From Agromyces cavernae (GTDB lineage Bacteria > Actinomycetota > Actinomycetes > Actinomycetales > Microbacteriaceae): a DNA stretch of 64,000 nucleotides. Each line of letters begins with the position of its first letter. Positions within the stretch are counted from its first letter, which is position 1. The notes beneath the pieces were generated by a model that was given only the letters and a program-made list of their open reading frames with translations, ran no database searches and was not told the origin of the DNA. Of the stretch, positions 1 to 64,000 are shown piece after piece. Made by a program: the position numbers and the translations under genes. The stretch is taken from contig NZ_JAJNMP010000004.1 of NCBI RefSeq assembly GCF_021044935.1, forward strand, positions 124,001 through 188,000. Direction: 5' to 3'.

Positions 1-31
1 TCGATGCACCTCTGGCGCGCCGCCGCCGTAA

Positions 32-42
32 ACATCTGATGT
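32..42. promoter_or_regulatory. Predicted operator of the GntR regulator (site 1, autoregulation)
   Basis: A perfect palindrome ACATC-T-GATGT lies just upstream of the -10 box of the GntR gene. Near-identical sites occur at 4684-4694 and 6205-6215, each inside the promoter of a fucose-locus transcription unit. The shared core, the position over the -35/spacer region and the neighbouring FadR-type regulator suggest the regulator binds here and controls itself. Binding is inferred. Confidence 0.7.
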
Positions 43-58
43 CTCGGCGTCCACGCGG

Positions 59-70
59 TACGCTTCCGAC
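59..70 (+). promoter_or_regulatory. -10 element of a leaderless promoter for the GntR gene
   Basis: TACGCT at 59-64 is followed by exactly six bases and then the ATG at 71. Transcription would start at or next to the start codon, which explains the absence of a Shine-Dalgarno sequence. The same spacing recurs at more than a dozen genes in the window. Confidence 0.6.
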
Positions 71-742
71 ATGGCCGTCACCGACGAAGCGATTCTGCGC
101 ATCAAAGACATGATCATCACGGGCGAACTCGCGCCCGGAGACCGCTTGCCGCCCGAGAAGGAGCTGAGCGAACGACTCGGCCTCTCGCGGTCATCGCTGC
201 GCGAGGCCGTGAAGGCACTCGAGGTCATCCGCGTGCTCGACGTGCGTCGCGGTGACGGCACGTACGTCACGAGCCTCGAACCTCGCCTCCTCCTCGAGGC
301 GATGTCGTTCGTCGTCGACCTCCACGACGACCAGTCGGTGCTCGAGATCTTCGCGGTGCGGCGCATCCTGGAACCGGCCGCGGCCGCACTCGCCGCCCGC
401 AACGCCGACGACGACGCCCTCGAGCACCTGCGCGAGGTGGTGAGAAGCGTCGACGACGCGACCGATGTCGAAGGACTGGTCGCCCACGATCTCGAGTTCC
501 ACCGCGGCATCGCCGAATCGACCGGCAACAGCTACCTGGCGAGCCTCATCGACTCCCTGTCGAGCCACACGGTGCGTGCGCGCGTCTGGCGCGGCATCAC
601 CCAGGAGAACGCCGTCGAACGCACGCTGCTGGAGCATCACGCCATCCTCGACGCGATCGCCGCCGACGACCCCGATCTCGCATCCGCCTTCACGGTCGTG
701 CACGTGAGCGGCGTCGAACAGTGGCTTCGCTCGGCGCTCTGA
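71..742 (+). CDS. GntR family (FadR/FCD subfamily) transcriptional regulator, probable repressor of the fucose locus
   Basis: This 223-residue protein has a winged-helix GntR domain at about residues 5-70, with the typical block GDRLPPEKELSERLGLSRSS followed by a wing ending RRGDGTYV. An all-helical FCD ligand-binding domain follows at about 85-215; its HDLEFH segment and later histidines are the usual metal/ligand ligands. FCD regulators commonly sense sugar acids or other carboxylates and are released from DNA on binding. The gene stands alone on the + strand, convergent with the sugar importer genes. Palindromes ACATCnGATGT occur at its own promoter, in the importer promoter and in the L-fuconate dehydratase promoter, so it probably represses all three. 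The effector is not visible; fuconate or a breakdown product is a guess. The start is fixed by a leaderless -10 box. Confidence 0.85.
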   Translation: MAVTDEAILRIKDMIITGELAPGDRLPPEKELSERLGLSRSSLREAVKALEVIRVLDVRRGDGTYVTSLEPRLLLEAMSFVVDLHDDQSVLEIFAVRRILEPAAAALAARNADDDALEHLREVVRSVDDATDVEGLVAHDLEFHRGIAESTGNSYLASLIDSLSSHTVRARVWRGITQENAVERTLLEHHAILDAIAADDPDLASAFTVVHVSGVEQWLRSAL

Positions 743-779
743 GCACGACCCGTCGAGCCACGACTCCCTGAACACGGCA

Positions 780-813
780 GTGGGGGGCGCCGACCGAAGC
801 CGGCGCCCCCCAC
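780..813. terminator. Bidirectional hairpin terminator between convergent genes
   Basis: A 13-bp GC-rich stem (arms 780-792 and 801-813) with an 8-base loop lies between the stop of the GntR gene at 742 and the stop of the substrate-binding protein gene at 829. It can serve both convergent transcripts. There is no long T tract, as is usual in actinobacteria. Confidence 0.7.
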
Positions 814-828
814 CGGGACATCCGTCGC

Positions 829-1818
829 CTACTCGTAGAGCACGGCCTGGATCTCCTCATCGTCGATGTTCGACGCGTCGTACCAGTAGAAGCCCGTGTC
901 GATCGTCTCGGGCAGCTCCTTGCCGTCGAGCGCCTCGACCGCAGCCTTCACGGTCTCATAACCGATTCCGACCGGGTTCTGGGTGATCGCCCCGAGCATG
1001 AGCCCGTCACGGATCGCGTCCATCTGCGCCTTGCCCGAGTCGAATCCCACGACGACGAGTTCCGCCGGGTCGATGCCGAGCTCCTTGACCGCCTGCACGA
1101 CACCGATGGCCGAGCCTTCGTTCGAGCCGTAGATGCCCTTCAGGTCGGGGTTCGCCGAGATGATCGCCTTCGCGAGGTCGGCGGACTTCGCCTGATCGCC
1201 GCCGCCGTACTGGATGTCGACGATCTCGATGTTCGGCTCGTTCTGCTCCATGTACTCGACGAATCCGTCGCGACGCTCCTGGCCGGTGACCGAGGTCTGG
1301 TCGTGCACGACGAGTGCCACCTTGCCCTCGTGGCCGATCGCCTCGGCCATGTGCTCGGCGGCCTCGGCCGCGGCGGCGAGGTTGTCGGTCGCGGCGGTCG
1401 TGAGGGGGATGTCGCTGTCGACGCCCGAGTCGAACGCGATCACCGGGATGCTCGAGTCCTTCGCCTGCTGCAGCAGCGGTCCGGCCGCCTGGCTGTCGAG
1501 AGCGGCGAAGCCGATCGCCGCCGGACTCTTGTCGAGGGCGGTCTGGAGCTGCTGGATCTGCTGGTCGACATCGGCCTCGGTGTCGGGGCCCTCGAAGGTG
1601 ATCTCGACGTCGAACTCCTCGGCGGCCTGTTCGGCGCCCGCCTTCACGGCCTGCCAGAACTGGTGCTGGAAGCCCTTCGAGACGAGTGCGACGTACGGCT
1701 TGTCGCCGCCTTCGCCGCCTTCGGTGCCGGCTGCGCCGCCGTCGCTCGCGCAACCCGCGAGGATGAGGGCCGCGGCGACGGCGCCGACGACGGCGCCCAT
1801 CGTGCGCTTCTTGAACAT
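829..1818 (-). CDS. Sugar ABC transporter substrate-binding lipoprotein (RbsB-like)
   Basis: This 329-residue protein is the extracytoplasmic sugar receptor of the importer encoded just upstream. A lipoprotein signal peptide ends in the lipobox LAGC with Cys23, followed by an Asp/Gly-rich linker. The mature part is a Peripla_BP_4 type I fold, with segments such as VALVSKGFQHQFWQAVKAG, PVIAFDSGVD and VVVGFDSG that match ribose/fucose-type binding proteins. The start was placed at ATG 1818 because AAGGAG precedes it; the longer open frame upstream runs through a repeat and the permease gene. It is the last gene of the operon and is separated from the permease by a repeat-bearing gap. Fucose is the likely ligand from context; specificity cannot be read from the sequence. 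Confidence 0.9.
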   Translation of the reverse strand: MFKKRTMGAVVGAVAAALILAGCASDGGAAGTEGGEGGDKPYVALVSKGFQHQFWQAVKAGAEQAAEEFDVEITFEGPDTEADVDQQIQQLQTALDKSPAAIGFAALDSQAAGPLLQQAKDSSIPVIAFDSGVDSDIPLTTAATDNLAAAAEAAEHMAEAIGHEGKVALVVHDQTSVTGQERRDGFVEYMEQNEPNIEIVDIQYGGGDQAKSADLAKAIISANPDLKGIYGSNEGSAIGVVQAVKELGIDPAELVVVGFDSGKAQMDAIRDGLMLGAITQNPVGIGYETVKAAVEALDGKELPETIDTGFYWYDASNIDDEEIQAVLYE

Positions 1819-1870
1819 GGTCACTCCTTGGTGGTGTCGGTTGGTGTTGCGTGTGGTTCGGGTTCTGCTG

Positions 1871-1952
1871 GGTGGTGCGGATGATTCGGGTGGTGCGGAT
1901 GATTCGGGTGTTGCGATTCGGGTGGTGCGGATGATTCGGGTGGTGCGATTCG
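1871..1952 (-). repeat. Five-unit 18/14-bp minisatellite between permease and binding-protein genes
   Basis: The unit ggtggtgcggatgattcg is repeated head to tail in the order 18, 18, 14, 18 and 14 bases; the 14-base copies lack four internal bases. In the mRNA sense the tract is A/C-rich and unlikely to fold. It lies in the untranslated gap between the permease stop (1971) and the binding-protein start (1818). Confidence 0.85.
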
Positions 1953-1970
1953 ATCCCGGGGTGGAATCGA

Positions 1971-3017
1971 TCAGGCCCGGCGTCGTCGGAGCATGTCGAG
2001 GTAGACGGCGACGAGGATGACGATGCCGACCGCGACCGACTGCCATTCCTGCGGCACCGAGATGATGCGCAGGCCGTTCGTGAGCACCGCCATGATGAGC
2101 GCACCGATCACGGTGCCGACGATGGAGCCCTTGCCGCCCTGGAGCGAGGTGCCGCCGATGACGACGGCGGCGATGGCCTCGAGCTCGAGGCCCATGCCGC
2201 CCGTCGGCTGCGCAGACGAGAGCCGCGATGCGCTCAGCACCCCCGCGAGCCCGACGAAGAGGCCCGAGAGCGTGTAGATGATGATCTTCCAGCGCCGAAC
2301 GTTCACGCCGGAGAGCGCGGTCGCCGCCTCGTTCGATCCGATCGAGAACGTGTAGCGGCCGAGGATCGTCCTCGACAGCAGCACCGCTGCGATGATGATC
2401 ATGACGATGAAGATGGCGACGCCGAGCGGGAAGCGGATGCCCGGAATGATCGACAGGTTCATGATCGACTGGAACTCGGGGGTCTCCGAGAAGTAGATCG
2501 GCTTCGTGCCCGAGATGACGAGCGAGAGGCCCGCGGCGATGAGCATCATGCCGAGCGTCGCGATGAACGGCGGGATGCCGAGCACCGAGATGTTCACGCC
2601 GTTGATGAGTCCGATGACACCGCCGAAGAGGATGGTCGCCGCGACGCCCGCCCAGAGCGGCAGGCCCAGGTAGGTGAGGAACACGCCCGCCATCACGCCG
2701 CAGAGCACCATGCCGGTGCCGATCGAGAGGTCGATGCCGCCGGTGATGATGACGAACGTCGTGCCGAGCGCGAGGATTCCGGTGACCGTCGCGGCCGTGA
2801 GGATCGAGACGAGGTTGTTCGCCGTGAAGAAGTGCGGGCTCGCGAACGAGAACACGGCCACGATGACGATGAGGCTCGCGAACGCGAGCAACTGCTGCAG
2901 CGAGCCGCGCAGCCACGCCATGCGGGGCTTGCCCGCCTCGATCGCGGCGTACGCGCTCGTCGACGGCGTCGGCGCCGCCTGGCTCCCGGTTTCCGGTTTC
3001 GTCGTGGTCGGGCTCAT
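1971..3017 (-). CDS. Sugar ABC transporter permease (RbsC/AraH family)
   Basis: This 348-residue integral membrane protein has about nine to ten hydrophobic segments and the BPD_transp_2 hallmarks of ribose-type importers, including GGIDLSIGTGM near residue 90 and TSLQGGKGSIVGTVIGAL near residue 300. It forms the membrane channel of the importer with the ATPase encoded immediately upstream, whose stop overlaps its start by four bases. The N-terminal ~35 residues are polar and variable, as is common. Family assignment is firm. Fucose as substrate rests only on the neighbouring L-fuconate dehydratase and the shared operators. Confidence 0.9.
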   Translation of the reverse strand: MSPTTTKPETGSQAAPTPSTSAYAAIEAGKPRMAWLRGSLQQLLAFASLIVIVAVFSFASPHFFTANNLVSILTAATVTGILALGTTFVIITGGIDLSIGTGMVLCGVMAGVFLTYLGLPLWAGVAATILFGGVIGLINGVNISVLGIPPFIATLGMMLIAAGLSLVISGTKPIYFSETPEFQSIMNLSIIPGIRFPLGVAIFIVMIIIAAVLLSRTILGRYTFSIGSNEAATALSGVNVRRWKIIIYTLSGLFVGLAGVLSASRLSSAQPTGGMGLELEAIAAVVIGGTSLQGGKGSIVGTVIGALIMAVLTNGLRIISVPQEWQSVAVGIVILVAVYLDMLRRRRA

Positions 3018-4549
3018 GATGCGATGGTTCCTTCGCTCGAGAATCGGGTTGCGTAGTCCATGAGGTTCTCCTGTGTCGCCTCAGCGTTGTCGAGCACGGC
3101 CGTGAGTCGTCCCTCGGCCATGACGGCGATCCGGTCGGAGAGCCTGAGCACCTCGGGCAGCTCGGACGAGATCATGATGATCGCCTTGCCCTGGTCTGCC
3201 AGCTGCCGCAGGAGCGCGTAGATCTCCTCCTTGGCGCCGACGTCGATGCCGCGGGTGGGCTCGTCGAAGATGAGCACGTCGCAGTCCTTCGCGAGCCATT
3301 TCGCGATGACGACCTTCTGCTGGTTGCCGCCGGAGAGGTTGCGCACGAGTTGCGCGGTGGAGGGTGTCTTGATCCGCAGCTTCTGCACGTAGTCCCGGCC
3401 GGTCGCCTCGATGCGGCTGTCACGCACGAAGCCGAGCCCCGAGACGTAGTCGCGGAGCGACGAGAGCACGATGTTCTCACGGACGCTGCGCTCGAGGAGC
3501 ACCCCGAGCTGCTTGCGGTCCTCGGAGAGGTAGCCGATGCCGAGCTTCGCCGCCTCGGCGGGACTCGAGATGGAGACCTCGCGGCCGCGAACCAGGATCT
3601 GCCCCGACTCGCGCCGGTCGGCGCCGACGATCGCACGGGCCACCTCGGTGCGGCCGGCGCCCATCAGCCCGGCGAACCCCAGGATCTCGCCCGCACGGAC
3701 GTCGAAACCGACATCGCGGAGCAGGTGCTTCGTCGAGAGCCCGCGAACCGAGAGCACCGGTTCGCCGTCGGGATGACTCGGAGCCGGCCGCTGCTCGCCG
3801 ACGATCTCGCGGCCGACCATGAGCGAGATGACCTCCTTCGGGTCGGTGTCCGCGGTGACCCGGGTGCCGACGTAGCGACCGTCGCGCAGCACAGAGATGC
3901 GGTCGGAGATGCGCGAGAGCTCCTCCATGCGGTGCGAGATGTAGATGACCCCGGTCTCGGGCGTGCGGAACCGCCCGATGAGCTCGAAGAGCACGTCGAC
4001 CTCGGCGTCGTTCAACGCCGCCGTGGGCTCGTCCATGATGAGCACCTTCGCGTCGAACGACAGTGCCTTCGCGATCTCGACCATCTGCTGCTTGGCGACG
4101 GTGAGCTGCTCGACGCGCTGGGTGGGATCGAGCGCGAGCCCGAGCCGATCGAAGAGGTCCTGCGCGCGGCGGTTCAGGGCGCGCTCGTCGAGGAACAGCC
4201 CGCCTGCGCGGTGCTCGCGTCCGATGAAGATGTTCTGCGCGACCGTCAGGTCGGGCATGAGGTTGAACTCCTGATGGATGATCGAGATGCCCAGCTCCTG
4301 CGCGTGCCGCGGGCCTTCGATCGCGAGCACCTCGCCGTTCAGGCGGAAGGTCCCGGCATCGGGCGTGTAGATGCCCGCGAGGAGCTTCATGAGCGTCGAC
4401 TTGCCGGCACCGTTCTCGCCGACGAGGGCGAGCACCTCGCCGTGGCGGAGTTCGAGGCGCACGTCGGCGAGGGCCTGCACGCCGGGGAACCCCTTGCTCA
4501 CCCCCTCGACGTCGAGGAGCGGAGTCGCAGCGGCCGGTTGTTCGGTCAT
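3014..4549 (-). CDS. Sugar ABC transporter ATP-binding protein, tandem ATPase (RbsA family)
   Basis: This 511-residue protein contains two ABC ATPase domains. The first (about 10-245) has Walker A GENGAGKST and Walker B IMDEPTAAL, with the degenerate signature LTVAKQQ typical of RbsA/MglA. The second (about 260-500) has the degenerate Walker A GLMGAGRTE, the signature LSGGNQQK and Walker B IFDEPTRGID. Asymmetric domains of this sort are normal for carbohydrate importers. It energises uptake through the permease encoded downstream, with ATGA overlap. Its ATG overlaps the stop codon of the 31-codon FucU/RbsD remnant, so the two are translationally coupled. Transcription is expected from the promoter near 4673 under the GntR-type operator. 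Confidence 0.93.
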   Translation of the reverse strand: MTEQPAAATPLLDVEGVSKGFPGVQALADVRLELRHGEVLALVGENGAGKSTLMKLLAGIYTPDAGTFRLNGEVLAIEGPRHAQELGISIIHQEFNLMPDLTVAQNIFIGREHRAGGLFLDERALNRRAQDLFDRLGLALDPTQRVEQLTVAKQQMVEIAKALSFDAKVLIMDEPTAALNDAEVDVLFELIGRFRTPETGVIYISHRMEELSRISDRISVLRDGRYVGTRVTADTDPKEVISLMVGREIVGEQRPAPSHPDGEPVLSVRGLSTKHLLRDVGFDVRAGEILGFAGLMGAGRTEVARAIVGADRRESGQILVRGREVSISSPAEAAKLGIGYLSEDRKQLGVLLERSVRENIVLSSLRDYVSGLGFVRDSRIEATGRDYVQKLRIKTPSTAQLVRNLSGGNQQKVVIAKWLAKDCDVLIFDEPTRGIDVGAKEEIYALLRQLADQGKAIIMISSELPEVLRLSDRIAVMAEGRLTAVLDNAEATQENLMDYATRFSSEGTIAS

Positions 4550-4641
4550 TCCGCTGCTCCTGCCGGCTCGTCGCCGTGACCGAGCCCGTCGAGGGCGGCG
4601 ACCAGTCCGCCGCCGAGGATCGGGTGGATGCCAGTCAGCAC
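4546..4641 (-). pseudogene. Truncated FucU/RbsD-family mutarotase (N-terminal remnant, 31 codons)
   Basis: A GTG start at 4641 preceded by a strong ribosome binding site (AAAGGAGAGAGG) opens a 31-codon frame. It begins LTGIHPILGGGLVAAL and reaches GHGDE, which is the N-terminus of RbsD/FucU sugar mutarotases (known pattern: L-x-GI-x-P-x-L, then MGHGDE). After GHGDE the similarity stops and the frame runs seven more codons into a TGA that overlaps the ATG of the ABC ATPase. Full family members are about 140 residues, so the catalytic core is deleted. FucU interconverts fucose anomers and fits the locus. The remnant keeps its start, ribosome binding site and coupling, so it may still act as a leader peptide for the ATPase. 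Confidence 0.75.
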
Positions 4642-4672
4642 GTTTGGCCTCTCTCCTTTGAGATTTCGATCA

Positions 4673-4700
4673 AGTATAGGTAGTCATCCGATGTTTCGGA
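4673..4700 (-). promoter_or_regulatory. Importer operon promoter with embedded operator (site 2)
   Basis: Read on the - strand, TATACT (plus 4673-4678) is a near-consensus -10 box. The operator AACATCGGATGAC core (palindrome positions 4684-4694, one mismatch from ACATCnGATGT) fills the spacer region upstream of it; no good -35 is visible. A repressor bound here would block RNA polymerase. The predicted transcript begins about 25 bases before the GTG of the FucU remnant. Confidence 0.7.
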
Positions 4701-4758
4701 ACCGGAAGGCTTTGATTTCGCGGCTACATCGCGAATACTGCGACACAGGTCCGATCAT

Positions 4759-4824
4759 TCACGTGCGGTACGCCACGATCCAGAGGTGCAGGGGCGCGTC
4801 GATCGTGGGCGTCACTTCGGTCAC
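4759..4824 (-). pseudogene. Possible N-terminal remnant of an amidohydrolase-2 lactonase (fuconolactonase-like)
   Basis: Downstream of the L-fuconate dehydratase stop, a 21-codon frame from GTG 4824 contains TIDAPLHLWIVAY and then stops. L-fuconolactonase and related amidohydrolase_2 proteins start with a block of the form IDAHxHLWD, so this looks like a decayed copy in which the metal-binding His is Pro and the Asp is Ile. The preceding enzyme of the fucose pathway would be such a lactonase. The match is short, so chance similarity is possible. Confidence 0.4.
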
Positions 4825-4869
4825 GGAGAAACGCGCCCAGCCGGCCCTCCGCAGACGTGACGACGGCAC

Positions 4870-6174
4870 TCATGCGGGCACCGACCCGGCGTGGGCTCGT
4901 CGCCAGGTGAACTCGTCGACGGAAGCCTCGAGCATCTCGGTGCCCGCTCCCGGCGCAATCGGGGTGACGTAGCGACCGCGCCTGACGGCGGCAGGGGTGA
5001 CGAAGTGCTCGTGGAGGTGGTCGACGAATTCGATCATGCGCCCCTCCATCGTGCCCGAAAGCGCGACGTAGTCGAACATCGAGAGGTGCTGCACGGCCTC
5101 GCAGAGGCCGACGCCGCCGGCGTGGGGGCAGACCGGCACGCCGAACTTCGCGGCGAGCAGGAGGTTCGCGATGTTCTCGTTCACGCCGCCGACGCGGGTG
5201 GCGTCGATCTGCATCACGTCCATCGCGCCCGCCTGGAGGAGCTGCTTGAACACGATGCGGTTCTGCACGTGCTCTCCGGTCGCGACGCGGATCGGGGCGA
5301 CGCTGCGCGCGATCGCGGCGTGGCCGAGCACGTCGTCGGGGCTCGTCGGCTCCTCGATCCACACCGGATCGAACTCGGCCAGCGCGTTCACCCACTCGAT
5401 CGCCGAGCCGACGTCCCATCGTTGGTTGGCGTCGATCGCGATCGGGAAGTCGGGGCCGACGGTGGCACGCGCGATCGCGAACCTCCGTCGGTCGTCGGCG
5501 AGATCGGCCCCGACCTTGAGCTTGATCTGGGGATACCCGTCGGCGACCGCCTCGCGGCAGAGCCGCTCGAGCTTCTCGTCGGAGTAGCCGAGCCAGCCCG
5601 GCGTCGTCGTGTACGCCGGGTAGCCCAGTTCGAGCAGCTGCGCGCTGCGTTCCGCGCGTCCGGGCTCGGCGGCGCGGAACAGCTCGAGCGCCTCACCCGG
5701 GGTGATCGCATCGGTGAGGTACCGGAAGTCCACGAGCTCGACCAGCTCCTCGGGGGACATCGCGGCGAGCAGTTGCCACAGCGGCAGCCCGGCGCGCTTG
5801 GCCTTGAGGTCCCAGAGGGCGTTGACGGCAGCGCCGATCGCCATGTGCATGACGCCCTTCTCGGGGCCGAGCCAGCGCAGCTGCGAGTCGTGGGCGAGCA
5901 GACGCCAGGCCGAACCCATGTCGCCGAGCAGGGCTTCGACGTCCTGGCCGAGCAGATGCCCGCGGAGGGTGTCGAGCGCCGCCACCTGCACGTCATTGCC
6001 CCGGCCGATCGTGAAGACGAAGGCATGGCCGGCGAGGCCGTCTTCGGCATCCGTTCGGATGGTGAGGTACGCCGCCGAGTAGTCGGGGTCGGGGTTCATG
6101 GCGTCGGACCCATCGAGTTCGAGGGAGGTGGGGAATCGGATGTCCCGGGTCTCAACACTGACGATCGTGCTCAT
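4870..6174 (-). CDS. L-fuconate dehydratase (enolase superfamily)
   Basis: This 434-residue mandelate-racemase/enolase superfamily enzyme dehydrates L-fuconate to 2-keto-3-deoxy-L-fuconate (EC 4.2.1.68). It keeps the diagnostic N-terminal block [17 protein letters not shown], then FTIGRGND and [19 protein letters not shown]. The active site is complete: the KLK pair near residue 220, metal ligands in IDANQRWD (about 248), [10 protein letters not shown] (about 274) and TGEH (about 301), and the catalytic His in [10 protein letters not shown] (about 350). The near-full conservation with characterised FucD/ENOSF1 proteins makes the substrate call unusually secure. The start ATG has AAAGGA upstream. 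Its promoter (TTGACA, 18 bp, TATGCT) carries a GntR-type operator in the spacer. The usual partner genes (fucose dehydrogenase, lactonase, keto-deoxy-fuconate dehydrogenase) are not intact in the window. Confidence 0.93.
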
Positions 6175-6197
6175 GGTGTCCTTTCGTGGCGAACTCG

Positions 6198-6227
6198 AGC
6201 ATAAACATCGGATGTCTAGCCTGTCAA
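6198..6227 (-). promoter_or_regulatory. L-fuconate dehydratase promoter with operator (site 3)
   Basis: On the - strand a perfect -35 TTGACA (plus 6222-6227) and a -10 TATGCT (plus 6198-6203) are separated by 18 bp. The perfect palindrome ACATC-G-GATGT (6205-6215) lies inside the spacer, the classical position for repression. With the sites at 32-42 and 4684-4694 it defines a three-promoter regulon. Confidence 0.8.
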
Positions 6228-6334
6228 CTCCGGTGATCTTTCCAGGGAACCGCCCCTGATCCCACCCTGCGCACTGGAAAGCTCAGATGTTCGCGCAGGC
6301 GGCAACGACGAGCACCGGCATTGGATTCGGCCGG

Positions 6335-6380
6335 CTCGGCGCCCGCGGGCGCCGAGACCGGATGAATCAGGAGTCATCCG
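6335..6380. other. Two inverted repeats in the 311-bp gap between divergent fucose-locus genes
   Basis: The gap 6175-6485 holds no gene. Besides the promoters at its two ends it contains a perfect 22-base palindrome at 6335-6356 (arm CTCGGCGCCC around a two-base centre) and a second inverted repeat, CGGATGA-N8-TCATCCG, at 6359-6380. The right arm of the latter matches part of operator site 2 (GTCATCCGA). One may be an old terminator and the other a degenerate operator; neither is proven. Confidence 0.5.
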
Positions 6381-6473
6381 AGCCTTCTTCGAAGGCGCGG
6401 GGTTGTCGACCCGAGGGCGCATGCGGGCCAGTTCGTTGTACACCTCCTACACAGGTCGCGAAAATGCGCCCGA

Positions 6474-6485
6474 TAGCCTAGAGAG
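6474..6485 (+). promoter_or_regulatory. -10 element of a leaderless promoter for the FAH-family gene
   Basis: TAGCCT at 6474-6479 is followed by six bases and the GTG start at 6486. No Shine-Dalgarno sequence is needed. No ACATCnGATGT palindrome is present close to this promoter. Confidence 0.55.
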
Positions 6486-7361
6486 GTGAAGTTCGCGCAC
6501 CTGAGAGCCGAAGGCCAGACAACCCCTCGACTCGCGGTGGTCGCCAACGAAGCCGCCCTCTTCCTCGACGAGGTGATGCCCGAGGCGCCGCGCGACCTGC
6601 AGGACCTCATCGAGCGCGGTCCCCGCGGCCTCGACGCGGTGCGCGACGTCGTCGATGCGAACCTCGGCTCCGGCGCCGAGCTCACGCCGGTCGCCGACCT
6701 GCGCCACTCGTCGGCGGTGCTCCGGCCCGCGCAGGTGCTCGCGATCGGCGCGAACTACGCCGCCCACGCCTCCGAGCTCAAGCTGCGCTCCGAGACCGCG
6801 ATGACCGTGTTCTCGCTCTGGCCGAACTCGCTCACGGCCCACGGCGCTACCACGACCTGGCCCGGAGACCTCGCGACCCAGGTCGACTACGAGGCCGAGC
6901 TCGGCGTGATCATCGGCCGCCCCGCTCGCGCGGTGCACGCCCGCGACGCGCTCGACTACGTCTGGGGTTACACCGTCGTCAACGACATCACCGCACGCGA
7001 CATCCAGTTCAGCGAGGCGCAATGGTCGCGCTGCAAGTCCTTCGACGGCTTCACGCCCACCGGACCCGTGGTCGTGACCGCCGACGAGATCGCCGACCCG
7101 CAAGACCTGTGGCTCACGACGAACCTCGACGGGCACATCCTGCAGGACGCCTCGACCAACGAGATGGTGCGCCCGGTCGCCGACATCATCGCCTACCTCT
7201 CCCGGTCGGCGACGATTCCGCCGGGCACCCTCATCTCGACCGGCAGCCCCGGGGGCGCGGGCTACTCCCGCAACCCCCAGGTGTTCCTGCGTGACGGCTC
7301 GACCGTGACCGTGTCGATCGAGGGCATCGGGTCGCTCACCACGCACTGCCGCGTCGTATAG
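6486..7361 (+). CDS. Fumarylacetoacetate hydrolase family protein, probable 2,4-diketo-3-deoxy-L-fuconate hydrolase
   Basis: This 291-residue protein has a C-terminal FAH fold from about residue 75. Metal-binding acidic residues are in DYEAELGVIIG (about 140) and the later VNDITARDIQ. The segment CKSFDGFTPTGP and the closing STGSPGGAGYSRNPQVFL are typical of the family. FAH enzymes cleave or decarboxylate diketo acids with a divalent metal. In the non-phosphorylated L-fucose pathway the last step is hydrolysis of 2,4-diketo-3-deoxy-L-fuconate to pyruvate and lactate by an FAH-family enzyme. The position divergent to L-fuconate dehydratase makes that role likely, but other diketo acids are possible. 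The GTG start is supported by a leaderless -10 box six bases upstream. Confidence 0.75.
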   Translation: MKFAHLRAEGQTTPRLAVVANEAALFLDEVMPEAPRDLQDLIERGPRGLDAVRDVVDANLGSGAELTPVADLRHSSAVLRPAQVLAIGANYAAHASELKLRSETAMTVFSLWPNSLTAHGATTTWPGDLATQVDYEAELGVIIGRPARAVHARDALDYVWGYTVVNDITARDIQFSEAQWSRCKSFDGFTPTGPVVVTADEIADPQDLWLTTNLDGHILQDASTNEMVRPVADIIAYLSRSATIPPGTLISTGSPGGAGYSRNPQVFLRDGSTVTVSIEGIGSLTTHCRVV

Positions 7362-7392
7362 CCACGATCCGCAGCACGCGGCATCCGCTCGG

Positions 7393-8904
7393 CTACTCGC
7401 TCGGCTCGCCCTTCATCTCGATGACCGGTATCGCGATCGTGATCGGGCGCGCGCCCGAGAGCTTCGACGGCGAGAGCTGCGCCGTGACGTCCTCGCGGGT
7501 CATGAGCCCGGCCTCGACCACGAGATCGGCGACGGGGCGGCCCGTGGCGAGCGCGGACTTGGCGAGTTTCGCCGCCTCGGTGTAGCCGATGAACGGGATG
7601 AGCGCCGTGATGACGCCCACGCTCGACGCGACCTGCGCCTCGAGGTACTCGGTGTTCGCCGTGATGCCGTCGACGCAGTTGACGCGCAGGGTCCAGCACG
7701 CCTGGCGCATCCAGGTGATCGACTGCAGCAGCGAGTGCGCGATCACGGGCTCGAACGCGTTGAGCTGCAGCTGGCCGCTCTCGGACGCCATCATGACCGT
7801 GACATCAGCACCCGCCACCGCGTACGCAACCTGACTGACGGCCTCGGGGATCACCGGGTTCACCTTGCCCGGCATGATGCTCGAGCCCGCCTGACGGGGC
7901 GGCAGGTTGATCTCGCCCAGGCCGGCCTGCGGGCCCGACGACAGCAGCCGCAGGTCGTTGCAGATCTTCGAGAGCTTGATTGCGCTGCGCTTGAGCGCGC
8001 TCGAGAACGTCATGAAGACGCCGGTGTCGCTCGTGGCCTCGACGAGGTCGGGTGCCGTCTCGAGTGGTTGGCCGGTGATCTCGCTGAGGTGGCGTACGAC
8101 GGCCGCGCCGTAACCGGGGTCGGCCGTGATGCCCGTGCCCACGGCGGTGCCGCCGAGGTTGACCTCGGAGAGCAGCTTGATCGTCTCGCGCAGACGCGCG
8201 ATGTCCTCGCCGAGCGTCGTCGCGAACCCGTGGAACTCCTGGCCGAGGGTCATCGGCACGGCGTCCTGCAATTGCGTGCGGCCGACTTTCAGCACATCTT
8301 GGAAGTCGCGGCCCTTGCGCCCGAACGCGATGCGCAGCTGGTCGAGTTCGGAGAGCATCGTCGTCAGCGACGCGGTCATCGCCAGTTTGAGGGCGGTCGG
8401 ATAGGTGTCGTTCGTCGACTGGCTGCGGTTGACGTCGTCGATCGGGTGCAGGATGTCGTAGCGCGCCTTCGGATAACCGGCGATCTCGAGCGCGACATTG
8501 GTGATGACCTCGTTCGCGTTCATGTTCGTCGACGTGCCGGCGCCGCCCTGGATGACGCCGACGACGAACTGCTCGTGGAACTCGCCGTCGATGATGCGCT
8601 GACAGGCCTCGTCGATCCACACCTGCTTCTGCGGGCTGAGCGCGCCGACCTCCTTGTTGGCCCGCGCGGCGGCCTGCTTGACCTGCGCGAGCGCGATGAC
8701 GAGGTCGGGGTACACCGAGATCGGCCGCTTCGAGATCGGGAAGTTCTCGAGCGCCCGCATCGTGTGCACGCCCCAGTACGCATCGGCGGGCACCTCGACG
8801 GTGCCGAGCGAGTCGCTCTCGGTGCGTGTCGGCGTGCCGGGCGCGGCGAGGTGCTCGCTCGCCCCGAGGCGGCGTTCGGCGGAAGGGTATGCGGGCGTCG
8901 ACAC
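7393..8904 (-). CDS. aspA: Aspartate ammonia-lyase
   Basis: This 503-residue enzyme of the fumarase/aspartase superfamily reversibly converts aspartate to fumarate and ammonia. The family signature GSSIMPGKVNP, with the mobile catalytic loop, is near residue 345. TGVFMTFSSALKR is near 300, and the substrate-binding blocks GGAGTSTNMNANEV and SQSTNDTYPTA lie at about 125 and 165. The N-terminal 30 residues are variable and probably disordered. The GTG start at 8904 has GGAG upstream. The gene is convergent with the FAH gene and has its own -10-like TAGGCT near 8992. Aspartase is preferred over class II fumarase because of the ADAYWGVHTMRALENF-type N-terminus. It would route aspartate, for example from the asparaginase locus further right, to the TCA cycle. 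Confidence 0.92.
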   Translation of the reverse strand: MSTPAYPSAERRLGASEHLAAPGTPTRTESDSLGTVEVPADAYWGVHTMRALENFPISKRPISVYPDLVIALAQVKQAAARANKEVGALSPQKQVWIDEACQRIIDGEFHEQFVVGVIQGGAGTSTNMNANEVITNVALEIAGYPKARYDILHPIDDVNRSQSTNDTYPTALKLAMTASLTTMLSELDQLRIAFGRKGRDFQDVLKVGRTQLQDAVPMTLGQEFHGFATTLGEDIARLRETIKLLSEVNLGGTAVGTGITADPGYGAAVVRHLSEITGQPLETAPDLVEATSDTGVFMTFSSALKRSAIKLSKICNDLRLLSSGPQAGLGEINLPPRQAGSSIMPGKVNPVIPEAVSQVAYAVAGADVTVMMASESGQLQLNAFEPVIAHSLLQSITWMRQACWTLRVNCVDGITANTEYLEAQVASSVGVITALIPFIGYTEAAKLAKSALATGRPVADLVVEAGLMTREDVTAQLSPSKLSGARPITIAIPVIEMKGEPSE

Positions 8905-9018
8905 GGATCGGCTCCATTGCCTCGGGCGCGCGGGATGCGGCGCGGCGGGTGTGCGGTTCGGGTGCGATGCGGGATCACCGCATGCACTTCGAGCCTAGCC
9001 GTCGTCGCAGCGCGCGAA

Positions 9019-9047
9019 GGGCCGCGCCCCGAATCGGGGCGCGGCCC
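9019..9047 (-). terminator. Strong GC hairpin terminator after the DUF4190 gene
   Basis: Perfect 12-bp arms (9019-9030 and 9036-9047) with a five-base loop lie 20 bases beyond the stop of the DUF4190 gene on the - strand. No T tract follows. Confidence 0.7.
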
Positions 9048-9067
9048 TGGTCGACCGGGAGGGTCGA

Positions 9068-9397
9068 TCAGATGAATGCGAACGGCAGCATCGCGAGGCC
9101 GACCACGGCCGCACCGATCCCGACGAGCACGGCACCGCCGAGCATCACCGCGTTGAGCACGATGCCCCAGATCGCCATCGTCCGCGAAGCAGGTTCGCGC
9201 TTCAGCGCCATGATGCCGAGCACGAGACCCGCGGCGGGAACGACGAAGGTGTAGCTCGCGACGATCGAGACGATGCCGAGCACGAGGCTCGCGACACTGA
9301 ACCCACGCGACTCGGCGACGGGCGCCGAGGTTGCGGCGTAGGGGTTCGGCTGCGCAGCGAACGGCGCCTGCGGTTCGTGGTGGGTGGCGGTGCTCAT
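9068..9397 (-). CDS. DUF4190 domain membrane protein
   Basis: This is a 109-residue protein with a polar N-terminus (about 35 residues, rich in Ala/Pro/Gln), then two hydrophobic segments at about 40-62 and 76-105. The first contains ASLVLGIVSIVASYTFVVPA and is followed by LGIMALKREPASR, the DUF4190 pattern. Proteins of this type are abundant in actinobacteria, where the N-terminal tail varies and the function is unknown. AGGAG lies upstream of the ATG. The gene is monocistronic, bounded by the hairpin at 9019-9047 and the divergent permease gene. Confidence 0.8.
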   Translation of the reverse strand: MSTATHHEPQAPFAAQPNPYAATSAPVAESRGFSVASLVLGIVSIVASYTFVVPAAGLVLGIMALKREPASRTMAIWGIVLNAVMLGGAVLVGIGAAVVGLAMLPFAFI

Positions 9398-9585
9398 GAT
9401 CTGGATCTCCTGTTCGTGGTGGTGATTCCAAACTACGGATGTCGCGGACGCGACGACATGGGGCTATCCCCCCGATCCCTGGGTGGGCGTGCATGCCGTC
9501 GTGCCCGCTGCCAACCCCGCCGACCGCTACGATCGCAGGGACCCCGACCCACTCCCCCACGCTCACCGCTCGCGAACGGAGCCGC

Positions 9586-10872
9586 ATGAACCTGCCCTGG
9601 ACCCTTCACGGCGACGGAAAGCACGTCAAGCCCGGCGAGGTCGTCGCCCCCGGCGAGCGCTTGAGCTGGCCCCGCACGATCGGTCTCGGTGCACAGCACG
9701 TGGTCGCGATGTTCGGCGCCACCTTCCTCGTGCCGATCCTCACCGGATTCCCCCCGGCGACGACGCTGTTCTTCTCGGGCCTCGGCACGATCCTCTTCCT
9801 CGTGATCACGCGCAACCGCGTGCCGAGCTACCTCGGCTCGTCGTTCGCGTTCATCGCCCCGATCGCGGCCGCAATGGGCGCCCAGGGCATCGACGACCCC
9901 ATGGGGGCCGCACTGTTCGGCATCGTCGTCGTCGGCGTGCTGCTCGCGGTCGTCGGCCTCGTCGTGCAATGGGTGGGTTCCCGGTGGATCGACGTGCTCA
10001 TGCCACCGGTCGTCGCGGGCGCGATCGTCGCGCTCATCGGCTTCAACCTCGCCCCAGCCGCCCGTGACAACTTCATGCTCGCCCCGCTCACGGCGACCAT
10101 CACGCTCGCGACCGTCATCGTCGCGAGTGTCGCGTTCCGCGGCATCCTCGGGCGCATGTCGATCCTCATCGGGGTCGTCGTCGGCTACGTCGTCGCGGCG
10201 ATCCAGGGTGAGATCGACTTCAGCGCGATCGAACAGGCGGCGTGGGTCGGCCTGCCCACGTTCCACCTCCCCGCCAACCCGTTCGCCGACGCGGCACTCT
10301 GGGGCCTGCTCCCGGCATTCCTCCCGGTGGTGCTCGTGCTCATCGCCGAGAACGTCGGCCACATCAAGGCCGTCGCGCAGATGACCGACCCCGCCGTCAA
10401 CCGCTCGATCGGCCGCGCACTGTTCGCCGACGGCTTCGCCACGACCATCGCGGGCTTCTTCGGCGGATCCGGCACGACCACCTACGGCGAGAACATCGGC
10501 GTCATGGCGGCGACCCGGGTGTACTCGACGGCGGCGTACTGGATCGCCGGTATCGTGGCGCTGCTGCTCGGCCTCTCACCGAAGTTCGGCGCGGTCATCA
10601 ACACGATTCCGCCCGGGGTGCTCGGCGGCGTGACGACGGCGCTCTATGGCCTCATCGGCATCATCGGCGTGAAGATCTGGCTCGACAATCGGGTCGACTT
10701 CACGAAGCCGGTCAACCAGTTCACCGCGGCCACCGCGCTCATCATCGGCATCGCCGACTTCACCTTCGCGATCGGCGGGGTCTCGTTCAACGGCATCGCG
10801 CTCGGCACCATCGCGGCGATCGTGATCTACCACGTGATGAACGGCATCGCGAAAGCGCGGGGCACCGCCTGA
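9586..10872 (+). CDS. Uracil/xanthine permease (nucleobase:cation symporter-2 family)
   Basis: This 428-residue membrane protein has about 14 hydrophobic segments. Features of the NCS2/UraA family include the start block GLGAQHVVAMFGATFLVPIL, the substrate-helix motif VLVLIAENVGHIKA near residue 250, and GGSGTTTYGENIGVMAATRVYS near 295. It would import uracil or xanthine with a cation. The UraA/RutG-like sequence favours uracil, but the specificity is not certain. The start was placed at ATG 9586 (CGGAG upstream) rather than at an upstream in-frame ATG, because the added 49 residues do not look like coding sequence. A TACGAT at 9528-9533 may be its -10 box. No nucleobase-catabolic neighbour is present. 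Confidence 0.87.
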   Translation: MNLPWTLHGDGKHVKPGEVVAPGERLSWPRTIGLGAQHVVAMFGATFLVPILTGFPPATTLFFSGLGTILFLVITRNRVPSYLGSSFAFIAPIAAAMGAQGIDDPMGAALFGIVVVGVLLAVVGLVVQWVGSRWIDVLMPPVVAGAIVALIGFNLAPAARDNFMLAPLTATITLATVIVASVAFRGILGRMSILIGVVVGYVVAAIQGEIDFSAIEQAAWVGLPTFHLPANPFADAALWGLLPAFLPVVLVLIAENVGHIKAVAQMTDPAVNRSIGRALFADGFATTIAGFFGGSGTTTYGENIGVMAATRVYSTAAYWIAGIVALLLGLSPKFGAVINTIPPGVLGGVTTALYGLIGIIGVKIWLDNRVDFTKPVNQFTAATALIIGIADFTFAIGGVSFNGIALGTIAAIVIYHVMNGIAKARGTA

Positions 10873-10908
10873 CTCGCCGAAACCGCCTGACGCGCGGCAC
10901 CGCCTGAC
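10864..10908 (+). repeat. Triplicated 10-bp stop-codon segment at the end of the permease gene
   Basis: The ten bases accgcctgac, which include the permease stop codon, recur three times at spacings of 18 and 17 bases (10864, 10882, 10899). A short inverted repeat CCCGATCGGG follows at 10907 and may be the terminator core. It looks like local slippage duplication. Confidence 0.6.
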
Positions 10909-10925
10909 CCGATCGGGCCGGAGGG

Positions 10926-11273
10926 TCACACGCCGAGCAGGCCCAGCACCTTCTCGCCGACGATCAGGTAGATGCCGAAGAGCACGGCGAAGCCGCTGAG
11001 CGCGAAGCACCCCCATGCGCCGACGAGCGCGGCACGCTTCTGCCCATCGCTGAGCGGGCTCTTGCGCGCCGCCTTGGCCGCACGCTTCTCGGCCTGACGC
11101 ACCTCTGCGGGGGTCACGATCGTGATCGCGTCGGTGAACTCCGCCGGGGTGACGATGGGCGTGCGGCCCGAGATCGTCAGCAGCCTGATGCCGAGCGCGT
11201 AGGCCGACACCACGACGGTCGCGCTGACGAACGCCGCCACGAAGACCAGCAGGAAGGCGAGCCAGTCGATCAT
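10926..11273 (-). CDS. Small membrane protein downstream of the PiT phosphate transporter
   Basis: This 115-residue protein has an N-terminal transmembrane helix (about 3-27), a basic/polar middle segment with AEVRQAEKRAAKAARK, and a C-terminal helix (about 82-108). It has no recognised domain. The ATG at 11273 overlaps the TGA of the phosphate transporter gene by four bases, so the two are translationally coupled and the protein may be a partner or regulator of the transporter. Similar small proteins commonly follow pit genes in this group of actinobacteria. Function unknown. Confidence 0.75.
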   Translation of the reverse strand: MIDWLAFLLVFVAAFVSATVVVSAYALGIRLLTISGRTPIVTPAEFTDAITIVTPAEVRQAEKRAAKAARKSPLSDGQKRAALVGAWGCFALSGFAVLFGIYLIVGEKVLGLLGV

Positions 11274-12448
11274 GCCTTCACCTTCTTCTTCGGCTTCGGG
11301 TTGCGCTTGATCTTCACGGCGCGACCGGAATCGGCCACCTCGCTCAGCACGTTCTCGTGGGAGACCTCGCTGCGGCGCGACCAGAGGAAGATCCCGATGA
11401 TGACGGTCACTCCCACGACCGCGTCGATCAGCACGCCGACGACACCCAGGTGAGCAACGACCGCCGCGAGGGCACCGACGGCGCCCGCTGCGGGGAGTGT
11501 CAGCAACCAGCCCACGCCGATGCGTCCGGCGGTGCGCCACCGCACCTTCGAACCGCGTCGCCCGAGTCCGGAGCCGATCACCGACCCCGACGCCACCTGC
11601 GTCGTCGAGAGCGCGAAGCCGACGTGGCTCGAGGCGAGGATCGTGGCGGCTGTGGCGGTCTCGGCGGCGAAGCCCTGAGCCGGCTTCACATCGGTGAGCC
11701 CTGTGCCGAGGGTCTTGATGATGCGCCAGCCGCCCATGTACGTGCCGAGGGCGATCGCGACGGCGCAGGTGACGATGACCCAGGTCTGCACGTCGCTGCC
11801 GGCCTCCTGCATGCCGGCCGCGACGAGGGTGAGCGTGATGACGCCCATCGTCTTCTGGGCGTCGTTGGTGCCGTGCGCCAGGGCGACGAGCGATGACGAG
11901 AAGATCTGCGCGTGGCGGAAACCGTCGCGCCCGTCGGGCTTGCCGTCGTAGCGGCGGGTGATCGCGTACGCGAGCTTCGTCGCCGCATACGCGATCAGCC
12001 CCGCGGTGAGCGGGGCGAGCAGCGCCGGAAGGATGACCTTCGACATGACGACGGCGAAGTCGATCGCGCCGATGCCGAAGCCGACGATCGCCGCACCGAT
12101 GAGCCCGCCGAAGAGCGCGTGGCTCGACGAGGACGGCAGCCCGAGGAGCCAGGTGACCATGTTCCAGACGATCGCGCCGATGAGCCCCGCGAAGATGAGC
12201 TCGGGCGTGATGAGCACACCGCCGTCGCCCTCCTTGATGATGCCGCCCGAGATGGTCTTGGCGACCTCGGTGGACAGGAACGCGCCCACGAGGTTCAGGA
12301 TCGCGGCGAGTGCGACGGCGGTCTTCGGGCGCAGCGCGCCGGTCGCGATGGGCGTGGCCATCGCGTTCGCCGTGTCGTGGAAGCCGTTCGTGAAGTCGAA
12401 GAAGAGCGCCAGTGCGATGACCAGCACGACGATGAGGGTGAGATCCAC
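11270..12448 (-). CDS. pit: Low-affinity inorganic phosphate transporter, PiT family
   Basis: This 392-residue membrane protein has the duplicated PHO4 signature. The first copy is LFFDFTNGFHDTANAMATPIATGAL near the N-terminus and the second is SSSLVALAHGTNDAQKTMGVI near residue 205. GLPSSSSHALFGGLIGA is the third conserved block. It would import metal-phosphate complexes by proton symport. The C-terminus is a basic tail of Lys/Pro/Arg. The start is a GTG at 12448 with AAAGGCG upstream; a longer frame from 12526 lacks family similarity at its N-terminus. The stop overlaps the start of the small membrane protein gene. No clear PHO box was found. Confidence 0.9.
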   Translation of the reverse strand: MDLTLIVVLVIALALFFDFTNGFHDTANAMATPIATGALRPKTAVALAAILNLVGAFLSTEVAKTISGGIIKEGDGGVLITPELIFAGLIGAIVWNMVTWLLGLPSSSSHALFGGLIGAAIVGFGIGAIDFAVVMSKVILPALLAPLTAGLIAYAATKLAYAITRRYDGKPDGRDGFRHAQIFSSSLVALAHGTNDAQKTMGVITLTLVAAGMQEAGSDVQTWVIVTCAVAIALGTYMGGWRIIKTLGTGLTDVKPAQGFAAETATAATILASSHVGFALSTTQVASGSVIGSGLGRRGSKVRWRTAGRIGVGWLLTLPAAGAVGALAAVVAHLGVVGVLIDAVVGVTVIIGIFLWSRRSEVSHENVLSEVADSGRAVKIKRNPKPKKKVKA

Positions 12449-12557
12449 CGGCGCCTTTCGTACGTGAATACAGCCTCTGGGATCGCTGAGCAGTTTCACC
12501 AGATGGTCATGGAAAGCGGGTTGCAAGCTCGGCGCTCACGACACACCTCCGAAGATG

Positions 12558-13040
12558 TTACGCGACGGGACTGTGCTCCGACACCACGGTGGCGAGATCC
12601 TCACCGAACACGAAGACACGCCGAACGCTCGCGCCGGCGAGCACCTGCGGAAGCCAGCGGCGGGCATCGTCCCACATCTGGTCGAACGGGATCGACGAAA
12701 GCTCGAACCACTCGGGGTCGAGTTCGTCGGATGGCCCGGGGTCGCCGTCCCACTCGCGGCACACGAACACGCTCGATTCCTGGCTCCAGGCCTCGCGGTG
12801 CGGGAAGTGGTAGCTGAGCAGGCCCCGCGCCTCGAGCGCGGACGCGTGCACGACGACGCCCGACTCCTCGAACACCTCGCGCACCGCGGCATCCGTCGCC
12901 GTCTCGCCGGGCTCGAGCTTGCCGCCCAGTCCCACGAAGTTGCCCATGCCGAGGCCGTGCTTCTTGCGCCCGAGCAGCACCTCGGTCACCCCCGCGCGCT
13001 CGCGCACGAGGTAGCACACGCAGACCTGGGGCAACCGCAT
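12558..13040 (-). CDS. Nudix hydrolase, MutT/MTH1-like
   Basis: This is a 160-residue protein with a complete Nudix box, GGKLEPGETATDAAVREVFE then ESG, at about residues 37-62. All catalytic Glu residues are present. The N-terminus (CVCYLVRERAGVTEVLLGRK) and the region after the box (LLSYHFPHREAWSQESSVFV, then EWFELSSIPFDQMWDDA) resemble 8-oxo-dGTP/2-hydroxy-dATP diphosphatases of the MTH1 group. Its ATG overlaps the phosphofructokinase stop (TGATG), so it is the last gene of that unit. A nucleotide-sanitising role is inferred; other nucleoside diphosphate substrates are possible. Confidence 0.85.
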   Translation of the reverse strand: MRLPQVCVCYLVRERAGVTEVLLGRKKHGLGMGNFVGLGGKLEPGETATDAAVREVFEESGVVVHASALEARGLLSYHFPHREAWSQESSVFVCREWDGDPGPSDELDPEWFELSSIPFDQMWDDARRWLPQVLAGASVRRVFVFGEDLATVVSEHSPVA

Positions 13041-14071
13041 CAGCCGAAGAGGATCTTCGCCTCGTCGTAACGGTGCTGGGGCACGCGGTTGAGGCTGTGC
13101 GTCGCGTCGGCGATCGACACCGTCTCGATGTCGGTGCCCCGCAAGGTCACCATCGAGCCCCACGCCTGCTTGTAGACGGCGTCGACGGCGGCCATGCCGA
13201 GGCGGGTCGCGAGGACGCGGTCGTAGGCGCTCGGCGCACCGCCGCGCTGGATGTGCCCGAGCACGGTCGCCCGCGACTCGATGCCCGTGCGCTCCTCGAT
13301 GATCGGCGCGAGCTGCTCGGAGATGCCGCCGAGGCGCGGGCGGTTGAACGCGTCGAGGCCCTTGTGGGAGTGCGCCTCCTCCATGGAGTCGAGGGTGAAG
13401 CCCTCGGCGACCACGATGAGCGGCGCCCGGCCGCGGTTGCGGACCGACTCGACCCACTCGCAGATCTGCTCGATCGACTGGGGCTGCTCGGGGATGAGGA
13501 TCGCGTGCGCTCCCCCGGCCATTCCCGAGTGCAGCGCGATCCAGCCGACGTGGCGACCCATGACCTCGAGCACCATGCAGCGCCCGTGCGAGTCGGCGGT
13601 CGTGCGGAGGCGGTCGATCGCCTCGGTGGCGATCTCGACCGCCGTGTCGAAGCCGAACGAGTAGTCGGTGGCGGCGAGGTCGTTGTCGATGGTCTTCGGC
13701 ACGCCGACGACCTTGATACCGCCCTCGTCGTGCAGACGACGCGCGGCCGTGAGGGTGCCCTCGCCGCCGATCGCGATGATCGCGTCGATGCCGTGCTCGT
13801 CGAGCATGCGCTGGATGTTCTCGGGGCCGCCGCCGTCACCCTCGAAGGGGTTCGTGCGACTGGAGCCCAGGATCGTGCCGCCCTGCTTCGAGAGGCCACG
13901 CACGTCGTGGCGCGTGATCGGCATGATGTCGGCCTCGACGACGCCCTTCCAACCCCAGCGGAATCCGACGAACTCGGTTTCGTGCGAGATGACGCCGTTC
14001 AGCACGGCGCCACGGATCACCGCATTGAGGCCCGGGCAGTCGCCGCCCGAGGTGAGGATGCCGATCTTCAT
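13040..14071 (-). CDS. pfkA: 6-phosphofructokinase, actinobacterial ATP-type
   Basis: This 343-residue enzyme phosphorylates fructose 6-phosphate in glycolysis. GILTSGGDCPGLNAVIRG is at the N-terminus, GGEGTL carries the phosphoryl-donor loop near residue 100, and PKTIDNDL contains the catalytic Asp. MGRHVGWIALHSG and the sugar-binding GHIQRGGAPSAYDR are also present. Gly in the GGEG loop indicates ATP use; pyrophosphate enzymes have Asp there. The PKTIDND Lys is shared with the characterised ATP-dependent Streptomyces enzyme. AAGGAG precedes the ATG, and a TAGACT -10-like box overlaps the stop of the upstream ROK kinase gene (14139-14144), so the gene probably has its own promoter. A Nudix gene follows with a one-base overlap. 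Confidence 0.92.
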   Translation of the reverse strand: MKIGILTSGGDCPGLNAVIRGAVLNGVISHETEFVGFRWGWKGVVEADIMPITRHDVRGLSKQGGTILGSSRTNPFEGDGGGPENIQRMLDEHGIDAIIAIGGEGTLTAARRLHDEGGIKVVGVPKTIDNDLAATDYSFGFDTAVEIATEAIDRLRTTADSHGRCMVLEVMGRHVGWIALHSGMAGGAHAILIPEQPQSIEQICEWVESVRNRGRAPLIVVAEGFTLDSMEEAHSHKGLDAFNRPRLGGISEQLAPIIEERTGIESRATVLGHIQRGGAPSAYDRVLATRLGMAAVDAVYKQAWGSMVTLRGTDIETVSIADATHSLNRVPQHRYDEAKILFG

Positions 14072-14141
14072 GGCTCGTGGGACTCCTTGCTGTGGGGGAT
14101 CGTCGCTGGAGCCGCTTCATCGGGGCACGACGTTCGGAAGT

Positions 14142-15119
14142 CTAGCGAACCTCGACTCTCACAGCGGAGCTCACGGATGCCGCGGGCCACGTGTCGATGA
14201 CGTCGCCGAGTCCGGCCGCTCGGAACGCCAGGATCGCGGCGCCGACTCGGCCGGCGCCGTCCGCGAGTTCGCTCGCGAGCACCTCGGGCCGCTCGCGCCA
14301 CGCCAGGCCCGAGGTCATCCGCTCCGTGAGCGGTTCGAGCAGCGCGTCGCCCGCGCGCGAGAACCCGCCGCCGAGCACGATGACGCCCGGATCGAGCAGC
14401 AGGGTGAGGATGTTGAGTCCCTGGGCGAGCACTCCGACGGCTTCCGCCCAGATCGAATCGGCCACGGGATCCGCTCCGAGGCGGGCGACGATCTCGCGGG
14501 AGCTGCGTTCGCCACCGCCGGCGGCGGCGTACCGACGGGCGAGACCGGCGCCCGAGACGTAGACCTCGAGGCATCCGCGCTGCCCGCACGCGCAGGGCTC
14601 CCCGTCGGGGATCACGGGGATGTGCCCGAACTCGCCGGCGGCTCCCGTCGCCCCGATCACCGTGCCGCCGCCGGTCACCAGGGCGGCGGCCACGCCGGTG
14701 CCGATCGGGACGAGCACGAAGTCGTCGCGACCGCGCGCCGCGCCGAAGCGCTGTTCCGCGAGACCCGCCGCCCGCACGTCGTGGCCCACGGCGACCGGCA
14801 GCGAGAGCGCCGAGGCCAGCACGTCGAGCAGGGGCATGTTCTGCCAACCGAGGTTCGAGGCGTACCGCACGACGCCGCGCGACTCGTCGACCGACCCCGG
14901 CGTCACGACCGCGGCGCCGACCGGGGTCGCAGCCGCCGCCACGGCGAGATCTCGGAGCTCTGCGAAGAGCTCGATGAGCGCGGTCTCGACGGCATGCGAC
15001 GGTGTCGCGACCGTGCGCCTCGCGAGGGTGCGCCCGTCCTCGTCGACGACCGCGCCCTTCATCGCGGTGCCGCCGAGATCGACCGCGAGGACGGCGCGGC
15101 TGAGGTGAGCGGCGGTCAT
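14142..15119 (-). CDS. ROK family sugar kinase
   Basis: This 325-residue protein has the ATP-binding phosphate-1 motif AVDLGGTAMKGAVVD at its start and GTGVAAALVTGG near 140. The ROK zinc site CACGQRGCLE is near 180, and VIVLGGGFSRAGD is near 265. There is no N-terminal helix-turn-helix, so this is a kinase and not a repressor. Family substrates are glucose, N-acetylglucosamine, N-acetylmannosamine and related hexoses; the exact sugar is not readable. It is the last gene of a seven-gene unit headed by the glutamate-type importer, with its ATG overlapping the cutC stop (ATGA). It may phosphorylate the sugar part of an imported conjugate; this is inference from context only. Confidence 0.85.
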   Translation of the reverse strand: MTAAHLSRAVLAVDLGGTAMKGAVVDEDGRTLARRTVATPSHAVETALIELFAELRDLAVAAAATPVGAAVVTPGSVDESRGVVRYASNLGWQNMPLLDVLASALSLPVAVGHDVRAAGLAEQRFGAARGRDDFVLVPIGTGVAAALVTGGGTVIGATGAAGEFGHIPVIPDGEPCACGQRGCLEVYVSGAGLARRYAAAGGGERSSREIVARLGADPVADSIWAEAVGVLAQGLNILTLLLDPGVIVLGGGFSRAGDALLEPLTERMTSGLAWRERPEVLASELADGAGRVGAAILAFRAAGLGDVIDTWPAASVSSAVRVEVR

Positions 15120-15886
15120 GCGGTCGCCGTCGCGGTGTCGAGCGCGGCACGCATGCGGGCGACGAGCTCTCGCGATGTCGCGATGCGGTGGCCGGGATCG
15201 TAGCTGCGTGCGGTGGGTGATACCTCGTTCGTGCCGGCGAGTGCTGCGCTGGGCACCGAAGCCCCGGCACGCAGATGCACCTCGCCGACCCCGGTCGTCC
15301 GAACGAGTTCGCCGACATGATCGGGGCGCACGCCGCCGCCTGCGAGCACCGCGATGCGACCCGAAGCGTGAGCGACGAGTTCGGCGAGCTGCGCGGAACC
15401 CTCGATCGCGGAGACGGCGCCGCCCGATGTCAGCACCCGCTCGCAACCGAGGTCGATGAGCCGGTCGAGCGCGGCGAACTGGTCGGGGCACTGGTCGAAC
15501 GCCTTGTGGAAGGTCACCGGCACGTCTCGGGCGGCCGCCACGAGACGCTCGGTGGCTGAACGGTCGATCGTCCCATCGGGAGTGAGCGCGCCGACGACGA
15601 AACCGAGCTTGACCCCCTCGGGCCGGGGCAGGGCACGGATCGCCCGGATGTCGGCGGCCATCGCATCGAGCTCGGCATCGCTGTAGACGAAGTCGCCCGG
15701 GCGCTGCCGCACGAGCACCTGCACGCCCACGTGCCGCACGCGGTCGAACACCGCGGCGACCGTTCCGAGGCTCGGCGTGATGCCGCCCTCGCCGATCGCG
15801 GCACACAGTTCCAGGCGGTCGGCCCCGGCTGCCTCGGCGACCGGGGCGCCGTCGACGTCGTCGAGGCAGATCTCGAGCAGCGTCAT
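15116..15886 (-). CDS. CutC family TIM-barrel protein
   Basis: This 256-residue protein begins LLEICLDDVDGAPVAEAAGA and continues DRLELCAAIGEGGITPSLG, the characteristic CutC opening. Later blocks are LVRQRPGDFVYSDAELDAM, HKAFDQCPDQFAALDRLIDL and RVLTSGGA. CutC was named for copper homeostasis, but that role is weakly supported and the fold looks enzymatic. In this locus no copper gene is present: it lies between asparaginase II and a ROK kinase with four-base overlaps on both sides. A catabolic role in the breakdown of the imported substrate seems more likely than metal handling. Confidence 0.85.
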   Translation of the reverse strand: MTLLEICLDDVDGAPVAEAAGADRLELCAAIGEGGITPSLGTVAAVFDRVRHVGVQVLVRQRPGDFVYSDAELDAMAADIRAIRALPRPEGVKLGFVVGALTPDGTIDRSATERLVAAARDVPVTFHKAFDQCPDQFAALDRLIDLGCERVLTSGGAVSAIEGSAQLAELVAHASGRIAVLAGGGVRPDHVGELVRTTGVGEVHLRAGASVPSAALAGTNEVSPTARSYDPGHRIATSRELVARMRAALDTATATA

Positions 15887-16896
15887 CGTGCGGCCGCCGG
15901 GCCGGTCAGCGCCGCGTCGAGGTCGGCACCGATGCCGATCGCACCGACCGGGCGTCCGCCGCCGAGCACGGGGACCCGCGCGAGCTCGGCCGCGCCGGAG
16001 ACATCGATGCCGAGAGCGCCGAGCACGTCGAGGGCGAGCAGCGTCGTCGCCCTCGGATTGCCGTCGACGATCTTCATCGCGACGGCGGTGCCGTCGGCGG
16101 CCGCGACACCGATCACGCCCTCCGCGCCGCCCTTGGCGAGCGTGCCGGGTACCGTCTCCATGAGCCGCGAGTTCTGGTGGCCCGTGCCGCCGACGTAGAA
16201 CGGGTGCGTGCGCATCGCGGCGGCGACCCGACCCTCAGGCGTCGTCGGGTCGGCGAGCACGAGTGTCCGGAACGCGTGCGCGAGCCCGCGCACGGTCGTA
16301 TCGAAGAGCGGCGCGCCGCAGCCGTCGACGGCGTCGTGCGAGACGTCGACACCGGTCGCATCCGCCATCGCGCCGCGCACGGCCTGCTGGATCGGGTGGC
16401 CGTGGTCGAGGTAGTCGTGCGTCGTCCAGCCGCTGGCGGCGCACGCGAGCAGCATCGCCGCGTGCTTGCCCGAGCAGTTCATGCGGATGGGCGTCCTCGC
16501 TGCACCCGTGCGGAGGAGGCGCTCGAAGGTCGGCTCGTCCTCGGGACGGTCCGCAGGGCAACCGAGCGCGGACTCGTCGAGTCCGGCACGTTCGAGCATC
16601 GCGGAGACGACGCTCACGTGCTGGTCCTGGCCCGTGTGACTGCCCGCGGCGATCGCGAGCTCGGGTCCGCGCAGCTCGGCGCCCACGCTCAGGCATGCGA
16701 GCGCCTGCAACGGTTTCACCGTCGAGCGCGGGAGGATGCGCGCGTCGGGCGCCCCGAGTTCGAGCAGCGGCTCGCCGTCGGGGCCGATCGCGACGATCGA
16801 GCCGAAATGGCGGCTCTCGATCATGCCCGAGCGTTCGACGACCGCGAGCTCGGCGAGGGCGGGGTCGGTCGGGTGGGCGGCGGACGACTGAGGCAT
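15883..16896 (-). CDS. Asparaginase II family protein
   Basis: This 337-residue protein belongs to the Asparaginase_II family, unrelated to the E. coli AnsB fold. Characteristic segments are RSTVKPLQALAC (about 55), AAGSHTGQDQHV (about 80), RMNCSGKHAAMLLAC (about 140), VDGCGAPLFDTTVRGLA and KGGAEGVIGVA. The STVKPLQ and SGKHA blocks resemble serine-beta-lactamase/asparaginase active-site motifs. It would release ammonia from asparagine or a derivative. It has no signal peptide, so it acts in the cytoplasm after uptake by the upstream importer. Its ATG overlaps the permease stop and its stop overlaps cutC. Activity on modified asparagine compounds is possible. Confidence 0.87.
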   Translation of the reverse strand: MPQSSAAHPTDPALAELAVVERSGMIESRHFGSIVAIGPDGEPLLELGAPDARILPRSTVKPLQALACLSVGAELRGPELAIAAGSHTGQDQHVSVVSAMLERAGLDESALGCPADRPEDEPTFERLLRTGAARTPIRMNCSGKHAAMLLACAASGWTTHDYLDHGHPIQQAVRGAMADATGVDVSHDAVDGCGAPLFDTTVRGLAHAFRTLVLADPTTPEGRVAAAMRTHPFYVGGTGHQNSRLMETVPGTLAKGGAEGVIGVAAADGTAVAMKIVDGNPRATTLLALDVLGALGIDVSGAAELARVPVLGGGRPVGAIGIGADLDAALTGPAAAR

Positions 16897-17819
16897 CACG
16901 AGGCTTTCCTGGAAGTGCCGGAGAGGGCTGGGAGACGAGGCAGGCGCGGAATCGGCGAGCCGGTGCGGTGGAGGCGTTGCTGCAGGTGCGCGGCGAGCGC
17001 GGAGAGGCTCCCGTTGACGACGAGGTAGATGAACGTCACGACGATGTACGTGGGGATGAGCAAGTGAAGATACGTCGCGAGAACCTGGCCGCGGTAGAGC
17101 AGTTCGGTGAACGCCACGATGAACCCGAGCGATGTGTCCTTCATGAGGCTCACGAGCTGGGTCACGAGCGACGGAGTTACGTTGCGCACCGCCTGCGGGA
17201 GCACGACGAGTCGGGTGGCCTGCGTGGAGCGCAGGCCGAGGCTGAGCGCCGCCTCGCGCTGTCCCCGCGGCAGGCTGAGGACGCCGGCCCGGATGATCTC
17301 GGCGAACACCGCCGAGTTCGCGATCGTGAGCGGGATCGCGAGCTTCCAGAGCGTCGGCACGTTGATGCCGATCTGCGGGAGGCCGAACAGCATGAGGTAG
17401 ATCATGAGCAGCACGGGCACGGTCCGGGCGATCTCGATGTACCCGCCGCTCAGGCGTCTGATCCAGACGCGGTGGCTCATGCGACCGAACGCGAGGACGA
17501 CGCCGAGCGCGGCGCCGAGCACGGCGACGACGGCCGTCGCCTCGAGGGTGCCGAGGAGACCGACGAACAGGTACTGCCACACGGCGGGGTCGGTGAACGG
17601 CGCCCACTTCTCGGGGTCGAGCTGCCCGTGGGAGGCGAACTGCCACAGCCCGAGGGCGACGACGACCGCGAACACGAGGCAGCTGACGAGGGAGCCGATG
17701 AGATGCCGGCGCTTCGCCTGCGGCCCGGGCTCGTCGTAGAGGAACGCGGCGGCGTAGCGGGGCGCCCTGCTGGAGCGGCGGGCGGGTGCCGGACGGTCGG
17801 GGATGAGCTGAGCGGTCAT
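16896..17819 (-). CDS. Polar amino acid ABC transporter permease (GluD-like)
   Basis: This 307-residue protein has a long, Arg-rich cytoplasmic N-terminus (about 45 residues) and an additional first membrane helix (VSCLVFAVVVALGLWQFASH). Five more helices with the BPD_transp_1 domain follow. The EAA loop contains EAALSLGLRSTQATRLVVLP near residue 195. GGYIEIARTVPVLLMIYLMLF is typical of His/Glu/Gln/Arg/opine permeases (HEAT subfamily). It pairs with the shorter permease encoded upstream, with four-base overlap. The order ATPase, binding protein, permease, permease is that of the C. glutamicum gluABCD glutamate importer. Confidence 0.88.
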   Translation of the reverse strand: MTAQLIPDRPAPARRSSRAPRYAAAFLYDEPGPQAKRRHLIGSLVSCLVFAVVVALGLWQFASHGQLDPEKWAPFTDPAVWQYLFVGLLGTLEATAVVAVLGAALGVVLAFGRMSHRVWIRRLSGGYIEIARTVPVLLMIYLMLFGLPQIGINVPTLWKLAIPLTIANSAVFAEIIRAGVLSLPRGQREAALSLGLRSTQATRLVVLPQAVRNVTPSLVTQLVSLMKDTSLGFIVAFTELLYRGQVLATYLHLLIPTYIVVTFIYLVVNGSLSALAAHLQQRLHRTGSPIPRLPRLPALSGTSRKAS

Positions 17820-18460
17820 CGGACGATCGCCACCTTTCGTTCGACCCGGCCGGCGGCGAGGCCGATGGCGAGTGCGATGCCCATGTAGATGACGCCGGCG
17901 CTGGAGAAGATGAGAATGGGCTGCGCCGCCACCAGGTTGATCTTGTTGACGGCGGCGGTCAGCTCGACGACGCCGACCGCGGCGGCGAGCGCCGTGTTCA
18001 TGGCGAGTGCGATCATGACGTTGCCGATCGGCTGCACGACCGCCCGGAGCGCCTGGGGAAGCACCACGAGGCGCAGCGATTGCGCGAGCGTGAGTCCGAG
18101 CGCGCGCGACGCCTCGAGCTGGCCCACGGCGACCGTGTTGACGCCGCTGCGCACGGCCTCGGCGACGTAGGCGGCCTCGTAGACGATGAGCACGATGATC
18201 GCGGTCGGCGTGAGCGGCAGCATGAGCCCGGCGTCGGGCAGGGCGAACACCGCAAGCAGCAGCAGGGCCAGGAGCGGCACGTTGATGAAGAACTGCACGT
18301 ACCCGAAGGCGGCGACGCGAAGGGCACGGATGGGGCTCACCCGGGCCACGGTGACGAGCACGCCGAGCACGATGGAGCCGACGCCGGCGACGACGGCCAT
18401 GAGGAGGGTCGTGCCGAGCGCCTCGAGCACGAGCCCGAGATTGTCGATGAGGGGATTCAT
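17816..18460 (-). CDS. Polar amino acid ABC transporter permease (GluC-like)
   Basis: This 214-residue permease has about five transmembrane helices. It contains YVQFFINVPLLALLLLAVFA, YEAAYVAEAVRSGVNTVAVG and EASRALGLTLAQSLRLVVLP, which together form the EAA-loop region that docks the ATPase. It forms a heterodimeric channel with the downstream permease. The start is uncertain: ATG 18460 was chosen, while GTG 18469 or a longer frame from 18523 are alternatives, and no convincing ribosome binding site is visible for any of them. The binding-protein gene lies 72 bases upstream. Confidence 0.85.
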   Translation of the reverse strand: MNPLIDNLGLVLEALGTTLLMAVVAGVGSIVLGVLVTVARVSPIRALRVAAFGYVQFFINVPLLALLLLAVFALPDAGLMLPLTPTAIIVLIVYEAAYVAEAVRSGVNTVAVGQLEASRALGLTLAQSLRLVVLPQALRAVVQPIGNVMIALAMNTALAAAVGVVELTAAVNKINLVAAQPILIFSSAGVIYMGIALAIGLAAGRVERKVAIVR

Positions 18461-18532
18461 GAGACTCACTGGCGCGGTGCGCCGGTCGGAACGGGGTGCG
18501 GCGAGCCGGACGGCTCGCCGCACCCGCGTCGG

Positions 18533-19474
18533 TCAGGAACCGGGGACGGAGCCGATCTCGGGCGCCGTGGGGACGTCGGAGTCGGTCACGGTGCCGAGGG
18601 TCGTCTTCCAGGCCTCGGCCCAGTGGCCGCTCTCCTGGATCGCGAGCAGCCAGTCGTTGATGAACGACTTGAACTCGGCGTCATCGTGCTTCAGGCCGAT
18701 GCCGTAGGGCTCTTTCGTGAAGGGCGTGCCCACGACCTTGAGGGAGGGGTCGTTGGCCGCGTTGCTCGCGAGCAGCGTGTAGTCCTGCACGTACGCTTCG
18801 CCTCGGCCCTGGAGGAGCGCTTGCACGGCCGCCGGGTCGGTCGCGAACGCGGTGACGTTGGCCGTGGGCACCTGCTCGGGCACGGCGGTGACGGCGGGAG
18901 TGTTCGCACCGACGATGACCTCCTTGCCGTCGAGGTCGTCGATGCCCTTGATCTCGTCGTTGTCGCTCTTCACGGCGACGGCCAGGCCCGACTCGAAGTA
19001 GGGGCCCGCGAACGAGACCTGCTCGGCGCGCTCGGGCGTGATCGTGTAGGTGTTGAACACGACGTCGACCGTGTCGTTCTGGAGCATCGCCTCGCGCGTC
19101 TCGGTGGCCGGCGGGACGATCTCGACATTCGGCTCGCCGAGGATGTAGATCGCGAGGAGCTTGGCGAGGTCGGCATCGAAGCCCTCCACGCTGTCGGGGT
19201 CGGTCGGGTTCTGCTGCGACAGCAGGGGCGCATCGAGCGCCTCGGCGACGATGAGCGTGCCGCGCTCCTTGATCTTCTCCATCGTCGAGCCGGGCAGGAT
19301 CAGGTCGTCACTGGCGACGGGTGCGTCGGCGAACACGGAGTTCGTCTCGGCCGTGGCATCCGCTTCGTTCTCGTCGCCCGGCAGGCTCGTGGTACTCGAG
19401 CACGCCGTGAGGGCGAGGGCCGCGGCGGCCAAAACGGCACCGGCGGCTGCCTTGCGTCGGGTGGTCCGGAACAT
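18533..19474 (-). CDS. Glutamate-type ABC transporter substrate-binding lipoprotein
   Basis: This 313-residue lipoprotein has an Arg/Lys-rich signal start and lipobox LTAC (Cys25), then an acidic linker. The SBP_bac_3 domain spans about residues 65-300: EGFDADLAKLLAIYILGE, NDTVDVVFNTYTITPERAEQ, GPYFESGLAVAVKSD and EPYGIGLKHDD are family blocks. The SFAGPYF and TITPERAE segments are close to glutamate/aspartate receptors such as GluB. AGGAAGGA precedes the ATG. The ligand is probably an acidic amino acid or amide, or a derivative of one, given asparaginase in the same operon. Confidence 0.88.
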   Translation of the reverse strand: MFRTTRRKAAAGAVLAAAALALTACSSTTSLPGDENEADATAETNSVFADAPVASDDLILPGSTMEKIKERGTLIVAEALDAPLLSQQNPTDPDSVEGFDADLAKLLAIYILGEPNVEIVPPATETREAMLQNDTVDVVFNTYTITPERAEQVSFAGPYFESGLAVAVKSDNDEIKGIDDLDGKEVIVGANTPAVTAVPEQVPTANVTAFATDPAAVQALLQGRGEAYVQDYTLLASNAANDPSLKVVGTPFTKEPYGIGLKHDDAEFKSFINDWLLAIQESGHWAEAWKTTLGTVTDSDVPTAPEIGSVPGS

Positions 19475-19534
19475 GGTGTTGCGTCCTTCCTGTGGGGGTG
19501 GGGTGGTGGTGCAGGTTCAGGTGCCGCGCGAACG

Positions 19535-20302
19535 TCAGTGCGACAGCACGGAGGCGAGGAACGAGCGGGCGCGTTCGGAGCCGGGGGCATCGAAGAACTG
19601 GTCGGGGGCGGCCTCCTCGACGATCTGCCCCTGGTCCATGAAGACGACACGGTCGGCAGCGCGGCGCGCGAAGCCCATCTCGTGTGTGACCACGATCATC
19701 GTCATCCCCTCCGCGGCGAGCGAGGCCATCACGTCGAGCACCTCGCCGACCATTTCGGGGTCGAGTGCCGACGTCGGCTCGTCGAAGAGCATGACCTTGG
19801 GGCGCATCGCGAGCGCACGCGCGATCGCGGCGCGCTGCTGCTGCCCGCCCGAGAGCTGCGCCGGCAGGTGCCCGGCCTTGTCGGCGATGCCCACGCGGTC
19901 GAGCAGTTCCATCGCCTCCCGACGCGCGTCGACCTTGGGCACTCGGCGCACGTTGATGGGTGCGAGCGTGACGTTCTCGAGCACGGTGCGGTGCGCGAAC
20001 AGGTTGAACGACTGGAACACCATGCCGACGTCGGCGCGCAGCGCCGCGAGGGCCGGTCCTTCGACGGGAAGGGGCTCGCCGTCGACACGGATCTCGCCAG
20101 CGTCGATGGATTCGAGCCGGTTGATCGATCGGCACAGCGTCGACTTGCCCGAGCCCGACGGACCGACCACGACGACGACCTCGCTCGCCTGCACGGTCAG
20201 GTCGATGTGCTTGAGCACGTGCAGCTCGCCGAAGTACTTGTCGACACCCCGCAGGCTGACCATGGGCCGGGGCTCCGTTGCTGGCATCTTTCCTCGCATC
20301 AT
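19535..20302 (-). CDS. Polar amino acid ABC transporter ATP-binding protein (GluA/GlnQ-like)
   Basis: This protein of up to 255 residues has Walker [12 protein letters not shown]-loop VFQSFNLF, signature [15 protein letters not shown], Walker [15 protein letters not shown] and the switch His in [15 protein letters not shown]. The ISGGQ region and DPEMVGEVL are typical of the GlnQ group. It is the first gene of the operon and reads away from the ROK repressor gene. Start choice is open: ATG 20302, ATG 20287 (AGGA very close) and ATG 20263 (CGGAG nine bases upstream) are all possible; conserved sequence begins at about the third. A TACGCT box lies upstream. Confidence 0.9.
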
Positions 20303-20360
20303 TGTCGGGTTGTTGCGGCGAGCGTACTAACATCATCACAAAGGTGCAAGTCTGAATTTG

Positions 20361-20382
20361 ATTAATCCATTTCTGGATGAAT
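20361..20382. promoter_or_regulatory. Candidate operator of the ROK repressor
   Basis: An A/T-rich imperfect palindrome with arms ATTAATCCA and TGGATGAAT (eight of nine positions pair) separated by four bases lies in the 158-bp divergent region between the ABC importer and the ROK regulator genes. It stands out in otherwise GC-rich DNA and suits a dimeric repressor controlling both directions. Confidence 0.5.
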
Positions 20383-20460
20383 GCCGGTACAGTAGTCTCG
20401 GACGCACCGCGCTCAGAGTCGCGAGTCTCAGCGTCAACGTGGAGGAAGGGATCGGGCGCA

Positions 20461-21633
20461 ATGAACGGTTCGACCGACGTGCTTCGGCATCAGGCTTCGG
20501 CCGGCGCCGTGCTCCGTCTCATCCGCAACGGGCGGGCGAGCTCGCGCGCGGCGATCGCCCGGGTCACCGGACTGTCGCCGACGACAGTGGCTCAACGCGT
20601 CGAAGCGCTCATCGGTGCCGGCTACGTCCGCGAGGCGGGCATGGGGGTCTCGCAGGGGGGACGTCGGCCGCGCGCACTCGAGATCGACCCTTCGAGCGGC
20701 GTCGTGTGCGCCGTCGACCTCGGCTCGCAGCACGCGACGTTCGGGCTCCTCGATCTCTCGGGCCGGCTCATCGCCACGCGCCGTGAGCGCATCGACATCG
20801 CCGACGGTGTCGAGCCGATCCTCACCTGGATGGTCGGCGTCGTCGACGCCCTCGTCGCCGAGCATGCTGAGCCGAGCCAGCGCTTGCGCGGGTACGGCAT
20901 CGGGGTGCCAGGGCCGGTCGACTCTCGCACCGGGGCACTCGTCTCGCCCTCGCGCATGCCGGGATGGAACGGGGTCGACGTCGCAGCCGCCGTGTCGGGG
21001 CTGACGGGGCTCCCGACGGTCGTCGACAACGACGCGAACCTCATGGCGCTCGGAGAGCACGGGCTCGTGCGGGACGTCGAGCACCTCGTGTTCGTGAAGG
21101 TCGGCTCGAGCATCGGCTGCGGCGTGATCGCGTCGGGCACCCTGCACCACGGCCACCATGGCATGGCGGGCGACATCAGCCACGTCACCGTTCCCGACGC
21201 GCCCCCCGTGCTGTGCTCGTGCGGGCGCACCGGATGCCTCGACGCAGTCGCCGGGGGCACCGCGATCGTTCGCGCCCTCCGCGACGCCGGCATGCACGTC
21301 GACGGCGTCGACGACGTCCTCGCGCTCGCGAGGGACGCGCATCCCCTCGCAACCCAGATGCTCCGCGAGGCCGGCATGCGAGTCGGCAAGGTACTCGCGA
21401 CGATCATGAACTTCTTCAACCCGCAACGGCTCGTGCTCGGCGGCATCCTGGGCGAGGCCGAGGCGTTCGCCGCCGGCGTGCGCTCGGCCATCTACCTCGA
21501 GTGCCTCCCGATGATCACCGACGAACTCGACATCGTCGTGAGCCAGGCGAAGGAGCACGCCGGGATCCTCGGCGCCGGGCGACTCGTACTCGACCGCGTC
21601 TTCGATGTGGGCGACCTCGAGTCGACCCGATGA
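20461..21633 (+). CDS. ROK family transcriptional regulator (NagC/XylR type)
   Basis: This 390-residue protein has an N-terminal winged helix (about 10-70: SAGAVLRLIRNGRASSRAAI, ARVTGLSPTTVAQRV, then SQGGRRPRALEID). A ROK sugar-sensing domain follows, with AVDLGSQHATFGLLDLSG, the zinc-site block CSCGRTGCLDAVAGG and FFNPQRLVLGGILGE. It probably represses the divergent importer operon and its own unit, with a sugar or sugar phosphate as effector. ATG 20461 was chosen because GGAGGAAGGG lies upstream and the helix-turn-helix begins just after; an upstream in-frame ATG at 20377 overlaps the candidate operator. The next gene overlaps by four bases. Confidence 0.87.
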   Translation: MNGSTDVLRHQASAGAVLRLIRNGRASSRAAIARVTGLSPTTVAQRVEALIGAGYVREAGMGVSQGGRRPRALEIDPSSGVVCAVDLGSQHATFGLLDLSGRLIATRRERIDIADGVEPILTWMVGVVDALVAEHAEPSQRLRGYGIGVPGPVDSRTGALVSPSRMPGWNGVDVAAAVSGLTGLPTVVDNDANLMALGEHGLVRDVEHLVFVKVGSSIGCGVIASGTLHHGHHGMAGDISHVTVPDAPPVLCSCGRTGCLDAVAGGTAIVRALRDAGMHVDGVDDVLALARDAHPLATQMLREAGMRVGKVLATIMNFFNPQRLVLGGILGEAEAFAAGVRSAIYLECLPMITDELDIVVSQAKEHAGILGAGRLVLDRVFDVGDLESTR

Positions 21634-22559
21634 CGTCGCACCGCATCGCCATCGTCGGCGCAGGACGCATGGCCCGAGCACACGCTGCCGCTTGGGACCG
21701 CGCCGGGTACGGTGATGCGATCGAGTACGTCGTGTCACCCCGCACGCGACCGGAACTCGAGGCGGCGCCGCACGCCCGCTGGGTGAAGCGCCTCGACGAC
21801 GCGCTCGCCGACCCTGCGGTCGACATCCTCTCGGTGTGCACGCCCACCCCGACCCACGCCGAGATCGCGATCGAAGCCCTCCGCAGCGGGCGGAACGTGC
21901 TGCTCGAGAAGCCCATCGCGGTCACGGAGGCCGACGCCCTAGCGATCGCCGAGACCGCCCGCCGCAGCCCGGGCGTCCTGATGGTCGCGCACGTCGTCCG
22001 GTTCATGCGCCGATACGCCGACCTCGCCGACCGGGTCGCCGACGGATCGGTCGGGAGCGTTCGCGCCGTTCACGCGGCCCGGCTCTCGTCGGGCCCGCCC
22101 GGCGGGTCCTGGTTCGACGATGAACGACGCTCCGGCGGAATCCTCGTCGACTTCGCGATCCACGACTTCGACCAGGCGAACCTGCTGCTCGGCACCCCGG
22201 TCGCCGTGCGCAGCGTCCGCACCGGCGAGAGCGGGTTCGGAACCCCCGTCGCCACCACAGTGGAATACGCCGGCGGCGGTGTCGCCCAGGTGTTGAGCGT
22301 CGCCGACCTGCCCGCCGATTTCGAGTTCTGCAGTTGGCTCGACGTCGTGGGAACGGCCGGGACCGACGCGGCCCGCTCAGAGGACGCCGGCGACCCGCCC
22401 GACGACCCGTTCCTCACGCAGGCACGGTACTTCCTCGAATGCGTCGAATCGCAGGCCGAACCCAGCCGATGCTCCACGGAGCACGCGATCGCCGCCCTGC
22501 GCGTCTCGCTGGCCGCTCGCGCCTCGCTTCAGTCGTCGGTGCGCGTCCCGCTCACCTGA
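21630..22559 (+). CDS. Gfo/Idh/MocA family oxidoreductase
   Basis: This is a 309-residue NAD(P)-dependent oxidoreductase. The Rossmann motif is RIAIVGAGRMARAHAAAW at the N-terminus, the family motif EKPIA near residue 93 carries the catalytic Lys, and IHDFDQANLLLG near 175 holds the expected active-site Asp/His region. Members oxidise or reduce sugars, inositols and amino-sugar derivatives. Its ATG overlaps the stop of the ROK regulator, so it is regulated with it. With the divergent importer, asparaginase, CutC and ROK kinase it probably processes the same unknown substrate. Confidence 0.85.
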   Translation: MTSHRIAIVGAGRMARAHAAAWDRAGYGDAIEYVVSPRTRPELEAAPHARWVKRLDDALADPAVDILSVCTPTPTHAEIAIEALRSGRNVLLEKPIAVTEADALAIAETARRSPGVLMVAHVVRFMRRYADLADRVADGSVGSVRAVHAARLSSGPPGGSWFDDERRSGGILVDFAIHDFDQANLLLGTPVAVRSVRTGESGFGTPVATTVEYAGGGVAQVLSVADLPADFEFCSWLDVVGTAGTDAARSEDAGDPPDDPFLTQARYFLECVESQAEPSRCSTEHAIAALRVSLAARASLQSSVRVPLT

Positions 22560-22612
22560 AGCCGTCGGCGCCGACCCGAGGATTCGCGAGATGTCCCCCA
22601 ACCGGCCGGGGG

Positions 22613-24736
22613 CTACAGCGCCCCCTCCAACGCGCGGCGGAGCAGGTGCGCCAGCGCATCGAGTTGCACCGAGTCGGCCGAGCCCGGCTCGACGTCGCTG
22701 CCGTCGAGCGCGCGCGCGGCGAGGCCCTGCTTCGAGTCGATGAGCTCGGCGATACGGGCGTCGATCGTGTGCGCCGCGATGATGCGCCACGCGGTGACCG
22801 GCTCGTCCTGTCCGATGCGGTGCACGCGGTCGATCGCCTGGGTCTGCTCGGCCGCGGTCCAGCTGAGCTCGGCGAGCACGACGTTCGAGGCGGCCTGCAG
22901 GTTGACCCCGACCCCCGCCGCGGTGAGCGAGCAGACCGCGACGGCGACCTCGGGGTCCTTGTTGAACGCGTCGATCGCGGCCTGGCGCTGCAGGGCCGTC
23001 TGGTCGCCGCGCAGTGAAACCGTGCGCAGCTCGCGTGCCGCGAGCGCCGCCTCGGCCTGGTCCATGACGTCGATGTGCTTCGCGAAGAACACGACCTTGC
23101 CGACCGAGTGGGCGAGCTGCGCGGCGTAGTCGGCCGCGAGCCCGGCCTTCGCCTGGCCGATGCGCCGCACCATCGTGAAGACGTTCTCCCCGGACCGCGC
23201 CGACTTCGACTCCTCGAGCTCGGCGCTCGCGACCGCACGGATGAACTGGTCGCGCTGGTCGTCGTCGAGGTCGCCGACCCGGAGGCTGCGCGACTCGACG
23301 AGCGCGCGGAAGCGCGAGACGAGGCGGTTGCCGAGTTCGCGCTCGGCGGCGCGAACCGACCGGCCGAGCTCGTCGTCGAGTTCGACGGGCAGGTCGGCGA
23401 TGCGCTTGTCGGGCAGGTCGGCCGCGACATCGACCTTGCGGCGTCGCACGATGCCGAGGTCGATCACGGTCTGGCGCGCCTCGGAGTAGAAGCCGTGGTC
23501 GGCGGGCGTGAGCCCCGTCTGCTCGAGCTTGCCGAGCAGCTCGGGCGAGGGCTTGTCGCCCTCGATCCAGCCGAGGAACTTCCAGATCGCCCGGAAGTCG
23601 TCGACGTCGTTGATGAGCGGCGTGCCGGTGAGGGCGAGCAGCAGCGGGTCGCCGCCAGGTGCGGAACGGCGGATGCGATCGGCGAGCGCGAGCACGTTCT
23701 TCGAGCGCTGCGACTGCAGGTTCTTGATGAAGTGCGCCTCGTCGACGACCATTCCTCGGAATCCGAGCGTCGACAGCCACGCCATGTGCCGGTCGAGCAC
23801 GTCGTAGTTGACGACCACGACATCGGCGAACGCGTCGAGGGTGTCACCGTCGCCGTGGATGACCGTGGCACGGCGATGCGGGGTCCACCGCTCGACCTCG
23901 CGGGCCCAGTTCATCTTGACGACGTTCGGCACGACCGCGAGCAGCGGGTAGGCGTCGGCGACGGATGCCGCGAGCACCGACTGCGCCGTCTTGCCGAGGC
24001 CCGGCTCGTCGGCGAGCAGGAACGTGCGGTGCCCGTCGCGGGCGCTCTCGATGAAGCGCACCTGGTGCTTCATGAGCTCGAGTCCGCGCGGCGAGAGACG
24101 GTCGACGGCGGGCGCCTCGGGGAGCTCCATCGAGGCGGCGCGCCCGCCCGAGCCCATCTCGAACGACTTGAACAGCGGGCCGAGCAGCTCCCAGTTCGCG
24201 AGGCGGCGCACCGGCACGATCGGCGCCACGGGCTGCGAGAAGTCGGGCGCGAGGAACGGGTTCGCGAGCTGCCGCGAGCGAACGGACGCCGGGATCACCT
24301 GGTTCTCGGCGAGCTCGAGCTTCACCTCGGGCTCCCGCGTGATGATGAGCTCGTCGGGGCTGAGCTCGGCGCCGGACTCGAGCAGCCAGTCGCGGCGGAA
24401 CCGCTGCGCGACGGTCGAGATCGAGGCGTCGGGTTCGAGCAGCGCGATGAGGCTCGTGTCGCGTGCCGCGGTCTTCGCGAGGATCTGCGCGATCCCGTCG
24501 AGTCGCTTCAGCAGCTCGACGCGCGCGGCATCGGCCACGTCGGCATCGGCCTTGACCCGCGCGCGCTCTTCGCGCATCAAGAGCGCGATGACCTGGAACT
24601 TCGTGCGGTTCGTTGGGCCGAGTTTTCCCTTCTGCGCCTTCTGCTCGACCTCTCGCACCTTGCGGGCGAGGATCGGGATGATGGGTGCGTCGTCATCGCG
24701 CGAGCGCGTGCGCTGCCGTTGCCTCGTCTGGGCCAT
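22613..24736 (-). CDS. SNF2-family DNA-dependent ATPase/helicase
   Basis: This 707-residue protein has about 200 N-terminal residues without a recognised domain (basic start, then helical), followed by a complete SNF2 two-lobed motor. Motif I is LLADEPGLGKT near residue 240 and motif II is VVDEAHFIKN near 345. LALTGTPLIN, FFAKHIDVMDQAEAAL and the closing QAIDRVHRIGQDEPV are the later motifs. Motif I has DEPGLGKT instead of the usual DEMGLGKT, as in SMARCAL1/Rad54-like bacterial relatives. It should translocate on double-stranded DNA or remodel protein-DNA or fork structures. There is no HNH or methylase neighbour, so it is not part of an evident restriction or defence island. GGGAGG precedes ATG 24736. 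The C-terminus stops soon after the motor. Confidence 0.88.
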   Translation of the reverse strand: MAQTRQRQRTRSRDDDAPIIPILARKVREVEQKAQKGKLGPTNRTKFQVIALLMREERARVKADADVADAARVELLKRLDGIAQILAKTAARDTSLIALLEPDASISTVAQRFRRDWLLESGAELSPDELIITREPEVKLELAENQVIPASVRSRQLANPFLAPDFSQPVAPIVPVRRLANWELLGPLFKSFEMGSGGRAASMELPEAPAVDRLSPRGLELMKHQVRFIESARDGHRTFLLADEPGLGKTAQSVLAASVADAYPLLAVVPNVVKMNWAREVERWTPHRRATVIHGDGDTLDAFADVVVVNYDVLDRHMAWLSTLGFRGMVVDEAHFIKNLQSQRSKNVLALADRIRRSAPGGDPLLLALTGTPLINDVDDFRAIWKFLGWIEGDKPSPELLGKLEQTGLTPADHGFYSEARQTVIDLGIVRRRKVDVAADLPDKRIADLPVELDDELGRSVRAAERELGNRLVSRFRALVESRSLRVGDLDDDQRDQFIRAVASAELEESKSARSGENVFTMVRRIGQAKAGLAADYAAQLAHSVGKVVFFAKHIDVMDQAEAALAARELRTVSLRGDQTALQRQAAIDAFNKDPEVAVAVCSLTAAGVGVNLQAASNVVLAELSWTAAEQTQAIDRVHRIGQDEPVTAWRIIAAHTIDARIAELIDSKQGLAARALDGSDVEPGSADSVQLDALAHLLRRALEGAL

Positions 24737-24913
24737 GGTCCTCCCGTTTCCTCGTGCCGTACCCGGCACCCCCCTCGGCACCGTATGGTGATCGAGCCCG
24801 CGCGGAGCGGCTGGGATGCCGCCGGGCGCAGTACGCCGAATCCCGAACCGAGCAGCGGTGAGCGGGGCTCACACGGTCGGACGAAAAGAGCGGATTCGTC
24901 GGGCGCAGTGCCT

Positions 24914-24919
24914 ATTCTA
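24914..24919 (-). promoter_or_regulatory. Possible -10 box of the helicase gene with a long leader
   Basis: On the - strand TAGAAT lies about 180 bases upstream of the helicase start. The 237-bp interval 24737-24973 has no gene; an A/T-richer patch (ggacgaaaagagcgg) sits in it. A long 5' leader is possible; no terminator or riboswitch fold was recognised. Confidence 0.3.
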
Positions 24920-24973
24920 GCGGTCACCGCGCGCACCCCGGGACATCCGACGCAGATCGCCGGTGCGGTGGCC

Positions 24974-25705
24974 TCAGCCGACGACGTGGATCGCGTAGCT
25001 CAGCAGGAACCCCGCGGTCGCGAGCAGTCCCGTGAACGCGTGCGCAGAACGGAACGCCTCGGGGATCATGGTGTCGCAGATCATCGCCAGGATCGCGCCG
25101 GCGGCGATCGCCGTGATGAACGCGGTCAGCTCACCGCTCGCGCCGTCGAGCAGCACGAAGCCGGCGAGCGACGCGAGCGCGCTCGCGAGCGCGATGCCGG
25201 TCCACAGCACGAACACGTACGTGCGCGACCGCCCGCTCGCCTTGAGATCGGCGGTGCTCGAGAGTCCCTCGGGCACGTTCGAGATGAGGATGGCGACGAA
25301 CACGGGAATGCTCACTCCCCCTCCGCCGACCATGCTGAGACCGAGCACCGCCGACTCGGGGATCCCGTCGAGGAGGGCGCCGAGCGCGATGCCGAGGCCC
25401 GTGCCGGGACTCTCGCCGCGGCCGCGTGGGTTGCGCTGATCGAGTCGATCGAGCAACCGGTTCGCCAGCACGTAGACGACGGCACCCACTGCGAACCCGC
25501 CCACGGTCGGCCAGAAGCCGCCCTCGGCCTGCGCCTCGAGCACGAGGTCGAACGCGAGCGCCGAGATCAGCACGCCGGCGCCGAACGCCATGACCGCGGC
25601 GACGACGCGCGTGGGCACCCGCACGAACCAGGCGACGACCGCGCCGGCGAGCAGCGCACCGCCTGCGAGGAGTCCGGCGATCGCCGCAAGGAGCCAGTCG
25701 GGCAT
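24974..25705 (-). CDS. ZIP family metal transporter
   Basis: This 243-residue membrane protein has seven to eight helices. The ZIP hallmark occurs twice: ALLDGIPESAVLG near residue 110 (helix IV, with metal-binding Glu but a Gly-Ile where many have His) and ILISNVPEGLSSTADLK near 145 (helix V, NVPEG). MAFGAGVLISALAFDLV near residue 40 matches the family start. It would move zinc or other divalent metals into the cytoplasm. The sequence resembles the GufA-like group. The leaderless -10 (TAGGCT, plus 25712-25717) six bases before the ATG supports this start. Confidence 0.85.
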   Translation of the reverse strand: MPDWLLAAIAGLLAGGALLAGAVVAWFVRVPTRVVAAVMAFGAGVLISALAFDLVLEAQAEGGFWPTVGGFAVGAVVYVLANRLLDRLDQRNPRGRGESPGTGLGIALGALLDGIPESAVLGLSMVGGGGVSIPVFVAILISNVPEGLSSTADLKASGRSRTYVFVLWTGIALASALASLAGFVLLDGASGELTAFITAIAAGAILAMICDTMIPEAFRSAHAFTGLLATAGFLLSYAIHVVG

Positions 25706-25711
25706 GCTGCG

Positions 25712-25717
25712 AGCCTA
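25712..25717 (-). promoter_or_regulatory. -10 element of a leaderless promoter for the ZIP gene
   Basis: TAGGCT on the - strand followed by six bases and the ATG at 25705. No ribosome binding site lies between. Confidence 0.5.
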
Positions 25718-25776
25718 GGCGGCGAGCGGCATCGGTCGCGGTTGATTTCGCCCGTGCGTGTTCCGGGCTACGGGCA

Positions 25777-25788
25777 TACCCTTGAAGC
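25777..25788 (+). promoter_or_regulatory. -10 element of a leaderless promoter for the small acidic protein
   Basis: TACCCT (25777-25782), six bases, then ATG 25789. The spacing matches the other leaderless genes of the window and supports the small frame as a real gene. Confidence 0.5.
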
Positions 25789-25995
25789 ATGGACGAGCTC
25801 GCGGGGGTGGGCGCCATCACGCCCGAAGACGACGATTTCACGGTCTCGCAGGACACGGAGTTCGACGAGCCCGACGAGGCCCACGACGACGACGACCGTT
25901 CGGTCGACGACAGCCTCGACGACGAGCTGCCGGGTGTCGACGCCGAGCGCCGGGTCGACCTGCGCGACGAGCGCGCTGCCGTCGGCGACGGCTGA
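25789..25995 (+). CDS. Small highly acidic protein of unknown function
   Basis: This 68-residue protein is very rich in Asp and Glu (for example EDDDFTVSQDTEFDEPDEAH and DDDDRSVDDSLDDELPG), with no hydrophobic segment and probably disordered. The short frame, the leaderless -10 box and the third-position GC suggest a genuine gene. It is convergent with the DUF2207 gene. No family was recognised. Such small acidic proteins are common near the ends of actinobacterial operons and could be nucleic-acid mimics or simply orphans. Confidence 0.55.
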   Translation: MDELAGVGAITPEDDDFTVSQDTEFDEPDEAHDDDDRSVDDSLDDELPGVDAERRVDLRDERAAVGDG

Positions 25996-26016
25996 CCGGC
26001 GCAGGGGCGCGCGGGC

Positions 26017-27948
26017 TCAGACGCCGCCGCCTCCTCCCCCGCCTCCGCCGCCGCCCGATGACCCGCCGCCGCCCGATCCGCTCGACGACGAGCTCGAGCT
26101 CGACCCCGACCACGACGCGCTCGACGCCGACGAGAACGTCGACACGCCCACCGCGAACGCACCCGCGTTGAAGCCGCTGGTGCCCGAGTACCAGTTCGGC
26201 GAGCCGCCCTCGCGCGCGTACAGCTCTGCCAATACTTCGCTCCATTCGCGTTCGAGGCCGAACAGCACCGAATAGGGCAGCAGGCGCTCGTTGAGCTTCA
26301 GTACCGTCGCGGGGTCGGGCACGGCGCCCGCACCGATGTTCGCCCCGATCACGTCGGCTGCGGCGGCACCGGCCCCCACGCCCGCCGCGCCGACCCGCAA
26401 CGCCCCGCTCGGGCTCTGCAGCACCCGCAGGCGGTCGGCCTCGGCGAGGCGGATGTAGAGGCGCAGCCCCTCGAGGTGGTCGCGCGCGGCACGCCCGGAC
26501 TCGGTGAGCGGCCGCACTCCGGCGACGATGACCACCGTCACGAGTGCCGCGACGATCGCGATGACGAACAGCAGGAACGGCCAGGGTCCGCCGCGCCGGT
26601 CGTCGAGCGCGATGATGCCGAAGACGACGCTGAGCACGGCGGCAGCGACGGCGACGACGGCGAGCAGCAGGCGGATGCCGAGGTCGGGGCGATGCCGGAG
26701 CCCGGACAGCACGACCCGCTTGTGCACGTGCTGCCGCAACGAGAGCAGCTCCCTGCCGAGCCTGGCGTCACGTGACTTCAGCGCTCGTCGTGCGCCCGGG
26801 TACGGGTTGTCGCGATAGAGCGCTCGCACGACCGACTGCGCATCGCGATCGCCGAGTTCGCCGCCGACGAAGTCGACCGCGTACCGCCTGCGCCCGGTCT
26901 CGACGACACGGAGCTCGCCGGCGACGGCACGTTCGAGGATCGTCGCCGTGACGCCCTTGCCCGCATGCCCGGCGAGGTCCGCCGCCTCCATCGCGCTGAT
27001 CCCGGCCGGCGGTTCGTACTGCGCGATGATCGTGCCGCGACCCGGGTGGTTGCGCCAGCGCCCGGCGCGCAGCACGATCGCCGTGAGCATCGCGAGCACG
27101 GCGAGCGCCGCCCCGACGGCGCCCGTGATCGCAGCGGCCGACGCCCCGAACGACTCGTCGCGCGGCTCGAAGGTGCCATCGCGGAACGCGACCGCGAACG
27201 AGAGGTTCTCGAACGGCCCCAGGCTCGCCGCCTCGGCGGTGACGGTCGGCGGGTCGACGACGAGCGAGTCGCACGGCTGGGTCGATCCCATCGGGCCGCG
27301 GTAGCAGGCGGCGTCGCCCGTGAGCGGGTCGACGAGGTCGGGATCGAGCCTCAGTTCGGCACGCACCGAGCCGAACGGCTGGCTCCACCCGGTGCCGTTC
27401 ACGTCCCAGAAGAACTCGTCGATCGCCGCGTCGTCGGGCTCGAACGTCACGTTGTGCTGGCCGTAGGTGATGACGTAGGTCTGTTCGCCGTGCACGAAGC
27501 CATCGGCACGCACCGTGACGAGCAGGAACTCGCCCGCCTCGTCGGACTCGGTCTCGAATGCGCGGGGCGCGCCCGAGGCATCCGTCACCGATTCGACGAC
27601 GAGGTCGGTGGGATGGCCGTCGTAATCGAGCGGGATCGCGCGGCGGATGCCCCGGTTCTGGTCGAACTCGGGGAACTGGGCCACGAGCGTCTCGGTGGTC
27701 TCGAGCACTGAGCGGCCGTCGGCGTCGCGCGAGAGCTCGTACACGGCGTCGAAGGACCGGAAGCTGAAGTTCTCGACGTTCGGCGCGGGTTCGCCGATCG
27801 CGGATGCCGCGGCCACGACCCGATCGCCGGGCCGGTCGTCGCCCCTCGCCGACGCGTTCGACGCCACGGCCGACGCCGCCGGAGCCGCCGTGAGCGCGGC
27901 GGCGGCGATGAGGACGGAGATGACTCGCGCGAGACCAGGTCGGGCCAT
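26017..27948 (-). CDS. DUF2207 domain membrane protein with Ser/Gly-rich C-terminus
   Basis: This 643-residue protein has a signal peptide (about 1-30), then an extracytoplasmic DUF2207 domain (about 55-260) with YELSRDADGRSVLETTETLV, NRGIRRAIPLDYDGHPTDL and YGQHNVTFEPD. A membrane helix (about 275-298), a cytoplasmic region and two adjacent helices (about 430-485) follow. The tail is extraordinary: after a conserved segment ending GTSGFNAG the last ~45 residues are Ser then almost pure Gly (a Ser-rich block, a GGGGSSGG block and a final run of eleven Gly). Function is unknown in the family; an envelope role is likely. TAGCGT, six bases before the ATG, indicates a leaderless transcript (plus 27955-27960). 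Confidence 0.85.
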   Translation of the reverse strand: MARPGLARVISVLIAAAALTAAPAASAVASNASARGDDRPGDRVVAAASAIGEPAPNVENFSFRSFDAVYELSRDADGRSVLETTETLVAQFPEFDQNRGIRRAIPLDYDGHPTDLVVESVTDASGAPRAFETESDEAGEFLLVTVRADGFVHGEQTYVITYGQHNVTFEPDDAAIDEFFWDVNGTGWSQPFGSVRAELRLDPDLVDPLTGDAACYRGPMGSTQPCDSLVVDPPTVTAEAASLGPFENLSFAVAFRDGTFEPRDESFGASAAAITGAVGAALAVLAMLTAIVLRAGRWRNHPGRGTIIAQYEPPAGISAMEAADLAGHAGKGVTATILERAVAGELRVVETGRRRYAVDFVGGELGDRDAQSVVRALYRDNPYPGARRALKSRDARLGRELLSLRQHVHKRVVLSGLRHRPDLGIRLLLAVVAVAAAVLSVVFGIIALDDRRGGPWPFLLFVIAIVAALVTVVIVAGVRPLTESGRAARDHLEGLRLYIRLAEADRLRVLQSPSGALRVGAAGVGAGAAAADVIGANIGAGAVPDPATVLKLNERLLPYSVLFGLEREWSEVLAELYAREGGSPNWYSGTSGFNAGAFAVGVSTFSSASSASWSGSSSSSSSSGSGGGGSSGGGGGGGGGGGV

Positions 27949-27954
27949 GGCCCA

Positions 27955-27960
27955 ACGCTA
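27955..27960 (-). promoter_or_regulatory. -10 element of a leaderless promoter for the DUF2207 gene
   Basis: TAGCGT on the - strand, six bases upstream of the ATG at 27948. The divergent metal-sensor promoter begins about 35 bases away. Confidence 0.5.
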
Positions 27961-27994
27961 GCGCGCCGCAGCGGCGACACGATGGAATCTTCGG

Positions 27995-28009
27995 TACCCA
28001 CCAGGGGTA
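27995..28009. promoter_or_regulatory. Operator of the CsoR/RcnR-family metal sensor
   Basis: The inverted repeat TACCC-N5-GGGTA, inside a longer GGTACCC...GGGTATCC symmetry, is the G-tract type of site bound by CsoR-family repressors. It lies just upstream of the -10 box of the sensor gene, so autoregulation is expected. It is also within 50 bases of the DUF2207 start and might affect that gene. Confidence 0.65.
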
Positions 28010-28025
28010 TCCCAGACACCGGGAG

Positions 28026-28037
28026 TATCCTGTGAGG
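28026..28037 (+). promoter_or_regulatory. -10 element of a leaderless promoter for the metal sensor
   Basis: TATCCT (28026-28031) is followed by six bases and GTG 28038. This favours GTG 28038 over the in-frame GTG at 28032, which would touch the -10 box. Confidence 0.55.
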
Positions 28038-28316
28038 GTGATCGAGGACATCAAGAAGCGCGCCCTGCACCGCACGAAGATCATCGAGGGCCAGCTGCGC
28101 GGCATCGAGAAGATGATCGAGAACGACGACTACTGCGTCGACATCATCACGCTCTCTCTCGCGGTGCAGAAGTCGCTCGCGTCGCTCAACAAGCTCCTCG
28201 TCGAGAACCACCTGCGCACGCACGTCACCGAGATGTACGAGGCGGGCGGCGAACAGCGCGATGCTGCCGTCGCCGAGCTGGTTCGCGTCTTCGAGCTGTC
28301 GAACAACCGGAGCTGA
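28038..28316 (+). CDS. CsoR/RcnR-family metal-sensing transcriptional repressor with a Cys-His-His site
   Basis: This 92-residue, all-helical protein of the CsoR/RcnR/FrmR family has the typical block LHRTKIIEGQLRGIEKMIE followed by DDYCVDII and KLLVENHLRTHV. Counting from the chosen start, the metal-ligand positions are Cys33, His58 and His62 (35, 60 and 64 if the upstream GTG is used). Copper-sensing CsoR has Cys-His-Cys (HLRHC); here the last Cys is His, as in the nickel/cobalt sensor RcnR (Cys35, His60, His64). A non-copper metal is therefore likely. It would tetramerise, bind the operator at 27995-28009 and be released by metal. A macrodomain gene follows after one base; no metal exporter is adjacent. 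Confidence 0.87.
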   Translation: MIEDIKKRALHRTKIIEGQLRGIEKMIENDDYCVDIITLSLAVQKSLASLNKLLVENHLRTHVTEMYEAGGEQRDAAVAELVRVFELSNNRS

Positions 28317-28317
28317 C

Positions 28318-28872
28318 GTGACCCGCATCGAGCTCGTCACCGGCGACATCACCGCCGAACGGGTCGATGCGATCGTGAACGCCGCCAACTCGAGCCTGCT
28401 TGGCGGTGGCGGTGTCGACGGGGCGATCCACCGCGTGGGCGGTCCGACGATCCTGGCGGAGTGCCGTGAACTCCGCGCGACGACCCTGCCCGACGGCCTG
28501 CCCGTGGGTGAAGCCGTCGCGACGGGCGCGGGGCGGTTGCACGCGCGATGGGTCGTGCACACCGTCGGTCCCGTGTGGCCGGGCCCCGGGGCGGAGGCCG
28601 AAGCGCGGCGAGAGCTGCTGCGCGCCGCCTACCGCAACTCGCTCGGGCTTGCGGCTCGGCTCGGCGCGACCTCCGTCGCGCTCCCCGCCGTCTCGGCCGG
28701 CATCTACGGCTGGCCCGCCGACGACGCCGCCGTCGTCGCACTGGCCGCCGCGAGCGCTGCGGCGCCCGAAGCGGTGCCCGTCAGTGTGCGCTTCGTGCTG
28801 TTCTCCTCCCGCATGCACGACGAGTTCCGCGCCGCGGCCGATCGACTCGGCATCGCCGTCGATCTCGGCTGA
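28318..28872 (+). CDS. Macrodomain protein, O-acetyl-ADP-ribose deacetylase type
   Basis: This 184-residue single-domain protein starts at GTG 28318, one base after the metal-sensor stop. Macrodomain blocks are GDITAERVDAIVNAANSSLL, GGGGVDGAIHRVGGP and VHTVGPVW, followed by ALPAVSAGIYGWP. The catalytic Asn in NAAN and Asp in GVDGAIH match the YmdB/MacroD deacetylases, which hydrolyse O-acetyl-ADP-ribose and remove mono-ADP-ribose from proteins. Co-transcription with a metal sensor is unexpected. A role in ADP-ribose signalling or in reversing ADP-ribosylation under metal stress is a hypothesis. Confidence 0.87.
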   Translation: MTRIELVTGDITAERVDAIVNAANSSLLGGGGVDGAIHRVGGPTILAECRELRATTLPDGLPVGEAVATGAGRLHARWVVHTVGPVWPGPGAEAEARRELLRAAYRNSLGLAARLGATSVALPAVSAGIYGWPADDAAVVALAAASAAAPEAVPVSVRFVLFSSRMHDEFRAAADRLGIAVDLG

Positions 28873-28883
28873 GGCCCGGGCGC

Positions 28884-29852
28884 TCAGGTCCCGGGCGCGG
28901 TGACGGCGAGCCACGCATCGAGATCGCTCGGCTGGTCGGTGATGATGCCGTCGACGCCGAGGGCGCTGACCTCCTGCCACCGCTCGTGGGAGTTGAGCGT
29001 GTAGCAGAGCACCGCGATCCCGGCACCGTGCAGCGCCTCGAGCGCTCCCGGCTCGGCCGAGACCGACCCCGCCGTCGTGCCGAACCCGATCACCCCGAGG
29101 CGCTCGGCCAGCGGCACGGGGTCGGCGGGCAGCTCGCGGATGAGGAGGATGCGCGGCGTCGTCGGCGACACCCGCTGCACGGCGAACAGCGTCTCGAGGC
29201 TGAAGCTCTGCAACACGACCCGCTGGCGCAGCCCGTGCCGTTCGATCAGGTCGAGCACTGTACGCACCTCGCCGGGTCGCCAGTCGGCCTTGAGCTCCAC
29301 GAGCGCACGGGCGGTCCTGCGCTCCGCGAGGGCGGTGAGGAACTCGTCGAGCGTCGGGATGCGCTCGCCGGCGTGGTCGCGGTCGTACCAGGCGCCTGCG
29401 TCGAGGCGCCGGAGCTCGGCGACGTCGACCTCACCGACCGAGCGCCGGTCGCCCGTGATGCGCTCGAGCGTCGTGTCGTGGAACAGCACGGGGACGCCGT
29501 CACGGCTGAGCTGCACGTCGGTCTCGACGAACGCGAGTTCGTCCATCGCGAGTTCGAGCGACGCCATCGTGTTCTCGGGCGCCTCGGCGCGGTCGCCGCG
29601 ATGCCCGACGATGAACGCTGCTTCGCCCGGCAGGCGCAGCGCGCCGAAGACGTCGACCGCAGACGCGGCCGTCGGGGTCGCCGCGATGAGCAGCACCGAG
29701 GCGATGGCGACGGTGCCCGCCAGGGCGCAGGCAACGCGGACTGCGCGTCGCGGTCGCACCAGGAGGCGGTCGAGCAGGGGTCGAGCGGCTGCAGGCGCGG
29801 GCGGTGCGGACGATGCGACCGAGGGGGCGGTCGCCCAGGACGAGCGGGTCAC
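28884..29852 (-). CDS. Glycerophosphodiester phosphodiesterase family protein, membrane anchored
   Basis: This 322-residue protein has a basic N-terminus and one hydrophobic segment (about 38-65, ACALAGTVAIASVLLIAATP), so it is anchored or secreted. The GDPD TIM barrel follows, with HRGDRAEAPENTMASLELAM near residue 85, ETDVQLSRDGVPVLFHD near 110 and the later ELKAD. The catalytic His pair (HRG and FHD) and metal-binding Glu/Asp are present. It would hydrolyse deacylated phospholipid or teichoic-acid-type glycerophosphodiesters outside the membrane, releasing glycerol 3-phosphate. A GTG start at 29852 is used. The promoter region carries a double GTTAC motif. Confidence 0.87.
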   Translation of the reverse strand: MTRSSWATAPSVASSAPPAPAAARPLLDRLLVRPRRAVRVACALAGTVAIASVLLIAATPTAASAVDVFGALRLPGEAAFIVGHRGDRAEAPENTMASLELAMDELAFVETDVQLSRDGVPVLFHDTTLERITGDRRSVGEVDVAELRRLDAGAWYDRDHAGERIPTLDEFLTALAERRTARALVELKADWRPGEVRTVLDLIERHGLRQRVVLQSFSLETLFAVQRVSPTTPRILLIRELPADPVPLAERLGVIGFGTTAGSVSAEPGALEALHGAGIAVLCYTLNSHERWQEVSALGVDGIITDQPSDLDAWLAVTAPGT

Positions 29853-29919
29853 GGGTGTGCGGGCCTTTCCACCGGCCGCGCGCCGTTGCGCGGCGGGTGC
29901 AGGTCACTCTAGCAACACC

Positions 29920-29935
29920 GTTACCGTTTCGTTAC
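29920..29935. promoter_or_regulatory. GTTAC-N6-GTTAC direct repeat upstream of the glycerophosphodiesterase gene
   Basis: Two GTTAC copies with an 11-base period lie about 68 bases before the start of the phosphodiesterase gene, adjacent to a TAGAGT -10-like box. The pattern resembles the direct-repeat boxes of actinobacterial OmpR-type regulators MtrA and GlnR. Which regulator binds, if any, cannot be told. Confidence 0.45.
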
Positions 29936-29991
29936 AACCCAAATCGCGGGCCGTGGCCGAGCACACTGCTCGCGGCCGCCGCCCACGCCGG

Positions 29992-30231
29992 TCAGCCTCG
30001 CTCGTTGCCCCGCTTGTAGTTGCCGGTGATGCGCGCGAGCAGGTGCTGCGTCGTCAATTCGTCGGCGCGCTGCAGCGCAGCGGCGAGCTTGCCCGCGTCG
30101 CGCCCTCCGACCGTCGTCACCGGTCGACCGCCGCGCGACACGATGACCGCCCCGTCTTTCGCGATGCGGTAGTCGAACGGGTCGGACACGAGCCGCCCGC
30201 GCTGGTCGGACGCGCCATTGCGACCTGCCAT
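29992..30231 (-). CDS. Small conserved actinobacterial protein of unknown function
   Basis: This 79-residue soluble protein begins MAGRNGASDQRGRLVSDPFD and contains YRIAKDGAVIVSRGGRPVTT near its middle and KLAAALQRADELTTQHLLAR near its end. There is no hydrophobic segment. GGGAGC precedes the ATG at 30231. It lies 10 bases after the short aldehyde dehydrogenase gene and is probably the last gene of that operon. No function is assigned; short proteins of this type are widespread in the group. Confidence 0.7.
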   Translation of the reverse strand: MAGRNGASDQRGRLVSDPFDYRIAKDGAVIVSRGGRPVTTVGGRDAGKLAAALQRADELTTQHLLARITGNYKRGNERG

Positions 30232-30241
30232 CTGATGCTCC

Positions 30242-31102
30242 CTACTTGAGGCTCTTCGTGTGCCAGACCGTCTTCGTCTCGGTGAACGCGGTGATGCGTC
30301 CCAACGCCGGCGCCGCCGCGTCGGCACCGCCCTCGGGTCGCAGCACCCGCTTCAGCGTGTCGGCCGCTTCGATCTCGAGCGAGACCCAGTCGAGGTCGCC
30401 GGCGCCCACGAGATCGAGCGCATTGACGTCGGAGTGGCTCGCGAGCCACGGCGCGATCTCGGCCGGCGAACCCGTCAGCACATTGACGACGCCGCCCGGC
30501 ACGTCACTCGTCGCGAGCACCTCGGCGAGGCTGATCGCCGAGAGCGGGAACCGCTCGCTCGCCACGATGACGACCGAGTTGCCGGCGACGAGCGCAGGTG
30601 CGAGCGCCGAGACGAACCCGACGAGCGACGAGTCCTGCGGCGCGATGATCGCCACGACGCCCGTGGGCTCAGGCACCGAGATGTTGAAGTAGGGGCCGGC
30701 GACCGGGTTGGCGTTGCCGGCGACCTGGGCGAACTTGTCGGCCCACCCGGCGTACCAGACCCAGCGATCGATCGCCTCGTCGACCTGGGCGGATGCCACG
30801 GCGCGCGACGCTCCCTCGGCCTCTTCGATCTCGGCGACGAACTGGGCGCGCCTGCCCTCGAGGAGTTCGGCGATGCGGTAGAGCACCTGCCCGCGGTTGT
30901 ACGAGGTCGCCCCCGACCAGCCGGAGACCGCGCCGCGCGCGGCGACGACGGCGTCGCGCGCGTCCTTGCGGGAGGCCTTGGCGACGTTCGCGAGGAATCC
31001 GCCGTCGGCGCGGAGCACCTCGTACGTGCGGCCCGATTCGCTGCGCGGGAACGCACCGCCGATGTAGAGCTTGTAGGTCTTCGGCACGGCGAGGCGGCTC
31101 AC
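30242..31102 (-). CDS. Half-length aldehyde dehydrogenase-like protein lacking the catalytic cysteine
   Basis: This 286-residue protein covers only the N-terminal, NAD-binding half of an ALDH: YKLYIGGAFPRSESGRTYEV, WVWYAGWADKFAQVAGNANP, PTGVVAIIAPQDSSLVGFVS and LAPALVAGNSVVIVASE. The catalytic Glu and Cys region and the oligomerisation part are missing; after about residue 250 it jumps to a tail ending ITAFTETKTVWHTKSLK. Its GTG overlaps the TGA of the full-length ALDH by four bases. In ALDH16 proteins a complete ALDH domain is followed by an incomplete second ALDH domain in one chain, and this gene pair looks like a split version. It is probably a structural subunit and not an enzyme alone. 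Confidence 0.8.
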   Translation of the reverse strand: MSRLAVPKTYKLYIGGAFPRSESGRTYEVLRADGGFLANVAKASRKDARDAVVAARGAVSGWSGATSYNRGQVLYRIAELLEGRRAQFVAEIEEAEGASRAVASAQVDEAIDRWVWYAGWADKFAQVAGNANPVAGPYFNISVPEPTGVVAIIAPQDSSLVGFVSALAPALVAGNSVVIVASERFPLSAISLAEVLATSDVPGGVVNVLTGSPAEIAPWLASHSDVNALDLVGAGDLDWVSLEIEAADTLKRVLRPEGGADAAAPALGRITAFTETKTVWHTKSLK

Positions 31103-32697
31103 TTCGCTGCTCCCTTCTTGGCGGCCTTGGCTGATCGGCTCGGAGCGGTTCGCGTGTTCTTCGCGGCATCCTTGGCTTCGATGCGCGGCTTCGCCGCTGC
31201 CCGACCGGCGGAAACGGACTTGGCGCCCGCTCGACCGGCGGAGATGGCCGCCTGGCCGACCGGCGCCGGCGTCAGGTACGCGGCCAGGCCATGGCGGCCG
31301 CCTTCGCGCCCATACCCCGACTCCTTGTATCCGCCGAACGGGCTCGACGGGTCGAAGCGGTTGAACGTGTTCGCCCACACCACGCCGGCGCGGAGCTTGT
31401 CGGCGACGGCGAGGATGCGGCTGCCCTTGTCGGTCCAGATGCCGGCCGAGAGCCCGTAGGGCGTGTTGTTCGCCTTGGCGATCGCCTCGGCGGGCGTGCG
31501 GAACGTGAGCACCGACAGCACCGGGCCGAAGATCTCTTCGCGGGCGATGCGGCTCGAGGTCTGCACGTTCGTGAAGATCGTCGGCGCGTACCAGAACCCG
31601 TTCTCGGGGATCTCGCACGCCACGCTCCACCGGTCGGCACCCTCGGCGACGCCGACGTCGGAGAGCATGCGGATGCGCTCGAGCTGCTCCTTCGAGTTGA
31701 TCGCCCCGATGTCGGTGTTCTTGTCGAGCGGGTCGCCGAGCCGCAGAGTCGAGAGGCGCAGCTTCAGGCGCTCGACGACCTCGTCGTGGATGTTCTCCTG
31801 GACGAGCAGGCGCGAGCCCGCGCAGCACACGTGGCCCTGGTTGAAGAAGATGCCGTTGACGATGCCCTCGATGGCCTGGTCGATCGGCGCGTCGTCGAAC
31901 ACGATGTTCGCCGCCTTGCCGCCGAGCTCGAGCGTGGCCTTCTTGTCGGTCCCCGCGATCTGCTTCGCGATCGCCCGGCCCACCGCGGTCGAGCCCGTGA
32001 ACGCGACCTTGTCGACGCCGTCGTGGGCGACGAGGGTCGCGCCGGTGTCGCCCGCGCCGGTGATGATGTTGACGACCCCGGGCGGCAGGTCGGCCTGCTG
32101 CAGGATCTCGGCGAAGATGAGCGCCGTGAGCGACGTCGTCTCGGCGGGCTTCAGCACGACGGTGTTGCCCGCGGCGAGCGCCGGGGCGATCTTCCACGAC
32201 AGCATCAGCAGCGGGAAGTTCCATGGGATCACCTGGGCGGCGACGCCGTGTGCGCGGGGGCCTGCGCCGAGCCCGGCGTGGTCGAGCTTGTCGGCCCACC
32301 CCGCGTAGTAGAAGAACCACGCTGCGACGAGCGGAACGTCGACGTCGCGCGACTCCTTGATGGGCTTGCCGTTGTCGAGCGATTCGGCGACGGCGAGCTC
32401 GCGCGAGCGCTCCTGCACGAGCCGGGCGATGCGGAACAGGTACTTGCCGCGGTCGCGACCGCTCATCTTCGACCACGTGCGGTCGTAGGCACGACGCGCG
32501 GCGGCCACCGCGTCGTCGACATCGGCCGGGTTCGCGTTCGAGATCATGGCGATGCGCTCTTCGCTCGCCGGGGAGATGGTCTGGAATGGAGTGCCGCGAC
32601 CCTCGACGAACTCACCGTCGATGAAGAGGCCGTACTGGTCGCGCAGCGACAGGATCGCCCGCGACTCGGGGGCGGGTGCGTATTCGAGGAAGCTCAT
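31099..32697 (-). CDS. Aldehyde dehydrogenase, full length, ALDH16-like first domain
   Basis: This 532-residue NAD(P)-dependent ALDH has VIPWNFPLLMLSWKIAPALA near residue 155, the glycine motif FTGSTAVGRAIA, the catalytic Glu in LELGGKAAN near 255, the catalytic Cys in FFNQGHVCCAGSR near 290 and EEIFGPVLSVL near 385. The segment WFFYYAGWADKLDH is shared with its half-length partner and with ALDH16. The last ~45 residues are an Ala/Lys/Arg-rich low-complexity tail. The gene lies downstream of deoC and upstream of the half-length ALDH. In the deoxyribose pathway it would oxidise acetaldehyde released by the aldolase, which is inferred from position. Confidence 0.88.
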   Translation of the reverse strand: MSFLEYAPAPESRAILSLRDQYGLFIDGEFVEGRGTPFQTISPASEERIAMISNANPADVDDAVAAARRAYDRTWSKMSGRDRGKYLFRIARLVQERSRELAVAESLDNGKPIKESRDVDVPLVAAWFFYYAGWADKLDHAGLGAGPRAHGVAAQVIPWNFPLLMLSWKIAPALAAGNTVVLKPAETTSLTALIFAEILQQADLPPGVVNIITGAGDTGATLVAHDGVDKVAFTGSTAVGRAIAKQIAGTDKKATLELGGKAANIVFDDAPIDQAIEGIVNGIFFNQGHVCCAGSRLLVQENIHDEVVERLKLRLSTLRLGDPLDKNTDIGAINSKEQLERIRMLSDVGVAEGADRWSVACEIPENGFWYAPTIFTNVQTSSRIAREEIFGPVLSVLTFRTPAEAIAKANNTPYGLSAGIWTDKGSRILAVADKLRAGVVWANTFNRFDPSSPFGGYKESGYGREGGRHGLAAYLTPAPVGQAAISAGRAGAKSVSAGRAAAKPRIEAKDAAKNTRTAPSRSAKAAKKGAAK

Positions 32698-32716
32698 GGT
32701 TCAAAATCCTTTCGGT

Positions 32717-32750
32717 CCCTGAGGAGGCCCGCCAGGGCCGTCTCGAAGGG
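32717..32750. repeat. REP-like palindromic element between aldehyde dehydrogenase and deoC
   Basis: A 34-base element beginning ccctgaggaggcccgc and ending ccgtctcgaaggg lies directly before the deoC stop codon. Related copies occur at 60407-60443 and, as an inverted variant, at 60461-60503 and 60521-60563. The symmetrical ends and intergenic position are typical of REP elements. It may also act as a weak intercistronic terminator. Confidence 0.65.
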
Positions 32751-33758
32751 TCAGTCGATGGTGACGTAGTCGGGACCGGAGTAGTGGCCGGTGGTCATCT
32801 TCTGGCGCTGCAGCAGCACGTCGTTCAGCAGGCTCGATGCGCCGAACCGGAAGAGGTGGGGAACGAGCCAGTCTTCGCCGACCGTCTCGGCGACCGTGAC
32901 CAGGTACTTGATGGCGTCTTTGGATGCGCGGATGCCGCCGGCCGGCTTGACGCCGACGCGGTGCCCCGTGGCGAGGTGCCAGTCGCGCACGACCTCGAGC
33001 ATGAGCAGGGTCACCGGCAGCGTCGCAGCGGGCGACACCTTGCCGGTGGAGGTCTTGATGAAGTCGCCACCTGCGAGGATCGAGAGCCACGACGCACGGC
33101 GCACGTTGTCGTAAGTGACGAGTTCGCCGGTCTCGAGGATGACCTTGAGGCTCGCGCTCGTGCCGTCGGCGCGGCGACAGGCGTCTTTCACGGCGGAGAT
33201 CTGGTCGAAGACCTGCCCGTAGCGACCGGCGAGGAATGCGCCGCGATCGATGACCATGTCGATCTCGTCGGCTCCGGCGGCGACGGCCTCTGCCGTGTCG
33301 GCGAGCTTGATCTCGAGCGACGACCGGCCGCTCGGGAACGCGGTCGCGACCGCCGCCACCGAGATGAGCCCGTCGTCGGGGTCGCCGTGGGCGCCGCCGA
33401 GGGCGTCGACCGCGTACGGCACCATGTCGCCGTACACGCAGACTGCTGCGACTCGCGGTGTCGACGGGTCGGCGGGGTCGGGGTTCACGGCCTTGGCGAC
33501 GAGCGAGCGCACCTTTCCGGGGGTGTCGGCGCCCTCGAGCGTCGTGAGGTCGACGAGCGAGATGATCTTGTCGAGCGCCCACTTCTTCGACGACGTCTTG
33601 ATCGAGCGGGTGCCGAGCCCTGCCGCGCGCTGCTCGAGGCCGACCGCGTCGACGCCGGGGATGCCGTGCAGGTACCGGCCGAGCGTCTGGTCGTCGGGTT
33701 CGCCGCCGAGCACGGCGAGCGCGCGCTCGCGGGCGGTGACGAGTGAAGTGCCTGACAT
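32751..33758 (-). CDS. deoC: Deoxyribose-phosphate aldolase
   Basis: This 335-residue class I aldolase splits 2-deoxyribose 5-phosphate to acetaldehyde and glyceraldehyde 3-phosphate. It is of the longer eukaryote-like/actinobacterial type (the E. coli enzyme is 259 residues). Key blocks are VAAVCVYGDMVPYAVDAL, the active-site region FPSGRSSLEIKLADTAEAVA, then ADEIDMVIDRGAFL, and the Schiff-base Lys in FIKTSTGKVSPAATLPVT near residue 225. The second Lys is in GVKPAGGIRASKDAIKYLV near 265. The SorC-type DeoR regulator gene is just upstream in the same direction and the ALDH pair downstream, which makes a coherent deoxynucleoside catabolic unit. Confidence 0.92.
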   Translation of the reverse strand: MSGTSLVTARERALAVLGGEPDDQTLGRYLHGIPGVDAVGLEQRAAGLGTRSIKTSSKKWALDKIISLVDLTTLEGADTPGKVRSLVAKAVNPDPADPSTPRVAAVCVYGDMVPYAVDALGGAHGDPDDGLISVAAVATAFPSGRSSLEIKLADTAEAVAAGADEIDMVIDRGAFLAGRYGQVFDQISAVKDACRRADGTSASLKVILETGELVTYDNVRRASWLSILAGGDFIKTSTGKVSPAATLPVTLLMLEVVRDWHLATGHRVGVKPAGGIRASKDAIKYLVTVAETVGEDWLVPHLFRFGASSLLNDVLLQRQKMTTGHYSGPDYVTID

Positions 33759-33806
33759 GGTGTGCGACCTGGCTTTCGTGTATGAGTGGTGAAGCAGTGG
33801 GCGGCG

Positions 33807-34751
33807 TCAGCCGTCGAGGAGGTGGAGCGCCGTGGATTCGTCGGTGACGAGCACCGAGCAGAGTCGGCTTCGAACGACGGCGTCGGCCACGGCGTGCTTC
33901 GCTGAGCCGGCGATCACGGCGATCGCCAACTGCGACGCGCGGAGCTCGTCGAGCGTGAGGCCGACGGTGCGCGCGTCGAGCGCGGGATCGACGATGTTGC
34001 CGTCGGAGTCGATGTAGCGTCCCACGACGTCGCCGACGGCGCCCTTCTGCACGAGCAGGTCGACGTCGGCGGTCGAGAGGTAGCCGCTCTCGACATGGAC
34101 CGAGCTGTGGTCGGCGGCGCCGGCGCTGAAGAGGTACGCGTCGGCCGAGCGGGCGAGGTCGATGACGCCGGCCACCACGCGGTCGGACTCGATGGCCTCT
34201 TTCGTGGAGAGCTGCTCGAGGATCGCGGGGCTCGGCAGCAGCGTGGCGCTGCCCCCGCCCTTCTGCGCGATGGCGACCGCCGTCGCGGCCGCGGTGCCGG
34301 CACGACGGTTGAGGCTGACGCCGCCGTTGATCTGCACGACGTTGACCCCTGCAGCCCACCCGTTGCGCAGGTGTTGCGAGATGTCGAAGAGGGTGCGCCC
34401 CCAGCTCACACCGAGGGTGCGCGGCACGGGTCGCAGCGCGGTGAGGTAGTCGGCGGCGGCCTGCGCGGTGCGCGCCTGCAGCTCTTCGGCCGAGACGACG
34501 CCGGCCGATGACACCACGATGGCGTCGGTGAGCCCCCGCTCGTCGCGGAGCCGACGCTCGATCGGCAGCCGTCGAGCGCGAGGATGCAGGATCTCGATGC
34601 GGATGAAGCCGCGCTGCTTCGCCTGCGCGAGCAGCCGCCCCACCTTCCACCGGGTGAGGCGCAGGGCCTGCCCGATCTCGTCCTGGGTCTTGTTCTCTTC
34701 GTAGTAGAGCTCGGCCGCCCTGATCGAGAGCAGCTCGTCGATCTCGTCCAT
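33807..34751 (-). CDS. SorC/DeoR-type sugar-binding transcriptional regulator
   Basis: This 314-residue protein has an N-terminal helix-turn-helix (about 10-55: AAELYYEENKTQDEIGQALR, LTRWKVGRLLAQAKQRGFI) and a C-terminal sugar-phosphate-binding domain of the SorC family, with TLGVSWGRTLFDISQHL near residue 105, VVQINGGVS and LFSAGAADHSSVH. B. subtilis DeoR, the repressor of deoC, belongs to this family. Its place directly upstream of deoC suggests the same job, with deoxyribose 5-phosphate as effector. GGAGGCGC precedes the ATG. Its promoter contains the 12-bp palindrome CGATGCGCATCG across the -35 region. Confidence 0.87.
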   Translation of the reverse strand: MDEIDELLSIRAAELYYEENKTQDEIGQALRLTRWKVGRLLAQAKQRGFIRIEILHPRARRLPIERRLRDERGLTDAIVVSSAGVVSAEELQARTAQAAADYLTALRPVPRTLGVSWGRTLFDISQHLRNGWAAGVNVVQINGGVSLNRRAGTAAATAVAIAQKGGGSATLLPSPAILEQLSTKEAIESDRVVAGVIDLARSADAYLFSAGAADHSSVHVESGYLSTADVDLLVQKGAVGDVVGRYIDSDGNIVDPALDARTVGLTLDELRASQLAIAVIAGSAKHAVADAVVRSRLCSVLVTDESTALHLLDG

Positions 34752-34794
34752 GCGCCTCCGTCCGGCCCGGCGCTTCCCTCAGGCCTCGTATTCC

Positions 34795-34823
34795 AGCGTA
34801 GGCAGGTCGATGCGCATCGGCAA
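34795..34823 (-). promoter_or_regulatory. Promoter of the deo regulator operon with a palindromic operator
   Basis: On the - strand TTGCCG (plus 34818-34823), a 17-bp spacer and TACGCT (plus 34795-34800) form a good promoter. The perfect 12-bp palindrome CGATGCGCATCG (34808-34819) overlaps the spacer and -35, consistent with autorepression. Confidence 0.6.
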
Positions 34824-34875
34824 CACTCGCGGGCGATCCTGCTCAGATGAGCACGCGGGCGCTGGAAGTCGCGCC

Positions 34876-34887
34876 TATGCTGAGGGG
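34876..34887 (+). promoter_or_regulatory. -10 element of a leaderless promoter for the ROK kinase
   Basis: TATGCT (34876-34881), six bases, then ATG 34888. Confidence 0.55.
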
Positions 34888-35820
34888 ATGTCACTGCCGC
34901 TCGCGCTCGCCGTCGACTTCGGCGGAACCAAGGTCGAGGCAGCACTCGTCGACGCCCGAGGCGCGCTCCTGGCGGGCTCCCGCCATCGCCGGCAGACCGG
35001 CTCGGGCGCATCCTCGAGTGAACTCGACGCCGCGGTGCGCGACATCGTCTCGGCCGCACTCTTCGCCCGACCCGCCGACGCACCGCTCCTCGGGGTCGGC
35101 GTGGGCGCCGCAGGCCCCGTCGACCTCGACCACGGCACGGTCTCGCCGCTCAACGTACCCGCGTGGCGGGGACATCCGCTCGCCGAACGCATCTCCGAGA
35201 TCGTGCACGACGCACCCGTGACGCTGCGCATCGACGGACTCTGCATCGCCCTCGCCGAGTACTGGGTCGGCGCCGGTGCGGGCGCCGCGAACGTGCTCGG
35301 CATGGTCGTCTCGACGGGAGTCGGCGGCGGACTCGTCCTCGGCGGGCGCGCCGTGCCGAGCCCCACCGGCAACGCCGGCCACATCGGCCACGTCGAGGTC
35401 GGCGGATTCGACGACCTGTGCGCGTGCGGCGGTCGCGGGTGCCTCGAAGCCGTCGCCTCGGGCCCGCGCACCGTCGCGTGGGCCCGCACGCAGGGCTTCA
35501 CGGGTGAGACCGGCGAAGACCTCGCCCTCGCCCACGCGGCAGGCGACCCGATCGCGCTCGCCGCCGTCGAACGCGCCGGCACCGCGATCGGGCATGCCGT
35601 CGCCACATCGACCAACCTGCTCGACCTCGACGTCGTCGCCATCGGAGGCGGCTTCTCGCGGGTCTCCCCCGCGCTCTTCGACCACGCACGTGCGGCCGTG
35701 ACGGAACGCACCTCGTTCCCGTTCGTGACACGCGTCGAGATCGTGCCGTCGGGACTCTCCGACGAGGGCCCGCTCATCGGCGCGGCTGCGCTCGTGCATC
35801 GGCCTGAACTGCTGGCGTGA
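34888..35820 (+). CDS. ROK family sugar kinase
   Basis: This 310-residue kinase without a DNA-binding domain has ALAVDFGGTKVEAALVDARG at the N-terminus, LGVGVGAAGPVD near 70, MVVSTGVGGGLVLGGRA near 145 and the zinc site DLCACGGRGCLEAVASG near 180. DVVAIGGGFSRVSPALF is near 250. It would phosphorylate glucose or a related hexose with ATP. It is divergent from the deo regulator gene and convergent with the MFS gene, so no pathway is suggested by neighbours. The leaderless -10 fixes the start. Confidence 0.85.
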   Translation: MSLPLALAVDFGGTKVEAALVDARGALLAGSRHRRQTGSGASSSELDAAVRDIVSAALFARPADAPLLGVGVGAAGPVDLDHGTVSPLNVPAWRGHPLAERISEIVHDAPVTLRIDGLCIALAEYWVGAGAGAANVLGMVVSTGVGGGLVLGGRAVPSPTGNAGHIGHVEVGGFDDLCACGGRGCLEAVASGPRTVAWARTQGFTGETGEDLALAHAAGDPIALAAVERAGTAIGHAVATSTNLLDLDVVAIGGGFSRVSPALFDHARAAVTERTSFPFVTRVEIVPSGLSDEGPLIGAAALVHRPELLA

Positions 35821-35842
35821 CGGGGTCATCCGTCGGCCGCGC

Positions 35843-37054
35843 TCATTCCCCGCGCTCGTCCTCGAAGTAGCGGGGCCTCGCCACGACGACGCCGGCGATC
35901 GCAGCCGGCACCGTCGAGGCCAGCAACAGCACGATCGGCCACGCCCAGTCGTCGGTGACATCGTGCAGCACTCCGACCGCGAGCGGGCCCATCGCGACGA
36001 TCACGTAGCCCACGGACTGCACGAACCCCGAGAGCGCGACCGCTCCGGCGTGGCTGCGGGAGCGCAGGTTGATGAGCACGAGCGCGAGCGGGAACAGCAT
36101 GGGACCGGTGCCGATGAACGCGACCCACAGCCACGTCGCGACCGCCGGGACGATGAGGAGCCCCAGGTATCCGACCACGAACGTGACGATCGCCACGGCG
36201 ATGAGCAGCCGCACCCTGCCGTAGCGCGCGGCGACGATCGGCACGATCAGGCCGGCAGGCAGTCCCATCGCGGCGTACAGCGCGAGCAGTGCGCCCGCCT
36301 CGGCCGGAGTCGAGCCCGCGACATCGTGCAGGATCGACGGCAGCCACGCGAAGGCCGCATACGCATTGAACCCCGCCGCCGCGAACACGACCGCGAGCGA
36401 CCACGCGACCGACGACCGCACGGCAGTCCGCAACTGGCCCCGATCCGCCTCCTCGGGGAGCTCGGCCGCAGACCGTTTCGGATGCACGACGAGCGCGATC
36501 CACGGCACGACCGAGAGCGCGGCCACGATCGCCCATTCGCCGAGCGAGACACGCCACCCCGCGGTATCCGCGACCGGCACCGCGATGAGCGGGGGCAGGA
36601 ACGTGCTCACGGACATCGCCGTCACGTACACCGTCGTCATGAGTCCGATGCGATCCGGGAAATACCGCTTCACGAGCGGCGGCAGCAGCACGTTGCCGAT
36701 GCCGATCGCGGCGAACGTGAGTCCGCTGGCCGCGACGAGGGCGATCGCCGACCCTGCGAGGCCGCGTCCGGCCAAGCCGACCGTGAGCGAAAGGAGCGAC
36801 CCGATGAGCGTCGCCTCCAGTCCGAAGCGCTTCGCGATCAACGGGGTCACGACGCCGAACACCGCATAGCAGAGGGGCGGCAGCATGCCGAGGAACCCGA
36901 CGAGCGCCGGTGCGAGCGGCAGCTCCGCCTCGAGCTGGCCGAGGATCGGCGAAAGCGAGGCGACCGCCGTGCGCAGGTTGAACGCGACGACGACGATGCC
37001 GATGAGGGCGAGCGAGCGCCCCGCCCAGAGTGGTCGGGGCGGGATCGAAGTCAT
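35843..37054 (-). CDS. MFS transporter, CynX/NimT-like
   Basis: This 403-residue protein has 12 hydrophobic segments. Characteristic are the first helix ALIGIVVVAFNLRTAVASLS, the following PILGQLEAELPLAPALVGFL and GVVTPLIAKRFGLEATLIGS, plus the central cytoplasmic loop rich in charged residues (about 195-215). The CynX group includes cyanate and 2-nitroimidazole exporters and many uncharacterised members, so the substrate is open. TAGACT, seven bases before the ATG, points to a leaderless or nearly leaderless transcript (plus 37062-37067). The gene is convergent with the ROK kinase gene. Confidence 0.83.
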   Translation of the reverse strand: MTSIPPRPLWAGRSLALIGIVVVAFNLRTAVASLSPILGQLEAELPLAPALVGFLGMLPPLCYAVFGVVTPLIAKRFGLEATLIGSLLSLTVGLAGRGLAGSAIALVAASGLTFAAIGIGNVLLPPLVKRYFPDRIGLMTTVYVTAMSVSTFLPPLIAVPVADTAGWRVSLGEWAIVAALSVVPWIALVVHPKRSAAELPEEADRGQLRTAVRSSVAWSLAVVFAAAGFNAYAAFAWLPSILHDVAGSTPAEAGALLALYAAMGLPAGLIVPIVAARYGRVRLLIAVAIVTFVVGYLGLLIVPAVATWLWVAFIGTGPMLFPLALVLINLRSRSHAGAVALSGFVQSVGYVIVAMGPLAVGVLHDVTDDWAWPIVLLLASTVPAAIAGVVVARPRYFEDERGE

Positions 37055-37061
37055 CTCTTCG

Positions 37062-37067
37062 AGTCTA
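37062..37067 (-). promoter_or_regulatory. -10 element of a near-leaderless promoter for the MFS gene
   Basis: TAGACT on the - strand, seven bases before the ATG at 37054. Confidence 0.45.
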
Positions 37068-37147
37068 TGGCGCCGTCGCGCGTCGAACTCCGTGGGTGGC
37101 CGGCGGGGAGATCTGCGGCGTGCGCCGGTCGCGGGCGGCGTTCGCGA

Positions 37148-38080
37148 TCAGTCCGCCAGGATCTTCCGGGAACGGTCGACGTCGCCGCGCATGGTGTCGA
37201 TGAGGTCGGGGATGTTCGTGAACGCCACCATGCCGCGGATGCGTTCGACGAACTCGATGTCGACGACATGGTCGTAGAGGTCGAGCTCGCGATCGAGCAC
37301 GTACGCCTCGACCTGCTTCTTCGCGACGCCCTCGAACGTGGGATTGTCGCCGACCGAGATCGCGGCGGGATACCGTGTTCCGGCATCGGTGAGCCATCCG
37401 GCGTAGACGCCGTCGGCGGGAATGAGCCCCTCGGACTCGGGTGTGAGGTTCGCGGTCGGGAATCCAAGCTCGCGGCCGCGCTTGGCGCCGTGCACGACGA
37501 TGCCCGACACCGTCGGGGTGTGCCCGAGCAGTTCGGTCGCGCGCCGCACGTCGCCCTCGGCGAGCAGCTCGCGCACCCAGGTCGACGACACGCGACGCCC
37601 ATCGTGCGGGGTCACGTCGTCGACGACCTCGACCGTGAACCCGAACGTCGCACCGAGGTCGACGAGGAGGTCGACGTCGCCTGCGCCGCGGGCTCCGTAG
37701 CGGAAGTCCCGGCCGACGAGCACCGCCTTGGCCGCGAGCGTGTCGACGAGCACGCGCTCGACGAACTCGGTCGCCGGCACCGACGCCAGTGCGCGATCGA
37801 ACGGGAGCATCAGGGTCGCGTCGAGGCCCGTCGTGGCGAGCAGTTCGAGCTTCTGGCGAACGCTCACGAGCGAGTCGGGGCACTTGTCGGGTGCGAGCAG
37901 CGCGAGCGGGTTGCGGTCGAACGTGACGACGGCCGACTTCAGCCCCTCGGCCTCGGCGATGTCGCGGAGCCGCCCGATCACGGCACGGTGCCCCTGGTGC
38001 ACGCCGTCGAACTTGCCGATCGTCACCGCCGACGGGCCGAAGCCCGAGGGCACCCCTGCGAGGCCCTTGAAGATCTTCAC
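37148..38080 (-). CDS. ribF: Bifunctional riboflavin kinase/FAD synthetase
   Basis: This 310-residue protein makes FMN and then FAD. The N-terminal FAD synthetase domain contains AVTIGKFDGVHQGHRAVIG, with the nucleotidyltransferase GxHxGH-type motif, then VVTFDRNPLALLAP and VLVGRDFRYGARGAGDVDLL. The C-terminal riboflavin kinase domain has GRELGFPTANLTPESEGLIP, DGVYAGWLTD, SVGDNPTFEGVAKKQVEAYV and FVERIRGMVAF. All catalytic blocks are present. The ATG region overlaps the stop of the membrane protein gene (four bases). truB, often next to ribF, is encoded two small genes upstream. Confidence 0.93.
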   Translation of the reverse strand: MKIFKGLAGVPSGFGPSAVTIGKFDGVHQGHRAVIGRLRDIAEAEGLKSAVVTFDRNPLALLAPDKCPDSLVSVRQKLELLATTGLDATLMLPFDRALASVPATEFVERVLVDTLAAKAVLVGRDFRYGARGAGDVDLLVDLGATFGFTVEVVDDVTPHDGRRVSSTWVRELLAEGDVRRATELLGHTPTVSGIVVHGAKRGRELGFPTANLTPESEGLIPADGVYAGWLTDAGTRYPAAISVGDNPTFEGVAKKQVEAYVLDRELDLYDHVVDIEFVERIRGMVAFTNIPDLIDTMRGDVDRSRKILAD

Positions 38081-38559
38081 GCGTCACCTGCCTCTGCCGT
38101 GTCGGGGTGCGACGGCGCGCCCGATGCGCCCGGCCCGGCCGGACGGTGCTTCGCGAGCCACCACATGCCGAGCACGGGCAGGACGAGCGGGATGTACAGG
38201 TAGCCGCGGCCGAAGCCCGACCAGACGGTGTCGTGCGGGAACAGGTCGGGCATCATGACGCTGATGGCGCCGACGACGATCACGCCCGTGAACTCGAACA
38301 CGATCGTCGCCCACGCGACGCGGTACCACACGACTCCGGGGCGCACGAGCGCGATCGTGGCGACGATGTAGACGACCGCCGCGAGGGCCGAGAGCGTGTA
38401 GGCGAGCGGCGCCTCGTCGAAGTTCGACACGATCTGCACGAACGAGCGCCCGGTCGCCGCGAGCGCGAGCACCCCGTAGACGGCGACGAGCACCCGTCCG
38501 ACGCCGCTCATGCGGGTCGACGGGCGCGCCTGCGCGGAGGCGTTCTGCAGCTTGCTCAT
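38077..38559 (-). CDS. Conserved membrane protein between truB and ribF
   Basis: This 160-residue protein has four predicted transmembrane helices (about 20-40, 52-75, 84-106 and 122-142), with a short cytoplasmic N-terminus and a Pro/Ala-rich C-terminus. Blocks such as GRSFVQIVSNFDEAPLAYTL and PDLFPHDTVWSGFGRGYLYI are typical of an uncharacterised actinobacterial family found beside ribF. The start was set at ATG 38559; the frame continues upstream into non-conserved sequence. The stop overlaps the ribF start. Function unknown. Confidence 0.75.
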   Translation of the reverse strand: MSKLQNASAQARPSTRMSGVGRVLVAVYGVLALAATGRSFVQIVSNFDEAPLAYTLSALAAVVYIVATIALVRPGVVWYRVAWATIVFEFTGVIVVGAISVMMPDLFPHDTVWSGFGRGYLYIPLVLPVLGMWWLAKHRPAGPGASGAPSHPDTAEAGDA

Positions 38560-38584
38560 GTCGCTCGATTCTCTCAGACGCGGG

Positions 38585-38953
38585 TCACGCCGACTGCACG
38601 GTCCAGATCTGGAACATGCGGTACACCATGACGCCGACCGCGAGCGCAGCGACGCCCAGGACGACCGTCGACCAGCGGTTGCGCTCGAGCAGCGCCCAGA
38701 ACGCGGCGGCCGGCGGCAGCAGCAGCGCGCTGATGAGGTAGGTGTAGAACTCGAGCACGCTGCCGGTGGGCTCATTGCCGAATGCCGGGGCGAGGATCGC
38801 CACGACGAGCTGTACGACGAGGAGCACCTCGACGAGTGCGAGCGCGCCGATCGTGAGGTCGCTCGGCACCCGTCGGGCGAGCCCGAGCACGATGCAGAGC
38901 ACGCCCGCGGCGACGGCCACGGCGAGCTGCACCCACGTGAACCACTCGATCAC
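38585..38953 (-). CDS. Small conserved membrane protein downstream of truB
   Basis: This 122-residue protein has four hydrophobic segments over nearly its whole length. It starts VIEWFTWVQLAVAVAAGVLC and contains LARRVPSDLTIGALALVEVL and FWALLERNRWSTVVLG. The GTG at 38953 overlaps the truB TGA by four bases and has AGGAGG upstream. The pattern matches an uncharacterised actinobacterial membrane family; the partner gene at 38077-38559 follows after 25 bases. Function unknown. Confidence 0.75.
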   Translation of the reverse strand: MIEWFTWVQLAVAVAAGVLCIVLGLARRVPSDLTIGALALVEVLLVVQLVVAILAPAFGNEPTGSVLEFYTYLISALLLPPAAAFWALLERNRWSTVVLGVAALAVGVMVYRMFQIWTVQSA

Positions 38954-39864
38954 GACTGCACCTCCTGCGGGAATCCCGTGACGACCTTGAGTTGATCGCC
39001 GCGTCGTTCGACGATCGCGATGAGCCGGTTGCCGGGGCCGATCGCCGCGAGCGATGCATGCCGGTCGGATGTCGCGATCCGCGCCGCATCGACCGCGACG
39101 CGTTTGCCGTGGCCGAGGTCGACGGCCTCGGCGCCGGTGACCTCGACGACCGGCAGCGATCGCCTCGCGGCGTCGGCGGGGCCGATGAGCGACGCCGCGA
39201 CGTCGAATCCCTCGAGCTCGCCCGCTTCGTCGACCGAGTACCGCCCGATGCGGCTGCGGCGCAGCGCCGTGAGGTGGCCGGCCGTGCCGAGCGCGGACCC
39301 GAGGTCGCGCGCGAGCGCGCGCACGTAGGTGCCCGACGAGCACTCGACGCGAACGTCGAGGTCGAGGCATCCGTCGCCTGTGCGGGAAGCGAGCAGCTCG
39401 AAGACCGACACCGTCACCCGGCGGGACGCCAGCTCGACCTGCTCGCCGTCGCGGACCCGCTGGTACGCGCGCCTGCCGTCGACCTTCACGGCGCTGACCG
39501 CGCTCGGGACCTGGTCGATCTCGCCGACCTGGCGGAGCATCGCGTCGCGGATCGACTCGTCGGTCAGCGCGGCGACCGCGGCACGATCGGCGTCGGTCGC
39601 CGGCAGCGGCTCGCCCTCGGCGTCGTCCGTCGTCGTGCCCCAGCCGAGCCGGATCGTCGCGAAGTACTCCTTGTCGAGCCCGACGAGGTAGTGCAGCAGC
39701 CGGGTCGCGCTGTCGACCCCGAGGACGAGCAGGCCCGTCGCCATCGGGTCGAGCGTGCCCGCGTGCCCGATCTTGCGGGTTCCAGCGAGGCGGCGCATGC
39801 GGGCGACGACGTCGTGACTCGTGATTCCCTGCGGCTTGTCGACGAGGAGGATGCCGCTGTTCAC
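38950..39864 (-). CDS. truB: tRNA pseudouridine(55) synthase
   Basis: This 304-residue enzyme converts U55 of tRNA to pseudouridine. The N-terminal block GILLVDKPQGITSHDVVARM leads to KIGHAGTLDPMATGLLVLGV with the catalytic Asp near residue 40, then TRLLHYLVGLDKEYFATIRL. The C-terminal part is the actinobacterial TruB extension. GTG 39864 was chosen, because the TAGCCT -10 box lies seven bases upstream; the longer frame to 39915 would start upstream of the promoter. The downstream small membrane protein and ribF are in the same direction. Confidence 0.92.
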   Translation of the reverse strand: MNSGILLVDKPQGITSHDVVARMRRLAGTRKIGHAGTLDPMATGLLVLGVDSATRLLHYLVGLDKEYFATIRLGWGTTTDDAEGEPLPATDADRAAVAALTDESIRDAMLRQVGEIDQVPSAVSAVKVDGRRAYQRVRDGEQVELASRRVTVSVFELLASRTGDGCLDLDVRVECSSGTYVRALARDLGSALGTAGHLTALRRSRIGRYSVDEAGELEGFDVAASLIGPADAARRSLPVVEVTGAEAVDLGHGKRVAVDAARIATSDRHASLAAIGPGNRLIAIVERRGDQLKVVTGFPQEVQS

Positions 39865-39871
39865 GCCCATC

Positions 39872-39932
39872 AGGCTAACAGCCGCGCCGACCCGGGTCGG
39901 CGCACGGCGGGCCACTGCGCGCCGCCTACGCT
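39872..39932. promoter_or_regulatory. Back-to-back leaderless promoters of truB and the ketopantoate-reductase-like gene
   Basis: TAGCCT on the - strand (plus 39872-39877) serves truB and TACGCT on the + strand (39927-39932) serves the divergent gene. The start codons are only 74 bases apart. Confidence 0.5.
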
Positions 39933-39938
39933 GGGACG

Positions 39939-40934
39939 GTGAGGATCGGGATCATCGGCGCCGGCGCGCTCGGAGGGACCTTCGCCGCCCTGCTCGCCCG
40001 GGCCGGCCACGACGTCGAGGTCACCGCGCGTGGCGCCGGATTGGCGGCCATCCGCGAGGGCGGCATCCGCATGAGCGGCGGGTACGGCGACGCGCACGCC
40101 GCGGTCACCGCTGCCGAGACGCTGCCGGTCCGGCCCGACCTCGTGCTCGTCTGCACGAAGGCGCAGGACGCGCCCGCCGCGATCACGGCGAACGCCGCGC
40201 TCATCGACGGCGTGCCCGTGGTGGTCGTGCAGAACGGGCTCGACGGCGTCGCCACCGCAGCACGGCTGCTGCCGCGGTCGTCGTGCATGGGGCTGCTCTC
40301 GATCATCGCCGCGAACTACACCGAGCCGGGCGTGGTGCGCGTCACGACGCCTGCGACGAGCTATCTCGGGCGCGGTGACGGCCCGGTCGACGCCGAATGC
40401 GTCGAGGTCGCGGCCGTGCTCTCCGACGCCGCGCCGGTCGTCGCGATCGACGGGTTCCGGGGCGCGCAGTGGACGAAGCTCATCGTCAACATGCTGAACG
40501 CCGTCCCCGCGATCGTCGGCGAGAGCGTGCAGGACGTCGTCGACGACCCCCGCCTGCGACGCGTCGTCGCCGCATCGATGCGCGAGGCCGTGCGCGTGGG
40601 CATCGCCCGGGGCATCCGCTTCGGGTCGTTGCAGGGGCTCGGCGACAGGCGGCTCCGCCTGTTCGCCAGGCTGCCGCTCGCGATCGGTCAGGTGCTGCCG
40701 TGGTCGATGCGGGTTCGCATGGGCGGAGTGCCCAACCTCGGGTCGACGCAGCAGAGCCTGCGCCGCGGCCAGCCCACCGAGATCGACTTCCTCAACGGGG
40801 CCGTCGTGCGCGAGGCATCCGCCGCCGGTCTCGACGCACCCGTCAGCCGGGCACTGACCGCGCTCGTGCATGAGGTCGAGCGGCGCGGTGAACCGCTCAC
40901 TCCCGAACGCGTGCTCGCGGAGGTTCCGGTCTGA
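39939..40934 (+). CDS. Ketopantoate reductase (PanE/ApbA) family protein
   Basis: This 331-residue NADPH-dependent reductase-like protein has the Rossmann motif IGIIGAGALGGTFAALLARA at its N-terminus. TKAQDAPAAI and VVVQNGLDGV follow at about 70 and 95. The C-terminal helical domain holds the catalytic Lys in GAQWTKLIVNMLNAVPAIVG near 180 and LGSTQQSLRRGQPTEIDFLN, the conserved SSMxxDxxxGRxTEID-like block. No pantothenate gene is adjacent, and Gln/Arg replace part of the usual SM-D pattern, so 2-dehydropantoate 2-reductase activity is probable but not certain. The start is a leaderless GTG. Confidence 0.8.
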   Translation: MRIGIIGAGALGGTFAALLARAGHDVEVTARGAGLAAIREGGIRMSGGYGDAHAAVTAAETLPVRPDLVLVCTKAQDAPAAITANAALIDGVPVVVVQNGLDGVATAARLLPRSSCMGLLSIIAANYTEPGVVRVTTPATSYLGRGDGPVDAECVEVAAVLSDAAPVVAIDGFRGAQWTKLIVNMLNAVPAIVGESVQDVVDDPRLRRVVAASMREAVRVGIARGIRFGSLQGLGDRRLRLFARLPLAIGQVLPWSMRVRMGGVPNLGSTQQSLRRGQPTEIDFLNGAVVREASAAGLDAPVSRALTALVHEVERRGEPLTPERVLAEVPV

Positions 40935-40945
40935 CGATTCGGAGG

Positions 40946-41533
40946 TCAGCGCCGGGTCGGGTGGCCCGGATCGGACAGGTCGACGACCGCCGACGCGACG
41001 ACGCGCGGGTCGCGCTCGCCATAGGCGAGGACGTCGGCCGGGTCGGTGGGATCGCCGTCGATGGCGATTCGAACGTCCCAGAGCCCGGCGAGTCGTTCAC
41101 GCAGCACGAACCGGCCGTCGATGACGAGGATCGCGTCCTCGGGGCCGGTGATCCACTTCGGCTCGACCCAGGCATCGCGGGCGGGATCGAACACCCGGGT
41201 GACGAACGCGGTCGAACCGCCCATGCGGAACGGCTCGACGAGAACCCGACGGAGCGCCGACTCGTCGATGCCGTACCCGACGTATCGCGCCGGCGTGTCG
41301 GCCCCATAGCCGGCTTGCGCCGCCCTGGAACGGTGGAAGTCCTCGGTGCTCGCGCGGAACACCGCATGCTCGCGCTCGCGGAGCACGTCGGCGAGGTCGT
41401 CGGCGAACCGGGACTTGCCGCTGCGCAGCGGGCCGTCGATCGCGACGATCATCCGGCCGTGCCCGTACTGGGCCACGATCTCATCGGCGAGTGCGCGCAG
41501 GAACGTGACCCTCGGCGTCGTGACGAGTCGCAT
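40946..41533 (-). CDS. P-loop nucleoside/nucleotide kinase-like protein
   Basis: This 195-residue protein has a P-loop in VAIDGPLRSGKSRFADDLAD near residue 30 and a Walker-B-like strand ILVIDGRFVLRERL near 130. RASTEDFHRSRAAQ between them corresponds to the substrate site of uridine kinase-like proteins. The family is frequent in actinobacteria and usually uncharacterised. The -10 box six bases before the ATG supports the start. The gene is convergent with the ketopantoate-reductase-like gene and divergent from mutY. Confidence 0.75.
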   Translation of the reverse strand: MRLVTTPRVTFLRALADEIVAQYGHGRMIVAIDGPLRSGKSRFADDLADVLREREHAVFRASTEDFHRSRAAQAGYGADTPARYVGYGIDESALRRVLVEPFRMGGSTAFVTRVFDPARDAWVEPKWITGPEDAILVIDGRFVLRERLAGLWDVRIAIDGDPTDPADVLAYGERDPRVVASAVVDLSDPGHPTRR

Positions 41534-41539
41534 GCTCCG

Positions 41540-41583
41540 AGCCTAGCCGCGAGCAGCGCCCGCGCAGGGTCGGCGCATAAGCT
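41540..41583. promoter_or_regulatory. Back-to-back leaderless promoters of the P-loop kinase and mutY genes
   Basis: TAGGCT on the - strand (plus 41540-41545) and TAAGCT on the + strand (41578-41583), each six bases from its start codon. The two start codons are only 56 bases apart. Confidence 0.5.
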
Positions 41584-41589
41584 GAGCGG

Positions 41590-42477
41590 ATGTCGCGCCG
41601 CACGCAATCGCCGATCGCCGACACGCTCATCGCCTGGTTCGCAGATGCCGCGCGGCCCCTGCCGTGGCGTGCCGCCGACGTATCGCCGTGGGCGGTGCTC
41701 GTGAGCGAGTTCATGCTGCAGCAGACGCAGGTCGCCCGCGTCATCCCGCGGTGGGAGGCGTGGATCGAGCGCTGGCCGACGCCTGCCGCGCTCGCCGCCG
41801 CGCCTCCCTCCGAGGCGGTGCGGGCGTGGGACCGGCTCGGCTACCCACGGCGGGCGCTCTGGCTGCACCGGGCCGCGTCCGAGATCGTCGAGCGCCACGG
41901 CGGCGAGGTGCCGCGCGACCTCGATGCGCTCCTCGCGCTGCAGGGCGTCGGCCCCTACACGGCGCGGGCGATCGCCGCGTTCGCGTTCGGCCTTCGACAT
42001 CCGGTGGTCGACACGAACACGCGGCGCGTGCTCGCACGCGCCGCCGCCGGGCAGGGCGAGCAGGGTCCACCGTCGACGGCCCGCGACCTCGCCTCGATGG
42101 AGGAACTCCTGCCGGATGACCCGTCCTCGGCGCGCATCGTGAACGCGGCGACCATGGAACTCGGCGCCACGGTGTGCGTCGCCCGCGCCCCGCGCTGCGA
42201 CGCCTGTCCGATCGCCGATGCGTGCGCGTGGCGGCGCGCCGGCTACCCGCCCTACGAGGGTGCCCGGCGCACCGTGCAGGCGCGCTTCGCGGGCTCCGAC
42301 CGGCAGGTGCGTGGGCTCGTCATGCAGGAGCTCCGTGCCGCGCACCGCCCGATCGGCCGGGTCGAGCTCACGCCCGTCTGCGCCGATGCCGCCCAGCTCG
42401 ACCGCGCGATCGCGGGGCTTCTCGCCGACGGCCTCTTGGTCGGCGACGCCTCGGGCTACCGCCTTCCCGAACGGTGA
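41590..42477 (+). CDS. mutY: A/G-specific adenine glycosylase
   Basis: This 295-residue base-excision repair enzyme removes adenine mispaired with 8-oxoguanine. The HhH-GPD domain starts with LPWRAADVSPWAVLVSEFML near residue 30 and continues with QQTQVARVIPRWEAW. The helix-hairpin-helix with catalytic Asp is LQGVGPYTARAIAAFAFG then VVDTNTRRVLAR near 115-150. The four-cysteine iron-sulfur loop Cys-X6-Cys-X2-Cys-X5-Cys (CVARAPRCDACPIADAC) is near 200. The C-terminal Nudix-like domain of E. coli MutY is replaced by a short winged-helix-like tail, common in actinobacteria. Confidence 0.9.
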   Translation: MSRRTQSPIADTLIAWFADAARPLPWRAADVSPWAVLVSEFMLQQTQVARVIPRWEAWIERWPTPAALAAAPPSEAVRAWDRLGYPRRALWLHRAASEIVERHGGEVPRDLDALLALQGVGPYTARAIAAFAFGLRHPVVDTNTRRVLARAAAGQGEQGPPSTARDLASMEELLPDDPSSARIVNAATMELGATVCVARAPRCDACPIADACAWRRAGYPPYEGARRTVQARFAGSDRQVRGLVMQELRAAHRPIGRVELTPVCADAAQLDRAIAGLLADGLLVGDASGYRLPER

Positions 42478-42529
42478 CGGCTCTGCACGCGAGTGCAGGA
42501 CTCCCGGCGACCCGCGGCATCGAGTGTGC

Positions 42530-42541
42530 GAATATGCAGGT
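42530..42541 (+). promoter_or_regulatory. -10 element of a leaderless promoter for the LysR gene
   Basis: GAATAT (42530-42535), six bases, then GTG 42542. It differs from TAnnnT in the first base. Confidence 0.4.
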
Positions 42542-43462
42542 GTGGCATCCCTGAAGCTCCCGCCGTCGCGGCCGAACCCAGACGACCTGCTGGTGCTGCT
42601 GGCCGTGGCGCGGGCGGGCCGCTACACGACGGCCGCGGCCGAGCTCGGCCTGAACCACACGACCATCGCCCGCCGCATCGGGGCCCTCGAAGCCGCGCTC
42701 GGCGGGCGCGTGCTCGCGCGGGGCGCGGCCGGTTGGGTGCTCACCGCCCTCGGCGACCACGCGATCGCGGCGGCCGAGGGCGTCGAACGGGCGCTCGGCG
42801 CGCTCTCCCCCGAGTCGGCGAGGCTCTCGGGAGTGGTGCGCCTCTCGGCGACCGACGGCTTCAGCGGGTTCATCGCGGCACCCGCGATCGTCGCCGTGCG
42901 CCGCACGCACCCCGACGTGTCGCTCGAGATCGTCGCCGCGCAGCGCCGCGCCGCCCAGCAACGCGTCGGCGTCGACCTCGAGGTCGTCGTCGGGAAGCCG
43001 CACGTGAACAGAGCCGAAGCGGTGCACCTCGCCGACTACGCTCTCGGCCTGTACGCCAGCCGCGCGTACCTCGAAGAACACGGGATGCCCCGGACCACGG
43101 CCGACCTCGACGGCCGCCCGCTCGTCTACTTCATCGAGTCGATGCTGCAGGTCGACGCGCTCGACGAAGCACGTCGCTCGACGCGACGCATGGTCGACGC
43201 CGTCTCGAGCACCAACGTGTTCGTTCACGTCGACGCGACCCGTGCGGGCGCGGGGTACGGCCTCCTGCCGGCGTTCCTCGCCGACCGGCACGACGACCTC
43301 GTGAGGCTGTTCCCCACCGAGATCGACGAGCGACTGCCCTACTGGCTGGTGTGCCGGCCCGAGGCGCTGCGCCAGCCGGTCGTGCTGGCCTTCATCACCG
43401 CCATGCAGGCGCGGATCGCCGACGTCGCCGCCGACCTCCGCGGTAACGGCGGACAGCGCTGA
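42542..43462 (+). CDS. LysR family transcriptional regulator
   Basis: This 306-residue protein has an N-terminal helix-turn-helix (about 12-72: DDLLVLLAVARAGRYTTAAA then ELGLNHTTIARRIGALEAAL). An effector-binding domain follows, with SGVVRLSATDGFSGFIAAPA near 95 and LEIVAAQRRAAQQRVGVDLE near 130. The GRYTTAAAELGLNHTTIARRI pattern is that of a LysR subgroup with the short AAAxLG-x-NHTT recognition helix. Its target is not evident: mutY lies upstream in the same direction and rbfA is convergent. GTG 42542 was chosen from the -10 box and the start of similarity. Confidence 0.83.
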   Translation: MASLKLPPSRPNPDDLLVLLAVARAGRYTTAAAELGLNHTTIARRIGALEAALGGRVLARGAAGWVLTALGDHAIAAAEGVERALGALSPESARLSGVVRLSATDGFSGFIAAPAIVAVRRTHPDVSLEIVAAQRRAAQQRVGVDLEVVVGKPHVNRAEAVHLADYALGLYASRAYLEEHGMPRTTADLDGRPLVYFIESMLQVDALDEARRSTRRMVDAVSSTNVFVHVDATRAGAGYGLLPAFLADRHDDLVRLFPTEIDERLPYWLVCRPEALRQPVVLAFITAMQARIADVAADLRGNGGQR

Positions 43463-43474
43463 GGCGGTCTGACC

Positions 43475-43972
43475 CTAGCGCGCCCGCCCCTCGTCGGCGA
43501 CGTCGACGGCGTCACCGTCGAGCTCGTCGTCGTGGTCGTCGTCGCCGTCGAGTTCGCGCGGCTTCACGTACGGGTCGGCCTCGCCGGCGTACTCGGCCGT
43601 CGAGGCGAGCACGCTCGTCTCGACGTCGCGCTCGCGCGCCTCACGGAGCAGCTCCTCGATGTGCTCGGCGTTCTCGGGGATCGCGTCGGCGATGAACTCG
43701 AGCGACGGCGTGAGCCGCGCCGTGATGTTGCGGCCCACCTCTGAGCGGAGCATCCCGGTCGCCGCCCTGAGAGCCAGTGCGGAATCGCGACGTTCCTCAT
43801 CGGTGCCGTAGACCGTGTAGAAGATGCTCGCGTGCTGCAGGTCGCCCGTGACGCGCACGTCGGTGATGGTCACGAACCCGAGCCGCGGGTCGCGCAGGCC
43901 CTTGTCGAGCCGCTTGGCGACGATCTCTTTGATGCGGTCGGCCATCTTCCTGGCCCGTGCGGGATCAGCCAT
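43475..43972 (-). CDS. rbfA: Ribosome-binding factor A
   Basis: This 165-residue protein assists 30S maturation. The KH-like core (about 1-115) has RARKMADRIKEIVAKRLDKG, LRDPRLGFVTITDVRVTGDL and HASIFYTVYGTDEERRDSAL, ending with LTPSLEFIADAIPENAEHIE. An acidic tail with repeated Asp (DGDDDHDDELDGDAVDVADE) follows, longer than in most homologues. It follows infB, with a hairpin in the 56-bp gap, and is the last gene of the nusA-infB unit. Confidence 0.92.
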   Translation of the reverse strand: MADPARARKMADRIKEIVAKRLDKGLRDPRLGFVTITDVRVTGDLQHASIFYTVYGTDEERRDSALALRAATGMLRSEVGRNITARLTPSLEFIADAIPENAEHIEELLREARERDVETSVLASTAEYAGEADPYVKPRELDGDDDHDDELDGDAVDVADEGRAR

Positions 43973-43997
43973 GGTGCAGTGTTTCCTTCCGAGCGAA

Positions 43998-44021
43998 GCC
44001 GGGGCGGCGAGCCGCCCCGGC
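43998..44021 (-). terminator. Hairpin between infB and rbfA
   Basis: A perfect 11-bp inverted repeat (arms gccggggcggc and gccgccccggc) with a two-base centre lies eight bases after the infB stop. It may be an intra-operon attenuator or an mRNA-stabilising structure, because rbfA follows 26 bases later with no obvious promoter. Confidence 0.55.
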
Positions 44022-44028
44022 CGTTCGA

Positions 44029-46824
44029 TTAGGCGCGAGGCTTCTCGCGCATCTCGATCGTCTCGATCTCGTCGCCGACCTGGATGTCGTTGAACTTGCC
44101 GAGGCCGATGCCCGCCTCGAAGTCCGTGCGGACCTCGGTGACGTCGTCCTTGAACCGGCGCAGCGACTCGATGGCGAGGTTGTCGCCGACGACGACGCCA
44201 TCGCGGATGACGCGAGCCTTGGCGTTTCGCGTGATCGTTCCCGACCGCACGATGACACCGGCGATGTTGCCGAACTTCGAGGAGCGGAACACCTCGCGGA
44301 TCTCGGCGACACCCGACTGGACCTCTTCGTACTCGGGCTTGAGCATGCCCTTGAGCGAGCTCTCGATGTCGTCGATCGCGTTGTAGATGACCGAGTAGAA
44401 GCGCACGTCGACACCCTCGCGGGCGGCGCGCTCACGCGCCTTGACGTCGGGGCGCACGTTGAACCCGATGACGATCGCGTTGTCGATCGTCGCGAGGTCG
44501 ATGTCGCTCTCGGTGATGGCACCCACACCGCGGTGGAGGATGCGCAGCTGCACCGACTCGTCGACCTCGATCTTCATGAGCGACTCCTCGAGCGCCTCGA
44601 CGGCACCCGAAACGTCACCCTTGATGATGAGGTTGAGCGCCTCGACCTTGCCCTCTTCGAGTGCGCGCGTGAAGTCCTCGAGCGAGATGCGCTTGCGGGC
44701 CTTGGCGAGCTGGGCGTTGCGCTCGACGGCCTCGCGCTTCTCGGCGATCTGCCGCGCGGTGCGGTCCTCCTCGGTGACGAGGAAGGTGTCACCCGCTCGC
44801 GGAACGCTTGAGAGGCCCTGCACCTGCACGGGACGCGACGGCGTCGCCTCGGCGACCGCGTCACCGTTCTCGTCGGCCATCGCACGGACGCGCCCATAGG
44901 CGGTGCCGGCGACGATCGCGTCGCCGACCCGGAGCGTGCCCGACTGGATGAGCACGGTCGCCACGGCGCCACGGCCCTTGTCGAGCTTCGCCTCGATGGC
45001 GACGCCACGCGCGTCCTTGTCGGGGTTCGCGCGCAGGTCGAGCCCCGCGTCGGCGGTGAGGAGCACCGCGTCGAGGAGTTCCTGGATGCCGATGCCCTCG
45101 CGAGCCGAGACATCGACGAACAGCACGTCGCCGCCGTACTCCTCGGCCACGAGGCCGAATTCGGTGAGCTGCTGGCGCACCTTGGCAGGGTTCGCGTCGG
45201 GCTTGTCGATCTTGTTCACCGCCACCACGATCGGCACGTTGGCCGACTGCGCGTGGTTCAGCGCCTCGATCGTCTGCGGCATGATGCCGTCGTCGGCCGC
45301 GACCACGAGGATCGCGATGTCGGTCACCTGGGCGCCACGGGCACGCATGGCGGTGAACGCCTCGTGACCGGGGGTGTCGATGAAGGTGATCGCGCGGTCG
45401 ACGCCCTCGTGCTCGGTGTGCACCTGGTAGGCACCGATGTGCTGCGTGATGCCGCCGGCCTCGCCCGCGACGACGTTCGCGTTGCGGATGGCGTCGAGCA
45501 GGCGCGTCTTACCGTGGTCGACGTGACCCATGACGGTGACGACCGGCGGACGCGGCATGAGGTCTTCATCGGTCTCGTCCTCGAGCTCCTGCTCGAGGTC
45601 GATGTCGAAGCCCTCGAGGAGCTCCTTGTCTTCGTCTTCGGGCGACACGACCTGGATCTTGTAGCCGAGTTCGGCGCCGAGCACCTCGAAGGTGGCCTCG
45701 TCGAGCGACTCGGTCGCAGTGGCCATCTCGCCGAGGTGGAAGAGCACGGTGACGAGCGAACCGGGGTTCGCATCGATCTTGTCGGCGAAGTCCGAGATCG
45801 ATGCGCCGCGGCGCAGTCGGATGACGGTGTTGCCGTCGCCGCGGGGAACGCTCACGCCGCCGAGCGACGGGGCCTCCCGCATCTCGAATTCCTGACGCTT
45901 CGTGCGCTTCGACTTGCGGGCCTTGCTCTTGCCGCCACCGCGACCGAAGGCGCCTGCCGTGCCACCGCCGGGACCACGACCACGGCCGCCGCCGCCCGCG
46001 GGACGCGGGCCGCCGAAGCCGCCGCCTGGCGCGCCGCCGGGACGCTGGAAGCCGCCGCCGGCACCGCCGGGACGAGCGCCTGCGCCACCGCCGCCGGGAC
46101 GCTGGAAGCCGCCGGGACGACCGCCGGCACCGGCCGGGCGGGGGGCGCCGGGGCGCGGCGAACCGGGTCGCGGCGCCTGCGGGCGCGGGATGTTGCCGGG
46201 GGTCGGCCGCTGGCCCATGCCCTGCGAGCTCGAGAACGGGTTGTTGCCCGGTCGGGGCTGGGCGGGACGCTGTCCCATGCCCTGCGAGCTCGAGAACGGG
46301 TTGTTGCCGGGGCGCGGGGCACCGGGACGCGGGGCGCCGGCCGGACGCGGGATCGCGCCGCCGGGCTTCGGCCCGGCCGACGGCTTCGCGACATCGGACG
46401 ACGCTGCGGCAGCGGGCTTCTCGGCCTGCTCTGCCGCCTGCTCGGCCTTCTCGGCAGCCGCATGCGCGGCCTTCTCTTCGGCCTGGGCCTGGCGTTCGGC
46501 GACCGTGAGGGGCGCGTCGGCCGCGGGCGCCGCGGGTGCGGCGGGTGCGGCGGGCGCCTCGGCGACAGGCTTCGGGGCCGGCTTGGGGCCGGGCTTGGCG
46601 CCGGTCGCCGCGGGCTTGGCCGCGGTGGCGGGCGCGGGAGCCGCCGCCTTGGCAGCGGCGCCGTCGGCCTCGAGCGCCGCCTTCAGGCGACGCGCGACGG
46701 GGGGTTCGATGGACGACGAGGGTCCCTTGACGTACTCGCCCATCTGCTTGAGCTTCTCAAGCGCGATCTTGCTGTCGACACCGAGTTCGGATGCGATCTC
46801 GTGTACGCGTGGTTTGGCAGCCAC
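44029..46824 (-). CDS. infB: Translation initiation factor IF-2
   Basis: This is a 931-residue GTPase that places initiator tRNA on the 30S subunit. The first ~310 residues are low complexity: Ala/Lys/Pro-rich, then Gly/Arg/Pro-rich with two copies of [17 protein letters not shown] and a [12 protein letters not shown]-type stretch. The conserved part follows: the IF2_N domain, the G domain with [23 protein letters not shown] and NKIDKPDA, then domains II-IV. The C-terminal sequence with [20 protein letters not shown] and [16 protein letters not shown] is typical. IF2 N-terminal length is known to vary; Gly/Arg tracts are typical of actinobacteria. Confidence 0.95.
46213..46307 (-). repeat. 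60-bp tandem duplication inside infB
   Basis: A 35-base stretch is identical at 46213-46247 and 46273-46307 with a 60-base period. It encodes two copies of [17 protein letters not shown] in the disordered N-terminal part of IF-2. Near-identical synonymous positions indicate a recent duplication. Confidence 0.8.
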
Positions 46825-46883
46825 TTCTCTCCTGTTCCGGGCCCGACCCCGGACAGGGGCGGACCATCAATGGCGGACGGGTC

Positions 46884-47156
46884 TCATTTCGAGCCGCTCA
46901 TGAGTTGTCCATTTGCCTTCAGCCTGTTCTCTACGTTGCTGGTGTCCGGTTCACCGCGGAGGCGGAGCGCGCGCGTGAACGCGCGTCGCCGCACGGCGAG
47001 CCGGTAGCACTCGAGTGTCGGATGCAGCCACGCACCCCTTCCCGGAAGCACGGCCGAATCATCTGCGATGACGTGGGAGTTCTGGGTGACGACCCTCAGA
47101 AGTGAGGACCGCGGGGAGCGCGAACGGCATCCGATGCACGTTCTGACGGGTTCCAT
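46884..47156 (-). CDS. YlxR family (DUF448) protein
   Basis: This 90-residue RNA-binding protein is normally found between nusA and infB. The hallmark RTCIGCRSRSPRSSLLRVV is at the N-terminus; PGRGAWLHPTLECYRLAVRR follows near residue 45, then an Arg-rich helix. The start at ATG 47156 fits the family; the longer frame lacks similarity. YlxR proteins have been linked to RNase P and to transcription regulation, but the role in this organism is not known. It lies 55 bases from nusA. Confidence 0.88.
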   Translation of the reverse strand: MEPVRTCIGCRSRSPRSSLLRVVTQNSHVIADDSAVLPGRGAWLHPTLECYRLAVRRRAFTRALRLRGEPDTSNVENRLKANGQLMSGSK

Positions 47157-47211
47157 GGTACACCTCTGGGCTGGGCGCCCGACGCCACGGGGGCGGCGGG
47201 CGCGGCAGGCG

Positions 47212-48210
47212 TCAGTTCGACTCGAGGATCGAGTCGGGCTGGATGTCGATCTTCGCACCGGTCAGCTTGGCGGCGAGGCGGGCGTTCTGGCCCTCCTTGC
47301 CGATCGCGAGCGAGAGCTGGTAGTCGGGCACGAGCGCCCGCACGGCGCGGGTCGACTCATCGATGACGAAGGCACTCGTGACCTTCGCCGGCGACAGGGC
47401 GCTCGCGACGAACGTGGCGAGATCGTCGGACCAGTCGACGATGTCGATCTTCTCGGCGCCGAGTTCTGCCGTGACCGCGCGCACGCGCTGGCCGAGCTCA
47501 CCGATCGCGGCACCCTTGGCGTTCACGCCCGGCTGGTTCGCACGCACCGCGATCTTCGTGCGGTGACCCGCCTCGCGGGCGAGCGAGACGATCTCGACGA
47601 CGCCCGACGCGATCTCGGGCACCTCGAGGGCGAACAGCTTGCGCACCAATGCCGGGTGGGTGCGCGAGACGGTGATCGACGGGCCTTTCGTGCCCTTCGC
47701 GACGCTCGTCACATAGACCCGGATGCGCTGGCCGTGCGGGTACTCCTCGCCCGGCACCTGCTCTTCGGGCGGCAGGATCGCCTCGACGGTGCCGAGGTCG
47801 ATGTGCACCATCTTCGGGTTGGGCCCCTGCTGGATGATGCCGGCGACGATGTCGCCCTCACGCCCGCGGAACTCCCCCAGCACCGCGTCGTCGGCCAGGT
47901 CGCGCAGGCGCTGGTTGATGACCTGCTTCGCCGCGAACGCCGCGATGCGCCCGAAGTCGCTCGGCGAGTCCTCGGCCTCGCCGATGACGTTGCCCTCGTC
48001 GTCGAGCTCGGGTACGAACACCGAGACGTGACCGGTCTTGCGATCGAGGTGCGCGCGGGCCCCGTTGGGGTTCGCGTGGCCGTGCTGGCCGGGATTGGTG
48101 TGCTTCAGGTAGGCCATCAGGATGGCCTGTTCGATGATCTCCACCAGTTCGTCGAACGGGATCTCCTTCTCGCGCTCCATCATGCGAAGCACGCTGAGGT
48201 CGATATCCAT
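47212..48210 (-). CDS. nusA: Transcription termination/antitermination factor NusA
   Basis: This 332-residue protein has the N-terminal RNA-polymerase-binding domain (MDIDLSVLRMMEREKEIPFD, about 1-100), an S1 domain (about 130-200, REGDIVAGIIQQGPNPKMVH) and two KH domains. KH blocks include RTHPALVRKLFALEVPEIAS and IAVRANQPGVNAKGAAIGEL, with GQRVRAVTAELGAEKIDIVD near 250-290. It modulates pausing, termination and rRNA antitermination. It lacks the acidic C-terminal repeats of E. coli NusA, as usual in Gram-positives. GAGGAGG precedes the ATG. Upstream lies a LOG-family gene and no rimP. Confidence 0.95.
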   Translation of the reverse strand: MDIDLSVLRMMEREKEIPFDELVEIIEQAILMAYLKHTNPGQHGHANPNGARAHLDRKTGHVSVFVPELDDEGNVIGEAEDSPSDFGRIAAFAAKQVINQRLRDLADDAVLGEFRGREGDIVAGIIQQGPNPKMVHIDLGTVEAILPPEEQVPGEEYPHGQRIRVYVTSVAKGTKGPSITVSRTHPALVRKLFALEVPEIASGVVEIVSLAREAGHRTKIAVRANQPGVNAKGAAIGELGQRVRAVTAELGAEKIDIVDWSDDLATFVASALSPAKVTSAFVIDESTRAVRALVPDYQLSLAIGKEGQNARLAAKLTGAKIDIQPDSILESN

Positions 48211-48269
48211 CGCCGGCCTCCTCTATTCAGCTCTCAGTGCCGCGCTCCCCTCGGAGTCGGCAGGACTCC

Positions 48270-48275
48270 ACGATA
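48270..48275 (-). promoter_or_regulatory. Possible -10 box of the nusA operon
   Basis: On the - strand TATCGT lies about 60 bases before the nusA ATG, in the 138-bp gap after the LOG gene. The -35 region (TGCCCC) is weak. A small inverted repeat, GAGTC-N5-GACTC, follows the box and may form a leader hairpin. Confidence 0.35.
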
Positions 48276-48348
48276 CCCGCTCGACGCGGGCAGGGGCATC
48301 CGCGCGGACGACGCGTCATCCACGCCGCATGCCCTCCGGCTTCGCCGC

Positions 48349-49440
48349 TCAGCCCGGCGATGGCGGCATGAGCGGAGGCGTGGCGACCGCGGGCGCAGAC
48401 GGAAGCTCGTTCAGCGCGCGGATGAGGCGGTGGAGCCGGCCGACCCGGTGCCCATCCGGCACGAGTACGATCCGGGCCAGGTTGAGCGCATCGCCATCCT
48501 CCCGCTCAGGGCGGAGCGGCTCCGTGCGTTCGATCCGGCCCGTGGCCAAGAGCTCGCCGAAGCGCTCGTTCAGCCCGTCGATCTCAGCGTCGCTCGGCGC
48601 GGCGTTCAGCCGCAGCACGAGGCGCGAGCCGACCCAGCGCAGGGAGTCGTAGTTGCGCCAGAAGCCGGTGATCTCGCGAGCGGCCTCGGCCACGGAATCA
48701 GTGACGAGCACACGATCGAGATCGTCGCGAGAGATCACGCCCGCCGGGACGAGGGTGTCGTCGACGAAGCGCCTCAGGCCCTCCCAGAAGCCGACGCCCG
48801 GCGGGTCCAGCAGCACGATCGGCATGGGTTCCGCCTTGCCGGTCTGCTGCAGGGTGAGCAGCTCGAACGTCTCGTCGAGCGTGCCGAACCCGCCGGGCAG
48901 GCAGACGAAACCACGAGACTCCTTGACGAGCATGAGCTTGCGGATGAAGAAGTACTTCATGGTGACCCGGCTCGCTGCCGCGATCGCCGCATTCGGCTCC
49001 TCCTCGAACGGCAGCCGGATCGAGACCCCGAGCGCGCGACCGGGCCCTGCACCGGTGCTCGCGGCCTCCATGATGCCGGGGCCGGCGCCGGTGACCACCA
49101 TCCATCCATCTCGGGCGAGGGCGGTGGCCAGCTCATGAGCCTGGCGGTAGGACGGGTCGCTCGGCGACGTGCGTGCTGAGCCGAACACGGTGACCTTCGG
49201 AACGTCGGTGTACGGCTCGAACAGGCGGAACGCGTCGCGCATCTCCTCGAGCGCGACCGCGGTGATCTTCAGGTCGAGCCGTCTCGTGCCGTCGGTGCCG
49301 AGGCGGAGGCCCGACAGCAGGATCCGTTCGATGAGGCTCCGGTTCTCGCGGATCCCCGCCTGATCGAGCAGGGCATCGACGCTCTTCAGGAGCTGGTCAC
49401 TGAGGTTCTCGCCGGCACTCGGCTGGGGCTGAACGGTCAT
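48349..49440 (-). CDS. LOG-family (TIGR00730-like) nucleotide 5'-monophosphate phosphoribohydrolase
   Basis: This 363-residue protein has VTVFGSARTSPSDPSYRQAH near residue 90, VVTGAGPGIMEAASTGAG near 120 and the diagnostic FVCLPGGFGTLDETFELLTL near 190. PGGxGTxxE is the catalytic motif of the LOG/lysine-decarboxylase-like family. Known members cleave AMP-type nucleotides (cytokinin activation, PpnN in E. coli). The extra N-terminal helix region and the C-terminal ~100 residues are larger than in small LOG proteins. The start at ATG 49440 follows GGGAGG. It sits where rimP is expected. Function beyond the family reaction is open. Confidence 0.8.
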   Translation of the reverse strand: MTVQPQPSAGENLSDQLLKSVDALLDQAGIRENRSLIERILLSGLRLGTDGTRRLDLKITAVALEEMRDAFRLFEPYTDVPKVTVFGSARTSPSDPSYRQAHELATALARDGWMVVTGAGPGIMEAASTGAGPGRALGVSIRLPFEEEPNAAIAAASRVTMKYFFIRKLMLVKESRGFVCLPGGFGTLDETFELLTLQQTGKAEPMPIVLLDPPGVGFWEGLRRFVDDTLVPAGVISRDDLDRVLVTDSVAEAAREITGFWRNYDSLRWVGSRLVLRLNAAPSDAEIDGLNERFGELLATGRIERTEPLRPEREDGDALNLARIVLVPDGHRVGRLHRLIRALNELPSAPAVATPPLMPPSPG

Positions 49441-49582
49441 GCCTGCAAGCCTCCCACGCCCCGCGCTGTGGTCGCGGGCAGCGATCGCTTTCTTCCCCCT
49501 GCTCTGGTGCACTCGCGGATCGTGTGGGCAGAGATCGCCCTTCGGAACGTCCAGAGCACGCATCTTCGCCCACTCGATCGCC

Positions 49583-50515
49583 TCAGCGAGGCATCGCATC
49601 CCCGATGCGGCGGCGGCGGGTCTCCCGGAGATCAGCCAGGAACTGCTCGGGCGCCCGGAGATCGGCCATGGTGACGCGGATCACCACCCACCCGACGGCC
49701 TCGAGCGCTCGCCGCCGTGCGATGTCATCGTGCCACCGACGTGGATCGAGTCGATGCTCCTCGCCCTCGTACTCGATCGCGATCCTGAGCTCGGGGTACG
49801 AGAGGTCGGGATGCAGGACGACCCCGTGGCGAACCGGAACCGGTGCGGCGATGATCGGCTCGGGTAGGCCTGCACGCATGATCGCAAGTCGAGTGAGCGT
49901 TTCCCGGCGGGAATCGACCCCGGTCCGTACGAACTCGATCGCCTCGTCGAGCTTGGCCGTCCCGCGAGCGGGACGATGTCGATCGATCGCGGCCTGCAGG
50001 TCCCCTCTGTTGCACAAGGGCGCCACGCGCAGGCCACGTCTGATGAGCTTTCCCGAGACGAACGCGTCGCCGGCGGCGATCAGGTCGTCAAGAGGGAGCA
50101 GCATCGACAACTGGCACCACGTGTCGGCGGGCGACGCGACTGGAAGCCCGTTCACCTCGAAGCGCTCGAACCGCTTGATCCGATGCCCGGCCACGCCGGA
50201 CGTTCGCGGACGACCCCCGTCTGCCGACGACACGTGCAAGGGCCGAGTCACTTCGAGTTCTCCCGGCAGTGGAATCTCGTAGAGCTGGGCCGCCGTCGAA
50301 TGGCTGAACACCTCGGCCGGGCGCATTCGCGGTCGATATGCGCGACAGAGACCGCGCAGCTCGGTGAGATCGACACCGACGCTGCGAATACCGAAGAACG
50401 GACGGTCGACATCGCCGCCGCGCAGTCTGCTCGGACCGAACCCGAATGCGCCCTGAGCGGTCACCGCGAATGCTCGCCGTTGCAAGCGTGGAGGAAGGGG
50501 TGTTCGGCGCTTCAC
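49583..50515 (-). CDS. AbiEi-like N-terminal region fused to a DUF559 nuclease-like domain
   Basis: This 310-residue protein has two parts. Residues about 1-150 resemble the type IV antitoxin AbiEi-type proteins (FSHSTAAQLYEIPLPGELEV, then ADTWCQLSMLLPLDDLIAAG, then a Gly-less linker). Residues about 210-300 show a Vsr/DUF559-type fold of the PD-(D/E)XK superfamily: VVLHPDLSYPELRIAIEYEG with the expected acidic residues, then HRLDPRRWHDDIARRRALEA and VGWVVIRVTMADLRAPEQFL. No partner toxin is encoded next to it. Such proteins are frequent in actinobacteria and unstudied. The GTG start is tentative. Confidence 0.75.
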   Translation of the reverse strand: MKRRTPLPPRLQRRAFAVTAQGAFGFGPSRLRGGDVDRPFFGIRSVGVDLTELRGLCRAYRPRMRPAEVFSHSTAAQLYEIPLPGELEVTRPLHVSSADGGRPRTSGVAGHRIKRFERFEVNGLPVASPADTWCQLSMLLPLDDLIAAGDAFVSGKLIRRGLRVAPLCNRGDLQAAIDRHRPARGTAKLDEAIEFVRTGVDSRRETLTRLAIMRAGLPEPIIAAPVPVRHGVVLHPDLSYPELRIAIEYEGEEHRLDPRRWHDDIARRRALEAVGWVVIRVTMADLRAPEQFLADLRETRRRRIGDAMPR

Positions 50516-50659
50516 TCGCTCAGCTTGCCGATGTGATCACTCATTCGCGCGAGTTTCTCCACAGCCCGGATACCTCAGGCCATCAAGTGGGCGGAGATCG
50601 ACCTCGCGACGCATGGGGAGGGTCGAACTCAGCCCACTCGATGGCGGTGAGGGGGCGAC

Positions 50660-52423
50660 TCAGCCCTCGAGCGCGGCGACGACCTCGTCGATCGGCACGC
50701 TCGTGCGCTCGCCGCTCGCGCGGTCCCAGATCTCGACGACGCCGTCGGCCACACCGCGGCCCGCGATCACGATCTTCGGCACGCCGATGAGTTCGGCGTC
50801 CGCGAACTTCACGCCCGGCGACAGCTTGGGCCGGTCGTCGTAGAGCACGTCGAATCGGGATGCCTCGAGCGCGGCGACGATCGTCTCGGCGGCGTCGAAC
50901 ACCGCGGCGTCCTTGCCTGTCGCGAGCACGTGCACGTCGAACGGCGCGACCGCGGCGGGCCACACGAGGCCCTTCTCGTCGTTGTTGCCCTCGGCGAGGA
51001 TCGCGAGGATGCGCGTGACGCCGATGCCGTAGGAGCCCATGGTGACGGTCGCGAGCTTGCCGTTCTCGTCGAGCACCTTGAGGCCGAGCGCGTCGGCGTA
51101 CTTGCGGCCGAGCTGGAACACGTGGCCGATCTCCATGCCGCGAGCGAGCTCGACGGGGCCCGAGCCGTCGGGTGCGGGGTCGCCGGCGCGCACGTCGGAG
51201 ATGTCGATGACGCCGTCGGCGACGAAGTCGCGACCGGCGACGAGCGAGAGCACGTGCTTCTGGTCGATGTTCGCCCCGGTCACCCACGAGGTGCCGTCGA
51301 CGACGCGCGGGTCGACGAGGAACCGGATGCCGCTGGCCGACGCCTCGCCGAGCACGGGGCCCGTGGGCGACCAGGGGCCGATGTAGCCCTTGACGAGACC
51401 GGGGTGCTTCGCGAAGTCGGACTCGGTGGCCGCCTCGACCTCGGCGGGGGCGAACGCGACCTCGGCGCGCTTGACCTCGACCTCGCGGTCGCCGGGCATT
51501 CCGACGACGACGAGCTCGCGCTTGCCGTCGAGGTGGGTGAGGGCGAGCACGACGTTCTTGAGCGTGTCGGCGGCGCGCCAGGGGCGGTCGGCGCGCGGCT
51601 CGTGCTCGTTGACGTGGTCGACGAGGGTCAGGATCGTGGGGGTGTTCGGCGAGTCGAACACGAGCGGCGCAGGCTGACCGTCGATGGGCAGCGAGTCGGG
51701 AACGATCGTCTGGAACGCCTCGACGTTCGCCGCGTACCCGCCCGCCGAGCGCACGAAGGTGTCTTCGCCGACGGGGGTCGGGTGCAGGAACTCCTCGCTC
51801 TTCGAGCCGCCCATGGCGCCCGCATCGGCCTGCACGATGACGTACTCGAGCCCGAGGCGCGTGAAGATGCGCTCGTAGGCGTCGCGCTGCGCCTGGTACG
51901 AGGCATCCAGACCCTCGTCGGAGACGTCGAACGAGTACGCGTCCTTCATCGTGAACTCGCGCCCGCGCAGCAGGCCGGCACGCGGCCGTGCCTCGTCGCG
52001 GTACTTGTCCTGGATCTGGTAGATCGACAGCGGCAGGTCTTTGTAGGAGTTGTAGAGGTCTTTCACGAGCAACGTGAACACCTCTTCGTGCGTCGGCGCG
52101 AGCAGGTAGTCGGCGCCCTTGCGATCGTGCAGGCGGAAGAGGGCGTCGCCGTACTCGGTCCACCGGTTGGTCAGCTCGTAGGGCTCGCGCGGCAGCAGCG
52201 CCGGGAAGTGCACCTCGTGCGCGCCCGCGTTCGTCATCTCCTCACGGATGATCGCCTCGATCTTCGCCTTCACGCGCAGCCCGAGCGGCAGCCACGCGAA
52301 CACGCCCGGTGCCTGACGGCGGATGTAGCCGGCGCGTACGAGCAGCTTGTGGCTCGTCACCTCGGCATCGGCTGGGTCTTCGCGGAGGGTACGGAGGAAG
52401 TAGTTCGTCAGGCGTGTGGGCAC
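50660..52423 (-). CDS. proS: Prolyl-tRNA synthetase
   Basis: This 587-residue class II synthetase is of the bacterial type with the editing (INS) domain between motifs 2 and 3. Motif 1 lies near residue 55 (the [20 protein letters not shown] region) and motif 2 is in [19 protein letters not shown]. The C-terminal anticodon domain contains [20 protein letters not shown] and [20 protein letters not shown]. The active-site block [16 protein letters not shown] is motif 3. The start at GTG 52423 is leaderless (TAGACT six bases upstream). It is divergent from the RNB ribonuclease gene. Confidence 0.94.
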
Positions 52424-52429
52424 CCGCCC

Positions 52430-52496
52430 AGTCTAGAAGGCGAGCGGATGCCGCGACCTCACGTCCTCCCCTCGTCACGCTCGCCCGCCGTAGGCT
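52430..52496. promoter_or_regulatory. Back-to-back leaderless promoters of proS and the RNB ribonuclease gene
   Basis: TAGACT on the - strand (plus 52430-52435) and TAGGCT on the + strand (52491-52496), each six bases from its start codon; the start codons are 80 bases apart. Confidence 0.5.
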
Positions 52497-52502
52497 GGGC
52501 GC

Positions 52503-53933
52503 ATGTCCGCCCTCCGGTCGCACATCTCGGCTTCGGTCGCCCAGAGCGAGCTCGCGACCGCGCTCGCAGATCTGCGCACGTCGCTCGAGCTGCCCTCCGA
52601 GTTCCCGGCGGAGGTCCTCGCCGAGGCCGAGGCCGCGACATCCGCCTCGCCGCCGCCCGAACGCGACCGGCGCGACCTCGAGTTCCTCACGATCGACCCG
52701 GTCGGCTCGATGGACCTCGATCAAGCCCTGCACCTGGCACGTCGCGGGGGCGGCTACACGGTGCACTATGCGATCGCGGATGTCCCGGGGTTCGTGAGCC
52801 CCGATGGCACGGTCGATCTCGAGGCGCGCGAGCGCGGGCAGACGCTGTACGCGGCCGACGGCCGCATTCCGCTGCACCCGCCCGTGCTCAGCGAAGACCG
52901 GGTGTCGCTGCTCCCGGGCGTCGACCGGAGTGCCTACGTGTGGGCGCTCGACCTCGACGAGGCGGGCGCGGTCGTCGACACCCGGCTCGAGCGAGCCGTC
53001 GTGCGCTCGCACGAGAGGCTGAGCTATGTCGAGGCGCAGGAGCGCATCGACGCCGGCGCGGCCGACGGGTCGCTCGCCCTGCTGCAGGAGATCGGCCGGC
53101 TCCGCATCGAACAGGAGCGGGCGCGCGGCGGCGCGAGCCTGAACTCGCCCGAGGCCGAGATCGTGCGATCCGACGGCGGCTACGCCCTCGAGTGGCGCAG
53201 CCTGCTCGCCGTCGAGGACTGGAATGCGCAGCTCTCGCTCATGACCGGCATGGCCGCAGCGCAACTGATGGTCGAAGCCCGCGTCGGCATCCTCCGAACG
53301 ATGCCCGCTCCCGACGCCTCGCGCGTCGCCGCGTTCCGTACGCAGACCGATGCGCTCGGGCGACCGTGGCCGCAGTCGGTCTCGTACGGCGAGTACCTGC
53401 GCGGCCTGGATCGCACCGACCCGGCGAGCCTCGCCGTCATGCGAGCGGCGGGCGGGCTCTTCCGCGGTGCGGGCTACGAGGCGTTCGACGGAACCGTGCC
53501 GCGCGACCCGGTGCAGTCGGCGATCGCTGCGCCGTATGCGCACGTCACCGCGCCACTGCGTCGACTCGTCGATCGGTGGGGCCTCGTCGTGTGCGAGGCG
53601 GTGAGCGCCGGGCGCGAGGTGCCGGCGTGGGCGCGGCAGTCGCTCGCGGCACTGCCCTCCCTCATGGGTGTCTCGACGCAACGAGCGAGCCAGCTCGAAT
53701 CGGCATCGGTCGCCAGGGTCGAGGCGGCCGTGCTCGCCGACCGCGTCGGTGAGCGCTTCGAGGCCACGGTGCTCGAGGTGCGCGACGATCGCGCGGTCGT
53801 GCAGCTCGCCGAGCCCCCGGTCACGGCCACGTGCCCGGCGAGTGATCGAACCCGTCCCGGTCAGCGCGTGCCTGTCGTGCTCGCGAGCGCCGACATCGCT
53901 TCGGGCGCCGTGGAGCTCGCGCTCGCGGACTGA
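52503..53933 (+). CDS. RNB-domain ribonuclease (RNase II/R type)
   Basis: This 476-residue 3'-to-5' exoribonuclease-like protein has an RNB core with FLTIDPVGSMDLDQALHLAR near residue 65, where the four Asp metal ligands lie in the D-x6-D-x-D pattern. YTVHYAIADVPGFVSPDGTV and LSEDRVSLLPGVDRSAYVWA follow, then AAPYAHVTAPLRRLVDRWGL near 350 with the catalytic Arg. No cold-shock domain precedes it and the C-terminal S1 domain is short or absent, so it is a compact actinobacterial form. The start is leaderless. It is divergent from proS. Confidence 0.87.
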   Translation: MSALRSHISASVAQSELATALADLRTSLELPSEFPAEVLAEAEAATSASPPPERDRRDLEFLTIDPVGSMDLDQALHLARRGGGYTVHYAIADVPGFVSPDGTVDLEARERGQTLYAADGRIPLHPPVLSEDRVSLLPGVDRSAYVWALDLDEAGAVVDTRLERAVVRSHERLSYVEAQERIDAGAADGSLALLQEIGRLRIEQERARGGASLNSPEAEIVRSDGGYALEWRSLLAVEDWNAQLSLMTGMAAAQLMVEARVGILRTMPAPDASRVAAFRTQTDALGRPWPQSVSYGEYLRGLDRTDPASLAVMRAAGGLFRGAGYEAFDGTVPRDPVQSAIAAPYAHVTAPLRRLVDRWGLVVCEAVSAGREVPAWARQSLAALPSLMGVSTQRASQLESASVARVEAAVLADRVGERFEATVLEVRDDRAVVQLAEPPVTATCPASDRTRPGQRVPVVLASADIASGAVELALAD

Positions 53934-53968
53934 GTCCGCTCGGCGAGCCCTGCGGTTGCTCGCGCTCG

Positions 53969-54169
53969 TCAGACGTTCCCGTCGACGTCTTCCTCATCGT
54001 CGAGCGCGAACTCCTCGAGATCCTGCTCTGCGGCCGTCGCGGCCGCGTCGGCGCCTTCTGCGGCGTCCTCTTCAGCCGCGTCCTCCTCGATGCCCTCGTG
54101 CAGCGTGCCCATCCCGTCGGGGTACCCGGCCTGGTCGGGATACTCGAACTCGAACTTGTCGCCACTCAT
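53969..54169 (-). CDS. Small acidic protein of unknown function
   Basis: This 66-residue protein has SGDKFEFEYPDQAGYPDGMG at the start and then runs of Glu, Ala and Asp (HEGIEEDAAEEDAAEGADAA). It has no hydrophobic segment and is probably disordered. ATG 54169 is preceded by AGAGGGG, and the -10-like TACAGT (plus 54219-54224) is well placed. It is convergent with the RNB gene and downstream of ispG in the opposite reading sense to RNB. No family was recognised. Confidence 0.55.
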   Translation of the reverse strand: MSGDKFEFEYPDQAGYPDGMGTLHEGIEEDAAEEDAAEGADAAATAAEQDLEEFALDDEEDVDGNV

Positions 54170-54244
54170 CGCGATCCCCTCTCGCGCACGGATGCCGGTG
54201 GGGCATCCGGTGCCGCCCACTGTACTCGCGACGACTCGCGGTTA

Positions 54245-55396
54245 CTACGGCGTGAGCACCTGCGGCGAGCCGACCGGGGCGTCGGTCCCCATCTCGTCGG
54301 CGATGCGCTGCGCCTCGGCGATGAGGGTCTCGACGATCTCGGACTCGGGGACGGTCTTGATGACCTCGCCCTTCACGAAGATCTGGCCCTTGCCGTTGCC
54401 CGATGCGACGCCGAGATCGGCCTCGCGGGCCTCGCCCGGGCCGTTCACGACGCAACCCATGACGGCGACGCGCAGCGGCACGGTCATGCCTTCGAGTCCA
54501 TCGGTGACGTCGTTGGCGAGCTTGTAGACGTCGACCTGCGCGCGGCCGCACGAGGGGCACGAGACGATCTCGAGCTTGCGCTCGCGGAGGTTCAGCGACT
54601 GCAGGATCTGGAGGCCGACCTTGACCTCTTCGACGGGCGGAGCACTGAGCGACACCCGAATGGTGTCGCCGATGCCCTCGCTGAGCAGGATGCCGAACGC
54701 CGTGGCGGACTTGATCGTGCCCTGGAACGCGGGGCCGGCCTCGGTGACGCCGAGGTGCAGAGGCCAGTCGCCGCGCTCGGCGAGCAGGCGGTAGGCCTTC
54801 ACCATGACGATGGGGTCGTTGTGCTTGACCGAGATCTTGAAGTCGTGGAAGTCGTGCTCTTCGAACAGGCTCGCCTCCCACACGGCCGACTCGACGAGCG
54901 CCTCGGGCGTGGCCTTGCCGTACTTCTCGAGCAGGCGCGGGTCGAGCGAGCCCGCGTTCACGCCGATGCGCAGGCTCACTCCGGCGGCCTTCGCGGCCGC
55001 GGCGATCTCGCCGACGCGGTCGTCGAACTTGCGGATGTTGCCCGGATTCACGCGCACCGCCGCACAGCCCGCGTCGATCGCGGCGAACACGTAGTTCGGC
55101 TGGAAGTGGATGTCGGCGATCACCGGGATCTGGCTCTTCTTCGCGATGATCGGCAACGCCTCGGCGTCGTCGCGGCTCGGCACCGCGACGCGCACGATGT
55201 CGCAGCCGGACGCGGTGAGCTCGGCGATCTGCTGCAGCGTGGCGTTGATGTTCGTCGTGGGCGTCGTGGTCATCGACTGCACGCTCACCTGGGCGTCGCC
55301 GCCGACGAGCACCTTGCCCACCTTGATCTGGCGCGACTTGCGTCGCGGGGCCAGTACCTCAGGGACTTTGGGCATTCCGAGATTCACAGCAGGCAC
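54245..55396 (-). CDS. ispG: 4-hydroxy-3-methylbut-2-en-1-yl diphosphate synthase (flavodoxin)
   Basis: This 383-residue iron-sulfur enzyme carries out the penultimate step of the MEP isoprenoid pathway. [20 protein letters not shown] is at the N-terminus with [10 protein letters not shown]. The TIM barrel has [20 protein letters not shown] and [19 protein letters not shown]. The C-terminal iron-sulfur region has [16 protein letters not shown] and [18 protein letters not shown], giving the three Cys ligands and Glu. The GTG start at 55396 is leaderless (TAGACT six bases upstream). It shows the organism uses the MEP route. Confidence 0.94.
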
Positions 55397-55402
55397 GGTG
55401 CC

Positions 55403-55408
55403 AGTCTA
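55403..55408 (-). promoter_or_regulatory. -10 element of a leaderless promoter for ispG
   Basis: TAGACT on the - strand, six bases before GTG 55396. Confidence 0.5.
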
Positions 55409-55453
55409 CGGCCGGGCGGCGAAGCAGCGGCTGCGAACGGATGTCGCAACAGC

Positions 55454-55491
55454 GCACGAAGCCCCTCCCGGGGCCGGGACGGGCTTCGTGC
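55454..55491 (-). terminator. Hairpin terminator after the hydrolase gene
   Basis: Arms gcacgaagccc (55454-55464) and gggcttcgtgc (55481-55491) pair over 11 bp around a 16-base GC-rich loop that can extend the stem. It lies five bases beyond the stop of the alpha/beta hydrolase gene and separates it from ispG. Confidence 0.7.
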
Positions 55492-55496
55492 GGGAC

Positions 55497-56543
55497 TCAG
55501 CCGATCAGCTCGAGCAGCGCCGCGCGGACCGCGTCGGGGCGCTCGAGGTGCGGCGAATGCCCGCAGTTCTCGAGCTCGAGCTCGGTCACCGCGCCGCCGG
55601 CCGTTCGGTAACGATCGAACACCGCCCGGGTCTGCTGGATCATCGGCTGCGGCGGCGCCACGTCGTCGCCGGGCCACCCCGGGATGACGCCCGCCTTGCC
55701 GAGCTGGTTGAGGTCGAAGAACGACGCGTCGCCGACGATCGCGTCCTGCGCGCCGTGGATCCAGAGGATCGGGGGCTTCGGGTCGAGGTCGACGATCGCG
55801 GTCGTGTCGAACACCGTCGGCGCGAGCGTGTTGAGGATACCCCGATCGCCGGGCGCGAACCCGGGCCAGTTCTCGGACGGCGTGGAGTCACCCGAATAGT
55901 TGTCGACGCCGGTCTTCGTCGTGAGCATCGACTCGACCCAGATATCTTCGTGCTCGGCCTCGAATCCCGGCACGACATAGGTCGCACGGAACACCGCGCG
56001 CGGCGATCCCGGCTCGTCGCCGCGGTCGCCGCGCGCGATGCGCGCCACGAAATCGGGGTTCGCCCCGCCGCCGCCCGTGCCCGCGGCATCCGAGGTCAGC
56101 AGCGAGCCGTCGGCAGCGGTGCCGCCGAACCCGTATGGCGAGACCGGCGCCTGCAGAGTGAGGCTCGCGACGAGATCGGGCCGGTCGAGCAGCAGTTGCA
56201 TGGCGACGCCGCCGCCGAGACTCCACCCGACCAGGTGCACCGCGCCGAGGCCGAGCGCGTCGATGACGGACGCCACGTCGTCGGAGAAGTCGCGCACTCC
56301 GCGTGTGGCGTCGACCGGCAGCGTCTCGCTGTCGCCGAACCCGCGCAGGTCGATCGCGAGCGCTCGCACGTCGTCGGGCAGCGAGAGCATGAGCGGCTGC
56401 CAGAACAGCGACGAGGAGACGTTGCCGTGCACGAAGACGACGGTCCTCGTCGCGGCATCGGATGGGCGCTCGAGCACGTTCGCGGTGAGCCGAGGGGTCT
56501 CGACCCGACTGGTGGTGATGCCCGGGAAGATCGTGTCGACCAT
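55497..56543 (-). CDS. Alpha/beta hydrolase fold protein
   Basis: This 348-residue hydrolase has the oxyanion block VVFVHGNVSSSLFWQPLML near residue 40, the nucleophile elbow HLVGWSLGGGVAMQLLLDR near 120 (Ser in GWSLGG), a long cap (about 150-260), the acid in ILWIHGAQDAIVGD near 275 and the catalytic His in ENCGHSPHLERPDAV near 330. The cap is larger than in simple hydrolases. It would cleave an ester, lactone or C-C bond. It is the last gene of the presumed hydroxybutyrate operon, 75 bases after the CoA-transferase B gene (a REP-like element lies between). The substrate is unknown; a hydroxyacyl ester is plausible. Confidence 0.82.
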   Translation of the reverse strand: MVDTIFPGITTSRVETPRLTANVLERPSDAATRTVVFVHGNVSSSLFWQPLMLSLPDDVRALAIDLRGFGDSETLPVDATRGVRDFSDDVASVIDALGLGAVHLVGWSLGGGVAMQLLLDRPDLVASLTLQAPVSPYGFGGTAADGSLLTSDAAGTGGGGANPDFVARIARGDRGDEPGSPRAVFRATYVVPGFEAEHEDIWVESMLTTKTGVDNYSGDSTPSENWPGFAPGDRGILNTLAPTVFDTTAIVDLDPKPPILWIHGAQDAIVGDASFFDLNQLGKAGVIPGWPGDDVAPPQPMIQQTRAVFDRYRTAGGAVTELELENCGHSPHLERPDAVRAALLELIG

Positions 56544-56562
56544 GTGATGCCTTTCGTGAGCG

Positions 56563-56606
56563 GTGGGTCTCGATACGGCCCGTGCGGGCCTACTCGTCCG
56601 ACGAGA
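56563..56606. repeat. REP-like palindromic element
   Basis: An element starting gggtctcgatacggccc, with the inner palindrome GGCCC-gtgc-GGGCC and an outer end cctactcgtccgacgag, fills most of the gap between the hydrolase and CoA-transferase B genes. Similar tctcgatacg...ctactcg elements are a known style of dispersed repeat in this bacterial family. Confidence 0.6.
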
Positions 56607-56618
56607 CGTGCGGCCGGC

Positions 56619-57260
56619 CTACCCGACCGCTGAGGTGTCGAGCGGCGGCTCGGTGGCGGCGACGACCTCGTCGACGGTGACGCCGGGTGCGAGCTCGACG
56701 AGCTTGAGCCCGTCGTGCGTGATGTCGATGACGGCGAGGTCGGTGATGATGCGGTCGACGACGCGCTTGCCGGTCAGCGGCAGCGAGCACTCGTTGACGA
56801 TCTTCGCCGAGCCGTCTTTCGCGACGTGCTCCATGAGCACGATCTTGCGGCGGGCGCCGTGGACGAGGTCCATCGCACCGCCGGGCCCCTTCACCATCTT
56901 GCCGGGGATCATCCAGTTGGCGAGGTCGCCGTCCGCGGAGACCTGCATGGCTCCGAGGATGGCGGCGTCGATCTTGCCGCCGCGGATCATGCCGAAGCTC
57001 GTCGCCGAGTCGAAGTACGCGGCGCCGGGCAGCACCGTGACGGTCTCTTTGCCGGCGTTGATGAGGTCGGGGTCGACGGCGTCTTCGGTCGGGTAGGGGC
57101 CGACGCCGAGGATGCCGTTCTCGGACTGCAGCAGGATCGTGACGTCGTCGGCCACGTAGTTCGGCACGAGCGTCGGCAGCCCGATGCCGAGGTTCACGTA
57201 CGAACCGTTGGAGAGTTCCTTCGCGGCCCGGGCCGCCATCTCGAGACGTGTGAGTGCCAT
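56619..57260 (-). CDS. 3-oxoacid CoA-transferase subunit B
   Basis: This 213-residue subunit has [20 protein letters not shown] near residue 20, then the catalytic Glu in [15 protein letters not shown] near 50. [20 protein letters not shown] and [20 protein letters not shown] follow. With subunit A it transfers CoA from succinyl-CoA (or acetyl-CoA) to acetoacetate or a similar 3-oxoacid. It ends in PPLD plus a few residues, as in actinobacterial ScoB. The start has AAGGAG upstream and lies three bases after the subunit A stop. PcaJ (3-oxoadipate) is the main alternative, less likely beside 3-hydroxybutyrate dehydrogenase. Confidence 0.88.
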
Positions 57261-57263
57261 TGC

Positions 57264-58067
57264 TCAGGCTCCTTCCGGCATCTCGCGGGATGCCGCTTTC
57301 TCGACGGAAACGGTGCGACGTTCGATGCGCTTCTCGATGTCGGGACCCACGACGACGATGCGGTCGACGTAGATGCCGGGCAGGTGCACGGCGTCGGGAT
57401 CGATCTCACCCGCATCGACGATCTCCTCGACCTGGGCGATGCAGACGCGCCCGGCCATCGCGGCGAGCGGCGAGAAGTTGCGCGCCGACTTGTCGAACAC
57501 GAGGTTGCCGAATCGGTCGCCCTTGAGGGCGTGCACGAGCGCGAAATCGGTCGTGATGGCCTCTTCGAGTACGAACTCGCGGGCCTCGCCGTCGACGTCG
57601 AACGACTGCACCTGCTTCGGCGAGCTCGCCACGGCGATCGTGCCGTCGGCATGGTACCGACGCGGCAGGCCGCCCTCCGCGACCTGGGTGCCGACGCCGG
57701 TCTGGGTGAAGAACCCCGCGATGCCGCTGCCGCCGGCGCGGAGCTTCTCGGCGAGCGTGCCCTGGGGGGTGAGCTCGAGCTCGAGCTCACCCGAGAGGTA
57801 CTGGCGCTCGAATTCCTTGTTCTCGCCGACGTACGACGAGGTCATCTTGGCGATGCGCTGCTTCGCGAGCAGCACGCCGAGCCCCCAGTCGTCGACGCCG
57901 CAGTTGTTCGAGACGACCGAGAGCCTGTCGACGCCTGCGTCGAGCAGTGCCTGGATGAGGACCATGGGGATGCCGCAGAGCCCGAACCCGCCGACGGCGA
58001 GACTGGCTCCGGAGGGGATGTCGGCGACCGCCTCTTGAGCGGACCCGACCACCTTGTCGAGTGTCAC
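57264..58067 (-). CDS. 3-oxoacid CoA-transferase subunit A
   Basis: This 267-residue subunit has VADIPSGASLAVGGFGLCGI near residue 15 (CoA-binding G-G-FG-GxP), VSNNCGVDDWGLGVLLAKQR near 55, then MTSSYVGENKEFERQYLSGE and QGTLAEKLRAGGSGIAGFFT, and GTQVAEG. These match the succinyl-CoA:3-ketoacid transferase alpha subunit. The GTG start has GGAAGG upstream and overlaps the preceding hydrolase stop by four bases. It works with subunit B to feed acetoacetyl-CoA to thiolysis. Confidence 0.88.
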   Translation of the reverse strand: MTLDKVVGSAQEAVADIPSGASLAVGGFGLCGIPMVLIQALLDAGVDRLSVVSNNCGVDDWGLGVLLAKQRIAKMTSSYVGENKEFERQYLSGELELELTPQGTLAEKLRAGGSGIAGFFTQTGVGTQVAEGGLPRRYHADGTIAVASSPKQVQSFDVDGEAREFVLEEAITTDFALVHALKGDRFGNLVFDKSARNFSPLAAMAGRVCIAQVEEIVDAGEIDPDAVHLPGIYVDRIVVVGPDIEKRIERRTVSVEKAASREMPEGA

Positions 58068-58963
58068 GATGCACCTTCCTGTGTTTGCGCGGCCTGGATG
58101 CGGTCGCGGATGACGGGCATCACACTATCCACTCCGGGGGCCGACATGACGATCGTGTAGTGATTGACGTCGGCGACGTCGTGGACGACGAGTTGCGGCA
58201 TCCGGACCGCCCACTCGGCGGTGAGCGCATCGGAGTACAGCGGAGCCCCATCGAGCAGGCCGCGCGGCGCGCGGAAGAAGTCGACCGGCCCGGGCGTCGC
58301 GAGCAGCGCCTCGGTGTAGCCGGCCGATCCGTCGAGTTCGACCGCATTCACCGCGACGGCGGCGGCGCTCGCAGAGCTGCGCAGCGCGGGCTCGTCGCCG
58401 TCGAGGTCGTACCGGACGTACGCCTCGATCGCGGAGTTCCAGTACGGGCCGAGCGCGGGATGCCGCTGCCAGAACTCCACGTAGTCGGCGCGGCTGGGGA
58501 ACGTCATCGACAACCGCTCGAGCGCCGGCCCGAGCAGCACCTTCGGCAGGTCCTCGGGGGCGATGCCCTCGGGGCTCGGCACCGGCAGGCCGCCGTCGAT
58601 GAGCGCGAGGCCGGCGACCCGGTCGGGGTGGCGCTCGGCGAAGCGAACCGAGACGAACGCGCCCATCGAGTGCCCGACCACGTAGACGCGCTCGACGTCG
58701 AGCGCGTCGAGCGTCGCGGCGAGGTCGTCGGCGTGCTGCACGAGCCCGTACGGCGCGGGGAGGCCGTTGCTGCGGCCCCGGCCGCGCAGGTCGGGAGCGA
58801 TCACGCGCCGGCCCGGCAGGGCGTCGGCGACGAGGTCCCAGTTGCGGTGGCTCGCCGTGATGCCGTGCACCGCGAGCACTGCGAGGCCCGGGGCATCCGC
58901 TCGCCATTGCCCGCCCGCCAGGTCGCCGCCGGCGACGGGGGCGGCGAAGGTGGTCTCGGTCAT
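58064..58963 (-). CDS. Alpha/beta hydrolase
   Basis: This 299-residue hydrolase has LAVLAVHGITASHRNWDLVA near residue 35, the nucleophile elbow VYVVGHSMGAFVSVRFAERH near 105 (Ser in GHSMG) and PQLVVHDVADVNHYTIVMSA near the C-terminus with the catalytic His. Simple cap domain. ATG 58963 overlaps the 3-hydroxybutyrate dehydrogenase TGA by four bases and has GGAG upstream; an in-frame ATG at 58975 would extend it by four codons. In this operon it may release 3-hydroxybutyrate from an ester or oligomer; the actual substrate is unknown. Confidence 0.83.
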   Translation of the reverse strand: MTETTFAAPVAGGDLAGGQWRADAPGLAVLAVHGITASHRNWDLVADALPGRRVIAPDLRGRGRSNGLPAPYGLVQHADDLAATLDALDVERVYVVGHSMGAFVSVRFAERHPDRVAGLALIDGGLPVPSPEGIAPEDLPKVLLGPALERLSMTFPSRADYVEFWQRHPALGPYWNSAIEAYVRYDLDGDEPALRSSASAAAVAVNAVELDGSAGYTEALLATPGPVDFFRAPRGLLDGAPLYSDALTAEWAVRMPQLVVHDVADVNHYTIVMSAPGVDSVMPVIRDRIQAAQTQEGAS

Positions 58964-59706
58964 CGTGCGCTCCATCCGCCGTCCATGACATAGCTCGCCC
59001 CGGTCGCCATGCCGGCCTCGGGGCTCGCGAGCCAGAGCGCGAGGCTCGCGACTTCGGCCGGCTCAACGAGGCGTTTGATCGCCGACTCGGTGAGCATGAT
59101 CTTGGGCAGCACCTCGTCTTCGGTGATGCCGTGCAGGCGGGCCTGGTCGGCGATCTGCTTCTCGACGAGCGGTGTTCGCACGTAGCCGGGGTTGATGCAG
59201 TTCGACGTGACGCCGTGCGGGCCGCCCTCGAGTGCGGTGACCTTCGACAGACCCTCGAGGCCGTGCTTCGCGGCGACGTACGCCGACTTGAACGGCGAGG
59301 CGCGCAGGCCGTGCACGCTCGAGATGTTGATGATGCGACCGAACCCGCGCTCGTACATGCCGGGCAGCGCCGCGCGGATGAGCAGGAACGGCGACTCGAG
59401 CATGAGCTTCAGGATGAACGCGAACCGCTCGGGTTCGAACTCCTCGATGGGGCGCACGTGCTGGATGCCGGCGTTGTTCACGAGGATGTCGGCGTCGAGC
59501 GTGAGATCGGCGAGCGCTGCGGTGTCGCCGAGGTCGACCTGCCAGGCCTCGCCGCCGACATCGCGGGCGACCCGCTCGGCGGCCTCGCCGTTCAGGTCGG
59601 CGATCACGACATGGGCGCCGGCTGCGGCGAAGGCGCGCGCGCACGCCTCGCCGATTCCGCTCGCGCCGCCGGTCACGACCGCCCGCCGCTGGCTCAGATC
59701 GGTCAC
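58960..59706 (-). CDS. 3-hydroxybutyrate dehydrogenase (short-chain dehydrogenase)
   Basis: This 248-residue SDR has the NAD-binding RRAVVTGGASGIGEACARAF, the NNAGIQHV motif near residue 85, the catalytic Ser in ISSVHGLRASPFKSAYVAAK with Tyr-x3-Lys near 145, and NPGYVRTPLVEKQIADQARL near 180. The IQHV and PLVEKQI segments are characteristic of D-3-hydroxybutyrate dehydrogenase, which makes acetoacetate from 3-hydroxybutyrate with NAD. GTG 59706 overlaps the TetR stop by four bases and has AGAAGGAGG upstream. CoA-transferase subunits and hydrolase follow in the same operon and fit this role. Confidence 0.88.
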   Translation of the reverse strand: MTDLSQRRAVVTGGASGIGEACARAFAAAGAHVVIADLNGEAAERVARDVGGEAWQVDLGDTAALADLTLDADILVNNAGIQHVRPIEEFEPERFAFILKLMLESPFLLIRAALPGMYERGFGRIINISSVHGLRASPFKSAYVAAKHGLEGLSKVTALEGGPHGVTSNCINPGYVRTPLVEKQIADQARLHGITEDEVLPKIMLTESAIKRLVEPAEVASLALWLASPEAGMATGASYVMDGGWSAR

Positions 59707-60386
59707 GATTCCTCCTTCTGGGCCGCGTCGGCGCGTCCCGCTCGCGCGGTCTCGGGGCGCCCGAGGGCTCCCTCGATGAACCGCATCATCTCGTCGAGCA
59801 CGTGCTGGGGCACCTCGCGAGTGCCGCTCGCGGTGGGGTCGGCACCCGCGCCGGGCGCCGCGTCGGGGTCGCCCCAGAGCACCCAGCGCATCCCGATCAT
59901 CTCGCCGATCCCCATGAGCGCCCACGCGGCCACGGTCGGGTCGATGTCGCTGATCTCGCCGTCGTCGAACGCGTCTCGGAGGCCCTCGATGTAGCCCTCG
60001 ACGATGCGCGTGTAGTGCAGCCGAAGCGCATCGGGCGACACCTGCTCGGCCTCACGCACGACGCGGTAGAGCCCCGGGTGCTCGGCCGTGAAGCGGAAGA
60101 ACGCGGCGAAGCCGGCACGCTCGGCCTCGAGCCGGCTGCTCGCGCCACGCGCACCCTCGCTCATCGCCTGGCGCACGCGGTGGTTCAGGTCTTCGACGAG
60201 CTCGTTGAAGATCGCGAGCTTCGAGTCGAAGTAGAGGTAGTACGTGCCCTGTCCGACCCCGGCGACATCGGTGATGCGAGAGACGGATGCCTCGTGGTAG
60301 CCGGTCGCCGCGAACACGTGCTCGGCCGCCTCGAGCAGCTTGCGCCGGGTCTTCTCGCCGCGTGCGGTGCGAGGTGCGGCGCTCAT
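59703..60386 (-). CDS. TetR family transcriptional regulator
   Basis: This 227-residue protein has an N-terminal helix-turn-helix (about 8-55: TRRKLLEAAEHVFAATGYHE then ASVSRITDVAGVGQGTYYLY with the recognition helix), followed by a helical ligand domain. FRFTAEHPGLYRVVREAEQV near 105 and WALMGIGEMIGMRWVLWGDP near 170 are typical of TetR proteins in acyl-CoA/fatty acid loci. A C-terminal Ala/Arg-rich tail is present. It lies between the acyl-CoA synthetase and dehydrogenase genes with ATGA overlaps and probably represses this operon, with an acyl-CoA or 3-oxoacid effector. Confidence 0.85.
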   Translation of the reverse strand: MSAAPRTARGEKTRRKLLEAAEHVFAATGYHEASVSRITDVAGVGQGTYYLYFDSKLAIFNELVEDLNHRVRQAMSEGARGASSRLEAERAGFAAFFRFTAEHPGLYRVVREAEQVSPDALRLHYTRIVEGYIEGLRDAFDDGEISDIDPTVAAWALMGIGEMIGMRWVLWGDPDAAPGAGADPTASGTREVPQHVLDEMMRFIEGALGRPETARAGRADAAQKEES

Positions 60387-62092
60387 CGCGCGTCCTCCTC
60401 ACCCGTGGGTTGAGGAGGTCGCGCAGCGACCGTCTCGAAACCCGGTCGCCCGCGGGGTGGGTTTCGAGACGCATCCTCCTTCGTCGGACGCTCCTCAACC
60501 CGCTCGACGTTCTTCTCGCGGTTTCGAGACGCATCCTCCTTCGTCGGACGCTCCTCAACCCGCGGTTCCGCGCCCTCGACGAGCACCCGCCGCAGCACCT
60601 TTCCCGCGGTCGAGCGCGGCAGCGCGTCGACGAAATGCACCTCGCGCGGAACCTTGTAGCGTGCGAGCCAGCCGGCAGCGAAGTCCAGCAGCTCGGCGGC
60701 ATCGGTCACCCGCCCGCGGTTGACGACGACCCAGGCGACGCCGGCCTCTCCCCAGCGGTCGTCGGGCACTCCCGCGACGGCGACGTCGGCAACGGCGGGA
60801 TGGCCCATGAGCACGGCCTCGACCTCGGCGGGCGCGACTCCCTCGCCACCCGAGATGTAGATGTCCTTGATGCGGTCGACGATCGTGAAGTAGCCGTCGG
60901 CGTCTCGCCGCACGAGGTCTCCGGTGCGCAGCCAGCCGTCGACGAGGGTCGCCTCGGTCGCGGCCGGGTCGCGGAAGTAGCCGGCGAACACCGACGGCCC
61001 GTGCACGAGCAGTTCGCCCTCGGCCTCGCCGTCGAGGTGCTCGCCGGTGACGGGGTCGGCGACGGCGACATCGACGTGGGGATACGGCTTTCCGGCCGAG
61101 CCGGCCCGGCCGAGCGCGTCGTCGTCGGGAAGGCAGAGCACGTTCGGCGAGGCCTCGGTGAGGCCGTAGCCCTGGGTGAGCGCGATGCCGCGCGCGTGCC
61201 ACGTGCGCAGCAGGGCAGGAGGCATCGGCGCACCGCCGACGATCGTGTGCACGAGGCTCGACAGGTCGGTGCGCGCGAAGTCGGGATGCTGCGCGAGGAA
61301 CAGGTAGTTCGCGGGCACGCCCATCATCGTCGTGATGCGACGCTCCTGGATGAGGTGCAGCACGCGCGCCGGATCGAAGGTGCGCTCGAGCACCACCGTC
61401 GCACCCGTCCACCACGCGAGCAGCGGCTGGATGTTCCACCCGCCGACGTGGTACTGCGGCAGCACGGCGAGCACGGTGTCGCCGGGGCCGATCTCGGCGA
61501 TGCGCGAGAACGAGAGGTTGGTCCAGAAGCAGTTGGCGTGCGTGAGCACGGCGCCCTTCGGCTTCGCCGTGGTGCCCGACGTGAAGATCATGAGCAGGGC
61601 GTCGTCGTCGGCGACGTCGCGAGCGACGGCGGATGACCCGTGCCGCGTGTCATCCGCGGGCGCCGGGACCTCGGCCTCGACGCCGTGCGCGCCGAGCGCG
61701 GCCGTGGAGATGCGACGAGCGAGGCGGGCGAGCGTCGCCTTCGCGAGCGACTCGAACTCGGTCTCGACGAGCAGCACCGCCGGCTCGGCGATCTCGAGCT
61801 GCTCGGCGAGTTCGCGCGGCGCGAGCCGCCACGACAGCGGCACGAGCGTGAGGCCCGCCTTCGCGCACGCGAAGAACAGCACGACATGGTCGGAGCTGTT
61901 GCCCGTGATGGTGGCGATGCGGTCGCCGATCACGTACCCCGCGGCACGCAGGGCCACGGCGAGGCGCTCCGCGCGGGCGTCGAGCTCGCGGTAGCTGATG
62001 ACGACGCCGCGGTCGTCGATCGCGATGCGCTCGGGGGTCGCCCGCGCCCGATCGCGCGTCCAGCGACCGAGGGTGTGCAGACCGTCAGGCAT
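60383..62092 (-). CDS. Acyl-CoA synthetase (AMP-forming) with a repeat-derived C-terminal extension
   Basis: This 569-residue ANL-family enzyme has the AMP-binding motif LMIFTSGTTAKPKGAVLTHA near residue 170, GYGLTEASPNVLCLPDDDA near 315, the hinge region WLRTGDLVRRDADGYFTIVD near 405, RIKDIYISGGEGVAPAEVEA and the catalytic-Lys block LPRSTAGKVLRRVLVEGAE near 500. It activates an acid with ATP and CoA. Family members end at about this point. The last ~58 residues contain two copies of RVEERPTKEDASRN and then GFETVAARPPQPTGEEDAR, encoded by REP-like repeats at 60407-60563. The start overlaps the livM stop by eight bases. Short or medium acids are likely substrates. Confidence 0.88.
   Translation of the reverse strand: MPDGLHTLGRWTRDRARATPERIAIDDRGVVISYRELDARAERLAVALRAAGYVIGDRIATITGNSSDHVVLFFACAKAGLTLVPLSWRLAPRELAEQLEIAEPAVLLVETEFESLAKATLARLARRISTAALGAHGVEAEVPAPADDTRHGSSAVARDVADDDALLMIFTSGTTAKPKGAVLTHANCFWTNLSFSRIAEIGPGDTVLAVLPQYHVGGWNIQPLLAWWTGATVVLERTFDPARVLHLIQERRITTMMGVPANYLFLAQHPDFARTDLSSLVHTIVGGAPMPPALLRTWHARGIALTQGYGLTEASPNVLCLPDDDALGRAGSAGKPYPHVDVAVADPVTGEHLDGEAEGELLVHGPSVFAGYFRDPAATEATLVDGWLRTGDLVRRDADGYFTIVDRIKDIYISGGEGVAPAEVEAVLMGHPAVADVAVAGVPDDRWGEAGVAWVVVNRGRVTDAAELLDFAAGWLARYKVPREVHFVDALPRSTAGKVLRRVLVEGAEPRVEERPTKEDASRNREKNVERVEERPTKEDASRNPPRGRPGFETVAARPPQPTGEEDAR
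60407..60563 (-). repeat. REP-like array inside the 3' end of the acyl-CoA synthetase gene
   Basis: Two identical 43-base units (60461-60503 and 60521-60563, starting gtttcgagacgcatcctcc) and one related element in the opposite orientation (60407-60443, gggttgaggaggtcgc ... gtctcgaaaccc) lie within the last ~190 bases of the gene. They stay in frame and supply the C-terminal tail. Confidence 0.8.
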
Positions 62093-63269
62093 CCGCGGCC
62101 TCCTCCGATTCGACCGGGTGCTGCTTCCGACCGGTTCGGATGCGTTGCGGGATTCCCGCGATCCCCCCGGGCAGGAACAGCACCACGAGGATGAAGAGCG
62201 TTCCCAGAATGAACAGCGGCTCGGACAGCGGGACGCGGAGCACGGCGGGCAGACCTGCGATGAAGTCGGAGCCCGCGAGCGCCGTGAGCCGCTGATCGAG
62301 CAGTGTGTAGACGATACCGCCCACGATCGCGCCCCAGCGATACCCCACCCCGCCGAGCACGACGATCACGAGGATCGTGAGGGTGAAGTCGGCCGTGGCG
62401 ATGCGGGGCGCGGCACCCGATTGCAGCAGCAGGTAGCCCATGCCGGCGATCGCGGCGAGCGTCGACGCGACGATGAAGATGAGGAACTTCACCCGGTACG
62501 GACGGATGCCGAGCACGCGCACGCGCAACTCGTTCTCGCGCGTCGCCTCGGCGACGTGGCCGGCACGGCTGCGTTCGACCCAGAGCACCACGAGGTAGAC
62601 GAACACGAGGATGCCGAGCGCCAGCCAGTAGAGGTTGCGCGTGTTGAGCACCCCGACGAGCGCGTCGGGCACGTTGGCGATGTCGAGCGAGAGTCCCTCG
62701 TCGCCGCCGGTCGCCCCGCCGGGGTTGCGGCGGATGAGCACCGACCCGGCCTGGGCGAAGGCGAGCGTGACCATCGCGAACGAGATGCCCGTGACCCGAA
62801 GGGCCAGCGACCCGACGGTGGCGGCGAGCACGATGCCGAAGACCAGCGTCACGACGATCGACGCGAGGAAGATGAGCTCGCTCGGCCACTCCACCGGCGC
62901 GAAGTACTCGAGTGCCATTCCGAGCCCGTACGCGCCCGCGGCGAAGAACAGCGCGTGCCCGAACGAGAGCAGGCCGGCCAAACCGAACATCATGCGGTAG
63001 CTGAGCGCGAGCGCCGCGATGAGCATCGCGTAGGCGAGCAGCTGCAGGGTGCCCGGGGTGTAGGTCGGGCCGGGCAGCACGCCCGGGATCTCGATCGCGA
63101 GCAGCGGCAGGATCGCGAGCACGACCACGAGCGCGATCCCGCCGATGAGGAGCGCGAGCGGTCGCCGGGTGGATGCCTCGCCGCCCGCCTTGCCGTCGGG
63201 TGCCGGTGCGGGCGCCTCGGTCGCTGAGCCAGTCGACGCGGGCGCGGAATCGGTGAGCTGCTGGTTCAT
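62085..63269 (-). CDS. Branched-chain amino acid-type ABC transporter permease (LivM family)
   Basis: This 394-residue permease has a cytoplasmic Ala/Pro/Thr-rich N-terminus (about 36 residues) and about eight to ten helices. Typical blocks are YRMMFGLAGLLSFGHALFFA near residue 95, FAMVTLAFAQAGSVLIRRNP near 165 and NELRVRVLGIRPYRVKFLIF near 255. The charged C-terminus follows LPGGIAGIPQRIRTG. It forms the channel with the adjacent LivH-type subunit (ATGA overlap). Liv-type importers take branched-chain amino acids, amides, urea or carboxylates. Context (acyl-CoA synthetase, 3-hydroxybutyrate enzymes) suggests an organic acid or ester substrate. GGAAGG precedes the ATG. Confidence 0.85.
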   Translation of the reverse strand: MNQQLTDSAPASTGSATEAPAPAPDGKAGGEASTRRPLALLIGGIALVVVLAILPLLAIEIPGVLPGPTYTPGTLQLLAYAMLIAALALSYRMMFGLAGLLSFGHALFFAAGAYGLGMALEYFAPVEWPSELIFLASIVVTLVFGIVLAATVGSLALRVTGISFAMVTLAFAQAGSVLIRRNPGGATGGDEGLSLDIANVPDALVGVLNTRNLYWLALGILVFVYLVVLWVERSRAGHVAEATRENELRVRVLGIRPYRVKFLIFIVASTLAAIAGMGYLLLQSGAAPRIATADFTLTILVIVVLGGVGYRWGAIVGGIVYTLLDQRLTALAGSDFIAGLPAVLRVPLSEPLFILGTLFILVVLFLPGGIAGIPQRIRTGRKQHPVESEEAADA

Positions 63270-64000
63270 GCGACCTTCCCCATGAGTCCACGCGGGCGCA
63301 CGAGCAGCACCGCGGCGAGGGCGATGACGACGACGAGGTCGCCGGTGCCGCCGAGGTAGAAGTTGGCGAACTGCTGGAGCACCGCCACGAGCACCGACGC
63401 GATCGCCGCTCCCGTCAGCGAGCCGAGACCGCCGATGACGGTGACGATGAACGCGAAGATGAGCAGCACCGATCCGAGGTGCGCCGAGACGTAGCCGTAG
63501 TACACCGACGCGAGCACGCCGCCGAGCCCTGCGGCCGCGCCGCCGATCGCGAACACGAGCGTGAACGAGCGCCGCACGTCGATGCCGAGCGCCGTCACCA
63601 TCGAGCGGTTCTCGACGCCGGCGCGGATGATCAGCCCGTAGCGGGTCCTGCGGAGGAACAGCACGATGCCGCCGAGCACGAGCGCCGCGCAGGCGATGAG
63701 CAGGAACCGGTCGTTCGGGATCTTCGCGCCGAGGATCTCGGTGGTCTGCGTGAGCCAGTCGGGCTTCGCCGTGTAGATCGGGTCGGTGCCCCAGATGCCC
63801 TCGAAGAGCGCGACGCTCGCGAGCGAGAGGCCGACGGTGACGAGCGCCTGCTCGATGTGCCGCTCGTAGAGCCGGCGGATGAGGAAGTACTCGGTCGCCG
63901 CCGCGACGATCGCGCCGACGATCATGCCGACGAGTGCGGAGAGCAGGAGGCCCCACCAGGTGCCGTCGGACACCCGGCGGCCGACCTCCCAGCCGAGGAA
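63266..64000 (-). CDS. Branched-chain amino acid-type ABC transporter permease (LivH family), cut by the window edge
   Basis: At least 244 residues of a LivH-type permease. The open frame has no stop up to the window edge: codons upstream of a GTG at 63973 read FLGWEVGRR and continue into a sequence that fits the interior of the protein, so the start lies outside. Blocks seen are LVTVGLSLASVALFEGIWGT, RFLLIACAALVLGGIVLFLRRT, RYGLIIRAGVENRSMVTALGI near the permease loop, and GGLGSLTGAAIASVLVAVLQ. The C-terminus is short. Upstream genes of the transporter (ATPases, binding protein) should lie to the right of the window. Confidence 0.85.
   Translation of the reverse strand, partial: FLGWEVGRRVSDGTWWGLLLSALVGMIVGAIVAAATEYFLIRRLYERHIEQALVTVGLSLASVALFEGIWGTDPIYTAKPDWLTQTTEILGAKIPNDRFLLIACAALVLGGIVLFLRRTRYGLIIRAGVENRSMVTALGIDVRRSFTLVFAIGGAAAGLGGVLASVYYGYVSAHLGSVLLIFAFIVTVIGGLGSLTGAAIASVLVAVLQQFANFYLGGTGDLVVVIALAAVLLVRPRGLMGKVA

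Follow-up and report, generated by a model that had tools for sequence, protein, structure and literature searches.

The 64-kb stretch of Agromyces DNA analysed here, from a soil actinobacterium and referred to as the window, contains a co-directional run of two genes on the plus strand, in which a small metal sensor gene is followed by a gene for a macrodomain protein. The sensor gene (28038-28316, plus strand) runs from GTG 28038 to TGA 28314-28316, and its product of 92 amino acids matched PF02583 in a profile search with 80.8 bits compared to a cut-off of 22.8. An earlier in-frame GTG at 28032 is not the likely start, because the upstream sequences of many relatives show GTGATC or ATGATC at the position of 28038 and lack an in-frame start six bases before it. 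The macrodomain gene (28318-28872, plus strand) also begins with GTG, and base 28317 is the sole gap between it and the sensor stop, as the sequence-only reading of this DNA had described. Its product of 184 amino acids matched PF01661 (134 bits, cut-off 22) and additionally passed the NCBIfam equivalog NF001664, “O-acetyl-ADP-ribose deacetylase” (235, cut-off 200). The sequence GGAG within the last codons of the sensor gene (28309-28312, plus strand) could serve the macrodomain gene as a ribosome-binding site. This is no general feature, since only 7 of 30 pairs in which a macrodomain directly follows the sensor have such a motif. The run is bounded by a divergent gene for a DUF2207 membrane protein (26017-27948, minus strand; PF09972 and PF20990) and by a convergent gene for a glycerophosphodiester phosphodiesterase (GDPD; 28884-29852, minus strand; PF03009). 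Elsewhere in the window, genes for an aldehyde dehydrogenase, a DeoC-type aldolase, and a sugar-binding-domain protein lie in a row (31099-34751, minus strand) and look like a deoxyribose-use cluster.

Upstream of the sensor gene, we found the CsoR-type operator TACCC-ACCAG-GGGTA at 27995-28009 (no strand assigned), followed by a -10-like TATCCT at 28026-28031 (plus strand), 6 nt 5' of the start codon. The available text of PMC3902906 describes the operators of Streptomyces lividans CsoR as TAC-X9-GTA with G-tracts, with sites at csoR and at two separate copZA operons, and the window box matches the type 2 operator given there. For comparison, we used 80 named loci, i.e. the best 80 of 134 sensor matches, a set that is biased to close relatives. 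A perfect box lies 5' of the sensor in 43 of these loci and in all 28 of those with an adjacent P-type ATPase, so that the window operator is more than a chance match. In 55 of the 80 loci, TANNNT precedes the sensor start by 5-8 nt, compared to 42 of 16000 random positions, which suggests that the csoR-macrodomain message is leaderless. Some variation in operator geometry was evident. Where an ATPase follows the sensor, the operator lies about 10-15 nt nearer to the start than in most Agromyces and Leifsonia loci, and in L066, L067, L068, L075, L078, and L085, several of which bear mmuM (homocysteine S-methyltransferase, PF02574), the box has a spacer of four instead of five bases, one base under the published spacing.

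Sensor and macrodomain very probably share one message under this operator. Apart from the one-base gap in the window, tight spacing is common to the relatives: the inferred macrodomain start lies 1-10 nt past the sensor stop in 28 of the 30 direct pairs, and at 25 and 26 nt in the remaining two. The sequence-only reading had placed both genes on one message and had assumed a metal-responsive operator in front of the sensor; the box is indeed present, and the arrangement supports the common transcript. Alternatively, the two genes might be adjacent and not co-expressed, with the macrodomain transcribed from a promoter of its own inside the sensor gene. Such a promoter would be compatible with all our observations, and actinobacterial promoters are poorly caught by sigma-70 scans. 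However, the single-base gap speaks against it, and a crude sigma-70 scan of 27900-28950 returned no promoter-like site on either strand, so we regard separate expression as highly unlikely. The same scan returned two overlapping terminator-like matches on the minus strand inside the sensor gene.

The protein had been read as a metal sensor from the letters alone, and our analysis bears this out and specifies the metal. This is very probably copper, sensed as Cu(I), because the protein carries a Cu(I) fingerprint, lies behind an S. lividans-like operator, and has orthologues with P-type ATPase neighbours. All 137 orthologue rows, which represent relatives picked by similarity and include some species twice, have the residues Y32, C33, H58, H62, and E80. 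The C position is A77 in all 137 rows, i.e. no acidic residue is found there, and E80 aligns with Glu81 of the Mtb protein in an alignment to solved structures. His11 is likewise invariant; we assign no role to it. According to the available text of PMC4235346, a Tyr in the second shell is an accurate predictor of Cu(I) sensing in the CsoR family and is always accompanied by a His at the Y position and a Glu or Asp at the B position, and the Cu(I) sensor CsoR of Thermus thermophilus has a His in the Z position. In the window sensor, the X-Y-Z ligand set is Cys-His-His (C33, H58, H62), and the second shell consists of Tyr (A position, Y32) and Glu (B position, E80). The best solved matches of the sensor are all labelled CsoR (4adz, 2hh7, 4m1p), and its nearest named relatives are Agromyces species, with 98% to A. 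humatus, among matches that may leave out the record of the genome itself.

By tblastn, a P-type ATPase adjoins the sensor orthologue in the 28 named loci mentioned above, directly after it in 15 and facing it in 13. Motifs typical of copper ATPases were identified in 8 of 9 adjacent ATPases inspected. Among the 15 downstream ATPases, all three that were inspected have a CPH motif. Six of the 13 divergent ones were tried, and MTCASC and CPC were found in L060, L065, L071, L102, and L104; for L083, neither an ATPase nor a chaperone motif was obtained, its divergent ATPase being assigned by the tblastn match alone. Genes resembling copZ were seen in L102 and L104, and Pfam was run for L060 and L104. 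The genome contains just one other PF02583 match, beside a gene that we name CoA-disulfide-reductase-like from its sequence, which makes the window sensor the one candidate for copper within this family.

We also considered whether the sensor answers another metal or signal, i.e. nickel or cobalt as RcnR, formaldehyde as FrmR, or persulfide as CstR. It shares the His in the Z position with RcnR, and it has weak NCBIfam matches to FrmR and RcnR, far below the cut-offs (25 bits against 138 for the RcnR model NF011613); the copper sensor RicR scores higher, also below its cut-off. However, by alignment the N-terminus VIEDIKKRAL contains no W-position His, the invariant His11 being about 10 residues further, and we rejected an RcnR identity. 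In CstR, a second Cys replaces the His ligand; as His58 is found instead in 137 of 137 rows, and as the window sensor has one Cys, this identity was rejected as well. Together with the Y-C-H-H-E fingerprint, the P-type ATPase neighbours, and the CsoR structures as best-scoring solved matches, these observations leave only a very slight chance that the signal is something other than copper.

A search of the whole genome (4.07 Mb) gave five exact copies of the box and none of a reversed control pattern. About four boxes are expected from base composition (our own arithmetic, using frequencies from six stretches), so the count is not striking and single sites can be chance, a point against the explanation favoured below; it is their places that are striking. 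Besides the site before the window sensor, one box lies directly before copZ with copA downstream (L150:5056), and another immediately precedes an MFS transporter gene in the vicinity of copZ-copA (L150:6690; C2:330689 in the genome itself). A further box is found before a CPH-type copB (L151:4809), and the last lies some 190 bp upstream of an NHL-repeat gene that looks secreted (L152:2413; C4:183412 in the genome itself). The last of these may be a chance occurrence. The copZ-copA genes are located on another contig than the sensor, behind a box of their own, and TAC-X9-GTA with G-tracts is present in the boxes at the sensor itself, at copZ-copA, and at copB. CsoR probably also controls copZ-copA, copB, and the MFS gene elsewhere in the genome, the latter being a possible further copper-regulated efflux gene.

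The best solved matches of the macrodomain are 5cb3 and 1spv (E 1.2e-39, residues 2-164), both of which we take to be Escherichia coli YmdB. Of the 57 macrodomain rows, all have D34 and 56 have N24, and these Asn and Asp residues are presumably the catalytic positions of the MacroD loop; the GGGGVDGA-H and SAG-Y-WP loops are kept as well. The protein is a MacroD/YmdB-type macrodomain, and we predict hydrolase activity on ADP-ribosyl-Glu/Asp or O-acetyl-ADP-ribose. In a profile search, it was the sole PF01661 match of the genome and may thus have an important role. Two SIR2 matches, both on other contigs, make O-acetyl-ADP-ribose a possible substrate. Nothing ties the macrodomain to copper beyond the shared message.

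The pairing of sensor and macrodomain is not limited to this genome, in line with the conservation for which the sequence-only reading had suggested looking. The pair is present in 36 of the 80 named loci. In 36 genomes of the same genus other than that of the window, the sensor was found in 35 (in G007 the last part only), and a macrodomain lies behind it in 21, directly in 18 and with about 0.9 kb between the genes in three. One same-genus macrodomain match in this position (G023:C1:2175212-2175760) contains one in-frame TGA, which is either its end or the sign of a broken copy. In a family panel of 299 genomes, for which at most 11 candidates per genome were scored, we identified the sensor in 102 genomes, the macrodomain in 89 (E 1e-20), and both in 44. 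Of these 44 genomes, 22 have the two adjacent, one of the 22 with a gap of 0.9 kb, and these 22 belong to six genera. The two genes lie on different contigs in a few draft genomes. An order-level draw of 119 genomes yielded adjacency in 0 of 47 genomes of other families with a sensor-like match and a macrodomain. As judged from these adjacency counts for genus, family, and order, which were compared by hand, the pairing is a family-level trait in the panels examined.

Within this trait, what follows the sensor varies. Across the 80 named loci, the slot is occupied by the macrodomain in 30 cases, by mmuM and the macrodomain in six, by mmuM alone in two, by a P-type ATPase in 15, by a DAGK/YegS-type lipid kinase in eight, and by an M20 peptidase in two, while 17 loci have none of these in the sensor's direction. 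The lipid-kinase arrangement was observed in Microcella and less well named relatives (L117, L121, L127, L129, L130, L133, L135, L136); all eight of these loci have a perfect operator, and no ATPase was found in the flanks examined. On the sensor tree, at least 11 changes are needed to explain presence or absence of the macrodomain, although support is weak (12 of 77 branches starred). Macrodomains also occur away from the sensor: we fetched 20 such loci, and some of these genomes carry the sensor elsewhere. Three of them (L157, L160, L161) have the macrodomain, and no sensor, between DUF2207 and GDSL genes, a setting in which the sensor is found in L092 and L093. We found no support for a slot-specific macrodomain subfamily, since slot and non-slot macrodomains are interleaved and five changes are needed on the macrodomain tree. 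That tree is weakly supported (11 of 54 inner branches starred), and the starred branches alone are compatible with one origin of the slot macrodomains, which is accordingly a possibility.

The gene mmuM repeatedly adjoins the macrodomain and may form a pairing of its own with it. It lies between sensor and macrodomain in six of the 80 named loci (L067, L078, L085, L087, L099, L108) and adjoins the macrodomain in four of the 20 loci without a sensor (L157, L161, L164, L165). The macrodomain could therefore belong with mmuM as a metabolic pair in front of which the sensor landed, and the conserved unit would be mmuM and macrodomain rather than sensor and macrodomain. However, mmuM does not intervene in 30 of the 36 sensor-macrodomain loci, including the window, and 16 of the 20 sensor-free loci gave no mmuM match within about 2.5 kb. 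We consider this explanation very unlikely.

The operator was found to follow the pump. In seven named Agromyces loci (L060, L063, L065, L069, L071, L076, L089), a P-type ATPase lies between the DUF2207 gene and the sensor, and in the window DUF2207 faces the sensor directly, in the position of this ATPase. For each sensor, the 120 nt upstream were searched, and the best match to TACCC-N5-GGGTA was scored as the operator. In contrast to the 28 loci with an adjacent ATPase, all of which have a perfect operator, only 15 of the 52 loci without one do so. The loci with a macrodomain directly after the sensor show the same pattern, with perfect operators in 9 of 9 cases with a divergent ATPase compared to 4 of 21 without (p=5e-5, kinship ignored). 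When one substitution and spacers of 4-6 bases were allowed, a box was counted by hand in 11 of these 21 loci. Where no ATPase is adjacent, 4 of 27 macrodomain-bearing loci have a perfect operator, compared to 11 of the 25 that lack a macrodomain (p=0.03, kinship ignored). The window box itself is perfect at 10 of 10 positions, although no pump adjoins. Overall, this pattern of retention speaks against the macrodomain alone maintaining the operator; autoregulation may do so.

The sequence-only reading had proposed a direct link of metal sensing to ADP-ribose turnover. One part of this proposal stands, as a copper sensor and a macrodomain very probably share a message. A dedicated link is not supported, since the slot varies, the macrodomain occurs without the sensor, and the operator of the pair is often degraded where the sensor does not face a P-type ATPase. 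We rejected a dedicated sensor-macrodomain system as the main reading because of this variable slot and because operator conservation tracks the adjacent ATPase and not the macrodomain. In a rival explanation, the macrodomain would serve the copper response as a working arm: copper would raise protein or nucleic-acid ADP-ribosylation or the level of O-acetyl-ADP-ribose, and the CsoR-induced hydrolase would clear it. The persistence of the pair in the named loci and in six genera of the family panel, the intact operator and one-base spacing in the window, the sole PF01661 match of the genome, and the two SIR2 matches as possible sources of O-acetyl-ADP-ribose are in favour of this idea. However, perfect operators are scarce in direct macrodomain loci without a divergent ATPase, and, where no ATPase adjoins, rarer with the macrodomain than without it. 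Furthermore, the two genes are both present and non-adjacent in 22 of 44 family genomes and in 47 of 47 genomes from other families of the order, and neither SIR2 match is on the contig of the pair. Such a working arm appears rather unlikely to us. It is quite doubtful that copper entering the cytosol leads to damage or signalling linked to ADP-ribose and that a CsoR-induced MacroD hydrolase clears this in Agromyces, Leifsonia, and their relatives, which would make the sole detected macrodomain a copper-stress enzyme.

We therefore favour, as the probable explanation, a standard CsoR copper locus from which the pump has moved away and in which the co-transcribed macrodomain is a probably mildly copper-inducible passenger. 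The passenger status is suggested by the variability of the slot, by operators that, among direct macrodomain loci, are perfect in all 9 that have a divergent ATPase and in 4 of the other 21, and by macrodomains that occur without the sensor. Following the apo-CsoR repression and Cu(I) release known for the CsoR family, from which we infer them here, apo-CsoR would occupy the box at 27995-28009 without copper, over what would be the -35 region of the promoter. Binding of Cu(I) by C33, H58, and H62 would release CsoR, and RNA polymerase would make the leaderless csoR-macrodomain message, from which the macrodomain would be translated as a co-directional passenger. Copper would raise the macrodomain modestly, and its activity would not be needed for copper tolerance. 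With respect to its history, the locus probably derives from a divergent copA-csoR arrangement in which copA was lost, the operator stayed, and DUF2207 came to face the sensor; the direction of this change is our reading of the comparison. Against a mere passenger, the window operator is intact without an adjacent pump, which would be expected of a locus where copper control is still of importance. The single origin of the slot macrodomains with which the weakly supported trees are compatible also weighs on this side. The persistence of the pair with tight spacing across six genera might be more than a chance passenger would show, and the status of the macrodomain as sole PF01661 match may also argue for a function.

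The probable copper sensor of Agromyces and of many other Microbacteriaceae, together with its probable regulon, can thus be identified from sequence. The locus also suggests how a regulator whose pump has left can keep metal control over a new co-directional neighbour. Should the macrodomain matter in copper stress, it would make bacterial ADP-ribose turnover cleanly accessible to genetics, as the genome has only one detectable PF01661 gene. If it does not, the locus usefully cautions against deducing a shared function from operon membership with a sensor.

The sequence-only reading had noted that this is not a standard pairing, and our literature search, for which most subscription journals were outside reach, agrees with this view in that no published record of a CsoR-macrodomain pairing was found. 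The copper locus type itself is known, and we regard the pair as a CsoR copper locus with an unusual cargo. The best solved match of the window sensor is 4adz, which we take to be from S. lividans, and by alignment the third ligand is a His in the window sensor and a Cys at that place in 4adz. Only distant in sequence is 3aai (E 7.9e-7), presumably T. thermophilus CsoR (TTHA1719). The window operator and the S. lividans csoR and copZA operators have the TAC-X9-GTA form with G-tracts in common, and the available text of PMC3902906 mentions no macrodomain at the csoR site. T. thermophilus CsoR is, as far as described in the accessible part of PMC4235346, a Cu(I) sensor with a Z-position His like the window sensor. 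According to the available text of PMC10318464, it represses copZ-csoR-copA, and its operator, CCCCACCCCACCTGGGGTGGGG, is unlike the window box. A DarTG or SirTM operon was rejected, since the window neighbours are PF02583, DUF2207, and GDPD genes, no ADP-ribosyltransferase or sirtuin gene is adjacent, and the SIR2 matches are on other contigs. SirTM-linked macrodomains are encoded beside a partner gene. The DarG macrodomain is encoded beside DarT as described in the available text of PMC12170906, in which copper is present in the reference list only. The window macrodomain is like DarG and the SirTM-linked macrodomains in that a partner gene adjoins. As to the protein itself, its similarity to 5cb3 and 1spv places it with MacroD-type macrodomains such as E. 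coli YmdB and human MACROD1/2. To our knowledge, YmdB is not located behind a metal sensor, and it is this position that sets the window macrodomain apart from it.
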